64,000 nucleotides of DNA, from positions 1-64,000 of the forward strand of contig NZ_NFJP01000021.1 of assembly GCF_002159915.1 (NCBI RefSeq), written 5' to 3'. Shown here piece after piece: positions 1-64,000 of this stretch (within the stretch, counting starts at the first letter, position 1; every line of letters begins with the position of its first letter). The notes below the pieces were generated by a model that did no database searches, had not been told where the DNA came from, and worked only from the letters and a program-made list of their open reading frames with translations. Position numbers and translations under genes: made by a program. The DNA is from Gordonibacter sp. An230 (GTDB taxonomy: Bacteria; Actinomycetota; Coriobacteriia; Coriobacteriales; Eggerthellaceae).

Positions 1-4
1 GCGG

Positions 5-23
5 AGATGTGTATAAGAGACAG
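5..23 (+). other. Tn5/Nextera mosaic-end adapter remnant
   Basis: The bases read AGATGTGTATAAGAGACAG, the 19-base Tn5 mosaic end used in Nextera libraries. It sits within four bases of the window start. The three bases before it (CGG) also match the end of the Nextera read-2 adapter. This is sequencing residue and not genomic sequence, so the true genome sequence starts after position 23. Confidence 0.95.
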
Positions 24-177
24 GGGGGACGGGGTCTTTCGTTCCACGTCATCAGCTCCGAAGGGAAGCGGGGGCCGTCGTCCGTTCTCGGGCGGGCCTT
101 TCCCCCGGTGCGGGTTCCTTTGAAAGCGCATATATGATACTATCGGTGTAGCAATAATGAGGAGAAAGGGCTTTTCG

Positions 178-1905
178 ATGGTCGATCGCGCTCTGTTCGC
201 GCTCGAGGGCGTTCGCGCGGTGCTCGCGGCGCTGCTGGGGCTCGCGATTGCGCGCGCATTGCTCGCGGTGGGCCAGGCATGGACGCTTGCGAGCGCGGTC
301 GTGGGCCTGTGGGCGGGTGAGCCGCTCGTCGACCAGGCGACGTTCGTCGCCTTGTTCCTCTTGTGCTTCGTAGGCGGGCAGGGGGTGCGCTGCGCCCAAG
401 ACGCCCTCCTTGCCCGCTACGCTCGAAAGCGCGTCGAGGATCTGCGGGACGGCCTTCTGGGGACGGTGTTCGAACAGGGTTCGCGGCTCGTGCAGAAGGA
501 GGGCACCGGCAGCATCGCCGCGCTCGTGCTGGAGGGCGTCGACCAAGTGGAGACGTACTTGCGCCTCATCCTGCCGAAGACCGTGTGCGTGGCGGTCGTG
601 CCGTTCGTCGTGCTCGTGTGCGTGTTCCCCGTCGATTGGGTGTCGGGCATCATCATGCTCGTGATGTATCCGGTCATCGTGTTCTACATGGGGCTCATCG
701 GCTCGACGGCCAAAGCGGCGGCATCGCGGCAGCACGAGGAGTACCAACGGCTGTCCAACCACTTCATCGACTCGATACGCGGCATCGACACGCTCAAGCT
801 GCTCGGCCGGGGCAAGGCCCACGGAGAGCGCATCTTCGAGGTGAGCGAGCGGTTCCGAGAGGCAACGGTGAGGACGCTGCGCATCGCAACGCTTTCCGGC
901 TCGGTGCTCGACCTCATCTCCACGCTGTCGCTGGCCGCTGTGGCCATCATGCTGGGCTTCCGCCTGGTGGACGACTCGATATCCTTTTTCCCGGCGCTGT
1001 TCGTGCTCGTGCTCGTGCCCGAGTACTTCAAGCCCATCCGCGAGTTTGCGAGCGACTACCATGCGTCGCTGGACGGAAAGAACGCGCTCGCCTCCATCCA
1101 GGCGATCATCGCGTCGGCGCCGTCCGGCGAAAGCGGGCGCGTCTCGCGCGATGTTCCCGCATGGGGCGAGGACGCCGTCCTCGAGCTCGACGGCATCGGT
1201 TTCTCGTATCCCGAGCATGAGGCCCTGTCGGGCGTCTCGTTCGCCGTGCGGGGATTCGCGCGCATCGGCGTGATCGGTGCGAGCGGGTCGGGAAAGAGCA
1301 CGCTCGTGAACCTGCTCGGCGGCTTCTCCGCGCCGAGCGCGGGCACGCTGCGTGCGGCGGGGTGCGAGCTCGGGGATCTGCGCGATCCCTCATGGCAGCG
1401 CCAAGTGCTCTACATCCCACAGGACCCCTACCTGTTCCACGGCACCCTGAGGGAGAACATCGTGTTCTACCGTCCGGATGCCGACGACGAGGACGTTGAC
1501 AGGGCGGTGCGGGTCGTGGGGCTGGAGGAGCTCGTGTCCGAATTGCCCGAGGGCCTAAAGACGCTCGTGGGCGAAGGCGCCCGCGCGCTGTCGGGCGGTG
1601 AGAAGCAGCGCATCGCGTTGGCACGCGCGCTGCTCGACCGTTCGCGGCGGATCCTCCTGTTCGACGAGCCCACGGCCCATCTCGACATCGAGACCGAATT
1701 GGAGCTGAAGGAGCGCATGCTGCCGCTCATGGAGGGCCGCCTCGTGTTCTTCGCCACGCATCGGATGCACTGGGTGCACGATATGGACGCAGTGGTGGTC
1801 ATGGAGGGCGGGCGCGCTGTGGAGTTCGGGACGCCGTCCGATCTTGCTGCCCGTGGCGGCGCTTTCGCGCGCTTGGCTGCGCAGGCGGAAGGAGGTTCCC
1901 GATGA
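178..1905 (+). CDS. cydD: Heterodimeric ABC exporter subunit CydD (thiol export, cytochrome bd assembly)
   Basis: This is a 575-residue fused membrane and ATPase ABC half-transporter. The N-terminal half holds about six hydrophobic segments. The ATPase half shows Walker A GASGSGKST, signature LSGGEKQRIALARALL and Walker B ILLFDEPTAHLD. The next gene is a second half-transporter joined by an ATGA stop/start overlap, which is the CydD-CydC arrangement; the known role is export of cysteine or glutathione, needed to assemble cytochrome bd oxidase. An earlier in-frame ATG lies at 157, but the purine-rich AGGAGAAAGGG sits between the two ATGs and favours 178. cydAB is not visible because the contig starts just upstream. 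The CydD/CydC naming is by order and family resemblance. Confidence 0.87.
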   Translation: MVDRALFALEGVRAVLAALLGLAIARALLAVGQAWTLASAVVGLWAGEPLVDQATFVALFLLCFVGGQGVRCAQDALLARYARKRVEDLRDGLLGTVFEQGSRLVQKEGTGSIAALVLEGVDQVETYLRLILPKTVCVAVVPFVVLVCVFPVDWVSGIIMLVMYPVIVFYMGLIGSTAKAAASRQHEEYQRLSNHFIDSIRGIDTLKLLGRGKAHGERIFEVSERFREATVRTLRIATLSGSVLDLISTLSLAAVAIMLGFRLVDDSISFFPALFVLVLVPEYFKPIREFASDYHASLDGKNALASIQAIIASAPSGESGRVSRDVPAWGEDAVLELDGIGFSYPEHEALSGVSFAVRGFARIGVIGASGSGKSTLVNLLGGFSAPSAGTLRAAGCELGDLRDPSWQRQVLYIPQDPYLFHGTLRENIVFYRPDADDEDVDRAVRVVGLEELVSELPEGLKTLVGEGARALSGGEKQRIALARALLDRSRRILLFDEPTAHLDIETELELKERMLPLMEGRLVFFATHRMHWVHDMDAVVVMEGGRAVEFGTPSDLAARGGAFARLAAQAEGGSR

Positions 1906-3653
1906 GCCGCAAAGAGGGCTTGGCGGCCGCGCTGCGCCGCGACACCTGGGTGAGGCCGTTCTTCTTCCGATACCGCAAGGCGCTCGCGTTGGCGCTCCTG
2001 CTGGGACTGCTGACCTTCGGATTCGCCTCGGCGCTGATGGTGACTTCGGGATACCTCGTGAGCGCGTCGGCCGTGGTCGAGACCGTCCTGTTCCTGCACC
2101 TGCCGCTCATCTTTGTGCGCATCTTCGGCGTGGGAAAGCCCATCCTGCAGTATCTCGAACGTTTGACCAGCCATGACTGGGTTCTCCGCATGACGAGCGG
2201 CCTCAGGCTCAAACTGTACGGCGCCCTCGAGCGCGATGCGGTGTTCTTCCGCGCCACGCATCGCACGGGCGACGCGCTGGGACTGCTCGCCGAGGACATC
2301 GGCCATATCCAGAACCTGTATCTGCGCACCGTGTTCCCCACGGTGGTGGCATGGCTGCTCTACATTGCGCTTGTCGCGTGCCTGGGCTGGTTTTCGCTCT
2401 GGCTGGCGCTGGCGATGCTGCTCGTGCTGGGCGTGGCGGTGTTCCTCGTGCCGCTCGTGTCGGTGCTCGCCAACGCTGCGCGGCAAGCCCGCTGCAAGCA
2501 GATGAAGAACGAGCTGTACGCCGAGCTGGCCGACAACGTGCTGGGCGTGTCGGACTGGGTGTTCGCGGGCCGCGGCGACGAGTACCTTGAGCGCCACAAG
2601 GGGCGCGAGCGGGAGATGCGCTCGATCCAAGAGCGCATGGAGCGCTTCGGACGCCGCCGCGACCTTGTGCTGCAGGCCCTGTTCGGCGTGTGCGCGGTGC
2701 TGCTGCTCGTGTGGGCGGGCGGGCGTTTCGGGCCGGAGGGGGGAGATGCCGCCAACTGGATCGCCGCTTTCGTGATGGGCTTCTTCCCGCTCGTGGACGC
2801 GTTCGCGCCGTTGTCTTCGGCAGCGGTGGAGGCCGGTGCCTACCGCGACTCCATCGAGCGCCTGAACGACCTGCCGGCGCCTGCGGAGGACGCTTCGTCG
2901 GCGGTCGAGCCGCGCGCGCCCCTCGACGTGCGCGTCGAGCATGCGGCGTACCGGTACCCCGGTTCCGGGCGCGATGTGCTCGTAGACATGAGCCTGACGA
3001 TCCCCCAGGGCCAGCGCGTCGCCGTGCTTGGCCGCAGCGGCGCGGGAAAGAGCACGCTCGCATCGCTTGTGCGCGGCGATGTGCGCCCGGATTCCGGCAT
3101 CGTGACGCTCGGCGGCGCGCCGACCGCCGAGCTCGGGGACGGGGCGGCGAGGTGGATCGGGGTGATCCAGCAGCGCACGTACCTGTTCAACATGACGCTC
3201 CGCGACAACCTTCGCATCGGTCGCGAGGACGCCTCGGACGAGGAGGTGTGGAACGCGCTCGACAAGGTGGGGCTGAGGCCGTTGGTCGAACGTCTTCCGG
3301 ATGGCCTCGACACGATGGTGGACGAAGCGGGCCTGCGCTTCTCGGGCGGCGAGCGGCATCGTGTCGCGCTCGCGCGCGTGCTGCTGCAGGACGTCCCCGT
3401 GGTCGTCCTCGACGAGCCCACGGTGGGCCTCGACCCCCTCACCGAGCGCGCGTTGCTCGACACCCTGTTCGAGGCGTTGGACGGCAAGACGGTGATCATG
3501 ATCACCCATCATCTGGCGGGAGTGGGCTCCATGGACCGGGTCGTGTTCGTGGAGGGCGGCCGCATCGCGCTGGACGGCTCGCCGGAGGAGCTTGAGCGCA
3601 CGAGCGAGCGCTATCGCCGCCTGCTCGCCTTCGACCGGGGCGAGTCGGGGTAG
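1902..3653 (+). CDS. cydC: Heterodimeric ABC exporter subunit CydC
   Basis: This 583-residue membrane and ATPase ABC half-transporter is the partner of CydD. Its start overlaps the cydD stop as ATGA, so the two are translationally coupled. The ATPase half has Walker A GRSGAGKST, signature FSGGERHRVALARVLL, and Walker B VVVLDEPTVGLD. The membrane half starts near residue 20 and has the long hydrophobic helices expected of the family. It probably works in the cytoplasmic membrane to move thiols outward and so support respiratory oxidase maturation. No clear terminator follows before the next gene. Confidence 0.87.
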   Translation: MSRKEGLAAALRRDTWVRPFFFRYRKALALALLLGLLTFGFASALMVTSGYLVSASAVVETVLFLHLPLIFVRIFGVGKPILQYLERLTSHDWVLRMTSGLRLKLYGALERDAVFFRATHRTGDALGLLAEDIGHIQNLYLRTVFPTVVAWLLYIALVACLGWFSLWLALAMLLVLGVAVFLVPLVSVLANAARQARCKQMKNELYAELADNVLGVSDWVFAGRGDEYLERHKGREREMRSIQERMERFGRRRDLVLQALFGVCAVLLLVWAGGRFGPEGGDAANWIAAFVMGFFPLVDAFAPLSSAAVEAGAYRDSIERLNDLPAPAEDASSAVEPRAPLDVRVEHAAYRYPGSGRDVLVDMSLTIPQGQRVAVLGRSGAGKSTLASLVRGDVRPDSGIVTLGGAPTAELGDGAARWIGVIQQRTYLFNMTLRDNLRIGREDASDEEVWNALDKVGLRPLVERLPDGLDTMVDEAGLRFSGGERHRVALARVLLQDVPVVVLDEPTVGLDPLTERALLDTLFEALDGKTVIMITHHLAGVGSMDRVVFVEGGRIALDGSPEELERTSERYRRLLAFDRGESG

Positions 3654-3800
3654 CGTAGCGGGCTGGGAACCGCCGCTGTCGGACGGTCGCGAAAGCGCGC
3701 TGGCGGCAGGGAGGTTCGGTGTTTTTCGCGCTTTCGCGCAATGCGGAAGCGTACGTTCGCTATCCTGATCGTCCACGGTTTTCGTCGCGAGAGGCCCCTC

Positions 3801-4859
3801 ATGAAGATCAGCCATGCCATCCTGCACGTCTTCGACTTCGTGTCGTGCGTGAACGTGTATTCGGGCGAGGAGCTCGACCTGTCCGCCAAAAGCGTCAAGC
3901 GCTTCGTTCTGGGCCATGCGAGGCGAGTGCTCGGCAGCATCGACGCCAAGCGCGGCGAGTTCGCCGAGGACAGCCTGTTCGCGGGCGAGTTGCGCGCTTA
4001 TTTCCGCGGAGGGCGCGACTTCGTGGAGCTTTCCGCCCAGATCGCCGAGTATTTGGCCGGAGAGTTGGGGCATGCAGACAAGCCCGTGTCGACCGATCTG
4101 CTCGTGGTGGACTTCGAGGACGACCCCGACAGCACGGTGCGCCCCCTGACCGACGAGGAGGCCGATGCCGCTTACGAGGCGCGCGGCAAGCGGTACTTCG
4201 CTCTCATGCTTCTGGAGAGCCGGCAAGCTTACATGCACGAGGTGGGCGAAAGCGATTGCGGCGGCGCATGCGTGGGGGTGGCCCGGCACCACGCCATCCT
4301 GCCGAGCCCTTCCCAGAAGATCGCTTCGTTCGCGGTTGTGGACGCGGGATCGCTTGCGGTGTCGTTTTGCGACAAGCCGCGCTCCATCGCGGGCGAGGAG
4401 CGCTGGCTCATTCCCGACGGTCTGCTCCAATGCTCGACCGAGGCGTCCGGCAAGGAGGTGTTCGACCGGGTGGCGCGCATCGTCGAGGAGGTTGCCGAGG
4501 AGTACGGGGCGAACGCGGCCGTTGCGCTTTCGAAGGCGAAGGCGTACGTGAGCGAAGCCGCAGAGGCCTCCGAGGAGCTGGCTCCGTGGGATCTCGGCGA
4601 GGAGGTGTTCGAAGACGAGCCTTTGCAGCGCCGGTTCGAAGAGGCGCTCGCCAACGAGGCCGTGCCCGAGCGCGTGGTGGTGGAGCGCGCCGTCGCCAAG
4701 CGCGTGGCGAAAAGCCACAAGATCCGCACCGACACCGGCATCGAGGTGACATTTCCGGCCGAGCTCGGGGAGAACCCCGACTTCATCGAATTCTCAAGCG
4801 CCCCGAACGGTCTCATCAGCATCGAGCTCAAGAACATCGGCCATATCGAGAACCGCTGA
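3801..4859 (+). CDS. Nucleoid-associated protein, NdpA/YejK (37-kDa) family
   Basis: This 352-residue soluble protein opens with a stretch (MKISHAILHVFDF) typical of the NdpA/YejK nucleoid-associated family, and its length is close to the usual 335-350. The family is found on the nucleoid in E. coli; its biochemical role is poorly known. The start at 3801 is chosen over an in-frame ATG at 3741 because GAGAGG lies six bases upstream and the family alignment begins there. The end of the protein is basic and ends in ENR. It stands alone between cydDC and ettA, with a modest hairpin after it. Confidence 0.8.
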   Translation: MKISHAILHVFDFVSCVNVYSGEELDLSAKSVKRFVLGHARRVLGSIDAKRGEFAEDSLFAGELRAYFRGGRDFVELSAQIAEYLAGELGHADKPVSTDLLVVDFEDDPDSTVRPLTDEEADAAYEARGKRYFALMLLESRQAYMHEVGESDCGGACVGVARHHAILPSPSQKIASFAVVDAGSLAVSFCDKPRSIAGEERWLIPDGLLQCSTEASGKEVFDRVARIVEEVAEEYGANAAVALSKAKAYVSEAAEASEELAPWDLGEEVFEDEPLQRRFEEALANEAVPERVVVERAVAKRVAKSHKIRTDTGIEVTFPAELGENPDFIEFSSAPNGLISIELKNIGHIENR

Positions 4860-4892
4860 GCGGACGGCGGGGCGTGCTCGACGGACTCGGGG

Positions 4893-4920
4893 CGAGCCGT
4901 ACGAGGCTCGTGCGCCTTTT
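4893..4920 (+). terminator. Possible rho-independent terminator after the ndpA-like gene
   Basis: CGAGCC and GGCTCG form a six-base-pair stem around a six-base loop. A short TTTT tract follows six bases later. The stem is short and the T tract is offset, so this is a weak terminator at best. Confidence 0.4.
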
Positions 4921-5150
4921 GCCGTCCGCGCGTCCGCATCGGCGGGCCATCGAAGTCGAAACGGGCGAACGAGACGGCGGGCCGTCTCAAGCGCTCGTCG
5001 AGGGCCTTGCGAAGCGGGCGCGACGATTTGACGAGAAACCGGGCTATGTGCGAAGGACGTGCTGCGCTTCCTGGTAAAATATGAAACCGTCTGTTTTGGG
5101 TCTCGTGCGGCCGTGCTCGAACGGGATCGGCCGCGGCAAGAAGGAGCATC

Positions 5151-6830
5151 ATGCCAGAGTTCATCTACCAAATGCACCAGGCGCGCAAGGCGCACGGCGA
5201 CAAGGTCATCCTCGACGACGCGACGCTGTCGTTCTATCCCGGCGCGAAGATCGGCGTCGTAGGCCCCAACGGCATGGGGAAGTCCACCCTGCTCAAGATC
5301 ATGGCGGGCCTTGAAGAGGTGTCCAACGGCGAGGCGCGCCTCACGCCCGGCTTCTCGGTGGGCATCCTTTTGCAGGAGCCGCCGCTTGACGAGGACAAGA
5401 CCGTCATCGAGAACATCGAGCGGGCGTTCGGCGACGTGCTGGCCAAGATCGACCGGTTCAACAAGATCGGCGAGGAGATGGCCGACCCGGACGCGGACTA
5501 CGACGCGCTCATGGCCGAGATGGGCGAGCTGCAAGATGCCATCGACGCCGCGAACGGATGGGACTTGGACAGCCAGCTCTCCCAGGCGATGGACGCGCTG
5601 CAATGTCCCGACCCCGATGCGCCGGTGAGCGTGCTCTCCGGCGGCGAGCGGCGGCGCGTGGCGCTGTGCAAGCTGCTGCTGGAAGCGCCCGACCTGCTGC
5701 TTCTCGACGAGCCGACGAACCATCTCGATGCCGAGAGCGTGCTGTGGCTCGAGCAGTTCCTGCGCCGCTACGAGGGCGCGGTGCTGGCCGTCACGCACGA
5801 CCGCTACTTCCTCGACAACGTGGCCGAATGGATCTGCGAGGTTGACCGCGGAAGCCTCTACCCTTACAAGGGCAACTACTCCACCTACCTTGAGACGAAG
5901 GCCGCGCGCCTCGAGGCCCAGGGCCAGCGCGAGGCGAAGCTCGCCAAGCGCCTGCGCTCGGAGCTCGAGTGGGTGCGCAGCTCTCCGAAGGCGCGCCAGG
6001 CCAAGAGCAAGGCGCGCATCGAGCGCTTCGAGCAGATGGCCGCCGAGGCGCGCTCGTTCGAGAAGACGAGCGTGTCCGACATCCAGATACCGGTGCCGCC
6101 GCGCTTGGGCGCGAAGGTGATCGAGGCGCGCAACCTGCGCAAATGCTTCGGTGATCGCGTGTTGATCGACAGCTTGTCCTTCACGCTGCCCCAAGGCGGC
6201 ATCGTAGGCGTGATCGGCCCGAACGGCGTGGGCAAGACCACGCTGTTCAAGGCGATCGTGGGGTTGGAGGAGCTGTCGGGCGGCGAGCTTTCGATGGGCG
6301 AGACGGTGAAGGTGTCCTATGTGGACCAGAACCGCGCCGGCATCGATCCGAAGAAGAGCGTGTGGGAGGTCGTCTCCGACGGGCTCGACTACATGAAGGT
6401 GGGGGAAAGCGAGATCCCGAGCCGCGCCTACGTGGCGAGCTTTGGCTTCAAGGGCCCCGACCAGCAGAAGCCCGCCGGCGTGCTGTCGGGAGGCGAGCGC
6501 AACCGCCTGAACCTTGCGCTCACGCTCAAGCAGGGCGGGAACCTGCTTCTCCTCGACGAGCCGACGAACGACCTCGACGTCGAAACCCTCGAGAGCCTCG
6601 AGGAGGCGCTTTTGGGCTTTCCGGGCTGCGTCGTGGTGACAAGCCACGACCGGTGGTTCCTCGACCGCATCGCCACGCACATCTTGGCGTGGGAGGGCAC
6701 CGACGAGAACCCCGGCGCTTGGCACTGGTTCGAAGGCAACTTCGAAGACTATCAGAAGAACCGCGTCGAGCGCCTCGGCGAGGAGGCCGCCAAGCCCCAT
6801 CGGATTCATCGCAAGCTTACGCGCGACTAG
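5151..6830 (+). CDS. ettA: Energy-dependent translational throttle protein EttA (ABC-F ATPase)
   Basis: This 559-residue protein has two ABC domains and no membrane segments, the ABC-F plan. Domain 1 has GPNGMGKST, SGGERRRVALCKLL and LLLLDEPTNHLD. Domain 2 has GPNGVGKTT, LSGGERNRLNLALTL and LLLLDEPTNDLD. The N-terminus (MPEFIYQM) and the early GDKVILDD stretch are typical of EttA among ABC-F proteins. EttA is known to bind the ribosomal E site and gate the first rounds of elongation according to the ATP/ADP ratio. AAGGAG precedes the ATG at good spacing, and a TAAAAT hexamer at 5075-5080 could be its -10 box. A strong terminator follows. Confidence 0.92.
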   Translation: MPEFIYQMHQARKAHGDKVILDDATLSFYPGAKIGVVGPNGMGKSTLLKIMAGLEEVSNGEARLTPGFSVGILLQEPPLDEDKTVIENIERAFGDVLAKIDRFNKIGEEMADPDADYDALMAEMGELQDAIDAANGWDLDSQLSQAMDALQCPDPDAPVSVLSGGERRRVALCKLLLEAPDLLLLDEPTNHLDAESVLWLEQFLRRYEGAVLAVTHDRYFLDNVAEWICEVDRGSLYPYKGNYSTYLETKAARLEAQGQREAKLAKRLRSELEWVRSSPKARQAKSKARIERFEQMAAEARSFEKTSVSDIQIPVPPRLGAKVIEARNLRKCFGDRVLIDSLSFTLPQGGIVGVIGPNGVGKTTLFKAIVGLEELSGGELSMGETVKVSYVDQNRAGIDPKKSVWEVVSDGLDYMKVGESEIPSRAYVASFGFKGPDQQKPAGVLSGGERNRLNLALTLKQGGNLLLLDEPTNDLDVETLESLEEALLGFPGCVVVTSHDRWFLDRIATHILAWEGTDENPGAWHWFEGNFEDYQKNRVERLGEEAAKPHRIHRKLTRD

Positions 6831-6840
6831 GCGCGGGACG

Positions 6841-6872
6841 GGCTCCGCAGAGGCTTCTGCGGAGCCTTTTTT
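6841..6872 (+). terminator. Rho-independent terminator of ettA
   Basis: GGCTCCGCAGA and TCTGCGGAGCC form a perfect 11-base-pair stem with a four-base GGCT loop. Six T residues follow directly. It starts 11 bases after the ettA stop codon. Confidence 0.95.
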
Positions 6873-6979
6873 CGGACATGGGGGCAGGTTCGCTATCGGT
6901 GCCCGAAGAGGGACGGATCGGATGTGCTTGCGAACCCTGGGTGCGCTGACATGCGTGCTCTTCGTTCGCCGCGGTGCTT

Positions 6980-7030
6980 ATGCGTTCGCGCAAGCTTCGC
7001 GGTGCTGTCGCTTGATTTATGCGAACGCAT
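6980..7030 (+). promoter_or_regulatory. Paired operator-like palindromes upstream of hipB
   Basis: Two related dyads, ATGCGTTCGCG (6980-6990) and ATGCGAACGCAT (7019-7030), lie just upstream of the hipB-like start. The second is a perfect five-base inverted repeat around AA. HipB-type antitoxins are known to repress their own operon through paired palindromes in this position. Assignment here is by position and symmetry only. Confidence 0.45.
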
Positions 7031-7051
7031 GGATCGAAAGCGAGGCGAACG

Positions 7052-7495
7052 GTGGAACGCATCGGAAGCGCGAGCGCGCTCGGCGCGCTCATCCGCGAGG
7101 AGCGCAGGCGTCGGGGATACACGCAGGTCGAGCTAGCCGGGTTGTGCGGCGTAGGCGTCACCTACCTCTCCCATTTGGAAGGGGGCAAGGAAACCGCCGA
7201 GATTGGCAAGGCCCTCCATGTGGTCGCCATGCTGGGCATCGATCTTTTCGCCAAGATGAGGCTTTGTTCGCCTACGATGCGGCCTATCTGGAATCTTCGC
7301 GCGCCACTCCTCTTTCGCAATCCCTTCCCTTGCGGGTCGGGCCGTTTTCCACAAGGGAGTTCCGGCCCTATTTCGAAAGGTTGCTGGCAGAGGGGTCGGC
7401 CCGGCGCGCGCTCGCTTCCGAGTTGCAGCTGCCCGAGGACGACTAACTGCCGCTTTTGGAGGCGTGCGGACGGGATTGCATCGGCGACGTCGTGA
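7052..7495 (+). CDS. HipB-like XRE-family antitoxin/regulator with out-of-frame C-terminal extension
   Basis: Residues up to about 70 form an XRE helix-turn-helix: ALGALIREERRRRGYTQ, then ELAGLCGVGVTYLSHLEGGKE. This is the usual size and layout of HipB. The domain ends near FAKMR (about 7264). After that the frame runs out of register through sequence that encodes HipA in another frame, so the last ~75 residues are unlikely to be native. The GTG at 7052 was chosen because GAGGCG lies upstream; an in-frame ATG at 7019 overlaps the putative operator. It is followed by a broken hipA and resembles a second relic at 8827. DNA binding may still work although the partner is lost. Confidence 0.65.
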   Translation: MERIGSASALGALIREERRRRGYTQVELAGLCGVGVTYLSHLEGGKETAEIGKALHVVAMLGIDLFAKMRLCSPTMRPIWNLRAPLLFRNPFPCGSGRFPQGSSGPISKGCWQRGRPGARSLPSCSCPRTTNCRFWRRADGIASATS

Positions 7496-8492
7496 TCTCG
7501 TGGGCGGGATCGGACGGCGTTCGAGAGCCCGCTTTCCTCGAGAGCCCGCTTTCTACGAGCTGATCGACGGCGATCGGTTCCGCGCCCTGTTCAGCGGCCT
7601 TCCCTGGATGGCAGAGGAGAACGCGGCATCGCGTCTTTCGCTTGCGGGCACGCAGGGCAAGATCGGTCTGGCGCATGACCCGTGCCGGTCGATGGACGAG
7701 GGCTGGCTGCGTCCGCGCGGCCTTGCGGCCACGACGCATATCCCCAAAACGAGCCATTTGCGGGATATCCCCGAGATAGAGTTCCTTTGCATGAAAGCCG
7801 CCGCCCTTTGCGGGTTGGAGGCGGCGCACGTCGGCTTGATCGATGCGGGAGCCTCCGTCCTCGCGGTTGAGCGATTCGACCGAGAGAGCGTTGCGAAGGA
7901 GGGGGAGCTGCGCGTGAGGCGACTGCATCAGGAAGATCTCGCGCAAGCGCTCGGCGTGACCCCGGCTTCGAAGTACGCGGAGCTGGAGGGAGGGACGGTG
8001 CGCGTCGTCGCGCGCCTCCTCAAAGAGCGCAGCGTCCGGCCTGCGAGGGGCCTCGCCTCGTTCGCCCGCATGCTGTGCTTCGCTTACCTTATCGGGGATT
8101 GCGATGCCCACCCGAAGAACTACGCGGTGCTGTATCCCGATGCAGGTCGCGGCGGGTCGGGGCTTTCCCTCGCGCCCGCGTACGACTTCGCGTGCACGAC
8201 GCGCTATCCTCGGTTCAGCCACGACATGGCCATGGCGCTCGGCGGCGTGCGCGCCATCGACGAGGTGCGGCCCGACACGTTCGGAGTGCTGGCTGGCGAG
8301 CTCGGCATCACGAAGGAGGCGTTGCGGACGCTCGCCCGGCCTCTTGTCGAGCGCGCGTCCGAGGCGATGCGGACCGCTGCCGACGGCGGCTGCGGGCCCG
8401 TTCTCGCGTCGACCCCTTATATCGCAGCCGACCTTGCAGAGGGCATGGTTCCGCGCCGCGCGGTTCTCAAGGCGTTCTGCGACAAGGGCTGA
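7252..8492 (+). pseudogene. HipA-like serine/threonine kinase toxin, inactivated by several lesions
   Basis: HipA sequence is spread over two frames. Frame 1 from 7252 gives DEALFAYDAAYLE, then LPLRVGPFSTREFRPYFERL, the HipA N-terminal domain, and meets a TAA at 7444-7446. After the stop the same frame continues as LPLLEACGRDCIGDVV, so the stop is a nonsense lesion. At 7521-7553 a 17-base unit is tandemly repeated; removing one copy joins frame 1 to frame 3 exactly, giving REPAFYELIDGDRF. Frame 3 then carries ENAASRLSLAGTQGK, the kinase motif GDCDAHPKN and LAPAYDFACT to the stop at 8492. The first ~20 residues of HipA, normally next to hipB, also appear deleted. The kinase domain is present but not expressible as one protein. 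Confidence 0.85.
7521..7553 (+). repeat. 17-bp tandem duplication causing the hipA frameshift
   Basis: TCGAGAGCCCGCTTTCC (7521-7537) is followed at once by the same sequence with 16 of 17 bases matching (7538-7553). The insertion of 17 bases shifts the hipA reading frame by the amount seen. Confidence 0.95.
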
Positions 8493-8620
8493 CGGCTGCC
8501 GACTCCCTCCGCAGGGCTGCTCAGCGCGAGAGGCAAGAGGTGCGACGCGAGCGTCTTGGCAGGTGATGCAGCGGGTCGGCATCGGCTCTGACGATGGGGA
8601 GGTCGAGAGCGGGGCAGCTG

Positions 8621-8659
8621 CGGGCGGCACGAGCGGGCGAGGCGCGCTCGTGCCGCCCG
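8621..8659 (+). terminator. Long hairpin downstream of the hipA remnant
   Basis: CGGGCGGCACGAGCG and CGCTCGTGCCGCCCG pair perfectly over 15 bases with a nine-base loop. Only a pyrimidine run (TCTCTTCC) follows, with no true T tract. It probably ended the hipBA transcript. Confidence 0.6.
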
Positions 8660-8826
8660 TCTCTTCCGACGGCGACGCCGAATGGCGTAGAGTCTTTCTG
8701 TGGCCAAGTGGGGGGAGGAGCGCGTTCGAGCGCGTCCTGCTTGGCTGTGCTCGATCCATGCTTTCGTGCAAGGTGCTTTCAAAAACTTGGTTTACGTGAT
8801 CGCATGGATCGGGCACGAGGTAGGCG

Positions 8827-8990
8827 ATGGGGCGCATTGACGATGCTCAAACGATCGGAGGCCTCATTCGTGAAGAGCATGAACAGTAGGGATGCACGCG
8901 GATCGACCAGAATCAGATCGGCCTGCTGCATGCAGTCTCGCCTTTACTTTGGAAAGCTCTTTCGCGGGACGAAGCGGCCTTCCGTCTCGC
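8827..8990 (+). pseudogene. Second, decayed hipB-like XRE gene remnant
   Basis: From ATG 8827 the frame reads MGRIDDAQTIGGLIREEHEQ, then a TAG (8887-8889), then GCTRIDQNQ and drift. It matches the start of the hipB at 7052 (IGSASALGALIREERRRRGYT). The leader is also conserved: TTGGTTTACGTGATCGCATG upstream here against TTGATTTATGCGAACGCATG at the first copy, 21 of 25 bases identical over the aligned leader. No hipA sequence follows. This is a paralogous relic beyond repair. Confidence 0.6.
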
Positions 8991-9954
8991 TAGGTCGCAA
9001 AAGGGCCAGTTCGAGATTCGACGAAAGCGGGCTCGTGTCGATTTTGGCTTGACCAAGGCTGTTTGTCTTGCCGCTGAGAGCGGACGAGGGTGGATAAGCA
9101 ATGGAGGTTGGAGGCAGAGCGAACGAGCGGTAAGAAATTTCGACAGGAGCAATCGACATGTAGCGGAGGAGAGCGGGTGTTCAGAACGTGCGGTCGATGT
9201 AGCGCGTCGACGTTCCGAGGCTGAATATGCTGAGCTCCACCAGGCTGGGGTCGGCATCCGCGATCCCTTCGGCTCGCTTGTGTTTTCGGTTTCGCTGGCA
9301 ACTGGAGGGGGTGCACGTTTCGAGCTCGCCCGGCTTCCGGGTCTTTCGGGGGCCGAAAGAGACTGCACCCTTCGGCTCACCTGAGCCCCCGAGTCCACCG
9401 TCAGGAGGTGTGGCAGAAGAGGGGGCTCGTCATGCTGGTTACGGTCGAGCAAGCTTGCGGGGTGCTCGCATCTGTGTTTGAGCAGAGGCGTATCATGGCT
9501 TAGGGAGCAGCTTACGTCGGGCAGTCCCGGTAGCCGCTTTGTTCGAAGTCGGAGCAAATCTTGAGAGTTTCAAAGAGGGGGCTGATCCGTTAAGGATTTT
9601 TTCAGCATAGTCCTCATCCCGGAATCGTACGATTTTGCGCGTTGCGATCCGTTCGATATCGAGAACCGCTCGCGACATCCCATAATGGTTCGTGCCAAGT
9701 CTTAATCTTGCTTCGAATGGTTTTATGAATAGAGGAGAGGGCAGGTAAAGCTATTCGAATACCTATTGTCGGATCGATTATTTCGTGAGGACGATATGGA
9801 CGAGCGCGTCTGAGATGGCCGTGGGGTTCCTTTCGTCGGCGAGCCCTTCTGCCGTTGGGCCGTGCGTGCGCGCCCGCCGCGAAGCAGCAAAGCGCCTCGG
9901 CGCATGCGCGGGCGATTGGGGGTATGACGGCATGGGCGCATCGGCGGCTTTCGG
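8990..9954. other. About 1 kb with no supportable gene
   Basis: Base composition is more mixed than in neighbouring genes and no open frame has a credible start, ribosome site and protein-like composition. A minus-strand frame at 9181-9429 ends in a protein-like stretch (ADADPSLVELSIFSLGTS, then the tail TRYIDRTF) but lacks a start and was not recognised. The segment lies between two pseudogene remnants and is best read as eroded DNA. Confidence 0.6.
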
Positions 9955-10182
9955 ATGCGCCGTCCTCCATCGAAGCCGACCACCGTGCGCGCGCTGCAAT
10001 CATGCGGCTTCGAGACCGTTGCTGCAGACGACGACCGCAACGACCCGGCGATGATCCGCGCGAGCAAGGCGGGGTTCCGGTTCCGCAGCGCCGAGGCCAT
10101 CAAAGTGGAGAACCCCGACCTACCCGCGTGCGAGGAGTACGGCGCGCTTCCGGTCGTCGTCGAGGAAGCGCTTGCGACTTAG
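9955..10182 (+). pseudogene. C-terminal remnant of a ThrH-like HAD phosphatase
   Basis: Seventy-five codons remain. From about 9973 the frame reads KPTTVRALQ, then GFETVAADDDRNDPAMIRAS, then AGFRFRSAEAIK and a proline/tyrosine tail. This matches the last third of ThrH (phosphoserine phosphatase/homoserine phosphotransferase): the KR-x-x-V-x-A lead-in, the DxxND metal loop, and the P-x-x-x-x-Y-x-x-L end. The first two thirds, with the DxDx nucleophile motif, are missing and were not found upstream in any frame. Its stop overlaps the stop of the convergent small gene by three bases. Confidence 0.6.
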
Positions 10183-10487
10183 CGCAGGAGCGGCCGTGAG
10201 CGCTCCATGCCGATCACAGCGCGAACGCCGAGGAGCGTGAACGCCGCCACGGCTACCGCCCCTGCCGCGCCCCCGGCCATAAGTCCAACTGCGGCGGCGA
10301 GGCGGTAGGGGCGCTCGGGGGTTCTTGTCCGCGCCTTTTCCGTCGCGGTGGGCTCGTTATGCCCTTCGCCCTCCGCGCCCACGTCGTCCGCGGATGTCGG
10401 ATCTTTTGCCTTTTCCGTCGCCATGAGCGACTCGATTCCGCGTCCGAGTCCGCCCGCCTGGCCCGCATCCCGTTCCTTCGCGTTCAT
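10179..10487 (-). CDS. Small tail-anchored membrane protein of unknown function
   Basis: This is a 102-residue protein on the minus strand. The start is set by AAGGAGG, with ATG five bases on. The first ~65 residues are hydrophilic and acidic with two similar motifs, MATEKAKDPT and TATEKARTRTPE. An early GLGRGIESL stretch recalls the opening of ParB proteins, but nothing else of ParB is present. A single hydrophobic segment (about residues 66-90, Ala/Gly/Val rich) is followed by a short basic tail, so it is probably anchored by its C-terminus. The family was not recognised. It lies downstream of, and on the same strand as, the flavoprotein gene, about 190 bases away. Confidence 0.6.
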   Translation of the reverse strand: MNAKERDAGQAGGLGRGIESLMATEKAKDPTSADDVGAEGEGHNEPTATEKARTRTPERPYRLAAAVGLMAGGAAGAVAVAAFTLLGVRAVIGMERSRPLLR

Positions 10488-10672
10488 GGTTCCTCCTTCG
10501 CGTCGTCTGCCTGAGAGGCCGCAGCGTAGCGCGCATGCGGTCGGTTCGTGTGTGGACGGCGCGCTTCGTGAACGCATCGCCGCCCATCCGTTGGCGGCGC
10601 GTCAGAGGAAGGCGCGTCCGCGAGGCGTCGGGGCGAGCCGGCGCGAACGGGACGCGCTTTCCGACCGTTCGG

Positions 10673-12964
10673 TCACAGCCCGAGGTGCTCCTTGACGTAC
10701 TCGATGGACATCATGCCGCTCGTGAGCGCGTAGCCGCATGTCGCTCCCACGTAGTCGGTGTAGGGGTACGAGAAGTACCCTCCGCTGTCCTGGCCTGCGA
10801 CGAAGAGCCCTCGCGGGGCGGGGACGTCGTCCTCGCCGATCGCCTGCAAATGGTCGTTCACCTTAATGCCGTTGTAGGTGCCGTCGATGGGCGACACGAC
10901 CCGCACCGCGTAGAACGGGCCCTCGTCGAGGGGGTGCAGAAGCTCGGGGCGCTTCCCGAACAGCGGATCCTCTCCTGAGGCGATCACCGCCCGATAGTCC
11001 TCGACCGTGCGCGCCCATGTCGCGGCATCGAATCCCGCGAGTTCGCCGAGCTCCTCGAGGGTGTCGGCCTTCCATGCCTGGCCGTGCGCGATGGCGGCGT
11101 CCATCTCGTCTTGCAGCGTGTGGTAGGAGGGCACGAGGATGCGCTCGCGCATCTTGTACTCGGCGATGAGGTCCTCCCCGAGCACCTCGTGCACGCCGCT
11201 TCGCACAAGCTTGTCGAAGTCGGCCTGGGTGAGCACGATGTAGCTCGAGCCGACGCGCCGCATGCCCGACGCTCCGCGCGCGAGCGCGTGCGTGATGCAG
11301 TACGCTTCGTTCATGTAGCGGTTGCCCGAAGGGTCGAGCATGAGGAAGCCGCCTTGGTTGAGGAACTTCATGTAGCCGGCGTAGAAGTCGAGCGCATCGT
11401 TGCTGCAGAACTCCGCGAGGTGCGGGGACACGTCCGTCGAGAGCACGGCGCCGGCCTCCCTGCAGAGGTTGATGCCGTCCCCGGTGTTCGTGGCGACGCC
11501 GTTGAGGTAGAAGTCGGAAGTGCCGAAGAGCTCCTTTTGCATGCCCGGGTTGCCGCCGAAGCCGCCGGTGCAGACGAGCACGGCGCGGGCGTTCACCGTG
11601 ACCGCGGTCCCGTCCTGCTTGGAGGCGGCGACGCCTGCGACCGCGCCCTCCTCCACGATGAGCTGCTCGGCTTTGGTGTCGAGCAAAAGCGTCGCCCCTC
11701 CGGGGACGATGAACGTGTCCCAGAGCACTTGGAACTTCTCGGTTCCCTTCCCGTAGTCGTGCGCGATGCTCGTGCCGCTCGTCGCCTTCGGGGTCGAGAA
11801 GCCCTTCTGCCCCGTCTGCTCCCAATGGCTCTGCAGCCAATCGATCATCTCCCCCGAGTGGGAGAGCACGTTGTAGGTGAGGCTCGCATCGGTCCTCCAA
11901 TAGTAGTAGTCCATCATGGCCGAGAACACCTCGTCCACGGTCACGTGATTCCCCACCTGCTCGTCGAGCTTGCTCCCTACGGCGAGCGCGCCCGTCGCGC
12001 ACGAGCCCTCTCCCGATATGCGGGCGGTCTTCTCGAGCACCACGACCGAAAGCCCCTCTTCGACGGCCTTGAGCGCGGCGGTCGTGCCAGCCGTTCCCGC
12101 GCCGACGATGCAGAGGTCGGCGTCGTACACCTCGCTCGCCTCTTTCTTCGGTGTCGCCTTGGCGAAGGGGGCGAAGCGGGCCTCGGCCTGCGAGAGCGCC
12201 TTCGCGCACGCGGCCTGCACGGCCGCCGCGGTGAGCGTGGCTCCCGTCACCGTGTCCACGAGCAGCGATTGCTGCTCGACGATGGCGCGCGGCATGCGCT
12301 CTGCGGCGGGCTCGAAGAATCCGGGCGTGTCCGAGCAGGACAGCACGCGCACGTCGAGGATGCTCGTTTCGTCGACGTCGACCTCCACCTGCACCGGTTC
12401 GATGACGGCAGGGCAGCCGAAGCGCTCGCCCTCGATGGAGCCCGCCTTCCATTTTCCGTACGCCTCGCCGACGTAGGTGCCCGGCTTCATATGCTGCTCG
12501 ACGACCGAGGCGTCGAACTCCGGAAGGTCCTTGGGCGAGGCGCCCGCCTGCTCGACGGCGTCCGCGACCGCGCTCAGCACCGCCTGCGACGAGAGGGTGG
12601 CGCCGGACACCGTGTCCACGTCGACGGACTGGGATTCCACGATGGCGGCTGGCAGCACGTTCAGGGGCAGATAGCTGATATCCTCCGTCTCCCCGTGCTC
12701 GACGACCTTCACCTCCTCGATGCGGCTCTCCGAAAACGACACCTCCACGACGACGGGGCCGTGCTTGCCCTCGCCTGTGGCGGTGTACGTGCCCGGATCG
12801 AAGCTGACGGGGCCTCGGGAGGCTTCTTCCGAGGGCGCGCAGCCCGAAAGCGAGAGCGCCTGGGCTCCGAGCAATCCGAGGCCGGCGAGTCCGGCGACCC
12901 CTTGCACGAACCCCCTCCTGCTCAGCTGAGGCCCCCCTTCGGCGCGCTTCGTCGAATCGTCCAT
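10673..12964 (-). CDS. Tat-exported flavoprotein reductase: two FMN-binding domains plus fumarate-reductase-like FAD domain
   Basis: This 763-residue protein begins with a Tat signal (SRRGFV, 15-20) and a lipobox ending in Cys-42, so it is predicted to be a surface lipoprotein. Two FMN_bind domains follow, each with a flavinylation motif: DTVSGAT (Thr-123) and DTVTGAT (Thr-243). Such threonines carry FMN covalently, attached by ApbE. The rest is an FAD_binding_2 domain, with the dinucleotide motif GAGTAG at 288-293 and a C-terminal VAGQDSGGYFS stretch. Family members are extracellular flavin reductases for fumarate, urocanate, cinnamates and related electron acceptors; the substrate here is unknown. 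One FMN domain is usual, two is less so. AGGAGG sets the start. It diverges from a membrane LuxR gene, its likely regulator. Confidence 0.88.
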   Translation of the reverse strand: MDDSTKRAEGGPQLSRRGFVQGVAGLAGLGLLGAQALSLSGCAPSEEASRGPVSFDPGTYTATGEGKHGPVVVEVSFSESRIEEVKVVEHGETEDISYLPLNVLPAAIVESQSVDVDTVSGATLSSQAVLSAVADAVEQAGASPKDLPEFDASVVEQHMKPGTYVGEAYGKWKAGSIEGERFGCPAVIEPVQVEVDVDETSILDVRVLSCSDTPGFFEPAAERMPRAIVEQQSLLVDTVTGATLTAAAVQAACAKALSQAEARFAPFAKATPKKEASEVYDADLCIVGAGTAGTTAALKAVEEGLSVVVLEKTARISGEGSCATGALAVGSKLDEQVGNHVTVDEVFSAMMDYYYWRTDASLTYNVLSHSGEMIDWLQSHWEQTGQKGFSTPKATSGTSIAHDYGKGTEKFQVLWDTFIVPGGATLLLDTKAEQLIVEEGAVAGVAASKQDGTAVTVNARAVLVCTGGFGGNPGMQKELFGTSDFYLNGVATNTGDGINLCREAGAVLSTDVSPHLAEFCSNDALDFYAGYMKFLNQGGFLMLDPSGNRYMNEAYCITHALARGASGMRRVGSSYIVLTQADFDKLVRSGVHEVLGEDLIAEYKMRERILVPSYHTLQDEMDAAIAHGQAWKADTLEELGELAGFDAATWARTVEDYRAVIASGEDPLFGKRPELLHPLDEGPFYAVRVVSPIDGTYNGIKVNDHLQAIGEDDVPAPRGLFVAGQDSGGYFSYPYTDYVGATCGYALTSGMMSIEYVKEHLGL

Positions 12965-13038
12965 GTCTCCTCCTTTGATCGTCGGGACGTCCGTGCGCCC
13001 ATTTTGGCGGAAAAGGTCTCCGCGGTCTCCGTCCGTCG

Positions 13039-13077
13039 GTGATGAGGCGGTCTTTCGCCCTCATCACTTAGTGGTGA
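13039..13077. promoter_or_regulatory. Operator-like dyads between the flavoprotein and LuxR genes
   Basis: GTGATGAGG (13039-13047) and CCTCATCAC (13059-13067) form a perfect nine-base inverted repeat. The right arm overlaps a second short dyad, CACTTAGTG (13065-13073). They lie in the 211-base gap between divergent genes, where the LuxR-type protein would be expected to bind. Assignment is by position and symmetry. Confidence 0.45.
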
Positions 13078-13175
13078 ATTTCCCCCGGGGAGGCCCCATC
13101 GCTTCGAAGAGGGCCCCCGACCCCCTTGAGAAGGCATCGCTCTTCTCGTAAGATGCGCAGTGAGGAGGGGAGGCG

Positions 13176-14669
13176 ATGGAGGACTCGAACGGCGCGTCCA
13201 TTTCGCGCATGCTCGTTGGCGATGGGGTCTTGCGCGAAGGCCGGTCGTCGGCGGCCATGGTCGTCGGATTGGCGTTTTATTGGCAGCTCTTCCGCTGGGC
13301 GAACATCAGCAACGTCGTCGCCGGTGCGGAGGGGGCGTCGGAAGGAGGCCTCCTTCCGCTGGCGTTCTACGGGTCGGCGCTCGTGATTGCCCTCGTCCTG
13401 CTTTCGTTCAAAGGCCTTTCCGCGCGTCTCTTTTCGCCGCGTCTTGCGTTCGTCACGGGCGCGGTCGGCTCCGCCGCCTTGTCGGGCGCGTGGGTTTGCA
13501 GGGTCGTGCCGGAGGAAGGCGCCACGGTTCTCGTGACGGCGTCGCTCGTCCTGTCCGCGGGCTCCTTCTCGGTGATCACGCTCGCCTGGGCGCGGCGATG
13601 CCGCACGGAGGCGCGTCTATGCGCGAAGCGCGCGGTGCTCCTCGCATGCCTCTCGTCCCTCGCTTCCTTTGTGCTGACCTCGATGAACTCGCTTGTGGCG
13701 AACGATCATGCGTTGCTTGCCGCGAGCGCTCCGGTCGCATCGGCCCTTTGCTTGCTCCTTTGCGAAGGATCGTCGGGACGGGAGGGCCTTGGCGAGCAAC
13801 CGCCTTTCCCTTTCGCGTTCGGCCCCGTCGCAGCCGTGATGGTGTCGCTCCTCGTCCTCATCGTGTGCATGAAAGGGGTGTCCGACTCGTTCTATTCGAC
13901 AGAATCGGACTCCATGCTGTACCTCAAGCATTTCATAACGGTGGCCGAGCTGACCGCGATCGTCTTCGCGTGCCTGTTCGCGACCGACATGGGCAGGTTC
14001 GCCTTCGCGGGCTGGGTCGTGCTCGTGGGCGGCGTGCTCTCGGGGCTCTCCCTTTTGCTCTTCCCAGGCGAACCGTCTGCGGCGTTTCAGTTCGGCTTGG
14101 GAACGGTGACCTCCGGCAGGACGTGTCTCGAGCTGTTCGCGTTCATCCTTGCGACGTGCCTGAGCGCTCGCGACGAGCTGCGCTCGATCCTGGCGCTTTT
14201 GGTGGTGCCCGAGACGGCAGGGTGCCTGGTCGGCTACGGGGCGCTCCCCTCGGCGCTGCGCTCTGCGGGGATGGCGGACGGCGAGTGGTTCGGCATCCTG
14301 TCGCTCGGAGCCTGCGCGATCACGGTCGCTTCCACGCTTCTCGCGATGAGCTTCCTCGCCCTCAAGGGCCTCGACGGAGCGCCGCCTCCGCGTCCGCCCG
14401 CCGAGGCCCTTGAGGCTGGCTCCCGCCGCTTCGGCGAGTTCGCGAACCGCTTCTCGCTCACGAAGCGCGAGGAGGAGACGGCGTACCTGTTCTATCGGGG
14501 CTACAGCACCAAGCGCATCGCCGAGCTGCACTACGTATCGCTGAACACGACGCAGAGCCACTTGCGCAGCGTCTACCGAAAGACGGGGGTGCACAGCCGC
14601 CAACAGCTCATCGACCTCGTCGAATCGGCGGCCGATGCTGGCGGAGGGCCGGACGAAGGAGGTCGTTAG
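13176..14669 (+). CDS. LuxR-family regulator with membrane-embedded N-terminal half
   Basis: The protein has 497 residues. About residues 25-410 are a series of roughly ten to twelve hydrophobic helices, and residues ~425-490 form a LuxR helix-turn-helix (LTKREEETAYLFYRGYSTKR, then IAELHYVSLNTTQSHLRSVY). This membrane-sensor plus LuxR design is very common in Eggerthella and relatives, usually next to a reductase it controls. Here the partner is the divergent flavoprotein gene. The likely model is direct sensing of a substrate in or near the membrane with the DNA-binding domain in the cytoplasm; the ligand is unknown. AGGAGGGGAGG upstream fixes the start at 13176. Confidence 0.85.
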   Translation: MEDSNGASISRMLVGDGVLREGRSSAAMVVGLAFYWQLFRWANISNVVAGAEGASEGGLLPLAFYGSALVIALVLLSFKGLSARLFSPRLAFVTGAVGSAALSGAWVCRVVPEEGATVLVTASLVLSAGSFSVITLAWARRCRTEARLCAKRAVLLACLSSLASFVLTSMNSLVANDHALLAASAPVASALCLLLCEGSSGREGLGEQPPFPFAFGPVAAVMVSLLVLIVCMKGVSDSFYSTESDSMLYLKHFITVAELTAIVFACLFATDMGRFAFAGWVVLVGGVLSGLSLLLFPGEPSAAFQFGLGTVTSGRTCLELFAFILATCLSARDELRSILALLVVPETAGCLVGYGALPSALRSAGMADGEWFGILSLGACAITVASTLLAMSFLALKGLDGAPPPRPPAEALEAGSRRFGEFANRFSLTKREEETAYLFYRGYSTKRIAELHYVSLNTTQSHLRSVYRKTGVHSRQQLIDLVESAADAGGGPDEGGR

Positions 14670-14759
14670 GCCTTTGCCCTTTCGTCGCGCGTTCGCAGGT
14701 GGAGTGTGGTAGGATGCTGGGATGATTTTCCGCAGACGATCGCACGAGAGGAGCTCGCC

Positions 14760-15545
14760 GTGCCGTACAGGGTGGACGAACCGGCAGACGGGAGGCGTCC
14801 CGTCATCGATGACGAGCAACTGAAAAGAATGCTTGGCAAGAGCGTGCCCGGGTTCTTCGAGCGCAACCGCTTCCGCATCGTCACGCTCATCCTCATCGCG
14901 ATCAACGCGGCCGTGTTCGCAGTCGAGGTGCTGTTGTCGGGCATGCGCTTCGACGTCCCTGCGACGACGCTCGTGGACATGGGGGCCATGTACGCGCCGC
15001 TCGTGCAGGCGGGCGAGCTGTGGCGGCTCGTCTCGCCGATGTTTCTGCACATGGACCTCATGCATCTCGCGTTCAACATGGCGGCGCTCTACAGCGTGGG
15101 CGAAGTGCTCGAGCGCGTGCTGGGACGCGTGGGCTTCGTGCTGCTCTACTTCGTTGCGGGAATCACGGGCAACGCGGTGTCGTATGTTGCGGATGTGCTG
15201 GCAGGCGGCGTGCCTTCAGTGAGCGCCGGCGCTTCGACGAGCGTGTTCGGCCTGTTCGTGGCTGTGGCGTTGCTGGGGGTCCTGCACAAGCGCAACCGTA
15301 GGATGTTCGCCGAGTACAGCAAGGGCATGATCGGGGTCATCGGAGTGAACGTGGTCTACACGCTGCTCGTGCCGAGCGTTTCCGTGAGCGGGCATTTGGG
15401 CGGCGCCCTCGGAGGGCTTCTCGCCATGTTCATGGTCCCTGCGAAGAATCTGAGCGTGCCGAACGCCGTGCGTGTCGCCGTGGCCGTGCTGTGGGTTGCG
15501 GCGCTCGGATGGACGATCGCCTCTCGCGGCACGTTCGGTCTGTAG
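14760..15545 (+). CDS. Rhomboid-family intramembrane serine protease
   Basis: This 261-residue membrane protein has about six hydrophobic helices. The catalytic dyad is visible: Ser-159 in SAGASTSVFG and His-212 in SGHLGGALGG. The serine motif is GAST in place of the common GxSG, but the serine and histidine are at the expected spacing. HMDLMHLAFNMAALYSVG in the second helix is the conserved rhomboid H-x-x-x-N region. The enzyme would cut membrane proteins within the bilayer; no partner is apparent. The GTG at 14760 follows GAGAGGAG; a GTG at 14706 in the same frame is less well placed. BrnQ follows after 30 bases and may be co-transcribed. Confidence 0.87.
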   Translation: MPYRVDEPADGRRPVIDDEQLKRMLGKSVPGFFERNRFRIVTLILIAINAAVFAVEVLLSGMRFDVPATTLVDMGAMYAPLVQAGELWRLVSPMFLHMDLMHLAFNMAALYSVGEVLERVLGRVGFVLLYFVAGITGNAVSYVADVLAGGVPSVSAGASTSVFGLFVAVALLGVLHKRNRRMFAEYSKGMIGVIGVNVVYTLLVPSVSVSGHLGGALGGLLAMFMVPAKNLSVPNAVRVAVAVLWVAALGWTIASRGTFGL

Positions 15546-15575
15546 GCTTGGAGATCGAGAAGGGCGAATGTGGGG

Positions 15576-16958
15576 ATGGGCGTTTTCCGCAGACGAGTCG
15601 GCGAAGGGGGCGTAGCGAAGGGCGAGGGGCGGAGCGGGGGCTCTCTCGGCCCCGCGCAGCTGCTCGCCGTGGGCGGCATGCTGTTCTCGATGTTCTTCGG
15701 GGCGGGCAACCTCATCCTGCCGCCGTTGCTGGGCCTGCAGGCGGGCGAGGCGGCGGTTCCGGCCATGGCGGGCTTCCTTGCGGCTGGCATCGGGCTGCCG
15801 GTGCTCGGCATCGTGGCGGCGGCCGCATGCGGAGGCGCACACGAGCTGGCCGGGCGCGTGGGCCCGCGGTTCGCTTCGGCGTTCGTCGCGCTCGTGTACC
15901 TCACCATCGGGCCGCTGCTCGCCATCCCGCGCACTTCTTCGACAGCCTTCGAGATGTTGAGGCCGCTTTTGCCCGCGACCGACGCGACCGGCCTCGGCGT
16001 CGCGGCGGTCGCGTTCTCGGTCGTCTTCTTCGGCGTGGCGTTCGCTTTGGCGCTCCGCCCCGGGCTTCTCTCGCGCGTGCTCGGCCGGTTCTCCGCTCCG
16101 ATCCTCATCGCGCTCATCGTGCTCGTCGTGGCCGCATCGGTGTTGGACGGGGCGCCTGCGCCGATGCAGCCGCGCGCGCCTTACGACGAGGGCCCCGCGT
16201 CTCATGGCTTCCTCGCAGGCTACCAGACCATGGACCTCTTGGCCGCCCTCTGCTTCGGCATTGTCGTGGCCGCGAACGTGCGCGAGCTGGGCGTGAGCGA
16301 TCCGAGGCGCGTGGCGGGCTCCATATCGGGTGCGGGCCTCGTCGCCGGAGCGCTCATGGCGGCCATCTACTGCGGGCTGGCGTTCGCTGGCATGGCTATG
16401 GGATCCTCGATGCCCGACGCGACCAACGGCGCGTCTATCCTCGCGGCGTCGGCGAGCTTGCATTTCGGCGCCGCTGGCGCGATCATCGTGGCGGCCATCT
16501 TCCTGCTCGCGTGCCTCAACGTGTGCACGGGGCTCATCTCGTGCTGCTCTGAGTACTTCTCCGAGGCGTTCCCGCGCATTCCGCTGCCGGCGTGGGCGGC
16601 GGTGTTCGCAGCGTTCAGCTGCGGGGTGTCCCTTGCGGGGCTCGATGCCATCCTCGCGTTCTCATCGCCGCTTTTGGGCGCGCTCTACCCGCCGGCCATC
16701 GTGCTCGTGGCAATGGGGCTTGTGCACGCGCTCTGCGATCGACTGAGGCGTATGTGGCCTGCCGCCGTTCTGACGACGGCGGTCTGCAGCGTGTGCGTTG
16801 CGCTGCGCGATGCGCTCGCGCCGGGGCTCTGGCTGCCCCTCGACGCCCTCCCGTTCGCCGACGCCGGGCTCGGATGGCTGCTGCCCGCCGCAGCGGGAGC
16901 CGTCGTCGGAGCCGCATGGTCGTTTGCGGAGCGAAGGCGCCTCGGGAAAAAGGCGTAA
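15576..16958 (+). CDS. brnQ: Branched-chain amino acid transport system II carrier (BrnQ/LIVCS)
   Basis: This 460-residue integral membrane protein has about twelve hydrophobic segments. The first conserved block, GGMLFSMFFGAGNLILPP, is the hallmark of the LIVCS sodium- or proton-coupled carriers for leucine, isoleucine and valine. YLTIGPLLAIPRTSSTAFE in the third segment is a second family signature. The N-terminal ~25 residues are hydrophilic and Gly/Arg rich, before the first helix. ATG 15576 has AAGGG upstream; a GTG two codons earlier is also possible. It lies on the same strand as the rhomboid gene, 30 bases after it, and ends in a 387-base gap facing a convergent gene. Confidence 0.9.
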   Translation: MGVFRRRVGEGGVAKGEGRSGGSLGPAQLLAVGGMLFSMFFGAGNLILPPLLGLQAGEAAVPAMAGFLAAGIGLPVLGIVAAAACGGAHELAGRVGPRFASAFVALVYLTIGPLLAIPRTSSTAFEMLRPLLPATDATGLGVAAVAFSVVFFGVAFALALRPGLLSRVLGRFSAPILIALIVLVVAASVLDGAPAPMQPRAPYDEGPASHGFLAGYQTMDLLAALCFGIVVAANVRELGVSDPRRVAGSISGAGLVAGALMAAIYCGLAFAGMAMGSSMPDATNGASILAASASLHFGAAGAIIVAAIFLLACLNVCTGLISCCSEYFSEAFPRIPLPAWAAVFAAFSCGVSLAGLDAILAFSSPLLGALYPPAIVLVAMGLVHALCDRLRRMWPAAVLTTAVCSVCVALRDALAPGLWLPLDALPFADAGLGWLLPAAAGAVVGAAWSFAERRRLGKKA

Positions 16959-17345
16959 GCGCGGGGCCGATCGGGGGGGGGTCGGCGTTGCTCCGGACGT
17001 CCGCCGTCCGCCGTCCGATTTCCCGGATCGAGGCGGATTCCCCGTCCGAACCCGCTGTGCGTTCTCCGCGCCGCTTTCCACATCGAATGCGAACCGGCGG
17101 ATTCCCCGTCCGAACCCGCTGTGCGTCCCGGCTTCAAGGGCTTCGCGGCTCAGGAGTTCTCTAGCTTGGCGAAGCACGCGGGGGGTGAAGAGGCCTTGAG
17201 AGCTTCGGCTCGAACGCGCCCGCCGCGAAACAGGGCCTTCTCCTCCGCGAGTGCCCCGAGGTTCGGTCCGCGTGGCGCTCTCGGTCGGTTGTGGGGCCGG
17301 GGGGGGGGGCTTGCCTTCGCTGCGGATCGCCGCGTCCCGGTCCCT
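16959..17345. other. Convergent intergenic gap with direct repeat and G-runs
   Basis: This 387-base gap lies between brnQ and a convergent gene. It holds a 31-bp perfect direct repeat (annotated separately) and two long G runs, about 8 at 16974-16981 and 11 at 17299-17309. No gene, clear terminator or promoter was recognised. Confidence 0.7.
17032..17126 (+). repeat. 31-bp perfect direct repeat, two copies
   Basis: The copies are at 17032-17062 and 17096-17126, period 64, with a 33-base spacer. Each begins GGCGGATTCCCCGTCC and ends CCCGCTGTGCGT. No third copy is present 64 bases up- or downstream. Confidence 0.95.
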
Positions 17346-18464
17346 TTACAACCCCAGGCCCTTTGCCACGTTCGCGATGAAGTCCTGCACGTTCGTCACG
17401 ATGCCGCGCGATGCTAGCGAGCCGCGGTCGATGAGCTTGTTCACCGCGAACTCGGCGATGTCCACGCAGTAGAAGTACACCTGGCGCACGGTTCCGTCTT
17501 CGAGCACGCGGTACGATGGCGTCATATTGCCCGTGGCGATGGTGTGCAGCATGGTGGCCATGCACACGACGGTGGTGGCCTTTCGCAGGTGGGCGCGCAT
17601 GGCGTCCTGCGCTTCGTAGGCGTTGCCGACGACGCTGGGCAAAGGGCCGTCGTCGCGGATGGAGCCGGCCAGCACGTAGGGCACGCCCTTCTTCTCGAGC
17701 GCGTGCATGATGCCGCCGCACACCTGCTCCTCGTCGATGAACCGGCCGATGGAGCCGTGCAGCCGCACGCGGTTGATGGTGTCGAGGTGGTTGTAGTGGC
17801 CGAGCGGGCGGTTCTCCTGCGTCTCGATGTCCTGGCCGAGCGCCGTGTGGAAGTACGATCCCTCCAGATCGTGCGTGGCCAGCGCATTGCCTGCGAACAC
17901 TGCGTCGGCGTAGCCCGCCTCGATGATCTTCGCGAACGCCGTGCGCGAGAATCCGTTGAACGAGAACGCCGGGCCCATGACCCACACGACGTAACCGTGG
18001 TCGCGCTCGTAGCGCAGAAGCTCGTAGAGCTCGTCGTACTCGCGGGAGAACGCCGTTTCGCGGGAACGGCCAAGGCGGAAGGCGAAGTTGTCGGCGTGCC
18101 GGCCCGACTCGGCAAGCTCGCCATCGCCGTCGGGGGCTGCGTCGAAGCCGCGGGTGTGGACGTAGATGCCCTGCGCGCCCGTTTCGGTGCGACCGCAGAC
18201 GACGGCGTCCCCGGCATGGACGTGCCTGAACTCGCGCACGAAGATGCGCCCGTCCTCGTAGACGGGAACGCAGTCCATGCGGCTGTCCTCCGCGAGAAGC
18301 CAGGTGCCGCCTATCTTGAAGTACTCCGGGTAGATGCTCATAGCGTGGTAGCCCTCGGGGGCCACGCCGTCACGGGGTGCGGGCGCCAGCCTCGCGTCGG
18401 GAGCGCTTGCCAGCGGCTCGCGGTCGAAGTCGGGCGGAGTGTAGGGGTTCAGGGAAAAGCTCAT
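17346..18464 (-). CDS. TIGR00300-family (LOR/SDH-type, archaeal ornithine cyclodeaminase-like) protein
   Basis: This 372-residue soluble protein has an N-terminal domain of about 140 residues and a nucleotide-binding C-terminal domain. The C-terminal half carries the family hallmarks: FAGNALATHDLEGSYF, GHYNHLDTINRVR, VPYVLAGSIRDDGPLP and ATMLHTIATGNMTPS. Related domains occur in archaeal ornithine cyclodeaminase, cyanobacterial arginine-degrading enzymes (AgrE/ArgZ) and plant LKR/SDH; the reaction here is not settled by sequence alone. The start at 18464 has AAGAAGG upstream, and TATAAT (minus strand, 18499-18504) lies 35 bases before it as a likely -10 box. It stands alone on its strand. Confidence 0.8.
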   Translation of the reverse strand: MSFSLNPYTPPDFDREPLASAPDARLAPAPRDGVAPEGYHAMSIYPEYFKIGGTWLLAEDSRMDCVPVYEDGRIFVREFRHVHAGDAVVCGRTETGAQGIYVHTRGFDAAPDGDGELAESGRHADNFAFRLGRSRETAFSREYDELYELLRYERDHGYVVWVMGPAFSFNGFSRTAFAKIIEAGYADAVFAGNALATHDLEGSYFHTALGQDIETQENRPLGHYNHLDTINRVRLHGSIGRFIDEEQVCGGIMHALEKKGVPYVLAGSIRDDGPLPSVVGNAYEAQDAMRAHLRKATTVVCMATMLHTIATGNMTPSYRVLEDGTVRQVYFYCVDIAEFAVNKLIDRGSLASRGIVTNVQDFIANVAKGLGL

Positions 18465-19100
18465 GGGCACCTTCTTCCGGTTCGTCTCTCGGTGGGCGAT
18501 TATAGCAGGAGAGCGAGCGCGCAGGACGCGCAGTGCGCGCCTTCCGGAAAAGGCGCAGCGGAGCGTGAAGGGAGCCGCGCGGCGGCATGCGAAGGCGCGG
18601 TTGCCGTCCCTCCATTCTTCATCATCTTCTTCTCTGCGGATGCGAGGCAGCCGATATGGAGGGTGATTCCGAAGGGGGCGGCGGGAGGATCGTGGCATCG
18701 CGAGCCTCGTGCCGACGGGGCGGCGAGCCGAGGGGGAGGCCATTGCGGGCGGGACGCCCCTTGCGGGCGACAGCCGGCGGATGGCGAAGGGTGCAGATGG
18801 GCGCCGACGTGGGGTTTGCGGGGGGTCCGAAGAAAGAGGAGGGTGGCGCGCTCTGTCGGTCGCCCCTCGTGCAAGGAAAACGTCGATTTCTGGCCACCAA
18901 ACCGCGTTCTGGCGCGTTCCGTGCTCCTTTTGCGTGCTTTGTCTGTGCCGATGAGGCCGCTGGTTCCCTCACGAAGGAAGGTGCGGCGTCCCGCGTCGCG
19001 GAAGTGCCCGCGTCGCGGAAGCCGCGTCCCGCTGCGCATGTCTTCGGCCTCTGGTAGAATGCTTCCCCGACGCCCATCCCCGACCCACGGAGGCCCCTTC
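18465..19100. other. 636-base divergent intergenic region
   Basis: No credible gene is present. A minus-strand TATAAT (18499-18504) serves the TIGR00300 gene, and a plus-strand TGGTAGAAT (-10 TAGAAT at 19055-19060) probably serves the helicase gene. A short direct repeat, CGCGTCGCGGAAG, occurs twice around 19000-19020. The remainder shows no structure I can name. Confidence 0.65.
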
Positions 19101-21719
19101 ATGGTCGAACACGCCCACAACGCGACGGACGCGCCCGCAGCCCCGGGGGTCGGAAGCGATGCCTTCTCGCATGGTTCGCTCGGCCGCCTGGCTCCCACCT
19201 GGTGGGAACCCGAGGAGGGCGAGCCCGCGCCCGAGCCGTGGCTCGATGCCGATGAGGCGCTCGACCGCTTCCTCGGCTGGACGGCCGCGCGCGGCATCGA
19301 GCTGTGGCCCCACCAGGAGGAGGCCCTCATGGCCCTCATGATGGGCGACCATGTGATCCTCGGCACGCCCACCGGCTCGGGCAAGTCCCTCGTGGCCCTG
19401 GGTCTTTCCTTCATGGCCATGGCCACGGGGCGGCGCTCGTACTACACCGCGCCCATCAAGGCGCTCGTGAGCGAGAAGTTCTTCGACCTCGTGGACGTCC
19501 TCGGCCGCGAGAACGTGGGCATGGTCACGGGGGACGCGCACATCAACGCGGGCGCGCCCGTGGTGTGCTGCACGGCCGAGATCCTCGCGAACCAGGCGCT
19601 GCGCGAGGGCGAGGGCGCCGACGTGGGGTGCGTCGCCATGGACGAGTTCCACTTCTTCGGCGACTACGACCGCGGCTGGGCGTGGCAGGTGCCGCTGCTC
19701 ACGCTGCCGAAGGCGCAGTTTCTGCTGATGAGCGCGACCCTCGGAGACATGAGCGCCGTAGTGGGCGCGCTTGAGGAGCGCACGGGAGCGGATGTGGACG
19801 TGATCGCGGACGCGCCGCGCCCGGTGCCTTTGTCCTACGAGTACGCCGAGACACCCCTTGAGGCCACGGTGGAGCTGGCCCTGCGGAAAGGGGAGGCGCC
19901 GTTGTACCTCGTGCACTTCTCCCAAGACGCGGCATTGGCCTCGGCGCAAGCGCTCTCAAGCTACGGCGTGGCCACGAAAGGCGAGCGCGACCAGGTGAAG
20001 GAGGCTCTTCGCGGCGCCCGCTTCACCACGGCATTCGGCAAAACACTCAAGCGCCTCCTGCAAAGCGGAGTCGGCGTGCACCATGCGGGGATGCTTCCGC
20101 GCTATCGGCTGCTTGTGGAGAAGCTGGCCCAGCAGGGGCTTCTGCCCGTCATCTGCGGCACGGACACGCTCGGCGTGGGCATCAACGTGCCCATCCACAC
20201 CGTGGTGCTCACCGCGCTCTCGAAGTTCGATGGCCGCAGGATGCGCCGCTTGCGCGTCCGCGAGTTCCATCAGATCGCGGGACGGGCGGGCAGAAGCGGC
20301 TTCGACACCGAGGGCGTGGTGGTGGCCCTCGCGCCCGAGCACGACATCGAGAACGCGAAGCTCGTCGCGAAGGCGGGGGGAGATCCGAAGAAGCTGCGCA
20401 AGATCAAGAAGAGGCAGCCCCCCGAGGGGTTCGTCACGTGGAACGAGCAGACGTACCGGCGCCTGATAGAGGCTGCCCCCGAGACGCTCAAGCCGCGCAT
20501 GCGCGTCACGCATTCGATGGTGCTTTCCGAGGTGGCCCAAGGCGGCGACGCCTACGCGCGCGTGCGACGGCTCGTCGCCGACTCGTTGCAAACCGACGAG
20601 GAGAAGGCGGCGCTCGTCGCGCGCGCCGACGAGGTCTTCCGAACGCTCATCGAGACGGGCGTGGTGGAGCGCTCTGTGGGAGAGGACGGTTCGACGTCGT
20701 ACGCGACCACCGTGGACGTGCCGGAGGACTTCGCTCTCGACCAACCCCTTTCGCCGTTCTTGTTGGCGGCCCTCGACCTTCTCGACCCAGAGGACGAAAG
20801 CTACGCGCTCGACGTCGTCTCGCTCGCGGAGGCCACGTTGGAGGATCCGCGCCAGGTGCTGCGGGCGCAGGAGCGCGCCGCCCGCGAGAAGGCGATGGCC
20901 GAGATGAAGGCCGACGGCGTCGAGTACGAGGAGCGGATGGAGCGCCTTTCCGACATCACGTACCCCCGGCCCTTGGAGGACATGCTGGCCGTCGCGTTCG
21001 AGCGTTACTGCGAGGGCGTCCCGTGGGCGCGCGACTTCGAGCTGTCGCCGAAGTCGGTGGTGCGCGATATGGTGGAGACGGCGTCGGATTTCAAGACCTA
21101 CGTGCAGCGCTACAAGATCGCGCGCTCGGAAGGGACGCTTCTGCGCTATCTGGCCGACGCCTATCGTGTGCTCGACCGCACGGTGCCTACGGGAAGGCGC
21201 GACGAGCGGTTGGAGGACATCGTGTCGTGGCTTGGCTTCCTCGTGCGGTCGGTGGACTCGAGCCTCGTGGACGAATGGGAGGGCGCGGGCGCCGTCGCGG
21301 ACGCTGCGCCGCCCGCGCCCGCGGACGCCGTGGTGGCCGACCGCCGCGGGCTTGCGGTGCTCGTGCGAAACGCGCTTTTCCTGCGCGTGCGGCTGGCTTC
21401 GCGCGGGCAGGTCGAGGAGCTGGGCCGCCTCGACGAGGAAGGGGGCTTCGGAAGTGCGCGCTGGCGTCGGGCGCTGGAGGCGTACTTCGAGGCGCACGAG
21501 GAGGTGCTCCTTGACGCCGACGCGCGCTCGTCGGCCTATCTCGACATCGACGAGTCCGACGAGCGGACGGATCACGTGTGGCACGTGCGCCAGGTGTTCA
21601 GCGATCCGGAGGGCGACCACGACTTCGCCATCGTCGCCGACGTCGACCTCGATGCTACCCAGGAGGAGGGGGAGGCCGTGTTCAAGGGCCTGCGCGCGGG
21701 GTTCTTCGAAGATCTGTAG
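19101..21719 (+). CDS. Ski2-like DEAD/DEAH helicase with DUF3516 C-terminal domain
   Basis: This 872-residue superfamily 2 helicase has motif I GTPTGSGKS, motif Ia YYTAPIKALVSEKF, motif II DEFH, motif III SAT, and motif VI HQIAGRAGRSG. The C-terminal ~450 residues match the DUF3516 domain of actinobacterial Ski2-like helicases, a family implicated in RNA or DNA remodelling without a settled role. The open frame extends far upstream, but ATG 19101 has GGAGG nearby, follows a plausible -10 box, and begins at the length typical of the family. A short acidic N-terminal stretch precedes the helicase core. It is not part of a visible operon. Confidence 0.85.
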   Translation: MVEHAHNATDAPAAPGVGSDAFSHGSLGRLAPTWWEPEEGEPAPEPWLDADEALDRFLGWTAARGIELWPHQEEALMALMMGDHVILGTPTGSGKSLVALGLSFMAMATGRRSYYTAPIKALVSEKFFDLVDVLGRENVGMVTGDAHINAGAPVVCCTAEILANQALREGEGADVGCVAMDEFHFFGDYDRGWAWQVPLLTLPKAQFLLMSATLGDMSAVVGALEERTGADVDVIADAPRPVPLSYEYAETPLEATVELALRKGEAPLYLVHFSQDAALASAQALSSYGVATKGERDQVKEALRGARFTTAFGKTLKRLLQSGVGVHHAGMLPRYRLLVEKLAQQGLLPVICGTDTLGVGINVPIHTVVLTALSKFDGRRMRRLRVREFHQIAGRAGRSGFDTEGVVVALAPEHDIENAKLVAKAGGDPKKLRKIKKRQPPEGFVTWNEQTYRRLIEAAPETLKPRMRVTHSMVLSEVAQGGDAYARVRRLVADSLQTDEEKAALVARADEVFRTLIETGVVERSVGEDGSTSYATTVDVPEDFALDQPLSPFLLAALDLLDPEDESYALDVVSLAEATLEDPRQVLRAQERAAREKAMAEMKADGVEYEERMERLSDITYPRPLEDMLAVAFERYCEGVPWARDFELSPKSVVRDMVETASDFKTYVQRYKIARSEGTLLRYLADAYRVLDRTVPTGRRDERLEDIVSWLGFLVRSVDSSLVDEWEGAGAVADAAPPAPADAVVADRRGLAVLVRNALFLRVRLASRGQVEELGRLDEEGGFGSARWRRALEAYFEAHEEVLLDADARSSAYLDIDESDERTDHVWHVRQVFSDPEGDHDFAIVADVDLDATQEEGEAVFKGLRAGFFEDL

Positions 21720-22516
21720 AGAAGGGGCGTCCCCTAGAGCCTTGATGCGGGCGGGCGCCTTGGCGGCTCGCGCCGTTCTTGGCATGCCGCGTGAAAACGA
21801 AGCGGCCCGAAGCGCTTCGACGCGGGCTCGCGTTCGACCGCCTTCGGCGCAGGATGGGATCCACGGTAGACGAAAGGTTTTCCGCATTTCGCCGCCAGGC
21901 GCGGTCTTGCCCTGCTTCCTCGCCGCCTCGGATCACGCCGACGCGGCGCGGTCGGTCCCTTCTTGCTCCGGGCCTGTCGTCCTCTGTCGGAAACTTGCGT
22001 TTGGTGAACGGTTTTGGGGGATTTACGGATGCGTCGAAGAGGTGTGAAAGCAAAGGCCCAGGTGGCGTCATTCCATTCGTCCGGGGTGGAGTTCGAGGCG
22101 CCGCCGACGGCGGTAAAACCGTTCACCAAACGCAAGTTTCCGACAGAAAAGGACGGGCGGCGAGGCGGAGGGGGTTTCCGTTCTGCGCGATGCGAGGCTT
22201 TGGTCGGGCTTTCTCTTTCGGCGAGCGCTCTCTTTCTGACGGAAGGGCCGAGCGGCGCGAGGAGGCTTGGAGGGCCGCCTCGGTGCCGCCGCCCGCCGCG
22301 CCGTGGTCGCCGCGGTTGGTCGAAGGTCCGCTGGCGAGGGTTGCGATCGCTTTCGATTCGCGTTCCTATCCGAGGGGCCGCGTCGCGGGCGGGTTGACCG
22401 CTCTCGGCGGCGCCTTTCCGGGAGGACGGTTTTTTGGATGTTTCGAAAAAGCGCGAACCGGAGCGGGGGCGGGCGCTACTAACAAGGTGACGGCGATGGC
22501 GAAGGAGGACGACTGC
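21720..22516. other. 797-base intergenic region holding a long inverted repeat
   Basis: No gene could be supported although one plus-strand frame stays open through it. Its only marked structure is the 33-bp inverted repeat with a 99-base spacer at 21983-22147. The ribosome site for the sigma gene (AAGGAGG) lies at its right end. Confidence 0.7.
21983..22147. repeat. 33-bp perfect inverted repeat around a 99-bp spacer
   Basis: Left arm 21983-22015 reads TCTGTCGGAAACTTG then CGTTTGGTGAACGGTTTT. The right arm 22115-22147 is its exact reverse complement. The spacer is 22016-22114. No transposase, recombinase or target duplication is visible next to it. Confidence 0.97.
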
Positions 22517-23071
22517 ATGGACGAACGGGAGGCGGCAGCGGCGCTCGCGCGCGTAGCGCGCGGCGACGAGGCCGCGCTCGAAGAGCTGTACTGCGCCTTC
22601 GCTCCGGCTGTGCTGGCGTTCGCCCTCGCGCGTATGGACAGCCGCGAGGCGGCTGAGGAGGTGGCTGCGGACACGTGGCTGGGATGCTGGCGTTCGGCGC
22701 GTGCGTTCCGAGGCGACAGCCGGGTGCTCACATGGCTTCTGGGCATCGCGAAGCGTCAGGCATGCATGAGGTCGCGCCGCATGCGGCTGGCGGAATGCCC
22801 GCTCGACGAGGAGGCATTCGAGATGGCGGTCGATGAGGGTGCCGACGGCGATCCGACGGGCGCGCTCATGGAGGAGGCAGGGGTGGCCGAGATATGCGCC
22901 GCCCTCGATGCGCTGCCGGAGGAGCTGTCGGAGACAGTGCGGCTGGCGTGGCTCCACGAACTGCCGTATGCGGAGATCGCCGTCGTGACGGAGGTGCCGG
23001 TGGGCACGGTGAAGTCGCGCGTGTCCCGCGCGCGGAGATTGGTTCGGAGCATGTTGAGGAGGCGGTTATGA
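22517..23071 (+). CDS. ECF-type RNA polymerase sigma factor
   Basis: This 184-residue sigma-70 family protein has only regions 2 and 4. Region 2 spans about residues 15-90 (ALEELYCAFAPAVLAFALAR ... DTWLGCWRSARAFRG ... TWLLGIAKRQACMRSRR). Region 4 spans about 125-180 (LDALPEELSETVRLAWLHEL ... VPVGTVKSRVSRARR). AAGGAGG eight bases before ATG 22517 sets the start, although the frame is open further upstream. The stop overlaps the start of the next gene (TTATGA), and four membrane/ATPase genes follow in tight order, so it probably directs transcription of this export cassette and perhaps its own. Its signal is unknown. Confidence 0.9.
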   Translation: MDEREAAAALARVARGDEAALEELYCAFAPAVLAFALARMDSREAAEEVAADTWLGCWRSARAFRGDSRVLTWLLGIAKRQACMRSRRMRLAECPLDEEAFEMAVDEGADGDPTGALMEEAGVAEICAALDALPEELSETVRLAWLHELPYAEIAVVTEVPVGTVKSRVSRARRLVRSMLRRRL

Positions 23072-23991
23072 GCGAGCGAGGCGGATGGACGATGGGGCCG
23101 TACGGAAAAGGGCGCGCAGGCGTTTCGCGGCTCGAGGGCGGCGCTGCGGGCGAGGTTGAGCGGACGTGCGCGGTCGAGCTTGCGCCTGATCGCCCGTCCG
23201 CGTCCGCGAACCTGCGCACCGCGCTGCGACGGCAGGAGGCGGTTCGTGCAGGCGACGTGCCCGACTTCGCGCGCATAGCGGCGCGCGTGGCGGCGGCACC
23301 TTCCTCGCTCGACGTCCCGCGCCGGCCGGTCGCCGAGGCCGTATGCCTCGCTGGGACGTTGGCCGTCGCGCAGTTTCGGGTCGTTCCGCATGCCGTGCTG
23401 TCCGCTGCGCTTACGGTGGCTGCGGCAGCTGTGGGCGCGGCGTGCCTGATCGGCGTCGCTTCCGCTGCTGCGTCTGCCGCCAGCTGGTGGTTCGCGGCGC
23501 TCCTTCTGTTCGGCACGGCCCTCACCACCACGCTGGCGATGTCGCGGGGTCGTGCGGATGCGCTCTCGCTCGCCACGCCGCTCGGTCCGCAAGCCGTTGC
23601 GCTGGCGCGGCTTTCGCTTGTGCTGGGCGTGGACGCGCTCGCGGGCATAGCCGCGTCGGCCCTGTTCGCATGGTTGGCGTCCGGATCCGGCCTTGACGTG
23701 GGCGCGGTCGCGGAATCATGGCTCGCGCCGCTTTCCCTCGTGGCCGGCATTGCGGCGCTTGCGACCGTGTGGTCGGAAGCTTCGTGGGCGGGCGCGTTGG
23801 CGGGCGCGGCGGTCGTTCCCCTCGTGCTGCCCGCGGCGGAGGTGGCCCCGGCAAGCGGCATTGCGGCGCTTGCCGGCAGCGTGCAGAATGCGCTCGGTTC
23901 CGTCGGCATGCTCGCAGTCGGTGTGGCGCTGCTTGCGGCGGTCGTGTGCTCGTCGCGTCGCGTGGCGCTCGCGCGCTTGCGCGCATTGTGA
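23068..23991 (+). CDS. Membrane protein coupled to the ECF sigma factor (possible anti-sigma or permease)
   Basis: The protein has 307 residues. The first ~95 are hydrophilic, with ASANLRTALRRQEAVRAGD and FARIAARV. About six hydrophobic helices follow to the C-terminus, which ends in a short basic tail. The start overlaps the sigma stop, the usual arrangement for a membrane anti-sigma factor. The soluble N-terminal part lacks the HxxxCxxC zinc motif of ZAS-type anti-sigmas. It could equally be a third permease-like subunit. The family was not recognised. The sequence is unusually Ala/Val rich in its membrane part. Confidence 0.65.
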   Translation: MSERGGWTMGPYGKGRAGVSRLEGGAAGEVERTCAVELAPDRPSASANLRTALRRQEAVRAGDVPDFARIAARVAAAPSSLDVPRRPVAEAVCLAGTLAVAQFRVVPHAVLSAALTVAAAAVGAACLIGVASAAASAASWWFAALLLFGTALTTTLAMSRGRADALSLATPLGPQAVALARLSLVLGVDALAGIAASALFAWLASGSGLDVGAVAESWLAPLSLVAGIAALATVWSEASWAGALAGAAVVPLVLPAAEVAPASGIAALAGSVQNALGSVGMLAVGVALLAAVVCSSRRVALARLRAL

Positions 23992-24046
23992 CGATGGCGT
24001 GGGAACCGCAACCGCGATGAGGAAGGTATCGATGAAGGAGGTTTCG

Positions 24047-24700
24047 ATGAGCAGGATGCTCCCCCGCATGGCGCTGGCCCTTGCGACCGTTCAGCTGACG
24101 CGCGTCCGTGGCGCCGGGGTGGCGCTCCCCGTGGCGATCGGGGTGCTGATCGCCTGTGTAGGCGCATCGGCGTCGGCTATCGCGGGCGTGCCGTGGGCGA
24201 GGGTCGCCTCGGTCGCGTTCGTGCCGCTTCACTCCCTGGCCGTCGGCATAGGCGCGCTTTCCGTCCTCTCGGGCGACGCGCTTGTCGAGCTGCACGGTTC
24301 GACGCCTTTCGGCGTGCGCGCCGTCCAAACGGCGCGCGGTGCGTTGCTCGCCCTTGCTGGGACGGTGGGCGCGCTCGCCATGTTCGCGCCGCTCCATGCG
24401 CTCGGCGTCGTCTATGGCGATATCGGCTGGGCGAGCGCCCTTTCGCCCGTCTGCGGCGCGGTCGTGCTCGCGTTGACGGCTTATGCGGTCGTTGCGATCA
24501 TGGAGAGCCCGCGCGCGGCGGCTTTCTTCGTCGTGCTCGCGTGGGTGGTCCTGTCGTTTTTCTGGGATCCCAATCTCGCCGGAGACCCGGTGTTGCAGCG
24601 CGCCGTTCCGATGGCTCTCGCATTGGCCGCCGCCGCCGGGGCATGGCTTTCGCTGGGCAGTCCGGAGCGGGCGTGCGCCAAGGCGGTGGGGGCGCGATGA
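24047..24700 (+). CDS. ABC-2-type membrane permease subunit (putative)
   Basis: This 217-residue, six-helix hydrophobic protein has no soluble domain. It sits between the sigma-linked membrane protein and a second permease-like protein, with the ATPase gene two places downstream, so it is probably a membrane component of that transporter. Three in-frame ATGs compete (24017, 24032, 24047); AAGGAGG at 24035-24041 favours 24047. Its stop overlaps the next start (GATGAG). No substrate can be read from the sequence. Confidence 0.6.
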   Translation: MSRMLPRMALALATVQLTRVRGAGVALPVAIGVLIACVGASASAIAGVPWARVASVAFVPLHSLAVGIGALSVLSGDALVELHGSTPFGVRAVQTARGALLALAGTVGALAMFAPLHALGVVYGDIGWASALSPVCGAVVLALTAYAVVAIMESPRAAAFFVVLAWVVLSFFWDPNLAGDPVLQRAVPMALALAAAAGAWLSLGSPERACAKAVGAR

Positions 24701-25470
24701 GGTTTTTGCGGATGGCGCTCGCGCATGCCCGCATCGCAGCTCGGCAGCGCGCGCTGTGGGCGGCGTCGGCGGCGCTGTGCTTGCTCTCGCTTGCGGTCAT
24801 GGTGAACGGAAACATGCCGTACGAATCAGGAGACGTGATCGACCTGGCGTTTTTCGCGCAGATGCTGGCTATGCTTCCGCCTGTCGCCTACGCCGCCGCG
24901 TGCGTAGACCTCGCTTCGTCGCCTGTGAGGCTCGGCATCGGTGAAGTGGAGGAGGCGGCCCCCGTCGCTCCGGCCGTTCTCGCCGCGGCGCGCGTGGCAG
25001 GCGCGCTCGCCGTCGTCTTGCTGCCGTCGCTCGCGCTTTTGCTTTGCTGCGGGTTCGGGCAGCTTGCGCATGGCAACTTCCTCGGCCCGCTCCAAGCGCT
25101 GGTCATGTTCGCACTGGTCGTCGCGCCGGCGGCGCTGCTCGCGGCGGCTTTCTCGGCGTTTGCGGGCGCGGCGTTGCCCCGGGCGTTCGCGCGCTTCGCC
25201 TCCGTGGCCGCGTGGCTCGCTGCGCTCGCGCTCACCTCGTTTGTCGGAGTGCCGACGCCTGGAGGCGGCATGCGTTTCGAGATCGCGTCCGACCCTGCGC
25301 TCCAAACGCTGTTCGGGCTCCCTCCCGTGCTCAACGAGAACGCCGCCTGGGCGGCGGTCCCGGCTTCGCCCTTGGCCGCTTTCGCATCCGTGGCGGGAAG
25401 GGTCGCGATCGCCGTCGCCTTGCTCGCCGCCGCGGGCTCGCTTTCCCGTGCGCGCGGAGGCCGACGCTGA
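24697..25470 (+). CDS. ABC-2-type membrane permease subunit (putative)
   Basis: This 257-residue protein has about six hydrophobic helices and a short basic N-terminus (MRFLRMALAHARIAARQRAL). Its start overlaps the previous stop by four bases, so translation is coupled. The topology and size fit an ABC-2 permease. A hydrophilic loop around residues 190-215 (PTPGGGMRFEIASDPALQ) probably lies outside. It is followed after 89 bases by the ATP-binding subunit. Conserved permease motifs were not recognised; the call rests on topology and context. Confidence 0.6.
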   Translation: MRFLRMALAHARIAARQRALWAASAALCLLSLAVMVNGNMPYESGDVIDLAFFAQMLAMLPPVAYAAACVDLASSPVRLGIGEVEEAAPVAPAVLAAARVAGALAVVLLPSLALLLCCGFGQLAHGNFLGPLQALVMFALVVAPAALLAAAFSAFAGAALPRAFARFASVAAWLAALALTSFVGVPTPGGGMRFEIASDPALQTLFGLPPVLNENAAWAAVPASPLAAFASVAGRVAIAVALLAAAGSLSRARGGRR

Positions 25471-25559
25471 CGCGCTGTCCTCGACGAGGCTTTGGTACCC
25501 TGCCGATCGCCACCCTTCCCAACGCCCTCCCAGGAACTCTTTCCAAGAAAGGAGCTACC

Positions 25560-26417
25560 GTGTTCATCTCCCTCGAGCATCTGGGCAAGGACTTCCGCAA
25601 GAAGCCGCGCGCCCTCGACGACCTCACGCTCGACCTGCCCTCGGGCATGATCGGCCTCGTGGGGCCGAACGGCGCGGGCAAGACCACGCTCATGCGCATC
25701 CTCTGCGGCATCGCGGCCCCCACACGCGGACGCGTGCTGGCAGACGGGCACGATCTGTCCGACGCGCGCACGCGCCGCGCGCTCAAGCGGACGCTCGGCT
25801 ACCTGCCGCAGGACATCGAGCCGTACCCCAATCTCACGCCGCTTGAGTTTTTGGAGTATATGGGAGTTCTCAAGGGCATGGACGATGCGCGCGAGCGCCG
25901 CCGCCAGGCGGGCGAGCTTTTGGAGCGCGTGGGGCTGTCCGACGTGTCGCGGCGGCGCATCGGCGGGTTCTCCGGCGGCATGCGGCGGCGCGTGGGCATC
26001 GCGCAGGCCCTCATGGGCGATCCACGGCTGCTCGTGGTGGACGAGCCCACCGCGGGCCTCGACCCCGAGGAGCGCATGCGCTTCCGCGCGCTTCTGGCGT
26101 CGCTCGGCGGCGAGCGCACGGTGATCCTCTCCACGCACATCTTGGACGATGTGGCCCAGACCTGCCCCTACGTGTGCGTGCTGCGCGGCGGGCGCCTCTG
26201 CTACGACGGCGCTGTGGCCGGCCTCGTCAACGCGGCACGCGGTCGCACATGGGTCACACCTCCGCTTCCCGCCCCGCCTGCGGGGGCCGTCGTGGCCAAC
26301 GCCGCCGCCACCCCCGAAGGCACCCGCTACCGCGTGGTGGCCGACGTCCCGCCCGCCGGCGCGCAGCCGGCGGAGCCCACGCTGGAGGACGGGTACCTGG
26401 CGCTCGTCGCGCGCTAG
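25560..26417 (+). CDS. ABC transporter ATP-binding protein of the sigma-linked export cassette
   Basis: The protein has 285 residues. The ABC domain spans residues ~1-215: Walker A GPNGAGKTT, Q-loop near LGYLPQDIEPYPNLT, signature FSGGMRRRVGIAQAL, Walker B LLVVDEPTAGLD, H-loop STHILDD. The last ~65 residues are Pro/Ala rich and probably regulatory. The sequence type is that of ABC-2 exporters (drug, lantibiotic or polysaccharide export). The GTG start at 25560 has AAAGGAG upstream. It completes a five-gene set headed by an ECF sigma factor. Confidence 0.87.
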   Translation: MFISLEHLGKDFRKKPRALDDLTLDLPSGMIGLVGPNGAGKTTLMRILCGIAAPTRGRVLADGHDLSDARTRRALKRTLGYLPQDIEPYPNLTPLEFLEYMGVLKGMDDARERRRQAGELLERVGLSDVSRRRIGGFSGGMRRRVGIAQALMGDPRLLVVDEPTAGLDPEERMRFRALLASLGGERTVILSTHILDDVAQTCPYVCVLRGGRLCYDGAVAGLVNAARGRTWVTPPLPAPPAGAVVANAAATPEGTRYRVVADVPPAGAQPAEPTLEDGYLALVAR

Positions 26418-26523
26418 GGACCCCTGACGGTGCGAATGGGCTGCGGAGCCGCGATGCCTCTGGCTTTTCGCCCTTGACGCATATGGCATAATCGGGAGCG
26501 TGCCAAGAGAAGGGAACCTCCGC

Positions 26524-28341
26524 ATGCCTCACAACGACAAAGCGCGCAGCGGCGTCGCATCCGCGCGCGCAGCCTCCACCACGCGACGGACGCTGCATTA
26601 CTTCTGGCTGGTCACGCGCAGGCACTTCGGGCTGTTCGCAGGACTGATGCTGGCGACGTTCTGCTTCACGGCGCTGCTGTCGTACGGCAACCCCTACGTG
26701 ATGAGCCTCGTGGTGGACCGCGTGAGCGCCGAGCCGGTGGCGGCCGACCAGGTGTTCGAGGTGTTCGGTCCCTACATCGCGGCGCTCATCGTCATCAACG
26801 TGGCCGGCCAGACAGCCAGCAAGCTGCAGGACTACACCATGTACAAGCTGGAGATCGCCGCGGCGTACGATCTTGCCACCATGAGCTTCGACGCGCTGTG
26901 CAACCAGTCGATGTCGTTTCATTCCAACCGCTTCGGCGGCACGCTCGTCTCCCAGACCACGAAGTTCATGAGCGCCTACCAGCTGCTTTTGGAAACCATC
27001 ACGTTCCCGTTTCTGCCGGTCATCTGCTCGGTCGTTTTCACATGCGCCATCTTGGCGCCGCGCGTGCCGGTGTACGTCGTCATCCTCATGGCGCTGCTGG
27101 CGGTGTACGCGGGCGTGTCGTACTACATGTACAAGCGCATCCTGCATCTGAACGAGAAGGCCGCAAGCGCGCAGAACCAGCTTTCGGGCGAGCTGTCCGA
27201 TTCGGTGGCGAACATCCTCGCCGTGAAAACCTACGGGCGCGAGGATTACGAGCGCAGCCTGTTCGACCAGGCTAACCGCGAAGTGGTGGCGCGCGACAGC
27301 AAGCGCATGTGGGCATCGCTCGCACGCGGCATCATCACGGCGTGCATCACGGTGACCATCATGGCGGTGGTGACGGTGTTCATCGCGGGCGGCAACGCGT
27401 GGTACGGCATCACGCCGGGCACGCTCGTGGTGATGTTCACCTACACCTACACGGTGACGAACCAGTTCAACTTCATCAACAACGGCCTGCAGCGCTTCAA
27501 CCGCGCCTTCGGCGACGCGAGCGGCATGACCGTCATCTTGGACGAGCCGCGCCTCGTGGCCGACAAGCCGGGCGCGCCGCCGCTTCGGGTGCGCGAGGGC
27601 GCCATCGATTTTCAGGACATCGGCTTCTGGTACACCGACGGCGATGTTCGCACGCAGGTGTTCGACGGCTTCAACCTGCATATCCCCGCCGGCCAGCGCG
27701 TGGGGCTCGTGGGCATGAGCGGGGCGGGCAAGACCACGCTCACGAAGCTTCTCCTGCGCCTGTCCGACATCCAGGAGGGGCGCATCCTCGTGGACGGGCA
27801 GAACGTGGCCGACACCACGCAGCAGAGCCTGCGCCGGCAGATAGCCTACGTGCCGCAGGAGTCGCTCCTGTTCCACCGCACCATCGCGGAGAACATCGCC
27901 TACGGGCGGCCCGACGCCACGATGGAGCAGATCCGTGCTGCCGCGCGGCGGGCGAACGCGCTCGAGTTCATCGAGCGGCTGCCGCAGGGCTTCGACACGA
28001 TCACCGGCGAGCGCGGCGTGAAGCTCTCGGGTGGGCAGCGCCAGCGCATCGCAATCGCGCGGGCGCTTCTGGCCGATTGCCCGGTGCTCGTGCTCGACGA
28101 GGCCACGAGCGCGCTCGATTCGGAGAGCGAGCATTTGGTGCAAGACGCGCTCGCCACGCTCATGAAGGGCCGTACGGCCATCGTGGTGGCGCACCGCCTC
28201 TCCACGGTGGCCAGCTTGGACCGCATCGTGGTGCTGGCGGACGGCAAAGTGGTGGAGGACGGCCCCCACGCCCAGCTCATCGAGGCCGGCGGCGAGTACG
28301 CCCGCCTTTGGAGCCGCCAGACGGGCGCGTACTTGGAGTAG
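26524..28341 (+). CDS. MsbA/multidrug-type ABC exporter (fused membrane and ATPase)
   Basis: This 605-residue half-transporter has six hydrophobic helices in the first ~340 residues and an ABC domain at the C-terminus (Walker A GMSGAGKTT, signature LSGGQRQRIAIARALL, Walker B VLVLDEATSALD). It would act as a homodimer, since no partner half-transporter is adjacent. ATG 26524 has AAGGGAA upstream and is preferred to a GTG at 26500. The first ~25 residues are basic and unstructured. It follows the sigma-linked cassette on the same strand but after a 106-base gap, so co-transcription is uncertain. Substrate unknown. Confidence 0.87.
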   Translation: MPHNDKARSGVASARAASTTRRTLHYFWLVTRRHFGLFAGLMLATFCFTALLSYGNPYVMSLVVDRVSAEPVAADQVFEVFGPYIAALIVINVAGQTASKLQDYTMYKLEIAAAYDLATMSFDALCNQSMSFHSNRFGGTLVSQTTKFMSAYQLLLETITFPFLPVICSVVFTCAILAPRVPVYVVILMALLAVYAGVSYYMYKRILHLNEKAASAQNQLSGELSDSVANILAVKTYGREDYERSLFDQANREVVARDSKRMWASLARGIITACITVTIMAVVTVFIAGGNAWYGITPGTLVVMFTYTYTVTNQFNFINNGLQRFNRAFGDASGMTVILDEPRLVADKPGAPPLRVREGAIDFQDIGFWYTDGDVRTQVFDGFNLHIPAGQRVGLVGMSGAGKTTLTKLLLRLSDIQEGRILVDGQNVADTTQQSLRRQIAYVPQESLLFHRTIAENIAYGRPDATMEQIRAAARRANALEFIERLPQGFDTITGERGVKLSGGQRQRIAIARALLADCPVLVLDEATSALDSESEHLVQDALATLMKGRTAIVVAHRLSTVASLDRIVVLADGKVVEDGPHAQLIEAGGEYARLWSRQTGAYLE

Positions 28342-28456
28342 GGAGGGCGGTGGGCAGGCCGGGAGAGGCTTGCGCCGCTCGCGCGCGGCTGATCCGGGGC
28401 GATCCGGAAAGGGGAGGAGGGCCTTGGAACCGGGCGGTTCGGGAGATAGGGCCGGC

Positions 28457-29122
28457 CTACCCGCTGTAGGCGGTGCAGGCGACGTCCGCAGCGGCGAAGG
28501 CCCGTGCGACGCGCTCCATGCGCCCCTCGTCGTAGCCGAGACGGTCGAGCTCGGCGATGTCGGCAAGGTCTTTGGGGCGGCCGCTCGCGACCTTGGCGGC
28601 GCGGCAGGCCTCTAGCGTGGCGAGGCCGACGCGTCCGCAACCGGGAAGCTCGCGCACCTCCACGAAATCGGTTTCGACAAGTCCGGGAACGGTCGCTTCG
28701 AACAGCGCGTCGTATCCGGCGAAGGCCCTCTGCTCGGCATTTCGCTGCACAAGCGCCCCGTCGCGAAAGAAGAAGGGACAGAAGCTCGCGAGGACGCCGT
28801 CGATGCGGGCGTGCGCGCCGTGATCCTCTCCATCGACGTTGCAGGGCGCGTGGCGCGAATCAAGCGCGAGATCGTGCAGACCCTCCCGTACGAGCCATGC
28901 GCGCACGTCGGGCATGTTTTCGAGCCGCACGGAGAAGTCGATGTCGCCGTGCAGACGGCCCGAATCCCTTCCGCTTAGAACCCAGGGGACCAGCCCTCCT
29001 TCGAGGAACACCTTGCCGACGAGCTCTGGCGCACGAAGCACGCGCAATGCCGCCGCTGTCGCCTCGGCGCAGGAAACGCCCTTTGCCGTTTCCCCATGGT
29101 CCATCGTTTCGGATTCGTCCAT
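28457..29122 (-). CDS. Nucleotidyltransferase-fold protein (putative)
   Basis: This 221-residue protein has the nucleotidyltransferase pattern: an EGGLVPWVLSG loop followed by RLHGDIDFSVR with paired acidic residues (D-I-D), and later RPKDLADIAELDRLG, a stretch seen in aminoglycoside adenylyltransferase-like and AbiEii-like proteins. A catalytic acid further on (ARIDGVLASF region) is plausible but not certain. No AbiEi-like partner is adjacent, so an abortive-infection or toxin role is not supported. AAAGGAG five bases before ATG 29122 sets the start. It is convergent with the ABC exporter and divergent from icd. Confidence 0.6.
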   Translation of the reverse strand: MDESETMDHGETAKGVSCAEATAAALRVLRAPELVGKVFLEGGLVPWVLSGRDSGRLHGDIDFSVRLENMPDVRAWLVREGLHDLALDSRHAPCNVDGEDHGAHARIDGVLASFCPFFFRDGALVQRNAEQRAFAGYDALFEATVPGLVETDFVEVRELPGCGRVGLATLEACRAAKVASGRPKDLADIAELDRLGYDEGRMERVARAFAAADVACTAYSG

Positions 29123-29277
29123 GCCCGCTCCTTTCGCCTGCACGTCGTTGCGATGCGGTCCGCGGAACCGGTTGCGGCGCTTTCGTTAAAGTGACGTTAA
29201 CAAGAGCGCGAATCGCTGCACCCTAGGGTATCATACAAGGACGAGAGTACGGCATCCGGGCGAACACGGAGGATCCC

Positions 29278-30480
29278 ATGACGAAGATACAAATGACCAC
29301 GCCTTTGGTGGAGATGGACGGCGACGAGATGACGCGCATCATCTGGCAGATGATCAAGGACGAGCTGATCTGCCCGCACGTCGATCTCAAGACCGAGTAC
29401 TACGACCTGGGACTCGAGCACCGCAACGCCACCGACGACCAGGTGACCGTGGATTCCGCCGAGGCAACCCGCCGCCTGGGCGTGGCCGTGAAGTGCGCCA
29501 CCATCACGCCGAACGCCGCGCGCATGGACGAGTACGACCTGAAGCAGATGTGGAAGAGCCCCAACGGCACCATTCGCGCCATGCTCGACGGCACCGTGTT
29601 CCGCACGCCCATCACCGTGGCGGGCATCGAGCCGTGCGTGCGCAACTGGACGAAGCCCATCACCATCGCCCGCCACGCCTACGGCGACGTGTACAAGAAC
29701 ACGGAGCTGCGCGTTCCCGGCCCCGGCACGGTGGAGCTCGTGTACACCGCGGCCGACGGCACCGAGACGCGCGAGCTCGTGCATGAGTTCGACGGCCCGG
29801 GCATCGCGCAGGGCATGCACAACCTCGACGCGTCCATCGAGAGCTTCGCGCGCAGCTGCTTCGAGTACGCCCTCGACATCAAGCAGGACATCTGGTTCGC
29901 CACGAAGGACACCATCTCGAAGAAGTACGACCACCGCTTCAAGGACGTCTTCCAGGAGATCTACGACGCCGAGTACGCCGCGCGCTTCGAGGAGGCCGGC
30001 ATCGAGTACTTCTACACGCTCATCGACGACGCGGTGGCACGCGTGATGAAGGACAGCGGCGGCTTCATCTGGGCGTGCAAGAACTACGACGGCGACGTGA
30101 TGAGCGACATGGTGTCGAGCGCCTTCGGGTCGCTGGCCATGATGACGTCGGTGCTGGTGAGCCCGCAGGGCATTTTCGAGTACGAGGCCGCGCACGGTAC
30201 CGTGCAGCGCCACTACTACAAGCACCTCAAGGGCGAGGAGACGTCCACGAACTCCGTGGCCACCATCTTCGCGTGGTCGGGGGCGCTGCGTAAGCGCGGC
30301 GAGCTGGACGGCCTGGACGAGCTGGTGGACTTCGCGAACCGCCTGGAGCGCGCCACGCTCGACACCATCGAGGCCGGCGAGATGACGGGCGACCTGGCGC
30401 GCATCACCACGCTGCCGAATCCCACGACGCTCTCCACCCGGGACTTCATCCTCGCCATCGCGAGGCGCCTCGCCGCATAG
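29278..30480 (+). CDS. icd: NADP-dependent isocitrate dehydrogenase, eukaryote-like homodimeric type
   Basis: The protein has 400 residues. It shows the IDH1-like features [20 protein letters not shown] at the N-terminus, [19 protein letters not shown] for isocitrate binding, and [12 protein letters not shown] and [11 protein letters not shown] near the cofactor site. This class is about 400-410 residues and uses NADP. It converts isocitrate to 2-oxoglutarate and CO2 in the cytoplasm, supplying NADPH and glutamate precursors. GGAGG precedes ATG 29278. A TATCAT at 29229-29234 is a candidate -10 box. It is monocistronic as far as can be seen; no citrate synthase or aconitase is nearby. Confidence 0.93.
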
Positions 30481-31264
30481 TGGAGGTTGTGCATTCCGAG
30501 CTTTTCGCGGCGCTTGGGGCGTAACCCGGGCGCCGCTGCTTTCTGCGCGAGGGGCTTGTCAATATGGGGCTCGGCTTCGCTGCGCGCTGCAGCATGGCCG
30601 CCTGCTCTGACGAGCTTGAAAACAGCTTTGAGAAGTTCGGTCGTTCGCCGTCTCGAGCGCAGGCTCGCTTTTCACCGAGTCGGCTCATGCGCACTTTTCT
30701 AAGCGTCGACGATTCTGCCCGCTTTGCCTAGCGTCCTGTACTTGGATGCCGGGGTCAGGGGTGCGCTCAGTTGGGCGCAGCGCATCGATGGTCGGGCGAT
30801 CTCGCTTAAACCATTTGCTGGGCAGTTGAGCGGAACCTTGTGTTGGTTTCTGTTATCCAAGCTGGGAAGGAGCAGGTGGACATCCTATTCTGCGAAAGGC
30901 CGTTTGGTCCATGCGCCGGCGCTGTGCAATGAGCTTATCGCTGCCGCGCTGCGACCATCGAAGGGGATCGTAGTTTTCCTGGGCGAGATCGCTTCGAGCG
31001 TCCCAAACCTTGTCAATGCGGAATGATGTGTGGCGAAGGGAGCGCTGGCATTTGGAGCGTTATGCGTCGGATGATTCTCGCATGCCCTTTTTGCAGAGCG
31101 ACGAGAGCCCCTTGCTTTCGGGATGTTTCGGCAAATTCGATCGCTCACGTGCGCGAAACCGTTCGGCAAAGCGCGGCAAACGCGCTCTGGCGGGCCGCCT
31201 TCATAGTGGCGGGCCGAGGTACCCTGATGCCTGATCGTTCCTCTTGAAGACGAAAGGGCTCGGC
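30481..31264. other. 784-base region of lower GC, no supportable gene
   Basis: Composition is visibly less GC-rich than the neighbours. Short frames exist on both strands (for example 30724-31026 plus) but none has a good ribosome site and no family was recognised. It may be an eroded gene or acquired DNA. The ribosome site of the FAD-Rieske gene lies at its right end. Confidence 0.55.
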
Positions 31265-32590
31265 ATGACCTCTCTTTGGGAAGCTACCGCCGTGCGGCCG
31301 CAGGGCTACGCGAAGGCGCTCGAAGGCGACCGTTCCGCCGACGTGCTGGTGATAGGCGGCGGCATGGCAGGCGTGCTCTGCGCGTATTTGCTGGCGGAGG
31401 CGGGATGCCGCTGCGTGCTGGTTGAGGGCGGCCGGGTGGGCGCCGGCGTGACGGCGAACACGACCGCGAAGGTGACGGCCCAGCACGGCCTTGTGTACGA
31501 CCGGCTGATCAAGAAGAGGGGCGCCGATGCCGCGCGCCTCTACTTCGAGGCGAACCAGGCGGCGGTGGCGGGGCTGCGCCAGCTGGCCGATGCCGTTCCC
31601 TGCGACTTCGAGGAGAAGACGGCCTACGTGTACGCCACGGGCTCCACGGCGGGTATCGAGCGTGAGCTTGCCGCCTACGAGCAGCTGGGCATCCCGCACC
31701 ATGTGCTGCCGAGCGCGCCGGTGCCGGTGGCGAACCGGGGTGCGCTGGGCATGGAGCGCCAGGCGCAGTTCAACCCGCTGAAGCTGTTGTTCGGGCTGCT
31801 CGGGCTCATGCCGTCCGTCGACGTGTACGAGCACGCGTTCGTGAGGGACGTGAGCGGGAGCACGGCGCGCACGGACCGCGGCTCCGTGACCGCCGGCCAT
31901 ATCGTGTTCGCATCGCACTATCCCCTGGTCAACGTGCCGGGGTTGTATTTCATGAAGGAGCATCAGGAGCGCTCCTATGCGCTGGCGTTGGAAGGTGCCC
32001 CGCTTGTCGACGGCATGTTCATAGGCGACGCGGGCGGTTTCTCGTTCCGCACATACGGCGATTTCCTGCTGGTGGGAGGCGGCGGGCACCGCACGGGGCA
32101 GGGGCCGAAGCCCACGGAGGGCTATGCCAAGATACGGGCGTTCGCCGACGAGGCGTACCGGGGCGCGCGGGAGCGCTACGCGTGGGCGACGCAGGATTGC
32201 ATGAGCCTGGACCACGTGCCCTATATCGGCGTGCATCGGCGCAGCCGCCCGAACCAGTACGTGGCCACGGGGTTCAGCAAATGGGGCATGACGGGCGCGC
32301 TCGTGGCCGCGCGCGCCATCGCCGATCTCGTGGTGCATGGCCGGAGCCCGGTGGAGGCCGTGTTCTCGCCGCAGCGCTCGATGCTCGCTCCCAGCCTGCT
32401 CTCGAATGCGGGCGTGTCGGCGGCGAACCTGGTGAAGCCGGGGCGGCGCTGCTCGCATTTGGGCTGCTGCCTGGCGCACAACGACGTGGAGGACTCGTGG
32501 GACTGCCCCTGCCACGGCTCGCGCTTCGCCGCCGACGGTTCGGTGCTGGAAGGGCCGGCCAAGCGCCCGATCGCACCCGAACGCCGGTAG
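31265..32590 (+). CDS. FAD-dependent oxidoreductase with C-terminal Rieske [2Fe-2S] domain
   Basis: The protein has 441 residues. The N-terminal DAO-type domain has the dinucleotide motif VIGGGMAGVLCAYLLAEAG and the adenine-binding glutamate strand VLVEGGRVGAG. The last ~50 residues form a compact Rieske domain with ligand pairs C-S-H (in CSHLGC) and C-P-C-H (in CPCHGSRF). This is the YhfW-like plan: an amine or amino-acid oxidase-type flavoprotein passing electrons to a fused Rieske cluster. Substrate is unknown. ATG 31265 has GAAAGGG upstream. It stands alone before the polymerase gene. Confidence 0.87.
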   Translation: MTSLWEATAVRPQGYAKALEGDRSADVLVIGGGMAGVLCAYLLAEAGCRCVLVEGGRVGAGVTANTTAKVTAQHGLVYDRLIKKRGADAARLYFEANQAAVAGLRQLADAVPCDFEEKTAYVYATGSTAGIERELAAYEQLGIPHHVLPSAPVPVANRGALGMERQAQFNPLKLLFGLLGLMPSVDVYEHAFVRDVSGSTARTDRGSVTAGHIVFASHYPLVNVPGLYFMKEHQERSYALALEGAPLVDGMFIGDAGGFSFRTYGDFLLVGGGGHRTGQGPKPTEGYAKIRAFADEAYRGARERYAWATQDCMSLDHVPYIGVHRRSRPNQYVATGFSKWGMTGALVAARAIADLVVHGRSPVEAVFSPQRSMLAPSLLSNAGVSAANLVKPGRRCSHLGCCLAHNDVEDSWDCPCHGSRFAADGSVLEGPAKRPIAPERR

Positions 32591-32663
32591 GCGCGGCGCC
32601 GCGCCGCGCAAACCCGGGCGCGCGGGACATCGCGCCCATCTCCGGGGGCCGTTGCGAATGCCG

Positions 32664-32709
32664 ATGACCCTTCGGTGTGAAAGCGCTATACTGTACGAAC
32701 AAACGTTTT
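32664..32709 (+). promoter_or_regulatory. SOS-controlled promoter (LexA box) of the Y-family polymerase operon
   Basis: A -35 box ATGACC (32664-32669) and a -10 box TATACT (32687-32692) are 17 bases apart. Just after the -10 lies CGAACAAACGTTTT (32696-32709), which matches 13 of 14 positions of the Gram-positive LexA consensus CGAACRNRYGTTYG. The polymerase starts 27 bases further on. Confidence 0.8.
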
Positions 32710-32736
32710 GGTTAGGGTAGCGCGAGGGGGCGAGCG

Positions 32737-34137
32737 GTGGCGGAAGGGCGCACGTACGTGTGCATCGACTTGAAGAGCTTCTACGCGAGCGTGGAGTGCG
32801 TCGACCGCGGGCTCGACCCGCTGACGGCGAACCTCGTGGTGGCCGATCCCGACCGCACGGAGAAGACCATCTGCCTGGCCATCTCGCCGTCGATGAAGGC
32901 GCTCGGCCTGCCCGGCCGCTGCCGCGTGTTCGAGATCCCCGAGGGCGTGCGCTACGTCATGGCGCGCCCGCGCATGCGGCGCTACATGGAGGTGTCGGCC
33001 GACATCTACTCGATCTACCTGCGCTACGTGTCGCCCGAGGACATCCACGCCTACTCCATCGACGAATGCTTCATCGACGCGACGCCGTACCTTTCGCTGT
33101 ACCGGATGGGGCCTAAGGAGTTCGCCGTCATGCTCATGGACGCGGTGCTGGCCGAGACGGGCGTGTGCGCCACGGCGGGCATCGGGCCGAACCTGTTCCT
33201 CGCCAAGGTGGCGCTCGACATCACGGCGAAACATGCCGAGGACCATATCGGCTGCCTCGATCAGGCCGAATTCGAGCGCTCGATCCAGACCCACCGGCCC
33301 ATCACCGACATCTGGAACATCGGGCCCGGCATCGCGAAGCGCCTGGCGAAGTACGGCGTGCGCGACCTGCGCGGCGTGTGCGAGATGAGCGAGGCTGTGC
33401 TCTACCGCGAGTTCGGGGTGAACGCCGAGTACCTGATCGACCACGCCCACGGCGAGGAGCCCTGTACCATCGCCGACATCCACGCCTACGAGCCGAGCGC
33501 GCATTCGCTGGGGAACGGCCAGGTGCTGCCCTGCGACTACTCCTTCGACGAGGCGCGCGACGTGCTGAAGGAGATGGTGGACCAGCTCGTGCTCGACCTG
33601 GTGGAGAAGGGCCTCGTGGCCGGGTCGATCTCGCTGTACGTGGGCTACGCGAAGGGGCGCGGGGGCGGCGGGGCCGGGGCGCAAGGTGGCGGCATAGCAG
33701 GCGATGACGGCTGCGTGGGCGGCGTGGCGGGCGATGACGGCACGGACGGCGAATACTTCGACGGCGGCCACGGCAGGCGTCCCGCAAGCGGGCGGCGCGC
33801 GTTCCCGCACACCGGCGGCACGCGCAGGCAGCCGGACCGCACGAACCTCTGCTCGAGGCTCATGCCGCGGTTCCTCGACCTGTTCGACGAGACCACGCGC
33901 AAAGACGCGCCCATCCGCCGCATCAACGTGGGCTTCGGCGGCGTGCTGCCCGAGGAGTTCGCCACCATGGACCTGTTCGTCGACGCGGAGGCGGAGGCCG
34001 AGGAGCGCAGGTTGCAGCAGGCGGTGCTGGCGGTGAAGGGCCGCTTCGGGAAGAACGCGCTTCTGCGCGGCACCAGCCTCAAGGAGAAGGCCACGGCGCG
34101 CGAGCGCAACGAGCAGATCGGGGGCCACCATGCCTGA
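32737..34137 (+). CDS. Y-family (UmuC/DinB-type) DNA polymerase with glycine-rich insert
   Basis: This 466-residue translesion polymerase has CIDLKSFYASVECVDRGLDP in motif A, YSIDECFID with the catalytic D-E pair, and the helix-hairpin-helix region ITDIWNIGPGIAKRLAKYG. It would copy damaged DNA during the SOS response, consistent with the LexA box upstream. Residues ~306-368 are a Gly/Asp/Arg-rich low-complexity insert within the little-finger domain, absent from standard UmuC, UvrX or DinB. The GTG start is supported by spacing from the GAGGGGGCGAG stretch. A YolD-like gene overlaps its end by eight bases, as in uvrX-yolD pairs. Confidence 0.88.
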   Translation: MAEGRTYVCIDLKSFYASVECVDRGLDPLTANLVVADPDRTEKTICLAISPSMKALGLPGRCRVFEIPEGVRYVMARPRMRRYMEVSADIYSIYLRYVSPEDIHAYSIDECFIDATPYLSLYRMGPKEFAVMLMDAVLAETGVCATAGIGPNLFLAKVALDITAKHAEDHIGCLDQAEFERSIQTHRPITDIWNIGPGIAKRLAKYGVRDLRGVCEMSEAVLYREFGVNAEYLIDHAHGEEPCTIADIHAYEPSAHSLGNGQVLPCDYSFDEARDVLKEMVDQLVLDLVEKGLVAGSISLYVGYAKGRGGGGAGAQGGGIAGDDGCVGGVAGDDGTDGEYFDGGHGRRPASGRRAFPHTGGTRRQPDRTNLCSRLMPRFLDLFDETTRKDAPIRRINVGFGGVLPEEFATMDLFVDAEAEAEERRLQQAVLAVKGRFGKNALLRGTSLKEKATARERNEQIGGHHA

Positions 34138-34459
34138 GCGCCGTCCTCGCGCCGACCGGGCGCAGCAGTTCATGCCCTTCGCCGCGCTCAAAGGCTACTA
34201 CGACCTCATCCGCGAGCGCGAGCGCGTGGCGGAGCCGCGGCGCGAGCTGCCCGACGAGCAGGCGCTCGAGCTGTCGCAGCGCCTCGCGGGCTTGGAGCGC
34301 CGCGAGATGGCGAGCATCGTCCACTACGACGGCGAGGCGTACGTCACGACGCGCGGCCTGGTGAGCGACATCGACCTTGCCGGCCGCACCATCACCGTCG
34401 TCCGCACCCGCATTCCCTTCGACGACATCTGGGAGATCGACGACGAAGCGCCTGGCTGA
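34130..34459 (+). CDS. YolD-like small protein paired with the Y-family polymerase
   Basis: This 109-residue protein has the opening RAQQFMPFAALKGYYDLI and an EMASIVHYDGEAYVT centre, like the YolD-type companions of SOS polymerases in Firmicutes and Eggerthellaceae. Its function is unknown; in such pairs it is thought to modulate the polymerase. It overlaps the polymerase gene by eight bases (ATG inside the last codons), so it belongs to the same SOS-controlled transcript. Confidence 0.72.
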   Translation: MPERRPRADRAQQFMPFAALKGYYDLIRERERVAEPRRELPDEQALELSQRLAGLERREMASIVHYDGEAYVTTRGLVSDIDLAGRTITVVRTRIPFDDIWEIDDEAPG

Positions 34460-34481
34460 AATCGTGGAGGCAGTGGATCCG

Positions 34482-35963
34482 TTAGGCGTCGCCGAGGAGG
34501 AGTTTGCATGAGAGCAGTATCCTGAACACGAGGAGCGGGTCCTCGATAGGCGCGGAAAGGTCGATGCCGTAACGCTCTTGGACGTGCTTCAAGCGGTAGG
34601 CGACCGTGTTGCGATGGATGGACATCCGCTGCGCCGTGGCGTTGAGGTTGAACCCGGTTTCGATATAGGCTTTGACAGTGGACGCGTTCTCGGAGCCCGC
34701 AGCGCGATCGTCGGCGAACATGTGGCTCGCGCGCGCATCGATGATCAGGCTGCGGTTGCCTTTCAGGTCGCACCATTCGACGAAAAAAGGGAACCAACAC
34801 TCCTCGAAGCGCATGACGTCCTGCGATCCGCTTTCGAACGCGAAGCGGGCGGAGAATCTGGCATGCTCGTACGCTTCGTGCAAAGATCCGATGCCGTCCA
34901 TGATCTCGCTGGCACCGACGCAAGCCCGTTCGCCGACCTTCTCAAGAAGCGCCGCCACATCCTCGAGCGCTTTCTTTCGGGGAGTCAGGCGCTCATTGGC
35001 CACCACAACCGGCATCTCTCCCATTTGCTGGTTGACCGAGTCCGGCAAAACCAGGTGAAGCATACGCACGATATGGTCGAGGTACAGCCTGCTGTCGTTT
35101 TGGGCTTTGGGGGAGTAGATCGCGAGGACGTACATACCGTCCCCTGCGTTCCAGCGAAGCGCCGAAAGCCAGCTCGCCGTGATATCTTCCTGCGTGGGGC
35201 GGCCTTTAAGGTGCCCTTGGATGAACCCGTCCTCTTCGAGCGAGTAGGGGGAGGCAGCAAGGATGTCTGCCGCCTGCTCGAGCAGGACCATCTCTCCATC
35301 GCTCACCGGCTTGTTCACTTCGAACAGCTCGATGTAACCCCGGAACTCACCTTCGGCAACGATGTTGCAGGCGGCTGTCAATTGTCGCTGCGTGTAGTCG
35401 GAGATGCGCCGTGCGCCCTTGCGGAGGAACACGGCTTCGCCTTCTTTGCGCTTCCAGTCCGGAACCGTGCGCATGACGAAATCGTAGTCGGCGCGCTCGG
35501 AACCGAACATATTGAGCGCGACGTCCTTCGGTATGCATGATTGGGCGGCGGGAAGGAGCGAGGCGTCGTACGCGACGACGGGATTGCCGGCGAAGTCGGA
35601 CAGCGCCTGGCAAAGAGCTGGCAAATCGCGGCGTCCATAGTAGCTTTCCCTCATGTCGTCCAAGCATTTTTCGAGCCGTGAGCAATAGCGAAGCAACGAG
35701 TTGGCCACCTGCATGGCCGATGCTCCGACAACACAGGGGCACGCGTGTGATTCGATCGGGAAAGGCGAGGCTATGACGAAGTTGCCGCGAGATGCGCTCG
35801 GAGTCTGTGGGGAGTCCGTCACGTAAAGCACGCCTTCCTCCACGGGTTGCCCTATGAACAGCTCAATGCCCGAAAAAGCAGCATCCTTCCAGGGTGATTT
35901 AGATGGCGCTCGAAGCTCATAGTCATGTAGGGCGTCTATCACCTGCGTAGACATGATTCTCAT
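34482..35963 (-). CDS. PucR/CdaR-type transcriptional regulator
   Basis: This 493-residue regulator has a PucR-type helix-turn-helix (HTH_30) at about residues 430-480: VKAYIETGFNLNATAQRMS, then HRNTVAYRLKHVQERYGIDL. The large N-terminal part resembles the ligand-sensing region of PucR-like proteins (QLTAACNIVAEGEFRGYIEL in the middle) but was not assigned to a named domain. It diverges from a molybdoenzyme operon, with a 17-bp palindrome between them, and is probably the activator or repressor of that operon. AAAGGG precedes ATG 35963. PucR relatives commonly respond to purines or aromatic compounds; the ligand here is unknown. Confidence 0.85.
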   Translation of the reverse strand: MRIMSTQVIDALHDYELRAPSKSPWKDAAFSGIELFIGQPVEEGVLYVTDSPQTPSASRGNFVIASPFPIESHACPCVVGASAMQVANSLLRYCSRLEKCLDDMRESYYGRRDLPALCQALSDFAGNPVVAYDASLLPAAQSCIPKDVALNMFGSERADYDFVMRTVPDWKRKEGEAVFLRKGARRISDYTQRQLTAACNIVAEGEFRGYIELFEVNKPVSDGEMVLLEQAADILAASPYSLEEDGFIQGHLKGRPTQEDITASWLSALRWNAGDGMYVLAIYSPKAQNDSRLYLDHIVRMLHLVLPDSVNQQMGEMPVVVANERLTPRKKALEDVAALLEKVGERACVGASEIMDGIGSLHEAYEHARFSARFAFESGSQDVMRFEECWFPFFVEWCDLKGNRSLIIDARASHMFADDRAAGSENASTVKAYIETGFNLNATAQRMSIHRNTVAYRLKHVQERYGIDLSAPIEDPLLVFRILLSCKLLLGDA

Positions 35964-35977
35964 AGCAACCCTTTCGA

Positions 35978-35994
35978 TTGTGCATAATGCACAA
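35978..35994. promoter_or_regulatory. 17-bp palindromic operator between the PucR gene and the molybdoenzyme operon
   Basis: TTGTGCAT-A-ATGCACAA is symmetric around a single central base. An overlapping smaller dyad, ACAA-A-TTGT, continues at its right edge. It lies 15 bases before the PucR start and about 108 bases before the molybdoenzyme start, a position suited to autoregulation and divergent control. Confidence 0.65.
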
Positions 35995-36101
35995 ATTGTA
36001 GGGCATTTTGTTTTCCGTTGCAGCTAAAGACTCCGCAGCCGCATGACCTCACAATGCACCCATTGCGAATATCTGCGAGTTTTTCGGACGAGAGGAGCGT
36101 T

Positions 36102-38858
36102 ATGGGGATCATCGATCATGCGATCAGCCGAAAGGACTTTTTGCGCGCATCGACCGCGGCTGCTGCCGTGATCGCGGCAGCCGGCGTTTCGGGATGCAGC
36201 CCAAGGGAGAGGACGGCGGACGAGCCGGCCAGCGGCAAGCCAAGGGCGACCATCTGCGAGAACGACCAGCTGGTCCTAGAGGGCAAGGGCGAGTGGAAGC
36301 CCGCCATCTGCTGGAGCGGCGCCGGTTGCGGCGGCATGTGCCTGAACAAGGCCTACGTGGTGGACGGCGTGGTCGTGCGCAGCGGCACTGACAACGACCA
36401 TGACGACACAGAGGCCAACCCGCAATGGCGCGCCTGTCCGCGAGGGCGCTCCAAGCGGCAGAACGTCTACGGAGTCGAGCGGCTCAAGTACCCCATCAAG
36501 CGCAAGCATTGGCAACCGGGCGGCGGCGAGAACTCCAACGGGCACCTGCGCGGCGTCGACGAGTGGGAGCGCATCACCTGGGACGAGGCCATCGACCTCG
36601 TGGGGTCGGAGATCAAGCGCATCTACGACGAGTACGGCCCACGCTCCGTGCTGGGGCAGTTCGCCTTCGACGCGTCCGCCTACAGCTTCTTCTCCAAGCT
36701 GGGCGGGTTCATGCAGATGAACGACACGGTGTCGTACGGCAGCTACACGCCGTTCGTGGGCCCGCTGGGCTTCGGCTACATGGGCGAGCCCGGGTTGCCG
36801 GCCATGAACGACCGCCTCGACCTGAAGAACGCCGACTACATCGTGCTCGACGGCTGCAATCCCGCCTGGGCATCGGCGGGCAACCCGATGTTCTACTTCC
36901 AGCAGGCGCGCGACGCGGGCACGCAGTACGCTTATATCGGGCCGTCGTACAACCTGACCGCCGCCGCGCTCGACGCGAAATGGATTCCGCTTCGAAACGG
37001 AACCGACACGCCGTTCCTGCTTGGCGTGGCTTACGAGATGCTGCGCCTCGAAGAGGAGGAGGGCGGCATCGTCGACTGGGAATTCCTGGGCAAGTACTGT
37101 GTCGGCTTTGATCTTGAGCATATGCCGGACGACGCCACGCTCGACGAGTGCTTCAAGGACTACGTGTTGGGCGCCTACGACGGCGTACCGAAGACGCCTG
37201 AGTGGGCATCGCAGTTCTGCGGCACGCCGGTGGAGGACTTCACCTGGCTTGCTCGGGTCATGGGCAAGCAGAACAAGACCATGTTCCTGTTCTCGTTCGC
37301 GGGCTTCCGCACCAACGGGTCGGAGAACCTGGCGCAGCTCATCATGACAGTCGCGTGCATGGGAGGGCACGCCGGCAAGAGCGGCCATGGCTTCGGGCCG
37401 GGTGCGTACGGCCCCTTCGCGGCCAACGGTGGAGAGATGCTCGTCTCGCCGGGGCTCGGCCGCATCGGCGATATTCCGAACCCTCTCGAGGAGTGCGGCA
37501 TTCCCACCATCGTCGGATGGCAGGCTATCGTTGACGGGAAGTACACCTCCTATGACGAGGGCGTGCTCACGGGCGACTGCTCGGTGTTCCATGAGCCGGT
37601 CGAGCACGAGCTCAATATCAAGATGATCTATGCCCTTCAGCAGAACCCGCTGCATTCCCGCGGCAACGGCCAGCTGAAAGGCGTCGAGGCCTTCCGCAAA
37701 GTCGAGTTCGTGTGCACGCAGGACGTGTTCGTGTCCGACACGGCCATGTTCTCGGACATCGTGCTGCCCATCGTCAGCCAGTGGGAGGGAAACTGGGAGC
37801 CGAGCGAAGGGGACCTCGTCTGGCCAGTGGGCCTCATCCCACTGCGCGGCGACGTGAACGGCAACCGAAATAAGGAGATCCTTCCTGTTGAGCATCCGGT
37901 GATCAAGCCCCTGTTCGAGGCGAAGTCCGATTACTGGGTGCAGGAGCGCTTGTGCGAAAAGGTGGGCATCGACCCTGAGGAGCTGTTCCCGGTCAGCCAG
38001 GTTCAGTTTTACTTCGACATCATGGCGGGGGCCACGTACCGCGCTCCCGACGGCGAGTACAAGCGGCTGTTCAGCATTCGCCAGGAGACCGCCGACAAGT
38101 ACCATGTGGACAACAAGCCCCAGGACGGCGGCGTCATGGACTTGGAAGAGTACTTCGAGCGGGGCGTGTTCAGCGTGCCGCGCGACGACGGCTACGTTTT
38201 CATCAAGTACGGCGACTTTATCGAGGATCCGGAGGGCCATCCGCTCGAGACCGCAAGCGGCAAGTTCGAGATCTACTGCCAGGCGAAGGCCGACGGCTTG
38301 AACCGGTGCCAGCTGAGTGAAGAGCCCATCAAGCCCTATGCCAACTACTTCACGCCCAACAGCGGCTACGTCTCCTCGTTCGAGGACTGGGAGGGCAAAG
38401 TGCCCGGCAAGTACCCGTATCTGCTGTACCAGCCGCACTATATCCGCCGTGCCCACACCCAGAACGACGGTTCCACGTGGCTGCGCGAGGCGCTTGAGAA
38501 CCCGATCTTCATCAGCGCGGTCGACGCGGAGGCTAAGGGCGTCAAAACCGGCGACACGGTGCGGGTGTTCAACGACTACGGCCAGGTGCTGCGCCAGGCA
38601 TCCGTCATGGCCTCAATCATGCCCGGTTGCGTGGGATTGCCGCACGGCGCACACTTCGACCTGGACGAGAGCGATCCCGAGAACCCCATCGACCTTGCCG
38701 GCTCCGAGAACATGTTACAAGGCCCCGACCACAGCAACTACCTGTACTCCCTCTCGCCTTACAACACCACGCTCGTAGACTTCGAGAGGTACGACGGCGG
38801 GGACATCCCGCGCGACTGCGAGCGCGACATCGCCCACATCGACTTCCCCGAAGCGTAA
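36102..38858 (+). CDS. DMSO-reductase-family molybdopterin oxidoreductase, catalytic subunit (predicted lipoprotein)
   Basis: This 918-residue bis-MGD enzyme starts with a Tat-like signal whose twin arginine is Arg-Lys (SRKDFLR, 9-15) and a lipobox ending in Cys-32. A [4Fe-4S] site follows (C-x5-C-x3-C, with a further Cys in RACPRG). The body has ERITWDEAIDLVGSEIKRIY, FVGPLGFGYMGEP and SYGSYTP, and a C-terminal molybdopterin dinucleotide-binding domain. An Fe-S subunit and a TorD chaperone follow at once, but no DmsC/NrfD anchor; the lipobox may supply membrane attachment. Reductase or dehydroxylase activity toward an extracellular organic substrate is likely, the substrate unknown. AGAGGAG precedes ATG 36102. 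Confidence 0.88.
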   Translation: MGIIDHAISRKDFLRASTAAAAVIAAAGVSGCSPRERTADEPASGKPRATICENDQLVLEGKGEWKPAICWSGAGCGGMCLNKAYVVDGVVVRSGTDNDHDDTEANPQWRACPRGRSKRQNVYGVERLKYPIKRKHWQPGGGENSNGHLRGVDEWERITWDEAIDLVGSEIKRIYDEYGPRSVLGQFAFDASAYSFFSKLGGFMQMNDTVSYGSYTPFVGPLGFGYMGEPGLPAMNDRLDLKNADYIVLDGCNPAWASAGNPMFYFQQARDAGTQYAYIGPSYNLTAAALDAKWIPLRNGTDTPFLLGVAYEMLRLEEEEGGIVDWEFLGKYCVGFDLEHMPDDATLDECFKDYVLGAYDGVPKTPEWASQFCGTPVEDFTWLARVMGKQNKTMFLFSFAGFRTNGSENLAQLIMTVACMGGHAGKSGHGFGPGAYGPFAANGGEMLVSPGLGRIGDIPNPLEECGIPTIVGWQAIVDGKYTSYDEGVLTGDCSVFHEPVEHELNIKMIYALQQNPLHSRGNGQLKGVEAFRKVEFVCTQDVFVSDTAMFSDIVLPIVSQWEGNWEPSEGDLVWPVGLIPLRGDVNGNRNKEILPVEHPVIKPLFEAKSDYWVQERLCEKVGIDPEELFPVSQVQFYFDIMAGATYRAPDGEYKRLFSIRQETADKYHVDNKPQDGGVMDLEEYFERGVFSVPRDDGYVFIKYGDFIEDPEGHPLETASGKFEIYCQAKADGLNRCQLSEEPIKPYANYFTPNSGYVSSFEDWEGKVPGKYPYLLYQPHYIRRAHTQNDGSTWLREALENPIFISAVDAEAKGVKTGDTVRVFNDYGQVLRQASVMASIMPGCVGLPHGAHFDLDESDPENPIDLAGSENMLQGPDHSNYLYSLSPYNTTLVDFERYDGGDIPRDCERDIAHIDFPEA

Positions 38859-38870
38859 GGAGGACGCGTC

Positions 38871-39452
38871 ATGAGCTACGGCTTCTACTACAATATGCAG
38901 CGCTGCATCGGGTGCGGCGCCTGCCAGATCGCCTGCAAGGACAAGTTCGACATCCAGCAGGCCGGGCCGCGTCCTCGGCGCGTGGACACGTTTGAATCGG
39001 GGTCGTTCCCCTCGGCATGCACGTTTTCGACGTCACTGGGGTGCAATCACTGCGAGCGGCCAGCGTGCGTCGCGGCGTGCCCGACGGGCGCCATGTTCAA
39101 GGACGACGACGGATTGGTGCTCCACGACGACGAGGCGTGCATCGGCTGTCAGTCCTGCGTCGCGGCGTGCCCCTACGGCGCTCCGCAGCACCTCGAGGAG
39201 AGGGGCATCGTGATCAAGTGCGACGCGTGCCGCGTCCTGCGCGAGGCGGGAGGCGGCAACCCCGTCTGCGTCGACGCATGCGCCATGCGCGCCCTCGACT
39301 TCGGCGATGTCGACGAGCTGCGCGCCAAGTACGGCGAGGGCCTGGTTTCCGAGTGCGTCGCGATGGAGGATGCTGAGACCACCGAGCCCAACATCCTCAT
39401 CAAGCCGCGGCCGGCGGCTCTGGCGGACGCGTGCCGCCAGGTGTTCCTGTAG
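38871..39452 (+). CDS. DmsB-like ferredoxin subunit with four [4Fe-4S] clusters
   Basis: This 193-residue protein has four cysteine groups: CIGCGACQIAC, CNHCERPACVAACP, CIGCQSCVAACP, and a final CDAC with CVDAC. This is the DmsB/PhsB plan that relays electrons to the molybdoenzyme. It has no signal peptide and would be carried out with the Tat-exported catalytic subunit. It begins 12 bases after that gene, with AAGGAGG before its ATG, and is followed by the chaperone gene after nine bases. Confidence 0.9.
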   Translation: MSYGFYYNMQRCIGCGACQIACKDKFDIQQAGPRPRRVDTFESGSFPSACTFSTSLGCNHCERPACVAACPTGAMFKDDDGLVLHDDEACIGCQSCVAACPYGAPQHLEERGIVIKCDACRVLREAGGGNPVCVDACAMRALDFGDVDELRAKYGEGLVSECVAMEDAETTEPNILIKPRPAALADACRQVFL

Positions 39453-39461
39453 GGGGGCGCC

Positions 39462-40292
39462 ATGACCGAGGAACTGCTGTCCCTCGAGGCGCTTCTGCTG
39501 GCCCGCGCCTGGCTCTACGAGCTGTTCCACAAGGCGCTCGGCGGCGCGCCTACGGCTGAGCTGCTGGAGCTCGCGTCCTCGCAGGCCACCGAGGACGCGG
39601 CAGACGAGTACGCCCGCCCTGGCAACGGCATGGCGGAGCTCGCCGCGCTCGCCCGGGGCCTGCGCGGCCGCCTGGGCAGGGAGGAACTCGTCGAGCGCTG
39701 CGCGGGCGAGTATAACCGTCTGCTCGTGGGGCTCGGCCGGCCGGGTGCGCCTCTGTGGGAGTCGGCCTACTCGGGGGAGGGCGCGCTGTTCGGCGACGGC
39801 GTGTTCTCCGTTCGGAAGGCGCTCGCGGCGCGGGGCCTGCGCCCCAAAAGGCGCGGGTCGGTGCCAGAGGACCACGCGTCGCTCCTCGCGGGCTTCATGG
39901 CCGACTCGGCGCGCAGGTGCCTGTCCGCCCTTGACTGCGAGCGCGCCGAAGAGGTGGCTCGGCTGCTCGAGGAGGACGCCACCTTCGCCTCCGAGCACCT
40001 TGGAGGTTGGCTGTGCGAGGCCGCGTCGCTTGCGGGCGATGGCGTCTTCTACCCGCAGATGATCGCCGGCTTGGCGAGCCTCGCCTCGGCCGACGTGACG
40101 TTTGCTCGCGAGGGCGCTGCCTGGTTGCGCGAGGCGGCCGACGGAGGCCGCGTCCTCGACGGAGAGCTGCCGGACGAGGCGCGGGAGGCGTTCGGATCCC
40201 TGCGCCGCGAACTCGACCGCCTCGCTGCGCTCCGGCTGCCCTTCTTGGACGAGATGGAGCTGGAGCCGATTTCGGCGAATGCGATACCCTGA
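39462..40292 (+). CDS. TorD/DmsD-family chaperone for the molybdoenzyme
   Basis: This 276-residue all-helical protein has the TorD family landmarks YNRLLVGLGRPGAPLWESAY and EDHASLLAGFM. TorD-type chaperones bind the Tat signal and apo-enzyme in the cytoplasm and hold export until the molybdenum cofactor is inserted. It is the third gene of the operon headed at 36102. Two hairpins follow its stop, and the next gene is convergent. Its C-terminal third is extended compared with E. coli TorD (199 residues). Confidence 0.87.
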   Translation: MTEELLSLEALLLARAWLYELFHKALGGAPTAELLELASSQATEDAADEYARPGNGMAELAALARGLRGRLGREELVERCAGEYNRLLVGLGRPGAPLWESAYSGEGALFGDGVFSVRKALAARGLRPKRRGSVPEDHASLLAGFMADSARRCLSALDCERAEEVARLLEEDATFASEHLGGWLCEAASLAGDGVFYPQMIAGLASLASADVTFAREGAAWLREAADGGRVLDGELPDEAREAFGSLRRELDRLAALRLPFLDEMELEPISANAIP

Positions 40293-40294
40293 CC

Positions 40295-40359
40295 GGCATG
40301 GGCCCGCTTGGGCCCATGCCGCGTTCATCGCATGCTGTGGCTGGAGCAACCACAGCATG
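40295..40359. terminator. Two hairpins between the molybdoenzyme operon and the convergent LysR gene
   Basis: GGCATGGGCCC (40295-40305) and GGGCCCATGCC (40310-40320) pair perfectly around a GCTT loop, three bases after the TorD stop. CATGCTGTGG (40331-40340) and CCACAGCATG (40350-40359) form a second hairpin, four bases from the LysR stop. Neither has a clear T tract; together they probably act as a bidirectional stop. Confidence 0.6.
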
Positions 40360-40362
40360 GAT

Positions 40363-41238
40363 TCACGATGCCGGACCTTCGCGCCTCACGTGCTCGATGA
40401 AGCGCGCGCTCTGCTCCGACAATCCTCGATGCGCCTTCCATGCGAGCACGGTCGTCGTGCGCAAGGGGGGTTCGAAGGGGACGAACGCCAGGCCTTCGAA
40501 GCGGCAGTCTGGCTCGGCGCACACGGCGACCCCAAGCCCAGAGCTCACGAGTGCGGCCGCGTTGGCGAGCAGATTGTAGTGGGCGACGGCGGTCATTCGC
40601 ACAGCGTCTCGTCCAGACCAGCTGGTCAACGCGTCATGCATGACGTCGTCGCAGATCGTGACCAAGGGCCTGCCCGCTAGATCGGCTGATCGCACCGCCG
40701 TCCGTCCGCCCAGTTCGTCGTCGCACCGCGCCAGGACGCCCCATTGCCTGCCGCTGGGCATCTGCATGCTGGCGAGGCCCTCGGTTCCCACCGGCTCGGA
40801 AAGCAGTCCCATATCGACCACGCAGCTCTCGAGCTGGGCGCGCACCTCCACGTTGTCGCCGGAGAGCAGCGTGAACCTGACGAAGGGGTGCTCCAGGCGA
40901 AACGAGGCCATCGCGCTCGCGAGCCGTCCGATGCTCGCCGCGTCGCCGCATCCGACGACCACCTCGCCTTCCAGACCCGATTCCGGCCGCGTCGCCTCCT
41001 CGCACGCCCTCCGCGTCAGGCCGACGATCTCCTGCGCGCGCTGCCTGAAGCGCGCCCCCTGGGGCGTGAGACGCACGCGATGGCGCTCGCGGGCGAAAAG
41101 GTCTGAGCCCACCTCGGCCTCGAGTTGCCGTATCTGCCTGGACAGGGTCGGCTGCGTGAGGTTGAGCTGCTCGGCCGCGCGCGTCACGTTCTCCTCGCGG
41201 GCGACCACGAGGAAGTACTCGAGGATCCTGGTGTCCAC
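40363..41238 (-). CDS. LysR-family transcriptional regulator
   Basis: This 291-residue protein has an N-terminal winged helix-turn-helix (FLVVAREENVTRAAEQLNLT, then QPTLSRQIRQLE) and a LysR substrate-binding domain (EVVVGCGDAASIGRLASAMA and further). The length is typical. It is divergent from the SDR gene at 41369 across a 130-base gap, so the SDR is its most likely target. Convergence with the molybdoenzyme operon on its other side makes control of that operon less likely. No obvious T-N11-A site was singled out in the gap. Confidence 0.9.
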   Translation of the reverse strand: MDTRILEYFLVVAREENVTRAAEQLNLTQPTLSRQIRQLEAEVGSDLFARERHRVRLTPQGARFRQRAQEIVGLTRRACEEATRPESGLEGEVVVGCGDAASIGRLASAMASFRLEHPFVRFTLLSGDNVEVRAQLESCVVDMGLLSEPVGTEGLASMQMPSGRQWGVLARCDDELGGRTAVRSADLAGRPLVTICDDVMHDALTSWSGRDAVRMTAVAHYNLLANAAALVSSGLGVAVCAEPDCRFEGLAFVPFEPPLRTTTVLAWKAHRGLSEQSARFIEHVRREGPAS

Positions 41239-41368
41239 GGCGCACCCGCCTTTCTCGGAAACGATGCAATATTTGAATTAATACATATGCATGATAAGCA
41301 TTTTACATGATTGGCGGCAAGAGCGAGAATCGAGGTGTCGCGAGAACCTTTCAAGAAGGAGGCAAGGC

Positions 41369-42022
41369 ATGGAGAAGACGGTCGTCATCGTCGGAGCGGG
41401 GCCGGGGATAGGCAGCGCGGTCGCGCGGGAGTTCGCCGCGCACGGATTCCTCCCGGTGCTCATGGCCCGCAGCGCCGAGCGCCTGGCGCGCTACCAGCGG
41501 GAGTTTCGCGAGGAGGGCATCGAGGTGGTCACCAAGGTGGTCGACGCGGCGCGTCCGGAGACGCTGCAGACGGCCATCGCCGAAATCGGCGAGGAGCTGG
41601 GCTGCCCCGATGCGCTCGTGTACAACGTGGGCGTCACCGAGCCCGACGGCGACCGCGAGATCACGGGCGATCTGTTGGTGGAGCGTTTCCGCGTGGACGT
41701 GGCAAGCGCCTGGGACGCTGCGCGCTTCATGGCCACCGACGAGTTCGCGGCCAAGGGCGGCGCCATCCTCCTCACGGGCGGGGGATTCGCCTGGTCGTTC
41801 TCGCCCATCCCGTTCCTCGTGCCGTTGTGCATCGACAAGGCGGCGCTCAACGCCCTGAACATCATGCTGCACGACCGGCTTGCGCCGCGCGGCGTGTTCG
41901 TGGGAAGCGTGCTGGTGAGCGGCGTGGTCGAACCCGGCGATGAAAGGTACGATCCGGCCCTGGTGGCCAAGCAGTATTGGAAGATGTACGAGGAGCGCGA
42001 CGAGTGGCAGGTGCGCTACTGA
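41369..42022 (+). CDS. Short-chain dehydrogenase/reductase-like protein lacking the catalytic tyrosine
   Basis: This 217-residue Rossmann-fold protein has the SDR cofactor motif GAGPGIG (9-15) and an NVGV stretch near residues 86-89. The active-site YxxxK motif is altered: Lys-157 is present but the tyrosine position (153) is Leu, in VPLCIDKAAL. The serine region reads LLTGGGFAW with no serine at the usual place. This variant occurs in a subgroup of SDRs of unclear activity; it may bind NAD(P) without classic reductase chemistry. AAGGAGG precedes ATG 41369. A ten-base inverted repeat (42032-42041 with 42058-42067) lies just after its stop. Confidence 0.75.
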   Translation: MEKTVVIVGAGPGIGSAVAREFAAHGFLPVLMARSAERLARYQREFREEGIEVVTKVVDAARPETLQTAIAEIGEELGCPDALVYNVGVTEPDGDREITGDLLVERFRVDVASAWDAARFMATDEFAAKGGAILLTGGGFAWSFSPIPFLVPLCIDKAALNALNIMLHDRLAPRGVFVGSVLVSGVVEPGDERYDPALVAKQYWKMYEERDEWQVRY

Positions 42023-42045
42023 CAGCGTTCGGGTCGCCCTCTTCT

Positions 42046-42321
42046 TCAGGGCTTGGCGAGGGCGACCGCCTCCTCGGTCAGAAGCCTCAGAACCTCCTGG
42101 AGGAAGGCGGAATCGCGGCTTTTGCGGTAGGCAGCGCACACGGTGACGGGGATATGTTCCTCCAGAGGCACCTGCACCACGCCGAAACCCAGGGTGCCGT
42201 TCGGCTCGCCGCCGAATATGGGGGCGAAGTCCCTCGGCCCCAGCTGGTAGAGCGCGTCGGCGGCCTCGCCCAGTATGGGGCGCGAGGTATGAACTGTCCA
42301 GCTGAAAAGCTGCGCTCTCGT
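42046..42321 (-). pseudogene. C-terminal fragment of a LysR-family regulator
   Basis: Ninety-one codons on the minus strand read like the end of a LysR effector domain: FSWTVHTSRPILGEAADALY, then YQLGPRDFAPIFGG, LGFGVVQVPL and LRLLTEEAVALAKP. A stop (TAG) lies at its upstream edge and the helix-turn-helix and most of the ligand domain are gone. It lies between the SDR gene and the UvrA-like gene, and its own stop overlaps a hairpin. Confidence 0.65.
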
Positions 42322-42375
42322 CTACCGCGCCGACACCATCGAGGAGCTTGCCCGGCGCAGGCGGCGAAGTAAGGC

Positions 42376-44880
42376 TTAGAGGTACCTTCCCGTGACGCTG
42401 TCCGGATCGGCGGCCACCTGCTCGGGGGTGCCGGCGGCGACGATGCGGCCGCCGGAGGCGCCGCCGCCGGGGCCCATGTCGATCACGTAGTCGGCGTTCG
42501 CGATGACGTCCAGGTCGTGCTCGATCACCACCACGGTGGCGCCCTGCGTCACCAGGCGGTCGAACACCTCCAAGAGCTGCGCCACGTCGAGCGGGTGCAG
42601 GCCGATGGTGGGCTCGTCGAACACGAACACGGCGTCGTCCTGCGTACGCTTCATCTCGCTCGCCAGCTTCAGGCGCTGCGCCTCGCCGCCGGAGAGCGCC
42701 GGCGTGGCCTCGCCGAGGGTGAGGTAGCCGAGCCCCAGGTCGCAGAGGGTCTGCAGCTTCGCGGCCACCCGCTTGAGGTCGGACGTGGCGGCCAGCGCCT
42801 CGCTCGCGTCCATGGCCATGAGGTCGGGCAGCGACACGAGGTCGACCGGGTCGTCCGCGTGCGGTCGGCGGATGCGGTCGGCCTCCGGCGCGTAGCGCGA
42901 GCCGCGGCAGGCGGGGCAGGTGATGTCCACGTCGGGCAGGAACTGCACGTCCAGGCTGATGGAACCCGTGCCGTCGCACACTGGGCAGCGGAGCTTCCCC
43001 GTGTTGTACGAGAAGTCGCCCGCCTTGAGGCCGGCGGCCTTCGCCTCGGGGGTGCGGGCGAAGGCGCGGCGCAGCTCGTCGTGCACGCCCGCGTAGGTGG
43101 CCACGGTCGAGCGCACGTTGATGCCGATGGGGGAGGCGTCGATGAGGTTCGCCCGCTCGATGCCCGCGGCCTCGAGGACGCGCACGTGGGCGGGCGGCTT
43201 CTCGCCGACGGCCGCCGCCTTGAGCGCGGGCGCGAGGCTCTCCAGCACGAGCGTGGTCTTGCCGGAGCCCGACACGCCCGTGACGGCGGTGAGCCGCCCG
43301 CGCGGGACGTCCACGGCAAGGGGCTTCACGGTGTGGAGCGCGTCCGTCTCCAGATGGATGCGGCCGAGGTCGAACACGTGGGCGGCGTCGGCTCGGGCGC
43401 GCACGTGCACGGTGCGCGCTCCTGACAAAAACGGCCCGATGAGCGAGTCTGGGTCGGCCTCGATCTCGGGTACGCTGCCCTGGGCGATCACGCGCCCGCC
43501 CGCGGCGCCGGCGCCCGGGCCTATCTCCACGATATGGTCGGTCTCGCCCAGGATGCGCGCGTCGTGGTCCACCATCACCACCGAGTTGCCGTCGGCCAGA
43601 AGGTCGCGCATGACCTCCACCAGGCCGTCGACGTTCACCGGGTGCAGCCCGATGGACGGCTCGTCCAGCACGTAGAGCACGCCCGTGGTGCGGTTGCGCA
43701 CGGCGCGGGCCAGCTGCACGCGCTGCCGCTCGCCGGTGGAGAGCGTCGAGCCCGCACGGTCGAGCGAGAGGTAGCCCAGCCCCAGGTCGACGAGTCGGCG
43801 CGCCGTGTGCTGGAACGACTCGCAGATGTTTTTCGCCATCGGGCGCATCTCGGTCGGCAGGCCGCCCGGCACGGCGTCCACCCAGCCCGTGAGGCCGGCG
43901 AGCGTCTTCTCGGTGGCCTCGGCCAGGTTGATGCCCGCCACCTGCGGCTTCAGCGCGTCGGCCGACAGGCGCGTGCCGTGGCACACGGGGCAGGTGCCCT
44001 GCTTGAGGAAGCGGGCCACGCGCGCGAGGCCCTTCTCGTCCTTCACCTTCGCCAGCGCGTTCTCCACGGTGTAGACGGCGTTGTAGTAGGTGAAGTCCAG
44101 CTCGGCGAAGGTGTCGGACTTCTTCGCCTTGTACAGGATGTGCTTCTTCTCGGCGGGGCCGGAAAACACGATGTCGCGCTCCTTGGGCGTGAGCTGGTTG
44201 AACGGCACGTCGGTGCGCACGCCCATCTCGCGTGCGACCTGCTTCATGAGATCCCACATGAGCGTGCCCCACGGCGCCACCGCGCCCTCGTCGATGGTGA
44301 GCGACTCGTCGGGCACGAGCGCGTCTGTGTCCACGGTGCGCACGACGCCGGTGCCGTCGCATTCGGGGCACGCGCCGTCGCCGTTGAAGGCCAGCTCCTC
44401 GGCGCTCGGGCCGAAGAACTCCACGCCGCAGACGGGGCACGTGATGGGCCGCTCGGCGGCGACGTTGAGCGTGGGCGGAACGCGGTGGCCGTTGGGGCAC
44501 ACATGGCTGCCGACGCGCGAGAACAGGAGGCGCAGGCTGTTCAAGAGCTCGGTGGAGGTGCCGAACGTGCTGCGCACGCCGGGGACGGCGGGCCGCTGGT
44601 GCAGCGCGAGGGCGGCGGGCACGTGCAGCACCTCGTCCACGTCGGCGCGCCCCGCCTGCGTGAGGCGGCGGCGCGTGTAGGTGGAGAGCGCCTCGAGGTA
44701 GCGGCGCGAGCCCTCCGCGTACAGCACGCCGAGGGCGAGCGACGATTTGCCCGACCCCGACACGCCCGCGATGCCCACGAGGCGGCCGAGCGGGATGTCG
44801 ACGTCGAGGTCCTTCAGGTTGTGCACATGCGCGCCGCGCACCTGGATGCGGTCGGGTTCTGAACAGGCTCGTGTTTCCAT
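42376..44880 (-). CDS. UvrA-like excinuclease ATPase, short (UvrA2) class
   Basis: This 834-residue tandem ABC protein has Walker A GVSGSGKSS and GVSGSGKTT, signatures STGERQRVQLARAV and LSGGEAQRLKLASEM, and Walker B YVLDEPSIGLHP and FVFDEPTIGLHP. Zinc-type cysteine pairs are present (CPNGH with CPVCG; CPVCDGTG with CPACRGSR). It is about 100 residues shorter than standard UvrA (~940), consistent with the UvrA2 class that lacks the UvrB-binding region and has been linked to drug or DNA-damage tolerance. It is unlikely to be the housekeeping UvrA. AGGAG lies 11 bases before the ATG. No LexA box was found at its promoter. Confidence 0.87.
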   Translation of the reverse strand: METRACSEPDRIQVRGAHVHNLKDLDVDIPLGRLVGIAGVSGSGKSSLALGVLYAEGSRRYLEALSTYTRRRLTQAGRADVDEVLHVPAALALHQRPAVPGVRSTFGTSTELLNSLRLLFSRVGSHVCPNGHRVPPTLNVAAERPITCPVCGVEFFGPSAEELAFNGDGACPECDGTGVVRTVDTDALVPDESLTIDEGAVAPWGTLMWDLMKQVAREMGVRTDVPFNQLTPKERDIVFSGPAEKKHILYKAKKSDTFAELDFTYYNAVYTVENALAKVKDEKGLARVARFLKQGTCPVCHGTRLSADALKPQVAGINLAEATEKTLAGLTGWVDAVPGGLPTEMRPMAKNICESFQHTARRLVDLGLGYLSLDRAGSTLSTGERQRVQLARAVRNRTTGVLYVLDEPSIGLHPVNVDGLVEVMRDLLADGNSVVMVDHDARILGETDHIVEIGPGAGAAGGRVIAQGSVPEIEADPDSLIGPFLSGARTVHVRARADAAHVFDLGRIHLETDALHTVKPLAVDVPRGRLTAVTGVSGSGKTTLVLESLAPALKAAAVGEKPPAHVRVLEAAGIERANLIDASPIGINVRSTVATYAGVHDELRRAFARTPEAKAAGLKAGDFSYNTGKLRCPVCDGTGSISLDVQFLPDVDITCPACRGSRYAPEADRIRRPHADDPVDLVSLPDLMAMDASEALAATSDLKRVAAKLQTLCDLGLGYLTLGEATPALSGGEAQRLKLASEMKRTQDDAVFVFDEPTIGLHPLDVAQLLEVFDRLVTQGATVVVIEHDLDVIANADYVIDMGPGGGASGGRIVAAGTPEQVAADPDSVTGRYL

Positions 44881-45023
44881 GCTGGTCGTGTCTCCTGCTT
44901 TCTTGGCTCAAGTGCTCGCTCGATGCTTATGGTAGCGCATCCGCCCCCGCAACCGTCGATCTGCGACAAGATGCCGATAAAATGAACTTGCCTCGTTATG
45001 CTTGCACCGTGCACCGTTCTCTG

Positions 45024-45061
45024 GTTCAATAAGTTCAATTTATTGAACTGAGAAATTGAAC
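45024..45061. promoter_or_regulatory. Four nested GTTCAAT/ATTGAAC half-sites before the HTH-aminotransferase gene
   Basis: GTTCAAT at 45024-45030 and 45033-45039, and ATTGAAC at 45042-45048 and 45055-45061. The inner pair makes the perfect palindrome GTTCAATTTATTGAAC (45033-45048); the outer pair brackets it. They end 12 bases before the start codon, a position suited to repression by the gene's own HTH domain. Confidence 0.7.
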
Positions 45062-45073
45062 TTTGGAGCGCTT

Positions 45074-46621
45074 ATGAGCATGCAGTATGAATCGTTCGCC
45101 GATCGCCTCGTCCGGGCTATGGCGGCCCAGGGCTTCAAGCAGGCCGATCTTATCAGGCTGGCGGGCAAACGGGGGATGAGGCTTGGAAAAAGCCAGGTCA
45201 GTCAGTATGCGAACGGTAAAACCGTTCCCCGCAGGCCCGTTGGCGAAGTGTTGGCCGCCGTATTGGACGTGCCCACCGCCTGGCTGATGGAGGGCAAGGA
45301 AATTGAACCTGCCGTTCATGAGGATGCGCCTGCGAGCGAGCCTCCCTGCATCGAAGCCGAAACCAGGGCAGCATCCGCAACCATTGAATCGAGGAGTACT
45401 CCCATGCGCGAGATCAAGAAGTCGGCAAAATTGGACAACGTGCTGTACGACGTGCGCGGCCCGGTGGTGGAGGAGGCCGAGCGCATGGAGGCGGCCGGTG
45501 CGCGCGTCCTGAAACTCAACATCGGCAACCCGGCACCGTTCGACTTCCGCGCTCCCGAGGAGATGGTGTTCGACATGAGCCGCCAACTCGTCGACTGCGA
45601 GGGCTATTCGTCGGCGAAGGGCCTGTTCTCGGCGCGCAAGGCCATCATGCAGTATGCGCAGCTCAAGCACATCCAGGGTGTCGACGTCGACGACGTGTAC
45701 ACCGGCAACGGCGTGAGCGAGCTCATCAACCTCAGCATGCTCGCGCTGCTCGACAACGGCGACGAGGTGCTTGTGCCCTCGCCGGACTACCCGCTGTGGA
45801 CGGCGTGCGTCACGCTCGCCGGCGGCACGCCCGTCCATTACGTGTGCGACGAGCAGGCGGAATGGTACCCCGACATGGACGATATCCGCAAAAAGGTGAC
45901 GAGTCGCACGAAGGCCCTCGTCATCATCAACCCGAACAACCCCACCGGCTCGCTCTACCCGCGCGAGGTGCTGCAGGAGCTCGTCGACATCGCGCGCGAG
46001 CACAACCTCATCATCTTCTCCGACGAGATCTACGACCGCATCGTCATGGACGGGCTCGAGCACGTCTCCATCGCCTCGATGGCCCCCGACGTGTTCTGCG
46101 TCACGTTCAGCGGCCTGTCGAAGTCGCATATGGTGGCCGGCTACCGCATCGGCTGGATGGTGCTGTCGGGCGACAAGGCGCGGGCGCACGACTACATCCT
46201 CGGTGTCAACATGCTGTGCAACATGCGCATGTGCTCGAACGTGCCCGCGCAGTCCATCGTGCAGACGGCGCTCGGCGGCCACCAGAGCGTGCAAGGCTAC
46301 ATCGTGCCGGGCGGTCGCGTGTACGAGCAACGCGAGTACGTGTACAACGCGCTCAACGACATCCCCGGCGTCACCGCGGTGAAGCCCAAGGCGGGCTTCT
46401 ACATCTTCCCGAAGCTCGACGTGAAGAAGTTCAACATCACGGACGACGAGAAGTTCACGCTCGACCTGCTGCACGAGAAGCGCCTGCTCGTGGTGCACGG
46501 CGGCGGCTTCAACTGGAAGAAGCCCGACCACTTCCGCGTGGTGTACCTGCCGCGCATCGAGGTGCTCGGCGAGGCGATGCGGGATCTCGGCGATTTTCTC
46601 AGCCGCTACCGCCAAGCGTAG
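45074..46621 (+). CDS. XRE-type HTH fused to an AlaA-like class I/II aminotransferase
   Basis: The protein has 515 residues. Residues ~5-75 form an XRE-like DNA-binding domain (FADRLVRAMAAQGFKQADLI, then GKSQVSQYANGKTVPRRP). A linker of about 35 residues follows. Residues ~111-515 are a complete PLP aminotransferase of the AlaA (glutamate-pyruvate) group: KLNIGNPAPFDF, NPNNPTGSLYP, SDEIYDRIV, and the PLP lysine in GLSKSHMVAGYRIGW at about residue 350. An internal ATG (45404) with GAGGAG seven bases upstream could give the 405-residue enzyme alone. Four half-sites precede the gene. A metabolite-sensing autoregulated enzyme is a natural reading, in the spirit of MocR/GabR fusions, but here the DNA-binding part is XRE and not GntR. 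Confidence 0.85.
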   Translation: MSMQYESFADRLVRAMAAQGFKQADLIRLAGKRGMRLGKSQVSQYANGKTVPRRPVGEVLAAVLDVPTAWLMEGKEIEPAVHEDAPASEPPCIEAETRAASATIESRSTPMREIKKSAKLDNVLYDVRGPVVEEAERMEAAGARVLKLNIGNPAPFDFRAPEEMVFDMSRQLVDCEGYSSAKGLFSARKAIMQYAQLKHIQGVDVDDVYTGNGVSELINLSMLALLDNGDEVLVPSPDYPLWTACVTLAGGTPVHYVCDEQAEWYPDMDDIRKKVTSRTKALVIINPNNPTGSLYPREVLQELVDIAREHNLIIFSDEIYDRIVMDGLEHVSIASMAPDVFCVTFSGLSKSHMVAGYRIGWMVLSGDKARAHDYILGVNMLCNMRMCSNVPAQSIVQTALGGHQSVQGYIVPGGRVYEQREYVYNALNDIPGVTAVKPKAGFYIFPKLDVKKFNITDDEKFTLDLLHEKRLLVVHGGGFNWKKPDHFRVVYLPRIEVLGEAMRDLGDFLSRYRQA

Positions 46622-46637
46622 GGGTCGGCGGGGCAAG

Positions 46638-46669
46638 CTGTAGCTCGGAAGAGCTTCCCGAGTCTACAG
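46638..46669. terminator. Hairpin between convergent aminotransferase and tex genes
   Basis: CTGTAGCTCGG and CCGAGTCTACAG pair with one bulged base around a nine-base loop. The right arm overlaps the tex stop codon. It could serve both transcripts. Confidence 0.5.
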
Positions 46670-48820
46670 TTTCCCCTTCACCATGGTCAGCGAGATCTTG
46701 CCGCGGTCCTTGTCGACGCCGGCCACCCAGACGGTGACGGTGTCGCCCACGGACACGACCTCGCTCGGGTGGCGCACGAAGCGGTCGGCCAGCTTGGAGA
46801 CGTGCACGAGGCCGTCCTGTTTCACGCCGATGTCCACGAACGCGCCGAAGTCCACCACGTTGCGCACGGTGCCGGTGAGCTCCATGCCGGGCGCGAGGTC
46901 GTCGAAGTCGCGGATGCCCTTGCTGAACACGACCGCCGGCGCGCTGTCGCGGGGGTCGCGGCCCGGCTTCTCCAGTTCGGCCACGATGTCGCGCAGGGTG
47001 GGCAGGCCCACGCCCAGCTCGGCCGCGAGGGCGGGCAGGTCGCCGAGGCGGCTCGCGATGTCGGGGACGCCGCCGCGCGCGAGCGCCTCCGGCTTCACCT
47101 TCGCGCGTTTCAGCAGCTCGCGCGCCACGGGGTAGCTCTCGGGGTGGACGCTCGTGGCATCGAGCGGGTTCGCGCCGCCGGCCACGCGCAAAAAGCCCGC
47201 GCAGTTCTGGTAGGCCTTGGCGCCGAGCTTGGGTACCTTCTTGAGCTCGCGGCGGTCGGCGAACCTTCCGTGCTCCTCGCGGTAGGCCACGATGTTCCTG
47301 GCCACGGCGGTGCTCACGCCCGATACGTAGCCCAGCAGGCTCGCGCTGGCCGTGTTGAGGTCGACGCCCACGCGGTTCACGACGCGCTCCACCACGCCCG
47401 CGAGCGCGCGGCCGAGCTCTGCCTGGTTGAGGTCGTGCTGGTACTGGCCCACTCCGATGGACTGCGGCGGTATCTTCACCAGCTCGGCGAGCGGGTCCTG
47501 CAGGCGGCGGTCCAGGCTCATGGCGCCGCGCGTGGTGACGTCGAGGTCGGGGTACTCCTCGCTCGCCAGCTGGGACGCGGAGTACACCGACGCGCCCGCC
47601 TCGTTCACGATGGTGTAGCGCAGGGGCGCGTCCGTCTTGGCGATGAGGTCGGCCACGACCTCCTCCGTCTCGCTGCTGCCCGTGCCGTTGCCGATGACGA
47701 TGGTGTTGGCGCGGTGGCGCTTCACGTATTCGGCCAGCTTGTCCTGCGTCTTGCGCACCTCGCTGCGCGGCGGGGTGGGGTAGACGGTGGTGAAGTCGAG
47801 CAGCTTGCCGTACTCGTCGAGCACCGCCACCTTGCAGCCCGTGCGGTAGCCCGGGTCGATGGCGATGACGCGCGCGCCGCGCACGGGACGCTGCGAAAGC
47901 AGGCTCTCGGTGTTCTTCGCGAACACCTTGATTGCGTCGGTCTGCGCGCGCTCGGTGAGGAGGCTGCGCATCTCGCGGTCGAGGGAGGGGGCCATCAGGC
48001 GTTTGTAGCCGTCGGAGATGGCTTCGCGCAGCTCGGGGGCGAAGGGGCTTGCCGGGTTCCTGACCACACGATGCTCCAGCTGCCCGATGGCGGCGTCCGC
48101 GTCTACGCGCACCTTGGCGCGCAACTTCCCCTCCTTCTCGCCGCGGTTGACGGCGAGCACGCGGTGGTTGGGGATGCGCGAGAGCGGCTCGGAGAAGTCG
48201 TAGTACGCCTCGTAGACGGTCTTCTCCTGCGGGTCGACCGCTTCCACGGCCAGCGCGCCGGTGCGCTTGGTGAACGTGCGCAGGGCCTCGGTGTGCTCGG
48301 CGTCGTCGGCGATGGCCTCGGCCACGATGTCGCGGGCGCCCTGCAGCGCGGTCTCCGGCGTGGGGAAGCCGGTTTCGGCGTTCACGAGCCCGGCCGCCAG
48401 GGCGAGGGGGCTCTTGTCGCTGCGGCCCTGCGCCAAGATGAGCAGCGCAAGGGGCTCGAGGCCTGCATCGCGTGCCTTCGACGCGCGGGTGGCGCGCTTC
48501 TTCTTGTACGGCTTGTACAGGTCCTCCACGCGCTGCATGACCTCGGCCGCCTCGATCTTCGCGCGCAGCTCGCCCGTGAGCTTGCCCTGCTCGTCGATGG
48601 CGCGCAGCACCTCGGTCTTGCGAGCCTCGAGGTTGCGCAGGTAGGCGAGGCGCTCGTCGAAGGCGCGCAGCTGGGCGTCGTCCATGCCGCCGGTGGCCTC
48701 CTTGCGGTAGCGAGCGATGAACGGGATGGTGTTGCCCTCGTCGACAAGGGCGATGACGGCCGCGACCTGCGCCGCAGATAAGTTGAGCTCGCGCGCGAGC
48801 GTGGTGTGGATGGATGACAT
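46664..48820 (-). CDS. tex: Tex-family S1 RNA-binding protein
   Basis: The protein has 718 residues. It shows the Tex N-terminal block VDEGNTIPFIARYRKEATGG, the YqgF-like domain (VIAIDPGYRTGCKVAVLDEY), the helix-hairpin-helix region (LNTASASLLGYVSGVS, KKVPKLGAKAYQNCAGFLR) and a C-terminal S1 domain (GMELTGTVRNVVDFGAFVDI). Tex is a conserved nucleic-acid-binding protein linked to transcription. The start MSSIHTTL at 48820 has AGGAG eight bases upstream, preferred to in-frame ATGs further up. A long inverted repeat lies about 155 bases upstream of its start. Confidence 0.92.
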   Translation of the reverse strand: MSSIHTTLARELNLSAAQVAAVIALVDEGNTIPFIARYRKEATGGMDDAQLRAFDERLAYLRNLEARKTEVLRAIDEQGKLTGELRAKIEAAEVMQRVEDLYKPYKKKRATRASKARDAGLEPLALLILAQGRSDKSPLALAAGLVNAETGFPTPETALQGARDIVAEAIADDAEHTEALRTFTKRTGALAVEAVDPQEKTVYEAYYDFSEPLSRIPNHRVLAVNRGEKEGKLRAKVRVDADAAIGQLEHRVVRNPASPFAPELREAISDGYKRLMAPSLDREMRSLLTERAQTDAIKVFAKNTESLLSQRPVRGARVIAIDPGYRTGCKVAVLDEYGKLLDFTTVYPTPPRSEVRKTQDKLAEYVKRHRANTIVIGNGTGSSETEEVVADLIAKTDAPLRYTIVNEAGASVYSASQLASEEYPDLDVTTRGAMSLDRRLQDPLAELVKIPPQSIGVGQYQHDLNQAELGRALAGVVERVVNRVGVDLNTASASLLGYVSGVSTAVARNIVAYREEHGRFADRRELKKVPKLGAKAYQNCAGFLRVAGGANPLDATSVHPESYPVARELLKRAKVKPEALARGGVPDIASRLGDLPALAAELGVGLPTLRDIVAELEKPGRDPRDSAPAVVFSKGIRDFDDLAPGMELTGTVRNVVDFGAFVDIGVKQDGLVHVSKLADRFVRHPSEVVSVGDTVTVWVAGVDKDRGKISLTMVKGKL

Positions 48821-49202
48821 GGAGCAGACTCCTGTGGCTTCGAACGGCTGATTCGTAGGCATTTCATTATAACGTTGCTCTCCCCGCCACCTCCTCGCGG
48901 GATTCGACAAGCTTGCCTGCGCATGTCAGGCGCCCCCCCCCGCGCAGGGTCCTTCGCGGATTCGCGGGCTTCCGGTCACAGTTTTGGCCGCTCTGAAGCT
49001 TTTTGGCGGCACGCAGGCGCTTGGCGCAATTCGCGACCTGCGCAAACACGTAGATAACGGCCGTTCGGCCATCGAAACCGAGCTCCGAGCCCATGAAAAG
49101 GCTTCAGAGCGGCCAAAACTGTGACTTCGACGCTTGTATCGCCGTCAAGGCAAGATCGACATACCGTCATCCCAAGCGAACGGAGCGACCGTGGCAGCTA
49201 TC
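48821..49202. other. 382-base intergenic region holding a long inverted repeat
   Basis: No gene is supported. The region holds the 25-bp inverted repeat with a 101-base spacer (48975-49125) and must also carry the tex promoter on the minus strand; no clear -10/-35 pair was identified. Confidence 0.7.
48975..49125. repeat. 25-bp perfect inverted repeat around a 101-bp spacer
   Basis: Left arm 48975-48999 reads GTCACAGTTTTGGCC then GCTCTGAAGC. The right arm 49101-49125 is its exact reverse complement. The pairing continues inward with one gap through a T run (49000-49004) against AAAAG (49096-49100). No recombinase or transposase is adjacent. Confidence 0.97.
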
Positions 49203-49547
49203 CTAATCGAGAGGGTCGTGCTTCGTTCCCCACTCGCACATGGCCTCCATCAGGGGGTAGAGCGACTTGCCCTTCTCGGAGAGGCGGTACTCCACCTTGG
49301 GCGGGATCTGCGGGTACTCGGTGCGCACGATAAGCCCGTCGGCCTCCAGGTCCTTCAGCTGGCGGCTGAGCGTCTTGTCGGTGATGTTCCCGATCTTTCG
49401 CTTAAGCTCGTTGAACCTCATGATCTCGCACTCCACGAGCCAGTACATGATGACGAGTCGCCACTTCCCGCCGATCATCGACAGCGTGTAGCCGAACGGC
49501 GTGTCGGCGAGCGACGAGAGGCTTCCCTCGTAGGGCTCCATGCTCAT
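49203..49547 (-). CDS. HxlR-family winged-helix regulator
   Basis: This 114-residue protein has the HxlR signature: TLSMIGGKWRLVIMYWLVE, then RFNELKRKIGNITDKTLSRQ and LIVRTEYPQIPPKVEYRLSE. These dimeric MarR-like regulators often respond to reactive electrophiles or oxidants. One cysteine, in VECEIM, could be redox-active, and another is near the C-terminus (MCEWG). It diverges from the TIGR04076 gene at 49664, its probable target, with an AGTAC/GTACT dyad between. AAGGGAA precedes the ATG. Confidence 0.9.
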   Translation of the reverse strand: MSMEPYEGSLSSLADTPFGYTLSMIGGKWRLVIMYWLVECEIMRFNELKRKIGNITDKTLSRQLKDLEADGLIVRTEYPQIPPKVEYRLSEKGKSLYPLMEAMCEWGTKHDPLD

Positions 49548-49566
49548 AGGCGCTTCCCTTCAGGAT

Positions 49567-49591
49567 AGTACCTGTTCTGAATGATCGTACT
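49567..49591. promoter_or_regulatory. AGTAC-N15-GTACT dyad, probable HxlR operator
   Basis: AGTAC (49567-49571) and GTACT (49587-49591) form an inverted repeat in the gap between the divergent HxlR and TIGR04076 genes. GTAC-containing dyads of this kind are typical HxlR/YodB sites. A TATAAC at 49614-49619 may be the -10 box for the plus-strand gene. Confidence 0.5.
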
Positions 49592-49663
49592 TCCACAACG
49601 GCTTGCCCTGCATTATAACGTGAGGCAGGAATGATCGAACGACAAGAGCGAAAGGGAACCGTC

Positions 49664-50014
49664 ATGGCCATGAGCAAAGTGAGGATCACGGTGCTGAAGA
49701 CCACGCTCGACGAGGAGTTGGCCGCGGAGTACGGCGTCGAAGGGCTGCAAGCATGCCCGATGATGCGTGCTGGACAGGGGTTCTACGCCGACTACGCCAA
49801 GCCCGAGGGCTTCTGCGATGAGGCGTGGAAGGCGATCTACCAGTATGTGTTCGCGCTCGCCCACGGCGGCGAGGGCTTCACGTTCTACTTCGACGACTGG
49901 ATGCGCGAACCTGGCAAGGCCATCGTCAGCTGCAACGACGGCCTGCGTCCCGTCATCATGAAGCTGGAGGCCACCGACATCCCCAGCGAGCTGAGCTACG
50001 AGCCGGTGCGCTAG
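49664..50014 (+). CDS. TIGR04076-family small protein
   Basis: This 116-residue soluble protein has the family pattern: VRITVLKTTLDEELAAEYG, an ACPMM cysteine near residue 31, KPEGFCDEAWKAIYQYVFAL, and VSCNDGLRPVIMKLEA near the end. Three cysteines are conserved in position (ACPM, GFCD, SCND), suggesting metal binding or redox sensing. The function is unknown. It is divergent from an HxlR regulator. ATG 49664 has AAAGGGAACC upstream. Confidence 0.8.
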   Translation: MAMSKVRITVLKTTLDEELAAEYGVEGLQACPMMRAGQGFYADYAKPEGFCDEAWKAIYQYVFALAHGGEGFTFYFDDWMREPGKAIVSCNDGLRPVIMKLEATDIPSELSYEPVR

Positions 50015-50586
50015 AGACGTCGAGGCTTGCCGACGCCGATACCGCGCTGCACCCGTCCTCCAATACGCCTTGATGCGCTTCGTCCCCGCTTTCGACAAAC
50101 GGCTCGAGGCCAATGCGAAAAACCGACTGCGTGCCTGACCGATTGCAAGAGGCGGTTGCGTTTCGAGTTTTCGGGCGTTTCGTGCGTCCCGCCTGCGCTC
50201 CCGAATGAAGCGAGGGCTTGTTAAACGCTGAGGAAACGCCCTTGCCTTTTCGATTCCCGTAAGCGGCGCCGATCACGTGTTTCCCAGTGGGCAACTGCTC
50301 GATCTCGAGATTTTCGAGAGCCGCATTGCAGGCTTTGGGTTTCTCGGCGAGCGCAACGACAAAGCATCGCTCGACAAGCGCTTGTCGTCGGTGCGGGTTG
50401 CGCCTTCGAAACCTGCGATCGCTTTCGCTAGAACCGAATTAGGTACGCCAGCGCCCGCTTAACCTCGTCGCGAAAATGGCGTTCGTCTTGCGAAGAAGTA
50501 AGGATGTCGTAAGCGGCAGGCAAGCGCGCCGCAAAGGATCTGATTCATACTGAAGGCGGACGACGTTGTGGGAAAGGCGGGTGGCG
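50015..50586. other. 572-base intergenic region, no supportable gene
   Basis: Only short frames occur, none with a convincing ribosome site. A short imperfect dyad, GTTTCCCAGTGGGCAAC, lies near 50278-50294. Nothing else was recognised. Confidence 0.6.
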
Positions 50587-51585
50587 GTGGGCTACATAGG
50601 ACAGTTCCTCGGACGGTTCAGCGAGAGCTTCGCGGCGGCGGTGGCGCTATGGCCGCTTGCATCTCTGCTGCTCACGCTGCCTATCCTTGCCTACCTGTAC
50701 CACCGTGACGGACGGTTGCGCGCGGCATCGGCGGTGTCGGCCTACCTCGCCGTGCTCTACGTGCTGGGGCTTGGGTGCTTCACGCTCTATCCGTTGCCCG
50801 ACGGCACGTCCGGCCCCGGCATCACCTACGGCATCGAGCCGCGGTTCAACCCGCTCGGCTTCTTGGACGACCTCGCGAAGGACGGCGTGCGCGCCCTGCC
50901 GGACATGGTGGCGAACGTGGCGTTCTTCGTGCCGCTCGGCTTCATTGCGGGGCGCCTGCTGCGCTGGCGGTTCGCAATGACGCTCGTGGCGGGGTTCGGC
51001 ACCTCGCTTTTGATCGAGACGGCGCAGCTCACCGGCTTGTTCGGCCTGTATCCCTATGCGTACCGGATGTTCGACGTTCTGGACCTGTTCTGCAACACGG
51101 CGGGCGCTGCCGTCGGGTGGGGCGCCGCCGTGCTCGCCGGGCGCCTGTTGCCGCCGGGCGAGTTGGCACGGGAAGGTCGCGTGACCGACCGGCCCGGCTT
51201 CGTGCGCCGTGTCGTCGCGCTCTGGATCGACCTGTCCGTCATGGGGGTCGTCCTGGTCGTCCTGCTTGCCGTGGCGAGCGTCGCGCTGCATGCGGCGGGC
51301 GATTCCTCGTGGACCGACGGCAGCTGGTGGGAGCGCGCGGTTGCGGCTGCGGTGTTCGTCGCGTTCGAGGGCGTTGTCCCGTGGCTCCGGCAGGGCCGCA
51401 CGCTCGGCGGCGGCTTCGTGCGCATGACGTGCGAGACGCGCCCTCGCGCAGGTTGGCGGCGGCTCGCCTTCTACGTGGCTCGAGCGCTGACGCTGGCCGC
51501 CGCCGTGGCGCTTCTCCCGCTCTCCATCATCCCGCTGCTGCTGTTCTACGCTTTCGCCCGCCGCATGCCCTACGACTACCTGTGA
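50587..51585 (+). CDS. VanZ-like membrane protein fused to an RDD domain
   Basis: The protein has about 332 residues. The N-terminal ~190 have five hydrophobic helices with VanZ hallmarks: NVAFFVPLGFIAGRLLRW and ETAQLTG ... FDVLDLFCNTAGAAVGWG. The C-terminal ~130 residues resemble an RDD membrane domain (RRVVALWIDLSVMGVVLV, with a WLRQGRTLGGGFVRM stretch). VanZ relatives are linked to glycopeptide or lysophospholipid-type envelope effects; no van genes are present, so resistance is not implied. Start is uncertain: GTG 50587, GTG 50581 and TTG 50566 are in frame, with AAAGG at 50573-50577 favouring 50587. Confidence 0.78.
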   Translation: MGYIGQFLGRFSESFAAAVALWPLASLLLTLPILAYLYHRDGRLRAASAVSAYLAVLYVLGLGCFTLYPLPDGTSGPGITYGIEPRFNPLGFLDDLAKDGVRALPDMVANVAFFVPLGFIAGRLLRWRFAMTLVAGFGTSLLIETAQLTGLFGLYPYAYRMFDVLDLFCNTAGAAVGWGAAVLAGRLLPPGELAREGRVTDRPGFVRRVVALWIDLSVMGVVLVVLLAVASVALHAAGDSSWTDGSWWERAVAAAVFVAFEGVVPWLRQGRTLGGGFVRMTCETRPRAGWRRLAFYVARALTLAAAVALLPLSIIPLLLFYAFARRMPYDYL

Positions 51586-51813
51586 CGGAAGCGGGCGGGC
51601 AGGGGAAGGTCGACGGAGATCTCGCCGCCTCGCGCGATTCCTTTGCCGGAGAGGGATCGTCCCGAGCCGAAGGGAAGCCCGCACCGCGTGTCGTCGGATG
51701 CGTCGCGCCTTCGTTGAGCTTTCGCCGCCGAGGCGTCCCGCAACGTCTAGAGGGGCGTCCGCTTCCGCGAAGGAAAGCCTGACGGCAGTTCGCAGCGCTC
51801 GCATGGCGCGCCG

Positions 51814-53421
51814 TCAGCCGGCTTGTTCCCGGTCGGGCCTTTCCGTTCCGTAGATGAGGTCGAGCAGCTCTTGCCGGCTGTGGATGCCGAGCTTCTGGTA
51901 CAGGCGGTGGCTGTAGGTGTTCACGGTGCCACGCGAGATGTAAAGTTCCTGTTCGATGCGCGCAGCCGAGCGTCCTTGCGCGAGCAGCAGCATGACTTCG
52001 CGCATCCGTCCCGACACCCCGACGCGGTCGGCGACGATCCCCACCCGTTCCTCCAAAGAGAGCGCCTCCGGCTCGCGCTCGAGCCGCGGCTCGAGCGCGA
52101 TGCTCGCGTCCGGGATGGCGGAAGGCTTTTTCCCCTGTCGCTCGCGGCACCTCATCGAGTGACGGTGCACGCGGGCGATGTCACGCTCGGTGAGCGTGAG
52201 GGTGTAGGTCACCACCACGGCGAACACCATCAAACACGAGACGGCGAACCGGAGTTGCCAGGAGAACTCGACGGAGCTTGCGAGCAGCGAGCTCGAGAGC
52301 GATCCCAGAAGCACGCCTCCCGACACCGCGCAGCGACCGAAGCCGTAGGCGCGCAAGGGCGGCACGGCGAATCGGAGGCTCATGTCGGCGAGCATCACCC
52401 AGCTGATGATCTCGAAGCAGAAATAGCCCGTTTGGACGAACACGTAGGCCAGAAAGTGGTTCAAAAACGCGTTGGCCTCGAAAAACGGGGTCAGAAGGCA
52501 TCCTGCCGCCGTGAAGATGAGGACGGTCTTGTAGGAGAACGCGAGGTCGAGCCTTCTGCTGAACAGCAGGATGCCCAGCATGATGCAGCTGACGAGCAGA
52601 GCCGCCAGCGGAAAGGTGAAGATGGAGTACGCCTCGGTTCCCGAGGGCGCTTCGTAGGAGGTGTAGAGCGACTGCATCATGCTGATGCAGCAACCGAAGA
52701 CGATGGAGCCCACGGAGAACTTGACGAGCATCCCCACGTAGTCGGAAGGAGGCCTCCCTTCTGCGGCGATCAAGTCCGCGCCTTCCTGCAAAGGCTCGTT
52801 CTTGAGACCGTGCTCGAGGCTCATGCGGTCGAGCTCCCTCACCATGAGCACGCTCGATGCGATGGGCAGAACCGCCACGACGGTCATCTGCAAGGAAAGC
52901 GGCAGCATGCCGTAGAGGGGCATGAGGGATGCCGCCAGCACGTAGGCCACCGACACCTCCGCGGCCGTGCACGGACCTCCTTCCAGACTGTAGATCTTCC
53001 CCCAGAAGAGGGTGAGCAGCCCCGACCCCACGCCCGTCGCCATGGAGGCGATGACGAGCATGGCCGCCCCGATCCCTTCGCTGAGCTGGGCGAAGGGCTC
53101 GACGGACGTGCCGACGATGCACAGCAGCGCCGGCAAAGAGCGCTCGATCGGGCCACGAAGCAGCCGCTCGCAGCGATCGTCGAGCGCCCCGCAAACGAAC
53201 AGGGTGAGCACGAGCGCGATCAAGGAGCCTTGGTAGATGCTCGTGGTCGCAAGCCGCTCTGCGGGCGATGCGGGCGCGACGGCGCCGTTGAAGAACACGA
53301 GGAAAACCCAAGCCCGGCTGAAGGTGAACCCGATCATGCGTTTGGTGAACGCCTCGTTGGAGAACTTCCTCAGGCGGTCGGCGAACACGCTCCGGTACGT
53401 CTCTTTGCCTGTATCCCCCAT
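51814..53421 (-). CDS. LuxR-family regulator with membrane-embedded N-terminal half
   Basis: This 535-residue protein has about ten to twelve hydrophobic helices in residues ~30-430 and a LuxR helix-turn-helix at ~465-525 (VSGRMREVMLLLAQGRSAAR, then YISRGTVNTYSHRLYQKLGI). It is divergent from the five-gene molybdoenzyme operon starting at 53782 and is its likely regulator. It is the second regulator of this type in the window and differs strongly in sequence from the one at 13176. The ATG at 53421 has AAAGGGGG upstream at nine bases; the frame is open for 30 further codons. Confidence 0.85.
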   Translation of the reverse strand: MGDTGKETYRSVFADRLRKFSNEAFTKRMIGFTFSRAWVFLVFFNGAVAPASPAERLATTSIYQGSLIALVLTLFVCGALDDRCERLLRGPIERSLPALLCIVGTSVEPFAQLSEGIGAAMLVIASMATGVGSGLLTLFWGKIYSLEGGPCTAAEVSVAYVLAASLMPLYGMLPLSLQMTVVAVLPIASSVLMVRELDRMSLEHGLKNEPLQEGADLIAAEGRPPSDYVGMLVKFSVGSIVFGCCISMMQSLYTSYEAPSGTEAYSIFTFPLAALLVSCIMLGILLFSRRLDLAFSYKTVLIFTAAGCLLTPFFEANAFLNHFLAYVFVQTGYFCFEIISWVMLADMSLRFAVPPLRAYGFGRCAVSGGVLLGSLSSSLLASSVEFSWQLRFAVSCLMVFAVVVTYTLTLTERDIARVHRHSMRCRERQGKKPSAIPDASIALEPRLEREPEALSLEERVGIVADRVGVSGRMREVMLLLAQGRSAARIEQELYISRGTVNTYSHRLYQKLGIHSRQELLDLIYGTERPDREQAG

Positions 53422-53781
53422 GCCGCGCGACCCCCTTTCGCTCGTGACGGAGCGCCGAGCGTCCGAAACCCGGCGCGATGCGCCCGCAGACGGGCGCGCC
53501 CCTCGCCGCAATTATAGACTGTGCGCGTCCTCCGATGACGCGGCGAGGCGGCTTGGGGACGGGATCGCCTCCGTGCACACGCGGGGGTTTTCGAAAAACA
53601 TAAACTGTTTATGACAGCTTCGAGAGCATCGTGACAAGGGCATAAATTCTCTCCGATGCGAAAGACGGCGCAGGGCGCTAACGTGGCGCATGGACGAAGG
53701 GGCGGTAAGGGACGACGGGCCGCGCTTCGGCCTTCGTCGAAAACGTCCCTGTCGTACGGGCCGTGCTAGAGAGGAGAGCCG
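53422..53781. other. 360-base divergent promoter region of the molybdoenzyme operon
   Basis: It contains no gene. A 15-bp palindrome at 53599-53613 and a related half-site, CATAAAT, at 53641-53647 lie near the middle. GAGAGGAGAG just before 53782 is the ribosome site for the catalytic subunit. Confidence 0.7.
53599..53613. promoter_or_regulatory. 15-bp palindrome, candidate LuxR operator
   Basis: CATAAAC-T-GTTTATG is symmetric around one base. A related CATAAAT half-site lies 28 bases downstream of its right end. The AT-rich palindrome stands out in this GC-rich gap between the LuxR gene and the operon it probably controls. Confidence 0.6.
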
Positions 53782-56700
53782 ATGGAAAAGCTGAGCGTGT
53801 CCCGTCGCGGCTTCCTGAAGATGGCGATGGCCACGGCGGGAGCCGCGGCGCTGTCGTCGTCGGGAAGCCCGCTCGTCGCGCTGGCCGATGCCGACGGGAG
53901 CCCTGCGGCAGCCGAGGGGGAGGTGAGGCGCATCCGCACGGTCTGCCGAGGGTGCGGGAAGATGGAATGCGGCGTGTGGGTGACCGTGCAGGACGGCAGA
54001 GCCGTCCGCGTGGAAGGCGATCAGTCATGCTTCACGAGCCGGGGAAACTGCTGCACGAAGTCTCAATCCTCGATACAGGCGTGCTACCATCCCGACCGCC
54101 TGCGCTATCCCATGAAGCGCACCCGTCCCAAGGGCGAGGATCCGGGATGGGAGCGCATCACGTGGGACGAGGCCATGCGGATCAGCGCGGAGAAGTTCGC
54201 CGAGATCAAAGAGAAGTACACCGGCACGGGCATCTTCACCATGAACGGCACGAGCCGCATGTGGGCCATGGGCGGCTATTCGACGCTGTCCATCCTGACG
54301 GGGGCGGTGAACCACCATGTGGCCTCCTGCATCTGCAAGGGCCCGCGCTTCCTCACGACCGCGACCACCGACCAGTACGGCAGCAACTGGATGACGTCGG
54401 CCGAAGAGCCGCGCGTGTACGTGGAGTGGGGCGGCAACATCGAGTACTCCAACTACGACGACAGCTGCCGCAACCTGGTGAACGCGATCAACAAGGCCGA
54501 GACGTTCATCATCATCGACCCGCGCATGACCGGTGCGGGCAAGGAGGCCGACTACTGGCTCAACGTCCGTCCCGGCACCGACCAGGCCATCGCGCTTGCC
54601 TGGGCGAAGATCATCTACGAAAACGACCTCATGGACGAGCTGTACATGAAGCGATGGAGCAACGCCCCGTTCCTTGTGGTGGAGGACATGGAGCCCACGG
54701 GCGGTTGGATGATCGACAACGGCGGCGCGCACGATATGAAAACGCGCCTTCTGAAGGAGTGCGACGTCGTGGAAGGGGGCTCGTACCAGCGGTTCTATGT
54801 GCACGACGCGGCGAAGGCGAAGGAGGGCAAGACGGGCAATGAGGCCCTTTCCTTCTTCGACGTCGAAGTCACGCAATGGGACGGCGAGCACATCACCACC
54901 GACGCCGCGATGACGAATGGGCGCGTCGCCAAGGAGGGCACCCCCTTCGAGGGATGGCTTCCCGAGCCCACGCGCTTCGAGAGCATCGATCCCGACCTCG
55001 TGGGGGAGTACGAGGTCACGCTCAAAGACGGGCGCACGGTGAAGGCCAAGACCGTCTGGCAGTACTACGTGGAGATGCTTGCCGACAAGACGCCCGAATG
55101 GGCCGAGGAGGTCACCGGCGTCAAGGCCGACCTCATCCGCGACGCGTGCCTCGCCTGGGCGACGCGGCCCGAAGGCCAAGACCACGGCAACGGCGGCATC
55201 CACATCAGCCTCGCCATGGACCAGAACGGCAACAACTACCAGACCATCCGCAGCATCATGATGCTCTCGCACATGACCGGCAACATGGACGTCCCCGGCG
55301 GCAACCGCGGGCCCACCCATGCCTACTACAACGACGAGTGCTGGCTACCCTACGCGTTTCTGGGCGGGACGTTCGACGCGAGCCCCGAGGCGGGCAACAA
55401 GTTCGATTCGAACTCTCAGATCGTGGGCGGCGACGATTGGCCCATCACCAAGTGGTACGGCCAGTGGTCCGAGCCGAACAGCATCTGGAAGGCCGTCCTC
55501 GAGGGCGACCCGTACCCCATCGTGGCCGGCGCGAACGATTCGGGCTCGTTCATGAACCACGGCACGTCGGGCCCTGCGTGGGAGGCGATGAACAAGCTGG
55601 ACTTCTGGCTGGAGGCGAACCTCTGGCACCATCCCACGGCCGAGTGCGCCGACATCCTCGTGCCCGTGTACCATTGGCTCGAGATGCGTTTCCCGCGCAT
55701 CAGCCAAGGCCCTCACTGCGGCCTCGCCATGAACGTGCCCTGCGTGGAGGCCCCCGGCGACTGCAAGGACGATCCCATGTTCATGAAGGCGCTCGCCCAG
55801 GCCATGGACTTCCCGTGGAGCACGGACCCCGAGATGCCCGACCCCACGACGGCTGACGCGTGCGAGCGCATGTTCCAGCTGGCGCAGCAGCATTCGATCG
55901 AGCAGAACGGCGAGCGGCTTCCCTTCGACAGCTACGCCGAGTTCGAGGAGGACTTCCAGAAAAACGGCTGGCAGAACGCCAAGAAGGTCTATCCCAAGGA
56001 GATGGGCACCTATCGGCGCTGGGAGACGGGCTACATGACCATCAAGCCCGGCGTCGGACGCGCGGAAGGGGTCGTGGGCTTGGAGGTTCCCGGCTGCGAC
56101 AAGACGCGCCGCTTCGGCTACATCACGCCTACGTCGAAGTACGAGTTGTGGCCGACGGTCATCGAACGCTACGGCATGGGCGGCAAGGCGAACGTCGACC
56201 TGTCCTGGCTCGTGCCCGACTACCGCGAGCCCATGGAGAGCCCGGTGAGCGATCCGGAGCTGTTCGAGGAGTACCCTCTCATCGCCACCACGGGACGGCG
56301 CATCCCGGTGCACTTCCATTCCGAGCATCGTCAGCTGCCCTGGTGCCGCGAGCAGTGGCCCGTGCCGCGCATCGAGATCAACCCTGCCGACGCTGCGAAG
56401 CTTGGCATCGAGCAAGGCGACTGGGTGTGGGTGGAGACGAGGCACGGGAAGATCCGCCAATGCGCCGATCTCTACCACGGCATCGGGGAAGGAGTGGTGA
56501 ACCTCGAGCACGCCTGGTGGTTCCCCGAGCTTTCCGCACCGAACCACGGCGAGGAGCTGTGCAACTGCAACCGCCTTCTGAATCCCGAGAACGTCGATCC
56601 CATCATGGCGTCGCCGTGCATGCGCGGCTTCGCGGTGAAGGTGTACAAGGCCACGCCGGAGAACAGCCCGTTCGGAAATCCCGTTCCCTGCGATTCCGAC

Positions 56701-56787
56701 GGCACCGAGATCATTCACGATGCGGCGGATCCGCGCCTGAGGGAATGGCTGCCCGACTTCTCGCTGAACGGAGGCGATGACCGATGA
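53782..56787 (+). CDS. DMSO-reductase-family molybdopterin oxidoreductase, catalytic subunit (catechol-dehydroxylase-like clade)
   Basis: This 1001-residue enzyme starts with a canonical Tat signal (SRRGFLK, 7-13) and no lipobox. A [4Fe-4S] site follows: VCRGCGKMEC and a further Cys in GNCCTKSQ. The body includes WERITWDEAMRISAEKF, a WGGNIEYSNYDD stretch and a C-terminal dinucleotide-binding domain (PVPRIEINPADAAKLGIEQG). Size, Tat signal, Fe-S and DmsC partners and a membrane LuxR neighbour match the Eggerthella/Gordonibacter enzymes that dehydroxylate catechols, but the sequence alone cannot assign a substrate. It would face the cell exterior and receive electrons from the menaquinone pool. 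GAGAGGAG precedes ATG 53782. Confidence 0.88.
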   Translation: MEKLSVSRRGFLKMAMATAGAAALSSSGSPLVALADADGSPAAAEGEVRRIRTVCRGCGKMECGVWVTVQDGRAVRVEGDQSCFTSRGNCCTKSQSSIQACYHPDRLRYPMKRTRPKGEDPGWERITWDEAMRISAEKFAEIKEKYTGTGIFTMNGTSRMWAMGGYSTLSILTGAVNHHVASCICKGPRFLTTATTDQYGSNWMTSAEEPRVYVEWGGNIEYSNYDDSCRNLVNAINKAETFIIIDPRMTGAGKEADYWLNVRPGTDQAIALAWAKIIYENDLMDELYMKRWSNAPFLVVEDMEPTGGWMIDNGGAHDMKTRLLKECDVVEGGSYQRFYVHDAAKAKEGKTGNEALSFFDVEVTQWDGEHITTDAAMTNGRVAKEGTPFEGWLPEPTRFESIDPDLVGEYEVTLKDGRTVKAKTVWQYYVEMLADKTPEWAEEVTGVKADLIRDACLAWATRPEGQDHGNGGIHISLAMDQNGNNYQTIRSIMMLSHMTGNMDVPGGNRGPTHAYYNDECWLPYAFLGGTFDASPEAGNKFDSNSQIVGGDDWPITKWYGQWSEPNSIWKAVLEGDPYPIVAGANDSGSFMNHGTSGPAWEAMNKLDFWLEANLWHHPTAECADILVPVYHWLEMRFPRISQGPHCGLAMNVPCVEAPGDCKDDPMFMKALAQAMDFPWSTDPEMPDPTTADACERMFQLAQQHSIEQNGERLPFDSYAEFEEDFQKNGWQNAKKVYPKEMGTYRRWETGYMTIKPGVGRAEGVVGLEVPGCDKTRRFGYITPTSKYELWPTVIERYGMGGKANVDLSWLVPDYREPMESPVSDPELFEEYPLIATTGRRIPVHFHSEHRQLPWCREQWPVPRIEINPADAAKLGIEQGDWVWVETRHGKIRQCADLYHGIGEGVVNLEHAWWFPELSAPNHGEELCNCNRLLNPENVDPIMASPCMRGFAVKVYKATPENSPFGNPVPCDSDGTEIIHDAADPRLREWLPDFSLNGGDDR

Positions 56788-57446
56788 GAAACGCCATAGT
56801 GACCGATCTGAACAGGTGCGTGGGGTGTCTGAGCTGCAGCGTGGCCTGCAAAGCCGCAAACGGCGTGCCGGTGGGCTCTTTCTGGAACAAGGTGCTGCGC
56901 ATAGGCCCCAACCCCAAAGCCGAAGGGTCCGTGTTCCCGGACGTGGAGATGTACTTCCTGCCCACGGGCTGCCAGCACTGCTCCGCGCCCGAGTGCGTGA
57001 AGGTGTGTCCCACGCAGGCTTCCTACAAAGCCGCCGACGGCACCGTCCAGATCGACAAGTCCAAGTGCATCGGATGCCAGTTCTGCGTGATGGCCTGCCC
57101 CTATGGCGTGCGCTACCTCAACGAGGAGGAGCGCGTGGTCGAGAAATGCACGCTCTGCGAGCAGAAGACCGCCCAAGGTGAGCTGCCGCAATGCGTCGAG
57201 CAGTGTTGCGCCCGCGCGCGTTTCTTCGGCGACATCGATCAGGGCGTCGAGAACCTCGAGGCTCCGGGCGAGCCGGCCTCCTTCGGCGACGACTCGTCCT
57301 ACGAGACCATGAAGAGGACGCGCGTGAAGCTGGGCGAATATGCGCTTCCCTTCACCGACGACCAGGTGCACCGTCTTCCCGACGTGGGCAACAAGCCGTC
57401 GTTCGCGTACATCCTGCGCGATCGGCAGTGGCGCGGAGAGGAGTAG
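56784..57446 (+). CDS. DmsB-like ferredoxin subunit with four [4Fe-4S] clusters
   Basis: This 220-residue protein has four cysteine groups: CVGCLSCSVAC, CQHCSAPECVKVCP, CIGCQFCVMACP and CTLCEQ with CVEQCC. It links the membrane anchor to the catalytic subunit. Its start overlaps the catalytic stop as ATGA, so translation is coupled. It has no signal peptide and is probably exported with the catalytic subunit. The anchor gene begins four bases after its stop. Confidence 0.9.
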   Translation: MRNAIVTDLNRCVGCLSCSVACKAANGVPVGSFWNKVLRIGPNPKAEGSVFPDVEMYFLPTGCQHCSAPECVKVCPTQASYKAADGTVQIDKSKCIGCQFCVMACPYGVRYLNEEERVVEKCTLCEQKTAQGELPQCVEQCCARARFFGDIDQGVENLEAPGEPASFGDDSSYETMKRTRVKLGEYALPFTDDQVHRLPDVGNKPSFAYILRDRQWRGEE

Positions 57447-57449
57447 ACC

Positions 57450-58310
57450 ATGGAATTGCAATGGCCCTTGATCCTGTTCACGACGCTCGTCGGAGCGAGC
57501 GCCGGGCTGTTCGCCGCGCAGGGGGTCTACGCGCTTGCGGGCAGGGGCGCGAAGGCCCAGGCCCCTGCGCTTGCGGCTAGCGCGATCCTCCTGGTCGTGG
57601 GGGGTGTTGCGGTGTTTCTCCACCTCGAGCACTGGGAGCGCATCTTCAACGGGTTCGGCCACCTCTCGTCCGGCATCACCCAGGAGCTCGTCGCGGTGAT
57701 CGTCATGGCGGCGGCCATGGCGGCGTTCTTCGCCGTGCTGCGTCGCGGCGCGGGCGTGCCGAGGTGGTGCGCCGTGCTGGCCATCGCCGCATCAGCGGCG
57801 CTCGTTTTGGTCATGGGGCTGTCCTACCTCATGGCCGCGCGTCCCGCTTGGAACAACGCCTTGCAGGTGCTCTCGCTGTTCGGGCTGGCTTCTGCCGCAG
57901 GGCCGGGCATCCTCGCCATCTTCGCCAAGGACCCGAAGGACGCCGGGCTCAACGGCGGCTGCGCGCTCGTCGGCACCGTGGCGAACGCAGCCTGCACGGT
58001 GGCCTTCGCGCTCATGATGGCGGGCGCGGTGAGCCAGTTCGTCGACGTGGGATACTATTTCGATCCCAACCACCCCACCGAAGCGATGGTCGAGGCCTCC
58101 GCTTTCAGCCCCTTCTCGTCCGGCGCGGTCGGGCTCACGGCCGGAGCCGTTGCGCTCTCGCTTGCGGCGGTGGCCTTCGCCGTTTACGGCAAAAGGAGCG
58201 GGTCGTGGAAAGCCGCCGGCTCGGGCGTCGCGATCTGCGCGCTCGCGGGCGCGGTGCTGCTGCGCGCGGCGTTCTTCGCCTGCGGAGGCAGCGTGTTCAT
58301 GTTCTACTGA
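57450..58310 (+). CDS. DmsC-like membrane anchor subunit
   Basis: This 286-residue protein has eight hydrophobic helices. The N-terminus (MELQWPLILFTTLVGASAGL) matches DmsC, and HLEHWERIFNGFGHLSSG contains the conserved histidine and hairpin region of the family. DmsC anchors oxidise menaquinol and pass electrons to the B subunit. It follows the Fe-S gene by four bases. The previous molybdoenzyme operon in the window has no such gene, so the two operons differ in how they draw electrons. Confidence 0.88.
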   Translation: MELQWPLILFTTLVGASAGLFAAQGVYALAGRGAKAQAPALAASAILLVVGGVAVFLHLEHWERIFNGFGHLSSGITQELVAVIVMAAAMAAFFAVLRRGAGVPRWCAVLAIAASAALVLVMGLSYLMAARPAWNNALQVLSLFGLASAAGPGILAIFAKDPKDAGLNGGCALVGTVANAACTVAFALMMAGAVSQFVDVGYYFDPNHPTEAMVEASAFSPFSSGAVGLTAGAVALSLAAVAFAVYGKRSGSWKAAGSGVAICALAGAVLLRAAFFACGGSVFMFY

Positions 58311-58482
58311 GCTCGCGACGGGGCTCCGATCCGCGCTCCCCACACCCCTTGCGAACATGCGGATCGGAATCCGTTCGGGGCGCCATCGGACGGCCGCAGG
58401 CTTTCGCGACCGTCCGATGCGATGCCGGTTCGCGCGGGGCCCGGCAGGGCCCCGCGCTTGACGAGGAAGGAAGGGAGGCTTC

Positions 58483-59319
58483 GTGACGAAGATTCTGGAA
58501 GCGGCCTCGAACACGCCGTTCGAGGCGTTCGACGGCATCTACGATCCCTTGGCGGATGCGGATCACGAAGAGGACTTCGACGGGTCGGACGGGCAGCCGG
58601 GCCCGTGCGTCGATGCGATGCCGAGGCCCTCGTTCGTCGGACGTTCCCCCGATCTGCCGGCCGATCAGCGCATAAGCCAGCTGTTCGCGTCCTTGGCGAC
58701 GCGTCGGCGAGTGCTGATGGGCATCCTCGCGTTTCTCGACGAGCCCCGGCGGGCGGACGCTTTGCAGCGAAAGGTGGACGAGCTGCAAGAGCACGACGTC
58801 TCGGTGTACTCGGGACACGATTACTCGTTGCTCCTCGAGGAGGCGGGCGCTGTGCGCAAGACGGACGAGGACGGCGGCGAGTTCGACGAGGAAGCCGAGC
58901 AGGCGCCTGACGTCGTTGAGGTGGACGGCGTGCGCTTCTACAAGCCGACCGATGGAAGGCAGGTGTTCTGGACGCTCACCGGCGAGGGGCGCGCGTACCT
59001 GGAATCGGACGATCCCTTGGGCCGCTTGGCCGACCTGTTGGAGGAAGAGCCCCGGCATCGTGTCGCGTTCGGACGGATGCTCGCGTTCTGCCGCGGGGAG
59101 CGCGGGCGCAGCGTTGAGGAGCTTGCCGCCCTCGTGGATGGCCTCGACCTGCCCGACGGAGTTCGCAGGCACTGCTCGTACTTCGCGCGGAGGCTTGAGC
59201 TGTGCGACGCGCTTGCATGGAACGGAGGGTGGCGCACCACCGCTTCGGGGGAGCGTGGCCTCGAGTCTTTGTTCCCCGACCGCGCCGCGGACGCAAACGG
59301 AGAGGAGGATGGCGCATGA
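58483..59319 (+). CDS. Conserved-looking protein of unknown function in the molybdoenzyme operon
   Basis: The protein has 278 residues. It is soluble and acidic; residues ~1-60 look unstructured (DPLADADHEEDFDGSDG). The centre (LFASLATRRRVLMGILAFLD, then WTLTGEGRAYLE) has the helix-helix-strand rhythm of a winged-helix domain, but no family was recognised. The GTG start has GGAAGGGAGG upstream. It lies between the membrane anchor and the TorD chaperone, and its stop overlaps the chaperone start, so it is translated with it. A role in maturation or in control of the operon is possible. No cysteine motif for metal binding is seen. Confidence 0.7.
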   Translation: MTKILEAASNTPFEAFDGIYDPLADADHEEDFDGSDGQPGPCVDAMPRPSFVGRSPDLPADQRISQLFASLATRRRVLMGILAFLDEPRRADALQRKVDELQEHDVSVYSGHDYSLLLEEAGAVRKTDEDGGEFDEEAEQAPDVVEVDGVRFYKPTDGRQVFWTLTGEGRAYLESDDPLGRLADLLEEEPRHRVAFGRMLAFCRGERGRSVEELAALVDGLDLPDGVRRHCSYFARRLELCDALAWNGGWRTTASGERGLESLFPDRAADANGEEDGA

Positions 59320-60041
59320 GCATGACGGGGAAGCTGATCGAGGGAAAGGCGGACGCCGTCGAACTGGCAGAGGTGCTCGAACGGCGCTCGACCACCTATG
59401 CGCTCCTCTCGAGGCTCTACGTGCGCGAGGTGGACCAGGAGCTGCTCGACGAGATGCACGCGTCGTTGTACCCGGTTTCGACGGGCGACCCGTCCATGGA
59501 CGAAGGGTACCGGCTCGTTGCCACGTACCTTTCGAACCTGTGGACGGGATCGCTGAGCGAGCTGAAGGTTGACTACGCCCGATGCTTCCTGGGCAACGGG
59601 GTGGACGGGTACGCGGCCGCGTACCCCTACGAATCGGTGTACACCTCCGAGAAGCGCCTCATGATGCAGGACGCCCGAGATGAGGTGCTGGCCGTGTACC
59701 GGGCTTGCGGAGTGGGGAAGGCCTCCGATTGGAGGGAAGGCGAAGACCACATCGCCTTGGAGCTCGAGTTCGAGCGCGTCATGGGAAGGCGAGCGGCCGA
59801 GGCCCTGAGGAGCGGCGACGAGGAGGGCGCGTGCGGGCTCCTGGCGACCCAGAAGGGCTTTTTGGAGGAGCATCTGGCCTCCTGGGCGCCCATGATGCTC
59901 GCCGACATGAGGCGCTACGCTCGAACGAAGCTCTATCTCGGGCTGGCGCACCTGACCGAGGGATGGCTCCGAACCGATTCGAGATTCCTTCGGGACGTCC
60001 TCTCGGGCGAGGACGGGGAGGAGCGGCAGGGCAAGGCATAG
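59316..60041 (+). CDS. TorD/DmsD-family chaperone for the second molybdoenzyme
   Basis: This 241-residue helical protein has YARCFLGNGVDGYAAAYPYESV, followed by GEDHIALELEFERVM, both in the position of the TorD signature (Y-x-x-L-F-x-G then E-x-D-H). It would guard the Tat signal of the catalytic subunit until cofactor loading. Its ATG overlaps the previous stop (ATGA) with AGAGGAGG upstream. It is only distantly like the TorD at 39462, as expected for enzyme-specific chaperones. Two hairpins follow. Confidence 0.85.
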   Translation: MSMTGKLIEGKADAVELAEVLERRSTTYALLSRLYVREVDQELLDEMHASLYPVSTGDPSMDEGYRLVATYLSNLWTGSLSELKVDYARCFLGNGVDGYAAAYPYESVYTSEKRLMMQDARDEVLAVYRACGVGKASDWREGEDHIALELEFERVMGRRAAEALRSGDEEGACGLLATQKGFLEEHLASWAPMMLADMRRYARTKLYLGLAHLTEGWLRTDSRFLRDVLSGEDGEERQGKA

Positions 60042-60138
60042 GCCCGACCAAAAACCGGTTTGCGGTCGGCGCGCAGACGCGGTACTCGCGACGTCTTTTG
60101 GCCGACGAAAAAGGCGCGCGCCTCCCGATGGATTGCTC

Positions 60139-60166
60139 GCGCCGAAAAGCCCTGGCGTTTCGGCGC
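60139..60166 (+). terminator. Hairpin after the molybdoenzyme operon
   Basis: GCGCCGAAA (60139-60147) and TTTCGGCGC (60158-60166) pair perfectly around a ten-base loop. CTCTTTCCC follows, a weak T-rich run. It lies about 100 bases after the TorD stop. Confidence 0.55.
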
Positions 60167-60179
60167 CTCTTTCCCTAGA

Positions 60180-60211
60180 CTGTTCACGGACGCCGAGGCG
60201 TCCGTGAACAG
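60180..60211. promoter_or_regulatory. 32-bp near-perfect palindrome upstream of the ArsC/Spx-like gene
   Basis: CTGTTCACGGACGCC (60180-60194) and GGCGTCCGTGAACAG (60197-60211) are exact inverted repeats separated by GA. It ends 40 bases before the ArsC-like start. With a two-base centre it is more likely an operator, or a cruciform/terminator without a T tract, than a normal hairpin. Confidence 0.6.
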
Positions 60212-60251
60212 GAACAAGGTCGACGAGGAAGAGTTGGCGAAAGAGGGCGCG

Positions 60252-60593
60252 ATGAACATCCAGATATTCGGGACCAAGAAAAGCTTCGATACGAAGAAGG
60301 CGCAGCGCTACTTCAAGGAGCGGCGCGTGAGGTTCCAGTTCGTCGATTTGAAGGAGAAGGGGATGAGCAGAGGCGAGCTTGAGTCGGTGTGCCGGGCGGT
60401 CGGCGGCATCGACGCGCTCATCGATCCGAAGGCAAAGGACCAGGATGTGGTGGCGCTGCTCTCGTACCTCTCTCCCGACCAGAAGTTCGACAAGCTGCTG
60501 GAGAACCAGCATGTGCTGGCCGAGCCCGTGGTGCGCAACGGCAGGCAGGCCACGGTGGGCTACGCGCCCGATGCGTGGAAAGGCTGGGAGTAG
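60252..60593 (+). CDS. ArsC/Spx-fold protein lacking the catalytic cysteine
   Basis: This 113-residue thioredoxin-fold protein aligns with the ArsC/YffB/Spx family: IQIFGTKKSFDTKKAQRYF at the start and LLENQHVLAEPVVRNGRQAT in the second half. The family cysteine that opens the CxxC or C-x-x-x motif is Phe-12 here, so arsenate reductase chemistry is not expected. A structural or regulatory role is more likely. AAAGAGGG precedes ATG 60252. A 32-bp palindrome lies upstream, and class III FBPase follows after 140 bases. Confidence 0.75.
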   Translation: MNIQIFGTKKSFDTKKAQRYFKERRVRFQFVDLKEKGMSRGELESVCRAVGGIDALIDPKAKDQDVVALLSYLSPDQKFDKLLENQHVLAEPVVRNGRQATVGYAPDAWKGWE

Positions 60594-60733
60594 ACGGTCT
60601 GGATGGAGACCGAAGCGGGCCTCGCCTCTTCCGTCGAATAATCGTACCGCTTCGGAACCGCTTCGCCCAGGATGGCCAAGAAGAGGGTACCATGTGATCT
60701 TGCAAGAGCGGAGACACCCCCAAGGAGGCCTGC

Positions 60734-62695
60734 ATGGACGTGAGCGAAAAGCGCTACCTCGAGCTTCTTTCCCGTTCGTTTCCCACCGCCGCGAAGGCGT
60801 CGGCGGAGATCATCAACTTGAGCGCCATTCTGAACTTACCGAAGGGCACCGAGTTCTTCGCCTCCGACATCCACGGCGAGTACGAGGCGTTCTCGCACAT
60901 CCTGCGCAACGGCTCGGGCTCCATCCGCCTCAAGATCGACGACGTGTTCGGCGATGCGCTAGGCGAAGCGGAGAAGCGCTCGCTCGCCACGCTCATCTAC
61001 TATCCGCGTGAGAAGATGGAGATCGAGCTGGCGCGGACAGACGACGCGCAAGCGTGGTACGAGCGCATGCTGCCGCGGCTCGTGGCGGTGTGCAAGCGGG
61101 CGGCCCGCAAGTACACGCGTTCGCGCGTGCGCCGGGCGCTGCCCGAGGACTTCGCCTACATCATCGAGGAGCTCATGACCGAGAAGAGCGACGGCGTAGA
61201 CAAGCGGGCCTACTACGTCGCCATCATAGACGCGGTCATCCGCACGGGCCGAGGCGGCGCGCTCATCGAGGCTTTGTGCCTGCTCATACAGCATCTCGCC
61301 ATCGACCATCTGCACATCGTCGGCGACATCTACGACCGCGGGCCGTACCCGGACGTCATCATGGAGACGCTCATGGGCCACCACTCGCTCGACATCCAGT
61401 GGGGAAACCACGACATCGTGTGGATGGGCGCCGCGCTCGGCCAGCGCGGCTGCATCGCGCATGTGGTGCGCAACTGCGCGCGCTACGGCAACCTCTCCAT
61501 CTTGGAGGACGCCTACGGCATCAACATCCTGCCGCTCGCGTCGTTCGCGACGAGCGCCTACGCCGACGACCCTTGCGTCGCCTTCGGCCTCAAGGGAAGC
61601 CCCGACCTGCCGCCGCAGGAGCTGGAGATGAACGTCAAGATACAAAAGGCCATGGCCATCATCCAGTTCAAAGTGGAGGCGCAGCTCATCGACGAGTATC
61701 CGGGATTCGGCCTTGAGGGCCGCAAGCTTTTGGACAAGATCGCTTTCGAGCGCGGCACCGTGGTCGTGGACGGAGTGGAGCACGCGCTCACCGACACGGT
61801 GTTCCCCACGGTGGACCCGGCCGATCCCTACCGCCTCACGCCCGAGGAGGAAGAGGTCATGCAGCGTTTGGAGCAGGCGTTCGCAAACTGCGAGAAGCTG
61901 CAGCGCCACATGCACTTCTTCCTGGAGGCGGGCAGCCTCTACAAGGTGCACAACGGGAGCCTGCTCTTCCACGCGTGCGTGCCGCTCAACGCCGACGGCT
62001 CGCTCATGGAGGTGGACGTGTTCGGAGAGACGTGCAAAGGCCGCGCGCTTTACGACGTGATGGAGCGGTGGGTGCGAGCGGCCTTCAACTCGCCCGATCC
62101 CGAAGAGCGCAAGCGCGGGCGCGACCTTCTGTGGTATATGTGGCTGGGGGAGGGCTCGCCCCTGTTCGCGAAGAGCAAGATGGCCACGTTCGAGCTGTAC
62201 CTCATCGCCGAGAAGGAGGCGCGCAAGGAGGTCAAGAACCCGTTTTACTCCTATCTCGACGACGAGCGGGTGATGGCGGGCATCTTCGAGGACTTCGGCA
62301 TGGATCCCGAGACCTCGCGCATCGTGTGCGGCCACGTGCCGGTGAAAGTGAAGGACGGCGAGGATCCGGTGAAGTGCGGCGGGCGCGTGCTCACCATCGA
62401 CGGCGGGTTCTCGAAGGCCTACCAGCCCACGACCGGCATCGCCGGCTACACGCTCATATCGAACTCGTACGGCTTCGTTCTTGCGGCGCACGAGCCTTTG
62501 GAGTCCGCGCAGGCCGCCGTGGAGCGCGAGCTTGACATCCACTCGTCGCGCAGCGTGGTGGAGCAGCCGGACAAGCGCACGCTCGTGGCCGACACCGACA
62601 GCGGAGCCGAGCTCAAAAGGCAGATCGAGGATCTGGAGAAGCTGCTGGAAGCGTATCGCAAAGGCGAGATCGCCGAGCGGGAGCAGGGGGCGTAA
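60734..62695 (+). CDS. fbp: Fructose-1,6-bisphosphatase class III
   Basis: This 653-residue protein has metallophosphatase motifs FASDIHGEYEAF, GDIYDRGPYPD and WGNHDIVWMG, and later HVPVKVKDGEDPVKCGGR. The length is that of class III FBPases (~640-670), found in Firmicutes and Coriobacteria. It hydrolyses fructose-1,6-bisphosphate for gluconeogenesis, which suits an organism living on amino acids. AAGGAGG lies upstream of ATG 60734. A hairpin (62762-62790) follows about 67 bases after its stop. Confidence 0.93.
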   Translation: MDVSEKRYLELLSRSFPTAAKASAEIINLSAILNLPKGTEFFASDIHGEYEAFSHILRNGSGSIRLKIDDVFGDALGEAEKRSLATLIYYPREKMEIELARTDDAQAWYERMLPRLVAVCKRAARKYTRSRVRRALPEDFAYIIEELMTEKSDGVDKRAYYVAIIDAVIRTGRGGALIEALCLLIQHLAIDHLHIVGDIYDRGPYPDVIMETLMGHHSLDIQWGNHDIVWMGAALGQRGCIAHVVRNCARYGNLSILEDAYGINILPLASFATSAYADDPCVAFGLKGSPDLPPQELEMNVKIQKAMAIIQFKVEAQLIDEYPGFGLEGRKLLDKIAFERGTVVVDGVEHALTDTVFPTVDPADPYRLTPEEEEVMQRLEQAFANCEKLQRHMHFFLEAGSLYKVHNGSLLFHACVPLNADGSLMEVDVFGETCKGRALYDVMERWVRAAFNSPDPEERKRGRDLLWYMWLGEGSPLFAKSKMATFELYLIAEKEARKEVKNPFYSYLDDERVMAGIFEDFGMDPETSRIVCGHVPVKVKDGEDPVKCGGRVLTIDGGFSKAYQPTTGIAGYTLISNSYGFVLAAHEPLESAQAAVERELDIHSSRSVVEQPDKRTLVADTDSGAELKRQIEDLEKLLEAYRKGEIAEREQGA

Positions 62696-62761
62696 CGCAA
62701 GGAATCTCGCCATTTTGATCGGAGCGTCGCTGAGAATGCGGAGGATACGACATGGAAACCG

Positions 62762-62790
62762 CGATCATGCGTCGAGAAGGCGCATGATCG
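62762..62790 (+). terminator. Hairpin downstream of fbp
   Basis: CGATCATGCG (62762-62771) and CGCATGATCG (62781-62790) pair perfectly around a nine-base loop. No T tract follows (TAAGAAGAATT), so it may be a processed 3' end or an operator and not a classic terminator. Confidence 0.45.
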
Positions 62791-62877
62791 TAAGAAGAAT
62801 TCCCAACGGTTCGAGGTGCCCACGTGCGAAGGCGCCGCGTTCGGTTGATAAGTTCTTCATCCGCTAAATGAGCTTTC

Positions 62878-62909
62878 AGGTGTGTCCGCATTATAATGTG
62901 GACACACCT
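62878..62909. promoter_or_regulatory. Palindromic operator overlapping the -10 box of the LacX-like gene
   Basis: AGGTGTGTCC (62878-62887) and GGACACACCT (62900-62909) are exact inverted repeats. The centre contains CATTATAATG, itself palindromic, with TATAAT at 62892-62897 in -10 position. Only one base pair of the 32 is unmatched. A repressor here would block the promoter directly. No good -35 box was found at 17 bases. Confidence 0.7.
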
Positions 62910-62929
62910 TCGGATGAAAAGGGGAGGCG

Positions 62930-63805
62930 ATGACGATCCTATTGGGAAACGAGGAGCTTGCGGTAGGCGTGTCGAGCAAGGGCGCCGAACTGCGAAGCGT
63001 CATGCGCGACGGAATCGAGCGCATGTGGTGCGGCGACCCTGCGGTGTGGGGACGACGGGCACCGTTGTTGTTCCCGCTGATCGGGCGTTTGCGAGACGGA
63101 TGGTACGCGCTCGACGGAAGGCGCGTCAAGGCGCCGACGCATGGGTTTTGCCGAGACCGCGCGTTCTCGGCAGAGCGGGTGTCGGATACGGAGGCGCGCT
63201 TCACCACGGCCTCTGACGAGCAGACGAGGGCCGACTACCCCTTCGACTTCCGCTTAACCGTCCGTTTCTCGCTGGAGGGGTCGACCCTTGCGAAAACCCA
63301 CACAGTCGAGAACACGGGAGACGTGCCGATGCCGTTCGAGCTGGGCGGCCACGAGGCGTATGCGACGTGCCTTTTGCCGGGCGAACGCATGGCCGATTAC
63401 TTCGTGCGCTTCGAGGGAGTCGATTTCATCGAGATGTTCGGCATGGACGAGGCGGGCATACTGACGCTTCCGAAGACGAAGGTGCCGCTCGAGGACGGCC
63501 GCCTGACGAAGACTCCCGAGCAGTTGGGCATCGACACCGTCGTGTTGGAGGGCGTCCCCGGCAGCGCAGTCGCGCTGGGCTGCGCCAAGAACGATCACGA
63601 AGTGCGCGTGGAGTTTCCGGACTTCCCTTATCTGGGCATATGGACGAAGGCGGGCCAGGATGACGCTCGGTACCTGTGCATCGAGCCATGGTCGGCGCTA
63701 CCCGACGCCCATTTCTCCCCGCGCGAGTTGGCCGAAAAGCTCGGCGTGCGCACTCTCGCTCCCGGCGAGCGTGCGACGCTCTCGTATCGCATGACGTTTC
63801 GGTAG
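62930..63805 (+). CDS. Aldose 1-epimerase family protein (LacX-like)
   Basis: This 291-residue galactose-mutarotase-fold protein has the family landmarks LLFPLIGRLRDGWY, APTHGFCRDRAFS, the histidine in ELGGHEAYATCLL, and IEPWSALPDAH near the C-terminus. LacX-type members are only loosely linked to sugar operons; the substrate is uncertain. AAGGGGAGG precedes ATG 62930. It lies behind a palindromic operator that overlaps its promoter, with no sugar transporter nearby in the window. Confidence 0.85.
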   Translation: MTILLGNEELAVGVSSKGAELRSVMRDGIERMWCGDPAVWGRRAPLLFPLIGRLRDGWYALDGRRVKAPTHGFCRDRAFSAERVSDTEARFTTASDEQTRADYPFDFRLTVRFSLEGSTLAKTHTVENTGDVPMPFELGGHEAYATCLLPGERMADYFVRFEGVDFIEMFGMDEAGILTLPKTKVPLEDGRLTKTPEQLGIDTVVLEGVPGSAVALGCAKNDHEVRVEFPDFPYLGIWTKAGQDDARYLCIEPWSALPDAHFSPRELAEKLGVRTLAPGERATLSYRMTFR

Positions 63806-64000
63806 GGGCTTTGCCTTGCGTCGGGTTCGGCGGCGAAGGCTCCGAAACCTGCGTTTCGAGCACGGCGCGCAGCCCCTTTTCCTCGTTTCGGATTGAAGGG
63901 GCGTCAAGCTTGACGCCGCCCTATGCGGCCGTCTGAGAAGTTGTCTCGCTCGCCGGACCGCCCGCGTCGGCGAAGCGTTGGAAGCGCCACGCAAACTCAG
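63806..64000. other. Right-end non-coding sequence
   Basis: No gene is supported in the last 195 bases. An 18-bp perfect palindrome, GGCGTCAAGCTTGACGCC, lies at 63900-63917, and could belong to a terminator or operator of the next gene beyond the edge. Confidence 0.6.

Follow-up and report, generated by a model that had tools for sequence, protein, structure and literature searches.

Introduction

Regulators of the MocR/GabR/PdxR group combine a GntR-type DNA-binding head, a flexible linker and a fold-type I aminotransferase in one chain, and use mixed direct and inverted boxes, some of them on one side of the DNA (PMC5320631). The text of that paper does not contain the word "Coriobacter", and its single mention of XRE concerns PuuR. 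PutA and BirA, which join another enzyme and another head, also regulate genes of their own pathway at the DNA, according to the part of PMC6978683 used here. Escherichia coli AlaA (4cvq), a glutamate-pyruvate transaminase, has no DNA-binding head; the excerpted text of PMC4094517 presents it as dimeric, with a flexible N-terminal arm that acts as a plug of the active site. Phage repressors of the TP901-1 CI type have a headpiece on a flexible linker, bind as a dimer to two half-sites and end in an oligomerisation or peptidase C-terminus. The structure 6tri is TP901-1 CI (PMC11149083, in part), and the right half-site of TP901-1 OR is AGTTCACG (PMC7250872, in part).

The gene described here lies in a 64,000-nucleotide stretch of Gordonibacter sp. 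An230 (the window). It differs from MocR regulators in having a Cro/C1 head instead of a GntR head, an apparently intact AlaA, a candidate internal start and one evident target, its own gene. It resembles AlaA over the full length of the enzyme and in 12 checked catalytic residues, and departs from it by its head. Compared with PutA and BirA, it adds a candidate second product from the internal start. With TP901-1-type CI it shares the headpiece sequence, the AGTTCA half-site, the flexible linker and, as predicted, a dimer on two half-sites, with a metabolic, AlaA-like enzyme in place of the phage C-terminus. MocR regulators are its nearest working analogue. No description of this fusion was among the matches listed in the open-licence PMC literature.

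Results

Gene Structure and Domain Identity

The fusion gene (45074 to 46621, forward strand) was one open frame of 515 amino acids. It encodes a Cro/C1-type (XRE) helix-turn-helix (residues 8-73; 45095 to 45292) with five helices and no strands in the predicted model, a flexible linker (residues 74-110; 45293 to 45403; pLDDT < 50 at 81-109) and an AlaA-type transaminase (residues 111-515; 45404 to 46621), the last a candidate separate product of 405 amino acids if ATG 45404 is used. Linker length in relatives ranged from 17 to 107 amino acids by a crude count. Both neighbouring long frames were on the opposite strand, and the gene in the window is therefore probably solitary; elsewhere a crude scan placed the next long frame on the same strand at 35 of 53 loci, and operons are possible in those genomes.

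The sequence-only reading had described an XRE head, not a GntR one, on an AlaA-like enzyme, and profile searches agreed on both parts. The head alone fell below the Pfam cut-offs (HTH_31, 22.9 bits vs. 27; HTH_3, 18.1 vs. 23). A head profile from 26 orthologues matched Cro/C1-type phage repressors (E 4.9e-17; best match 3zhm). The seven Pfam families listed at E ≤ 1 included no GntR family, and the predicted model of residues 1-80 contained helices only, without the GntR-type winged helix-turn-helix of MocR; the C-terminus held a fold-type I aminotransferase domain, as in MocR. The helix-turn-helix residues were strongly conserved. Matches to BURRH entries of the PDB were set aside: they were top by whole-sequence E, but no single stretch passed alone. 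The AlphaFold model of the transaminase part was poor (pTM 0.64; rmsd 5.4 Å to 4cvq) and supports no argument, arguments from the model being limited to the head and linker regions.

The transaminase part aligned with AlaA (4cvq; E 1.5e-165) ungapped at an offset of 110. The residues matching Lys240, Tyr15, Arg18, Tyr68, Ser105, Tyr129, Asn179, Tyr210, Ser239, Arg248, Tyr333 and Arg378 of AlaA, whose catalytic roles are given in the portion of PMC4094517 used, were invariant in 43 fusions. The transaminase thus looks intact, and activity is predicted.

Distribution and History of the Fusion

Within the class, 48 of 149 genomes carried the 119-residue head-plus-linker. All 48 belong to three families of a single order, read here as Coriobacteriales; these families include Slackia, Thermophilibacter and Collinsella, and the window falls in the Slackia family. 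The enzyme (E ≤ 1e-60) was found in 54 of the 149, 49 of them in the order and five in other families. The head was present in 48 of those 49 and in none of the five; the sole exception in the order, G146, had neither head nor array.

When the genomes of 84,980 species were scanned with the head profile, 473 relatives were obtained, and the best 80 were retained. All 80 had the transaminase signature in the same frame (L151 was cut short and two frames ran off contigs), and they included records named Blautia, Roseburia, Fusicatenibacter, Eisenbergiella and Mediterraneibacter. Among 200 Lachnospiraceae genomes the enzyme (E ≤ 1e-100) was present in 54, with the head in some and without it in others. 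Among 398 Bacillota genomes the enzyme was present in 30, and the match extended into the head only for the seed genome, a short match not proving that the head is missing. The head was not found in ten stretches of other Actinomycetota (L065-L074, selected from 58 genomes with a match because their open frames were long or their matches strong), nor in L059-L064. The idea of a split gene in G064 was rejected: that row contains a stretch of N, and the codon count excludes it.

A tree built from 143 transaminase domains placed every fused copy, together with four unfused ones, in a single clade (SH-aLRT 96). Its neighbours were unfused Lachnospiraceae, with 70-85 on the branches below, and the Coriobacteriales copies were a clade (88) nested within it. 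Four changes were needed for the fused or unfused state. The tree was quick and had no bootstrap, and the program flagged long branches in the unfused part; beforehand, 38 rows had been removed from 181 as near-identical, and three of 184 loci had no usable sequence. L110, labelled Clostridiales, was placed with Bacillota in the tree, where it did not join the clade of Coriobacteriales; the promoter, internal-start, codon and heptamer-shuffle counts include it under Coriobacteriales. A single origin in Bacillota, transfer to Coriobacteriales and a few head losses fit this quick tree. Where the head was lost (G146, G1100, G926 and G939), the array was gone too; a sign test of this joint loss had only three independent pairs and was underpowered.

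The Heptamer Array in the Window

Two GTTCAAT heptamers (45024 to 45030 and 45033 to 45039, forward strand) were followed by two ATTGAAC heptamers (45042 to 45048 and 45055 to 45061, reverse strand), the third being inverted to the second across a 2-bp spacer. These are the four half-sites first noted from the sequence, the last ending 12 bases before ATG 45074. The fourth adjoins the Shine-Dalgarno GGAG of the full-length start (45065 to 45068, forward strand; pairing energy -5.6 on a 17-base stretch). A possible but weak -10 box, TATGCT (44997 to 45002, forward strand), was picked by eye; the -10 search across regions chose another hexamer for the window's copy. The spacings within the array (9, 9 and 13) fit helical phasing only loosely.

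An argument from an excess of heptamers in the whole window was rejected (five in total vs. 2.69 expected; 15 of 100 shuffles reached five); the unusual feature is four heptamers within 38 bp. In the 3.88-Mb genome, the pattern GTTCAATN{0,30}ATTGAAC occurred only at the fusion gene, and a reversed control pattern gave 0.

Two further sites were seen in the window. A putative degenerate half-site, AATGAAC (44981 to 44987, reverse strand), has one mismatch and is the same AAATGAACTT variant as the repeats before the genes L164-L166 described below. A perfect heptamer (45302 to 45308, reverse strand) lies within the coding region of the linker, and linker half-sites were also present in L010, L011, L012, L034, L055, L082, L134 and L149 (rows L009-L012 being closely related). 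In 81 linkers counted as Coriobacteriales there were 11 heptamers (shuffle mean 0.69); they are a possible intragenic operator.

Association of the Array with the Head

The array had been proposed as something to look for near orthologues, and all 48 same-order fusion genomes had at least one heptamer upstream of the gene, 47 of the 48 having at least two. Within about 200 bp upstream of the 48 fusion genes there were 173 exact heptamers, and there were 0 upstream of six unfused relatives. Over 47 fusion genes, including one misanchored row (L058), 166 heptamers occurred in 11,045 upstream bp vs. 11 in 72,957 bp of gene body. In the stretch read for the best 80 of the 473 head relatives, some of which are in the same genomes as the 48, an upstream heptamer was present in 79 and at least two in 77; L094 had none upstream, its sole heptamer lying in the first codons. 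As the head-only scan was blind to upstream DNA, the array was no selection criterion for most loci.

Deduplication reduced 128 upstream regions to 104. The 83 counted as Coriobacteriales held 288 heptamers (dinucleotide-shuffle mean 3.5), with at least two in 80, and the 21 Bacillota regions held 59 (shuffle mean 1.1), with at least two in all 21. In the Lachnospiraceae sample (53 of 56 copies; one unfused row had no usable window and one was short), 33 heptamers preceded 18 fused genes and two preceded 35 unfused genes. At least one was present in 14 of the 18 fused genes and at least two in 10, four having no exact heptamer; none of the 35 unfused genes had two.

Three fused Lachnospiraceae genes with fewer than two exact heptamers (L164-L166) had AAATGAACTT repeats and altered heads, and L173, without an exact heptamer, had GGTAAACTT repeats and an altered head. 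Judged by eye, these cases are suggestive of head and operator changing together. Upstream of L160 the array was absent, and an inverted repeat of about 18 bp (ATGTACTCTCGGAGTCTC and its complement, by eye) flanks the region, perhaps a small mobile element.

The 48 fusion genomes contained 57 inverted pairs, 47 at the gene (37 genomes) and 10 elsewhere (hand count); 101 genomes of the class without the fusion contained seven. In 22 Bacillota genomes there were 20 direct pairs (13 genomes), 19 of them at the gene, and the direct-pair pattern was absent from nine of the 22, even at the gene. On these counts the predicted regulator has one evident target, its own gene. Another palindrome, GTTCAATCTTGTCG..CGACAAGATTGAAC or near to it, recurs away from the fusion gene in three genomes of the Collinsella family (G120, with four occurrences, G021 and G024) and is perhaps the operator of another regulator.

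Site Geometry and Promoter Overlap

In 40 distinct arrangements, 101 adjacent spacings clustered at multiples of about 10.5-11 bp (R 0.47-0.48), and none of 5000 jittered sets was as strong. Neighbours of opposite orientation were strongly phased, those of the same orientation weakly (R 0.27; n = 36). Most half-sites thus share one helix face, with their orientations mixed, an arrangement to be expected of two heads carried by flexible linkers. MocR operators likewise combine direct and inverted boxes, some of them on the same DNA side, a working resemblance and not membership.

Candidate -10 boxes, chosen by an extended -10 pattern, were obtained in 88 of the 104 regions. In 16 of the 21 Bacillota regions ATTGAAC started exactly 24 bases before the -10 box, which puts TTGAAC in the place of the -35 element, at a spacer of 17 bp. 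In other regions, chiefly those of Coriobacteriales, GTTCAAT started 17-19 bases before the first base of the -10 box at 31 sites, and ATTGAAC started 12-15 bases after it at 48. Binding at the core promoter would block RNA polymerase, and autorepression by the fusion is therefore likely.

The Internal Start

An internal ribosome site that could yield the enzyme alone had been read from the window, and codon conservation now argues for it: AGGAG (45392 to 45396, forward strand), encoded by Arg-Ser codons, lies seven bases before ATG 45404, which would open the 405-residue product. In a first set of 47 fusion genes (G064 omitted), Arg stood at codon -4 in 37 and was AGG in 37/37, vs. 54 of the remaining 1,496 Arg codons. 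After deduplication, in the rows counted as Coriobacteriales, a set that overlaps the first, this Arg was AGG in 57/57 vs. 78 of 2,525 others (3%), and the following Ser was AGC or AGT in 53/53 vs. 796 of 2,654 other Ser codons. The rows are related, so that these counts are not independent events; L110 has no Arg at -4, and its grouping leaves 57/57 unaffected.

The GGAG was at -11 in 57 of 80 genes (Coriobacteriales count) vs. -12 in 15 of 21 Bacillota genes, where it is in a different reading frame and often encoded by Gly-Gly (12/21). Pairing energy was -5 or better at the internal site in 94 of 101 genes vs. 289 of 1,398 other in-frame Met codons, and seven of the 101 genes with a junction Met had a weak internal Shine-Dalgarno. 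Judged by pairing energy alone, the site was the best in-frame Met of its transaminase in 21 of the 101 genes only; its strength is positional conservation. The constancy of AGG in both sets argues that the internal start matters to selection, and it is nearly certain that the putative internal ribosome site is under selection. Across the variable linker the reading frame is kept open, which means that the long product, too, must be of importance. Three of the 104 deduplicated genes (L082, L088 and L094) have lost the junction Met and have no short form from that start. The short form of CheA and the Inh protein of Tn5 are analogues of the headless product.

Kinship with Phage Switches

The head aligned with 3zhm over the same letters as with 6tri, and 5a7l aligned alike. 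The basal fused head L243 and the phiNJ2 repressor, from a Streptococcus phage, shared 59% identity. The putative half-site of the fusion is AGTTCAAT (motif aaATTGAACTt vs. AGTTCACG of the phage) and contains, as judged by sequence, the AGTTCA of TP901-1-type CI sites.

Nine clear phage switch regions, eight of them of Streptococcus phages, were hand-picked from 30 listed of 107 and 109 matching records. Seven of the nine had at least two TTGAAC/GTTCAA hexamers (L255 had one and L259 none), and in six of the nine TTGAAC was the -35 box of the repressor's own promoter, 17 bp from TATAAT, the same layout as in Bacillota fusion genes. Three records were set aside: L252 (MT839198.1) and L253 (MT839381.1), deposited as unverified bacteriophage, are fragments of the bacterial fusion gene, and L254, from a phage collection, is ambiguous in identity. 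With these included, nine of 12 records had at least two hexamers. No divergent antirepressor gene was seen beside the window's copy, unlike in a TP901-1-type switch. The simplest account would be that promoter, operators and headpiece were captured as one piece, with convergence as the alternative.

Discussion

The fusion behind its heptamer array is nearly certain. Autoregulation by a non-GntR fusion and an internal start, both first suspected from the window's DNA, are strongly supported by the comparison. The kinship with phage repressors, the helical phasing, the promoter overlap in other species and the presence in two phyla go beyond that first reading. The gene is probably an autorepressing, dual-product alanine transaminase with a captured phage headpiece. 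Its product, a glutamate-pyruvate (alanine) transaminase, would regulate how much of itself is made. Full-length subunits would dimerise via the transaminase part, and flexible linkers would let two phage-type headpieces grip AGTTCAAT half-sites of both orientations, which lie mostly on one helix face and surround the core promoter and the ribosome site. The bound fusion would block transcription of its own gene. The junction ribosome site would also yield the bare enzyme, which would do most of the catalysis and would pair with full-length subunits, giving one-headed dimers and weaker repression. Headpiece and promoter-operator layout would have been captured from a TP901-1-like phage repressor gene. 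We infer that substrate or cofactor may gate the repressor through the head-bearing N-terminal arm.

The sequence-only reading had pictured an enzyme that senses its own PLP substrate. In one rival account the fusion would be a GabR-like sensor whose DNA binding is altered by PLP, alanine, glutamate or pyruvate bound at the active site; the long protein would then play the main part and the short one a minor part. This is a serious possibility, though somewhat short of an even one. The head is joined to an AlaA-type arm, a flexible plug of the active site in the text of PMC4094517 used here, which offers a possible route for gating, and MocR regulators use boxes of similar arrangement (PMC5320631, in part). 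The unvarying AGG in both overlapping sets counts against it, as the internal start then matters to selection. Alternatively, the fusion may repress in proportion to its own amount and so steady the enzyme level with no ligand at all, a reading that we find tenable and rather doubtful: one evident target and operators over the promoter require no ligand, whereas such homeostasis does not require a domain with an active site as dimeriser.

A bolder extension of the autorepressing, dual-product transaminase appears unlikely as a whole. In it, alaA would have captured the promoter, operators and headpiece of a CI gene in one piece and so turned the lysogeny switch of a phage into one for metabolism. 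The bare enzyme would there be the antirepressor, its one-headed dimers taking the role of Mor in the phage; substrate occupancy would gate the head via the active-site plug, and alanine metabolism would become switch-like or bistable; the self-contained cassette would afterwards have crossed from Lachnospiraceae-like Bacillota to Coriobacteriales.

It is improbable that the fusion activates its own gene from upstream half-sites: some do lie well upstream of the -10 box, but many genes have sites over the core promoter or past it, as far downstream as the ribosome site. Little probability attaches to the internal ribosome site being a mere leftover of a once separate enzyme gene. The start of most unfused genes read is the matching Met, as a leftover would have it, but the rare codon is conserved in Coriobacteriales and the site is kept in a different frame in Bacillota. 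That another XRE protein, such as a resident phage repressor, binds the array and the fused head is a relic is very improbable, for although related phage switches use the same half-site, the array tracks the fused head and is absent or nearly so in unfused relatives, the helix-turn-helix residues are strongly conserved, and in a few genes variant half-sites suggestively accompany variant heads.

If this reading is true, transcription factors of the aminotransferase type would have been invented a second time, independently, here as a two-product gene of common gut bacteria whose catalytic site is intact and which has one evident target. The autorepressing transaminase bears on the old question of whether the occupancy of an active enzyme can directly set its own transcription, which becomes testable, in vitro and with a reporter strain, because enzyme, regulator, operator and output lie in about 1.7 kb. 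It also suggests how central metabolism can domesticate a phage switch.
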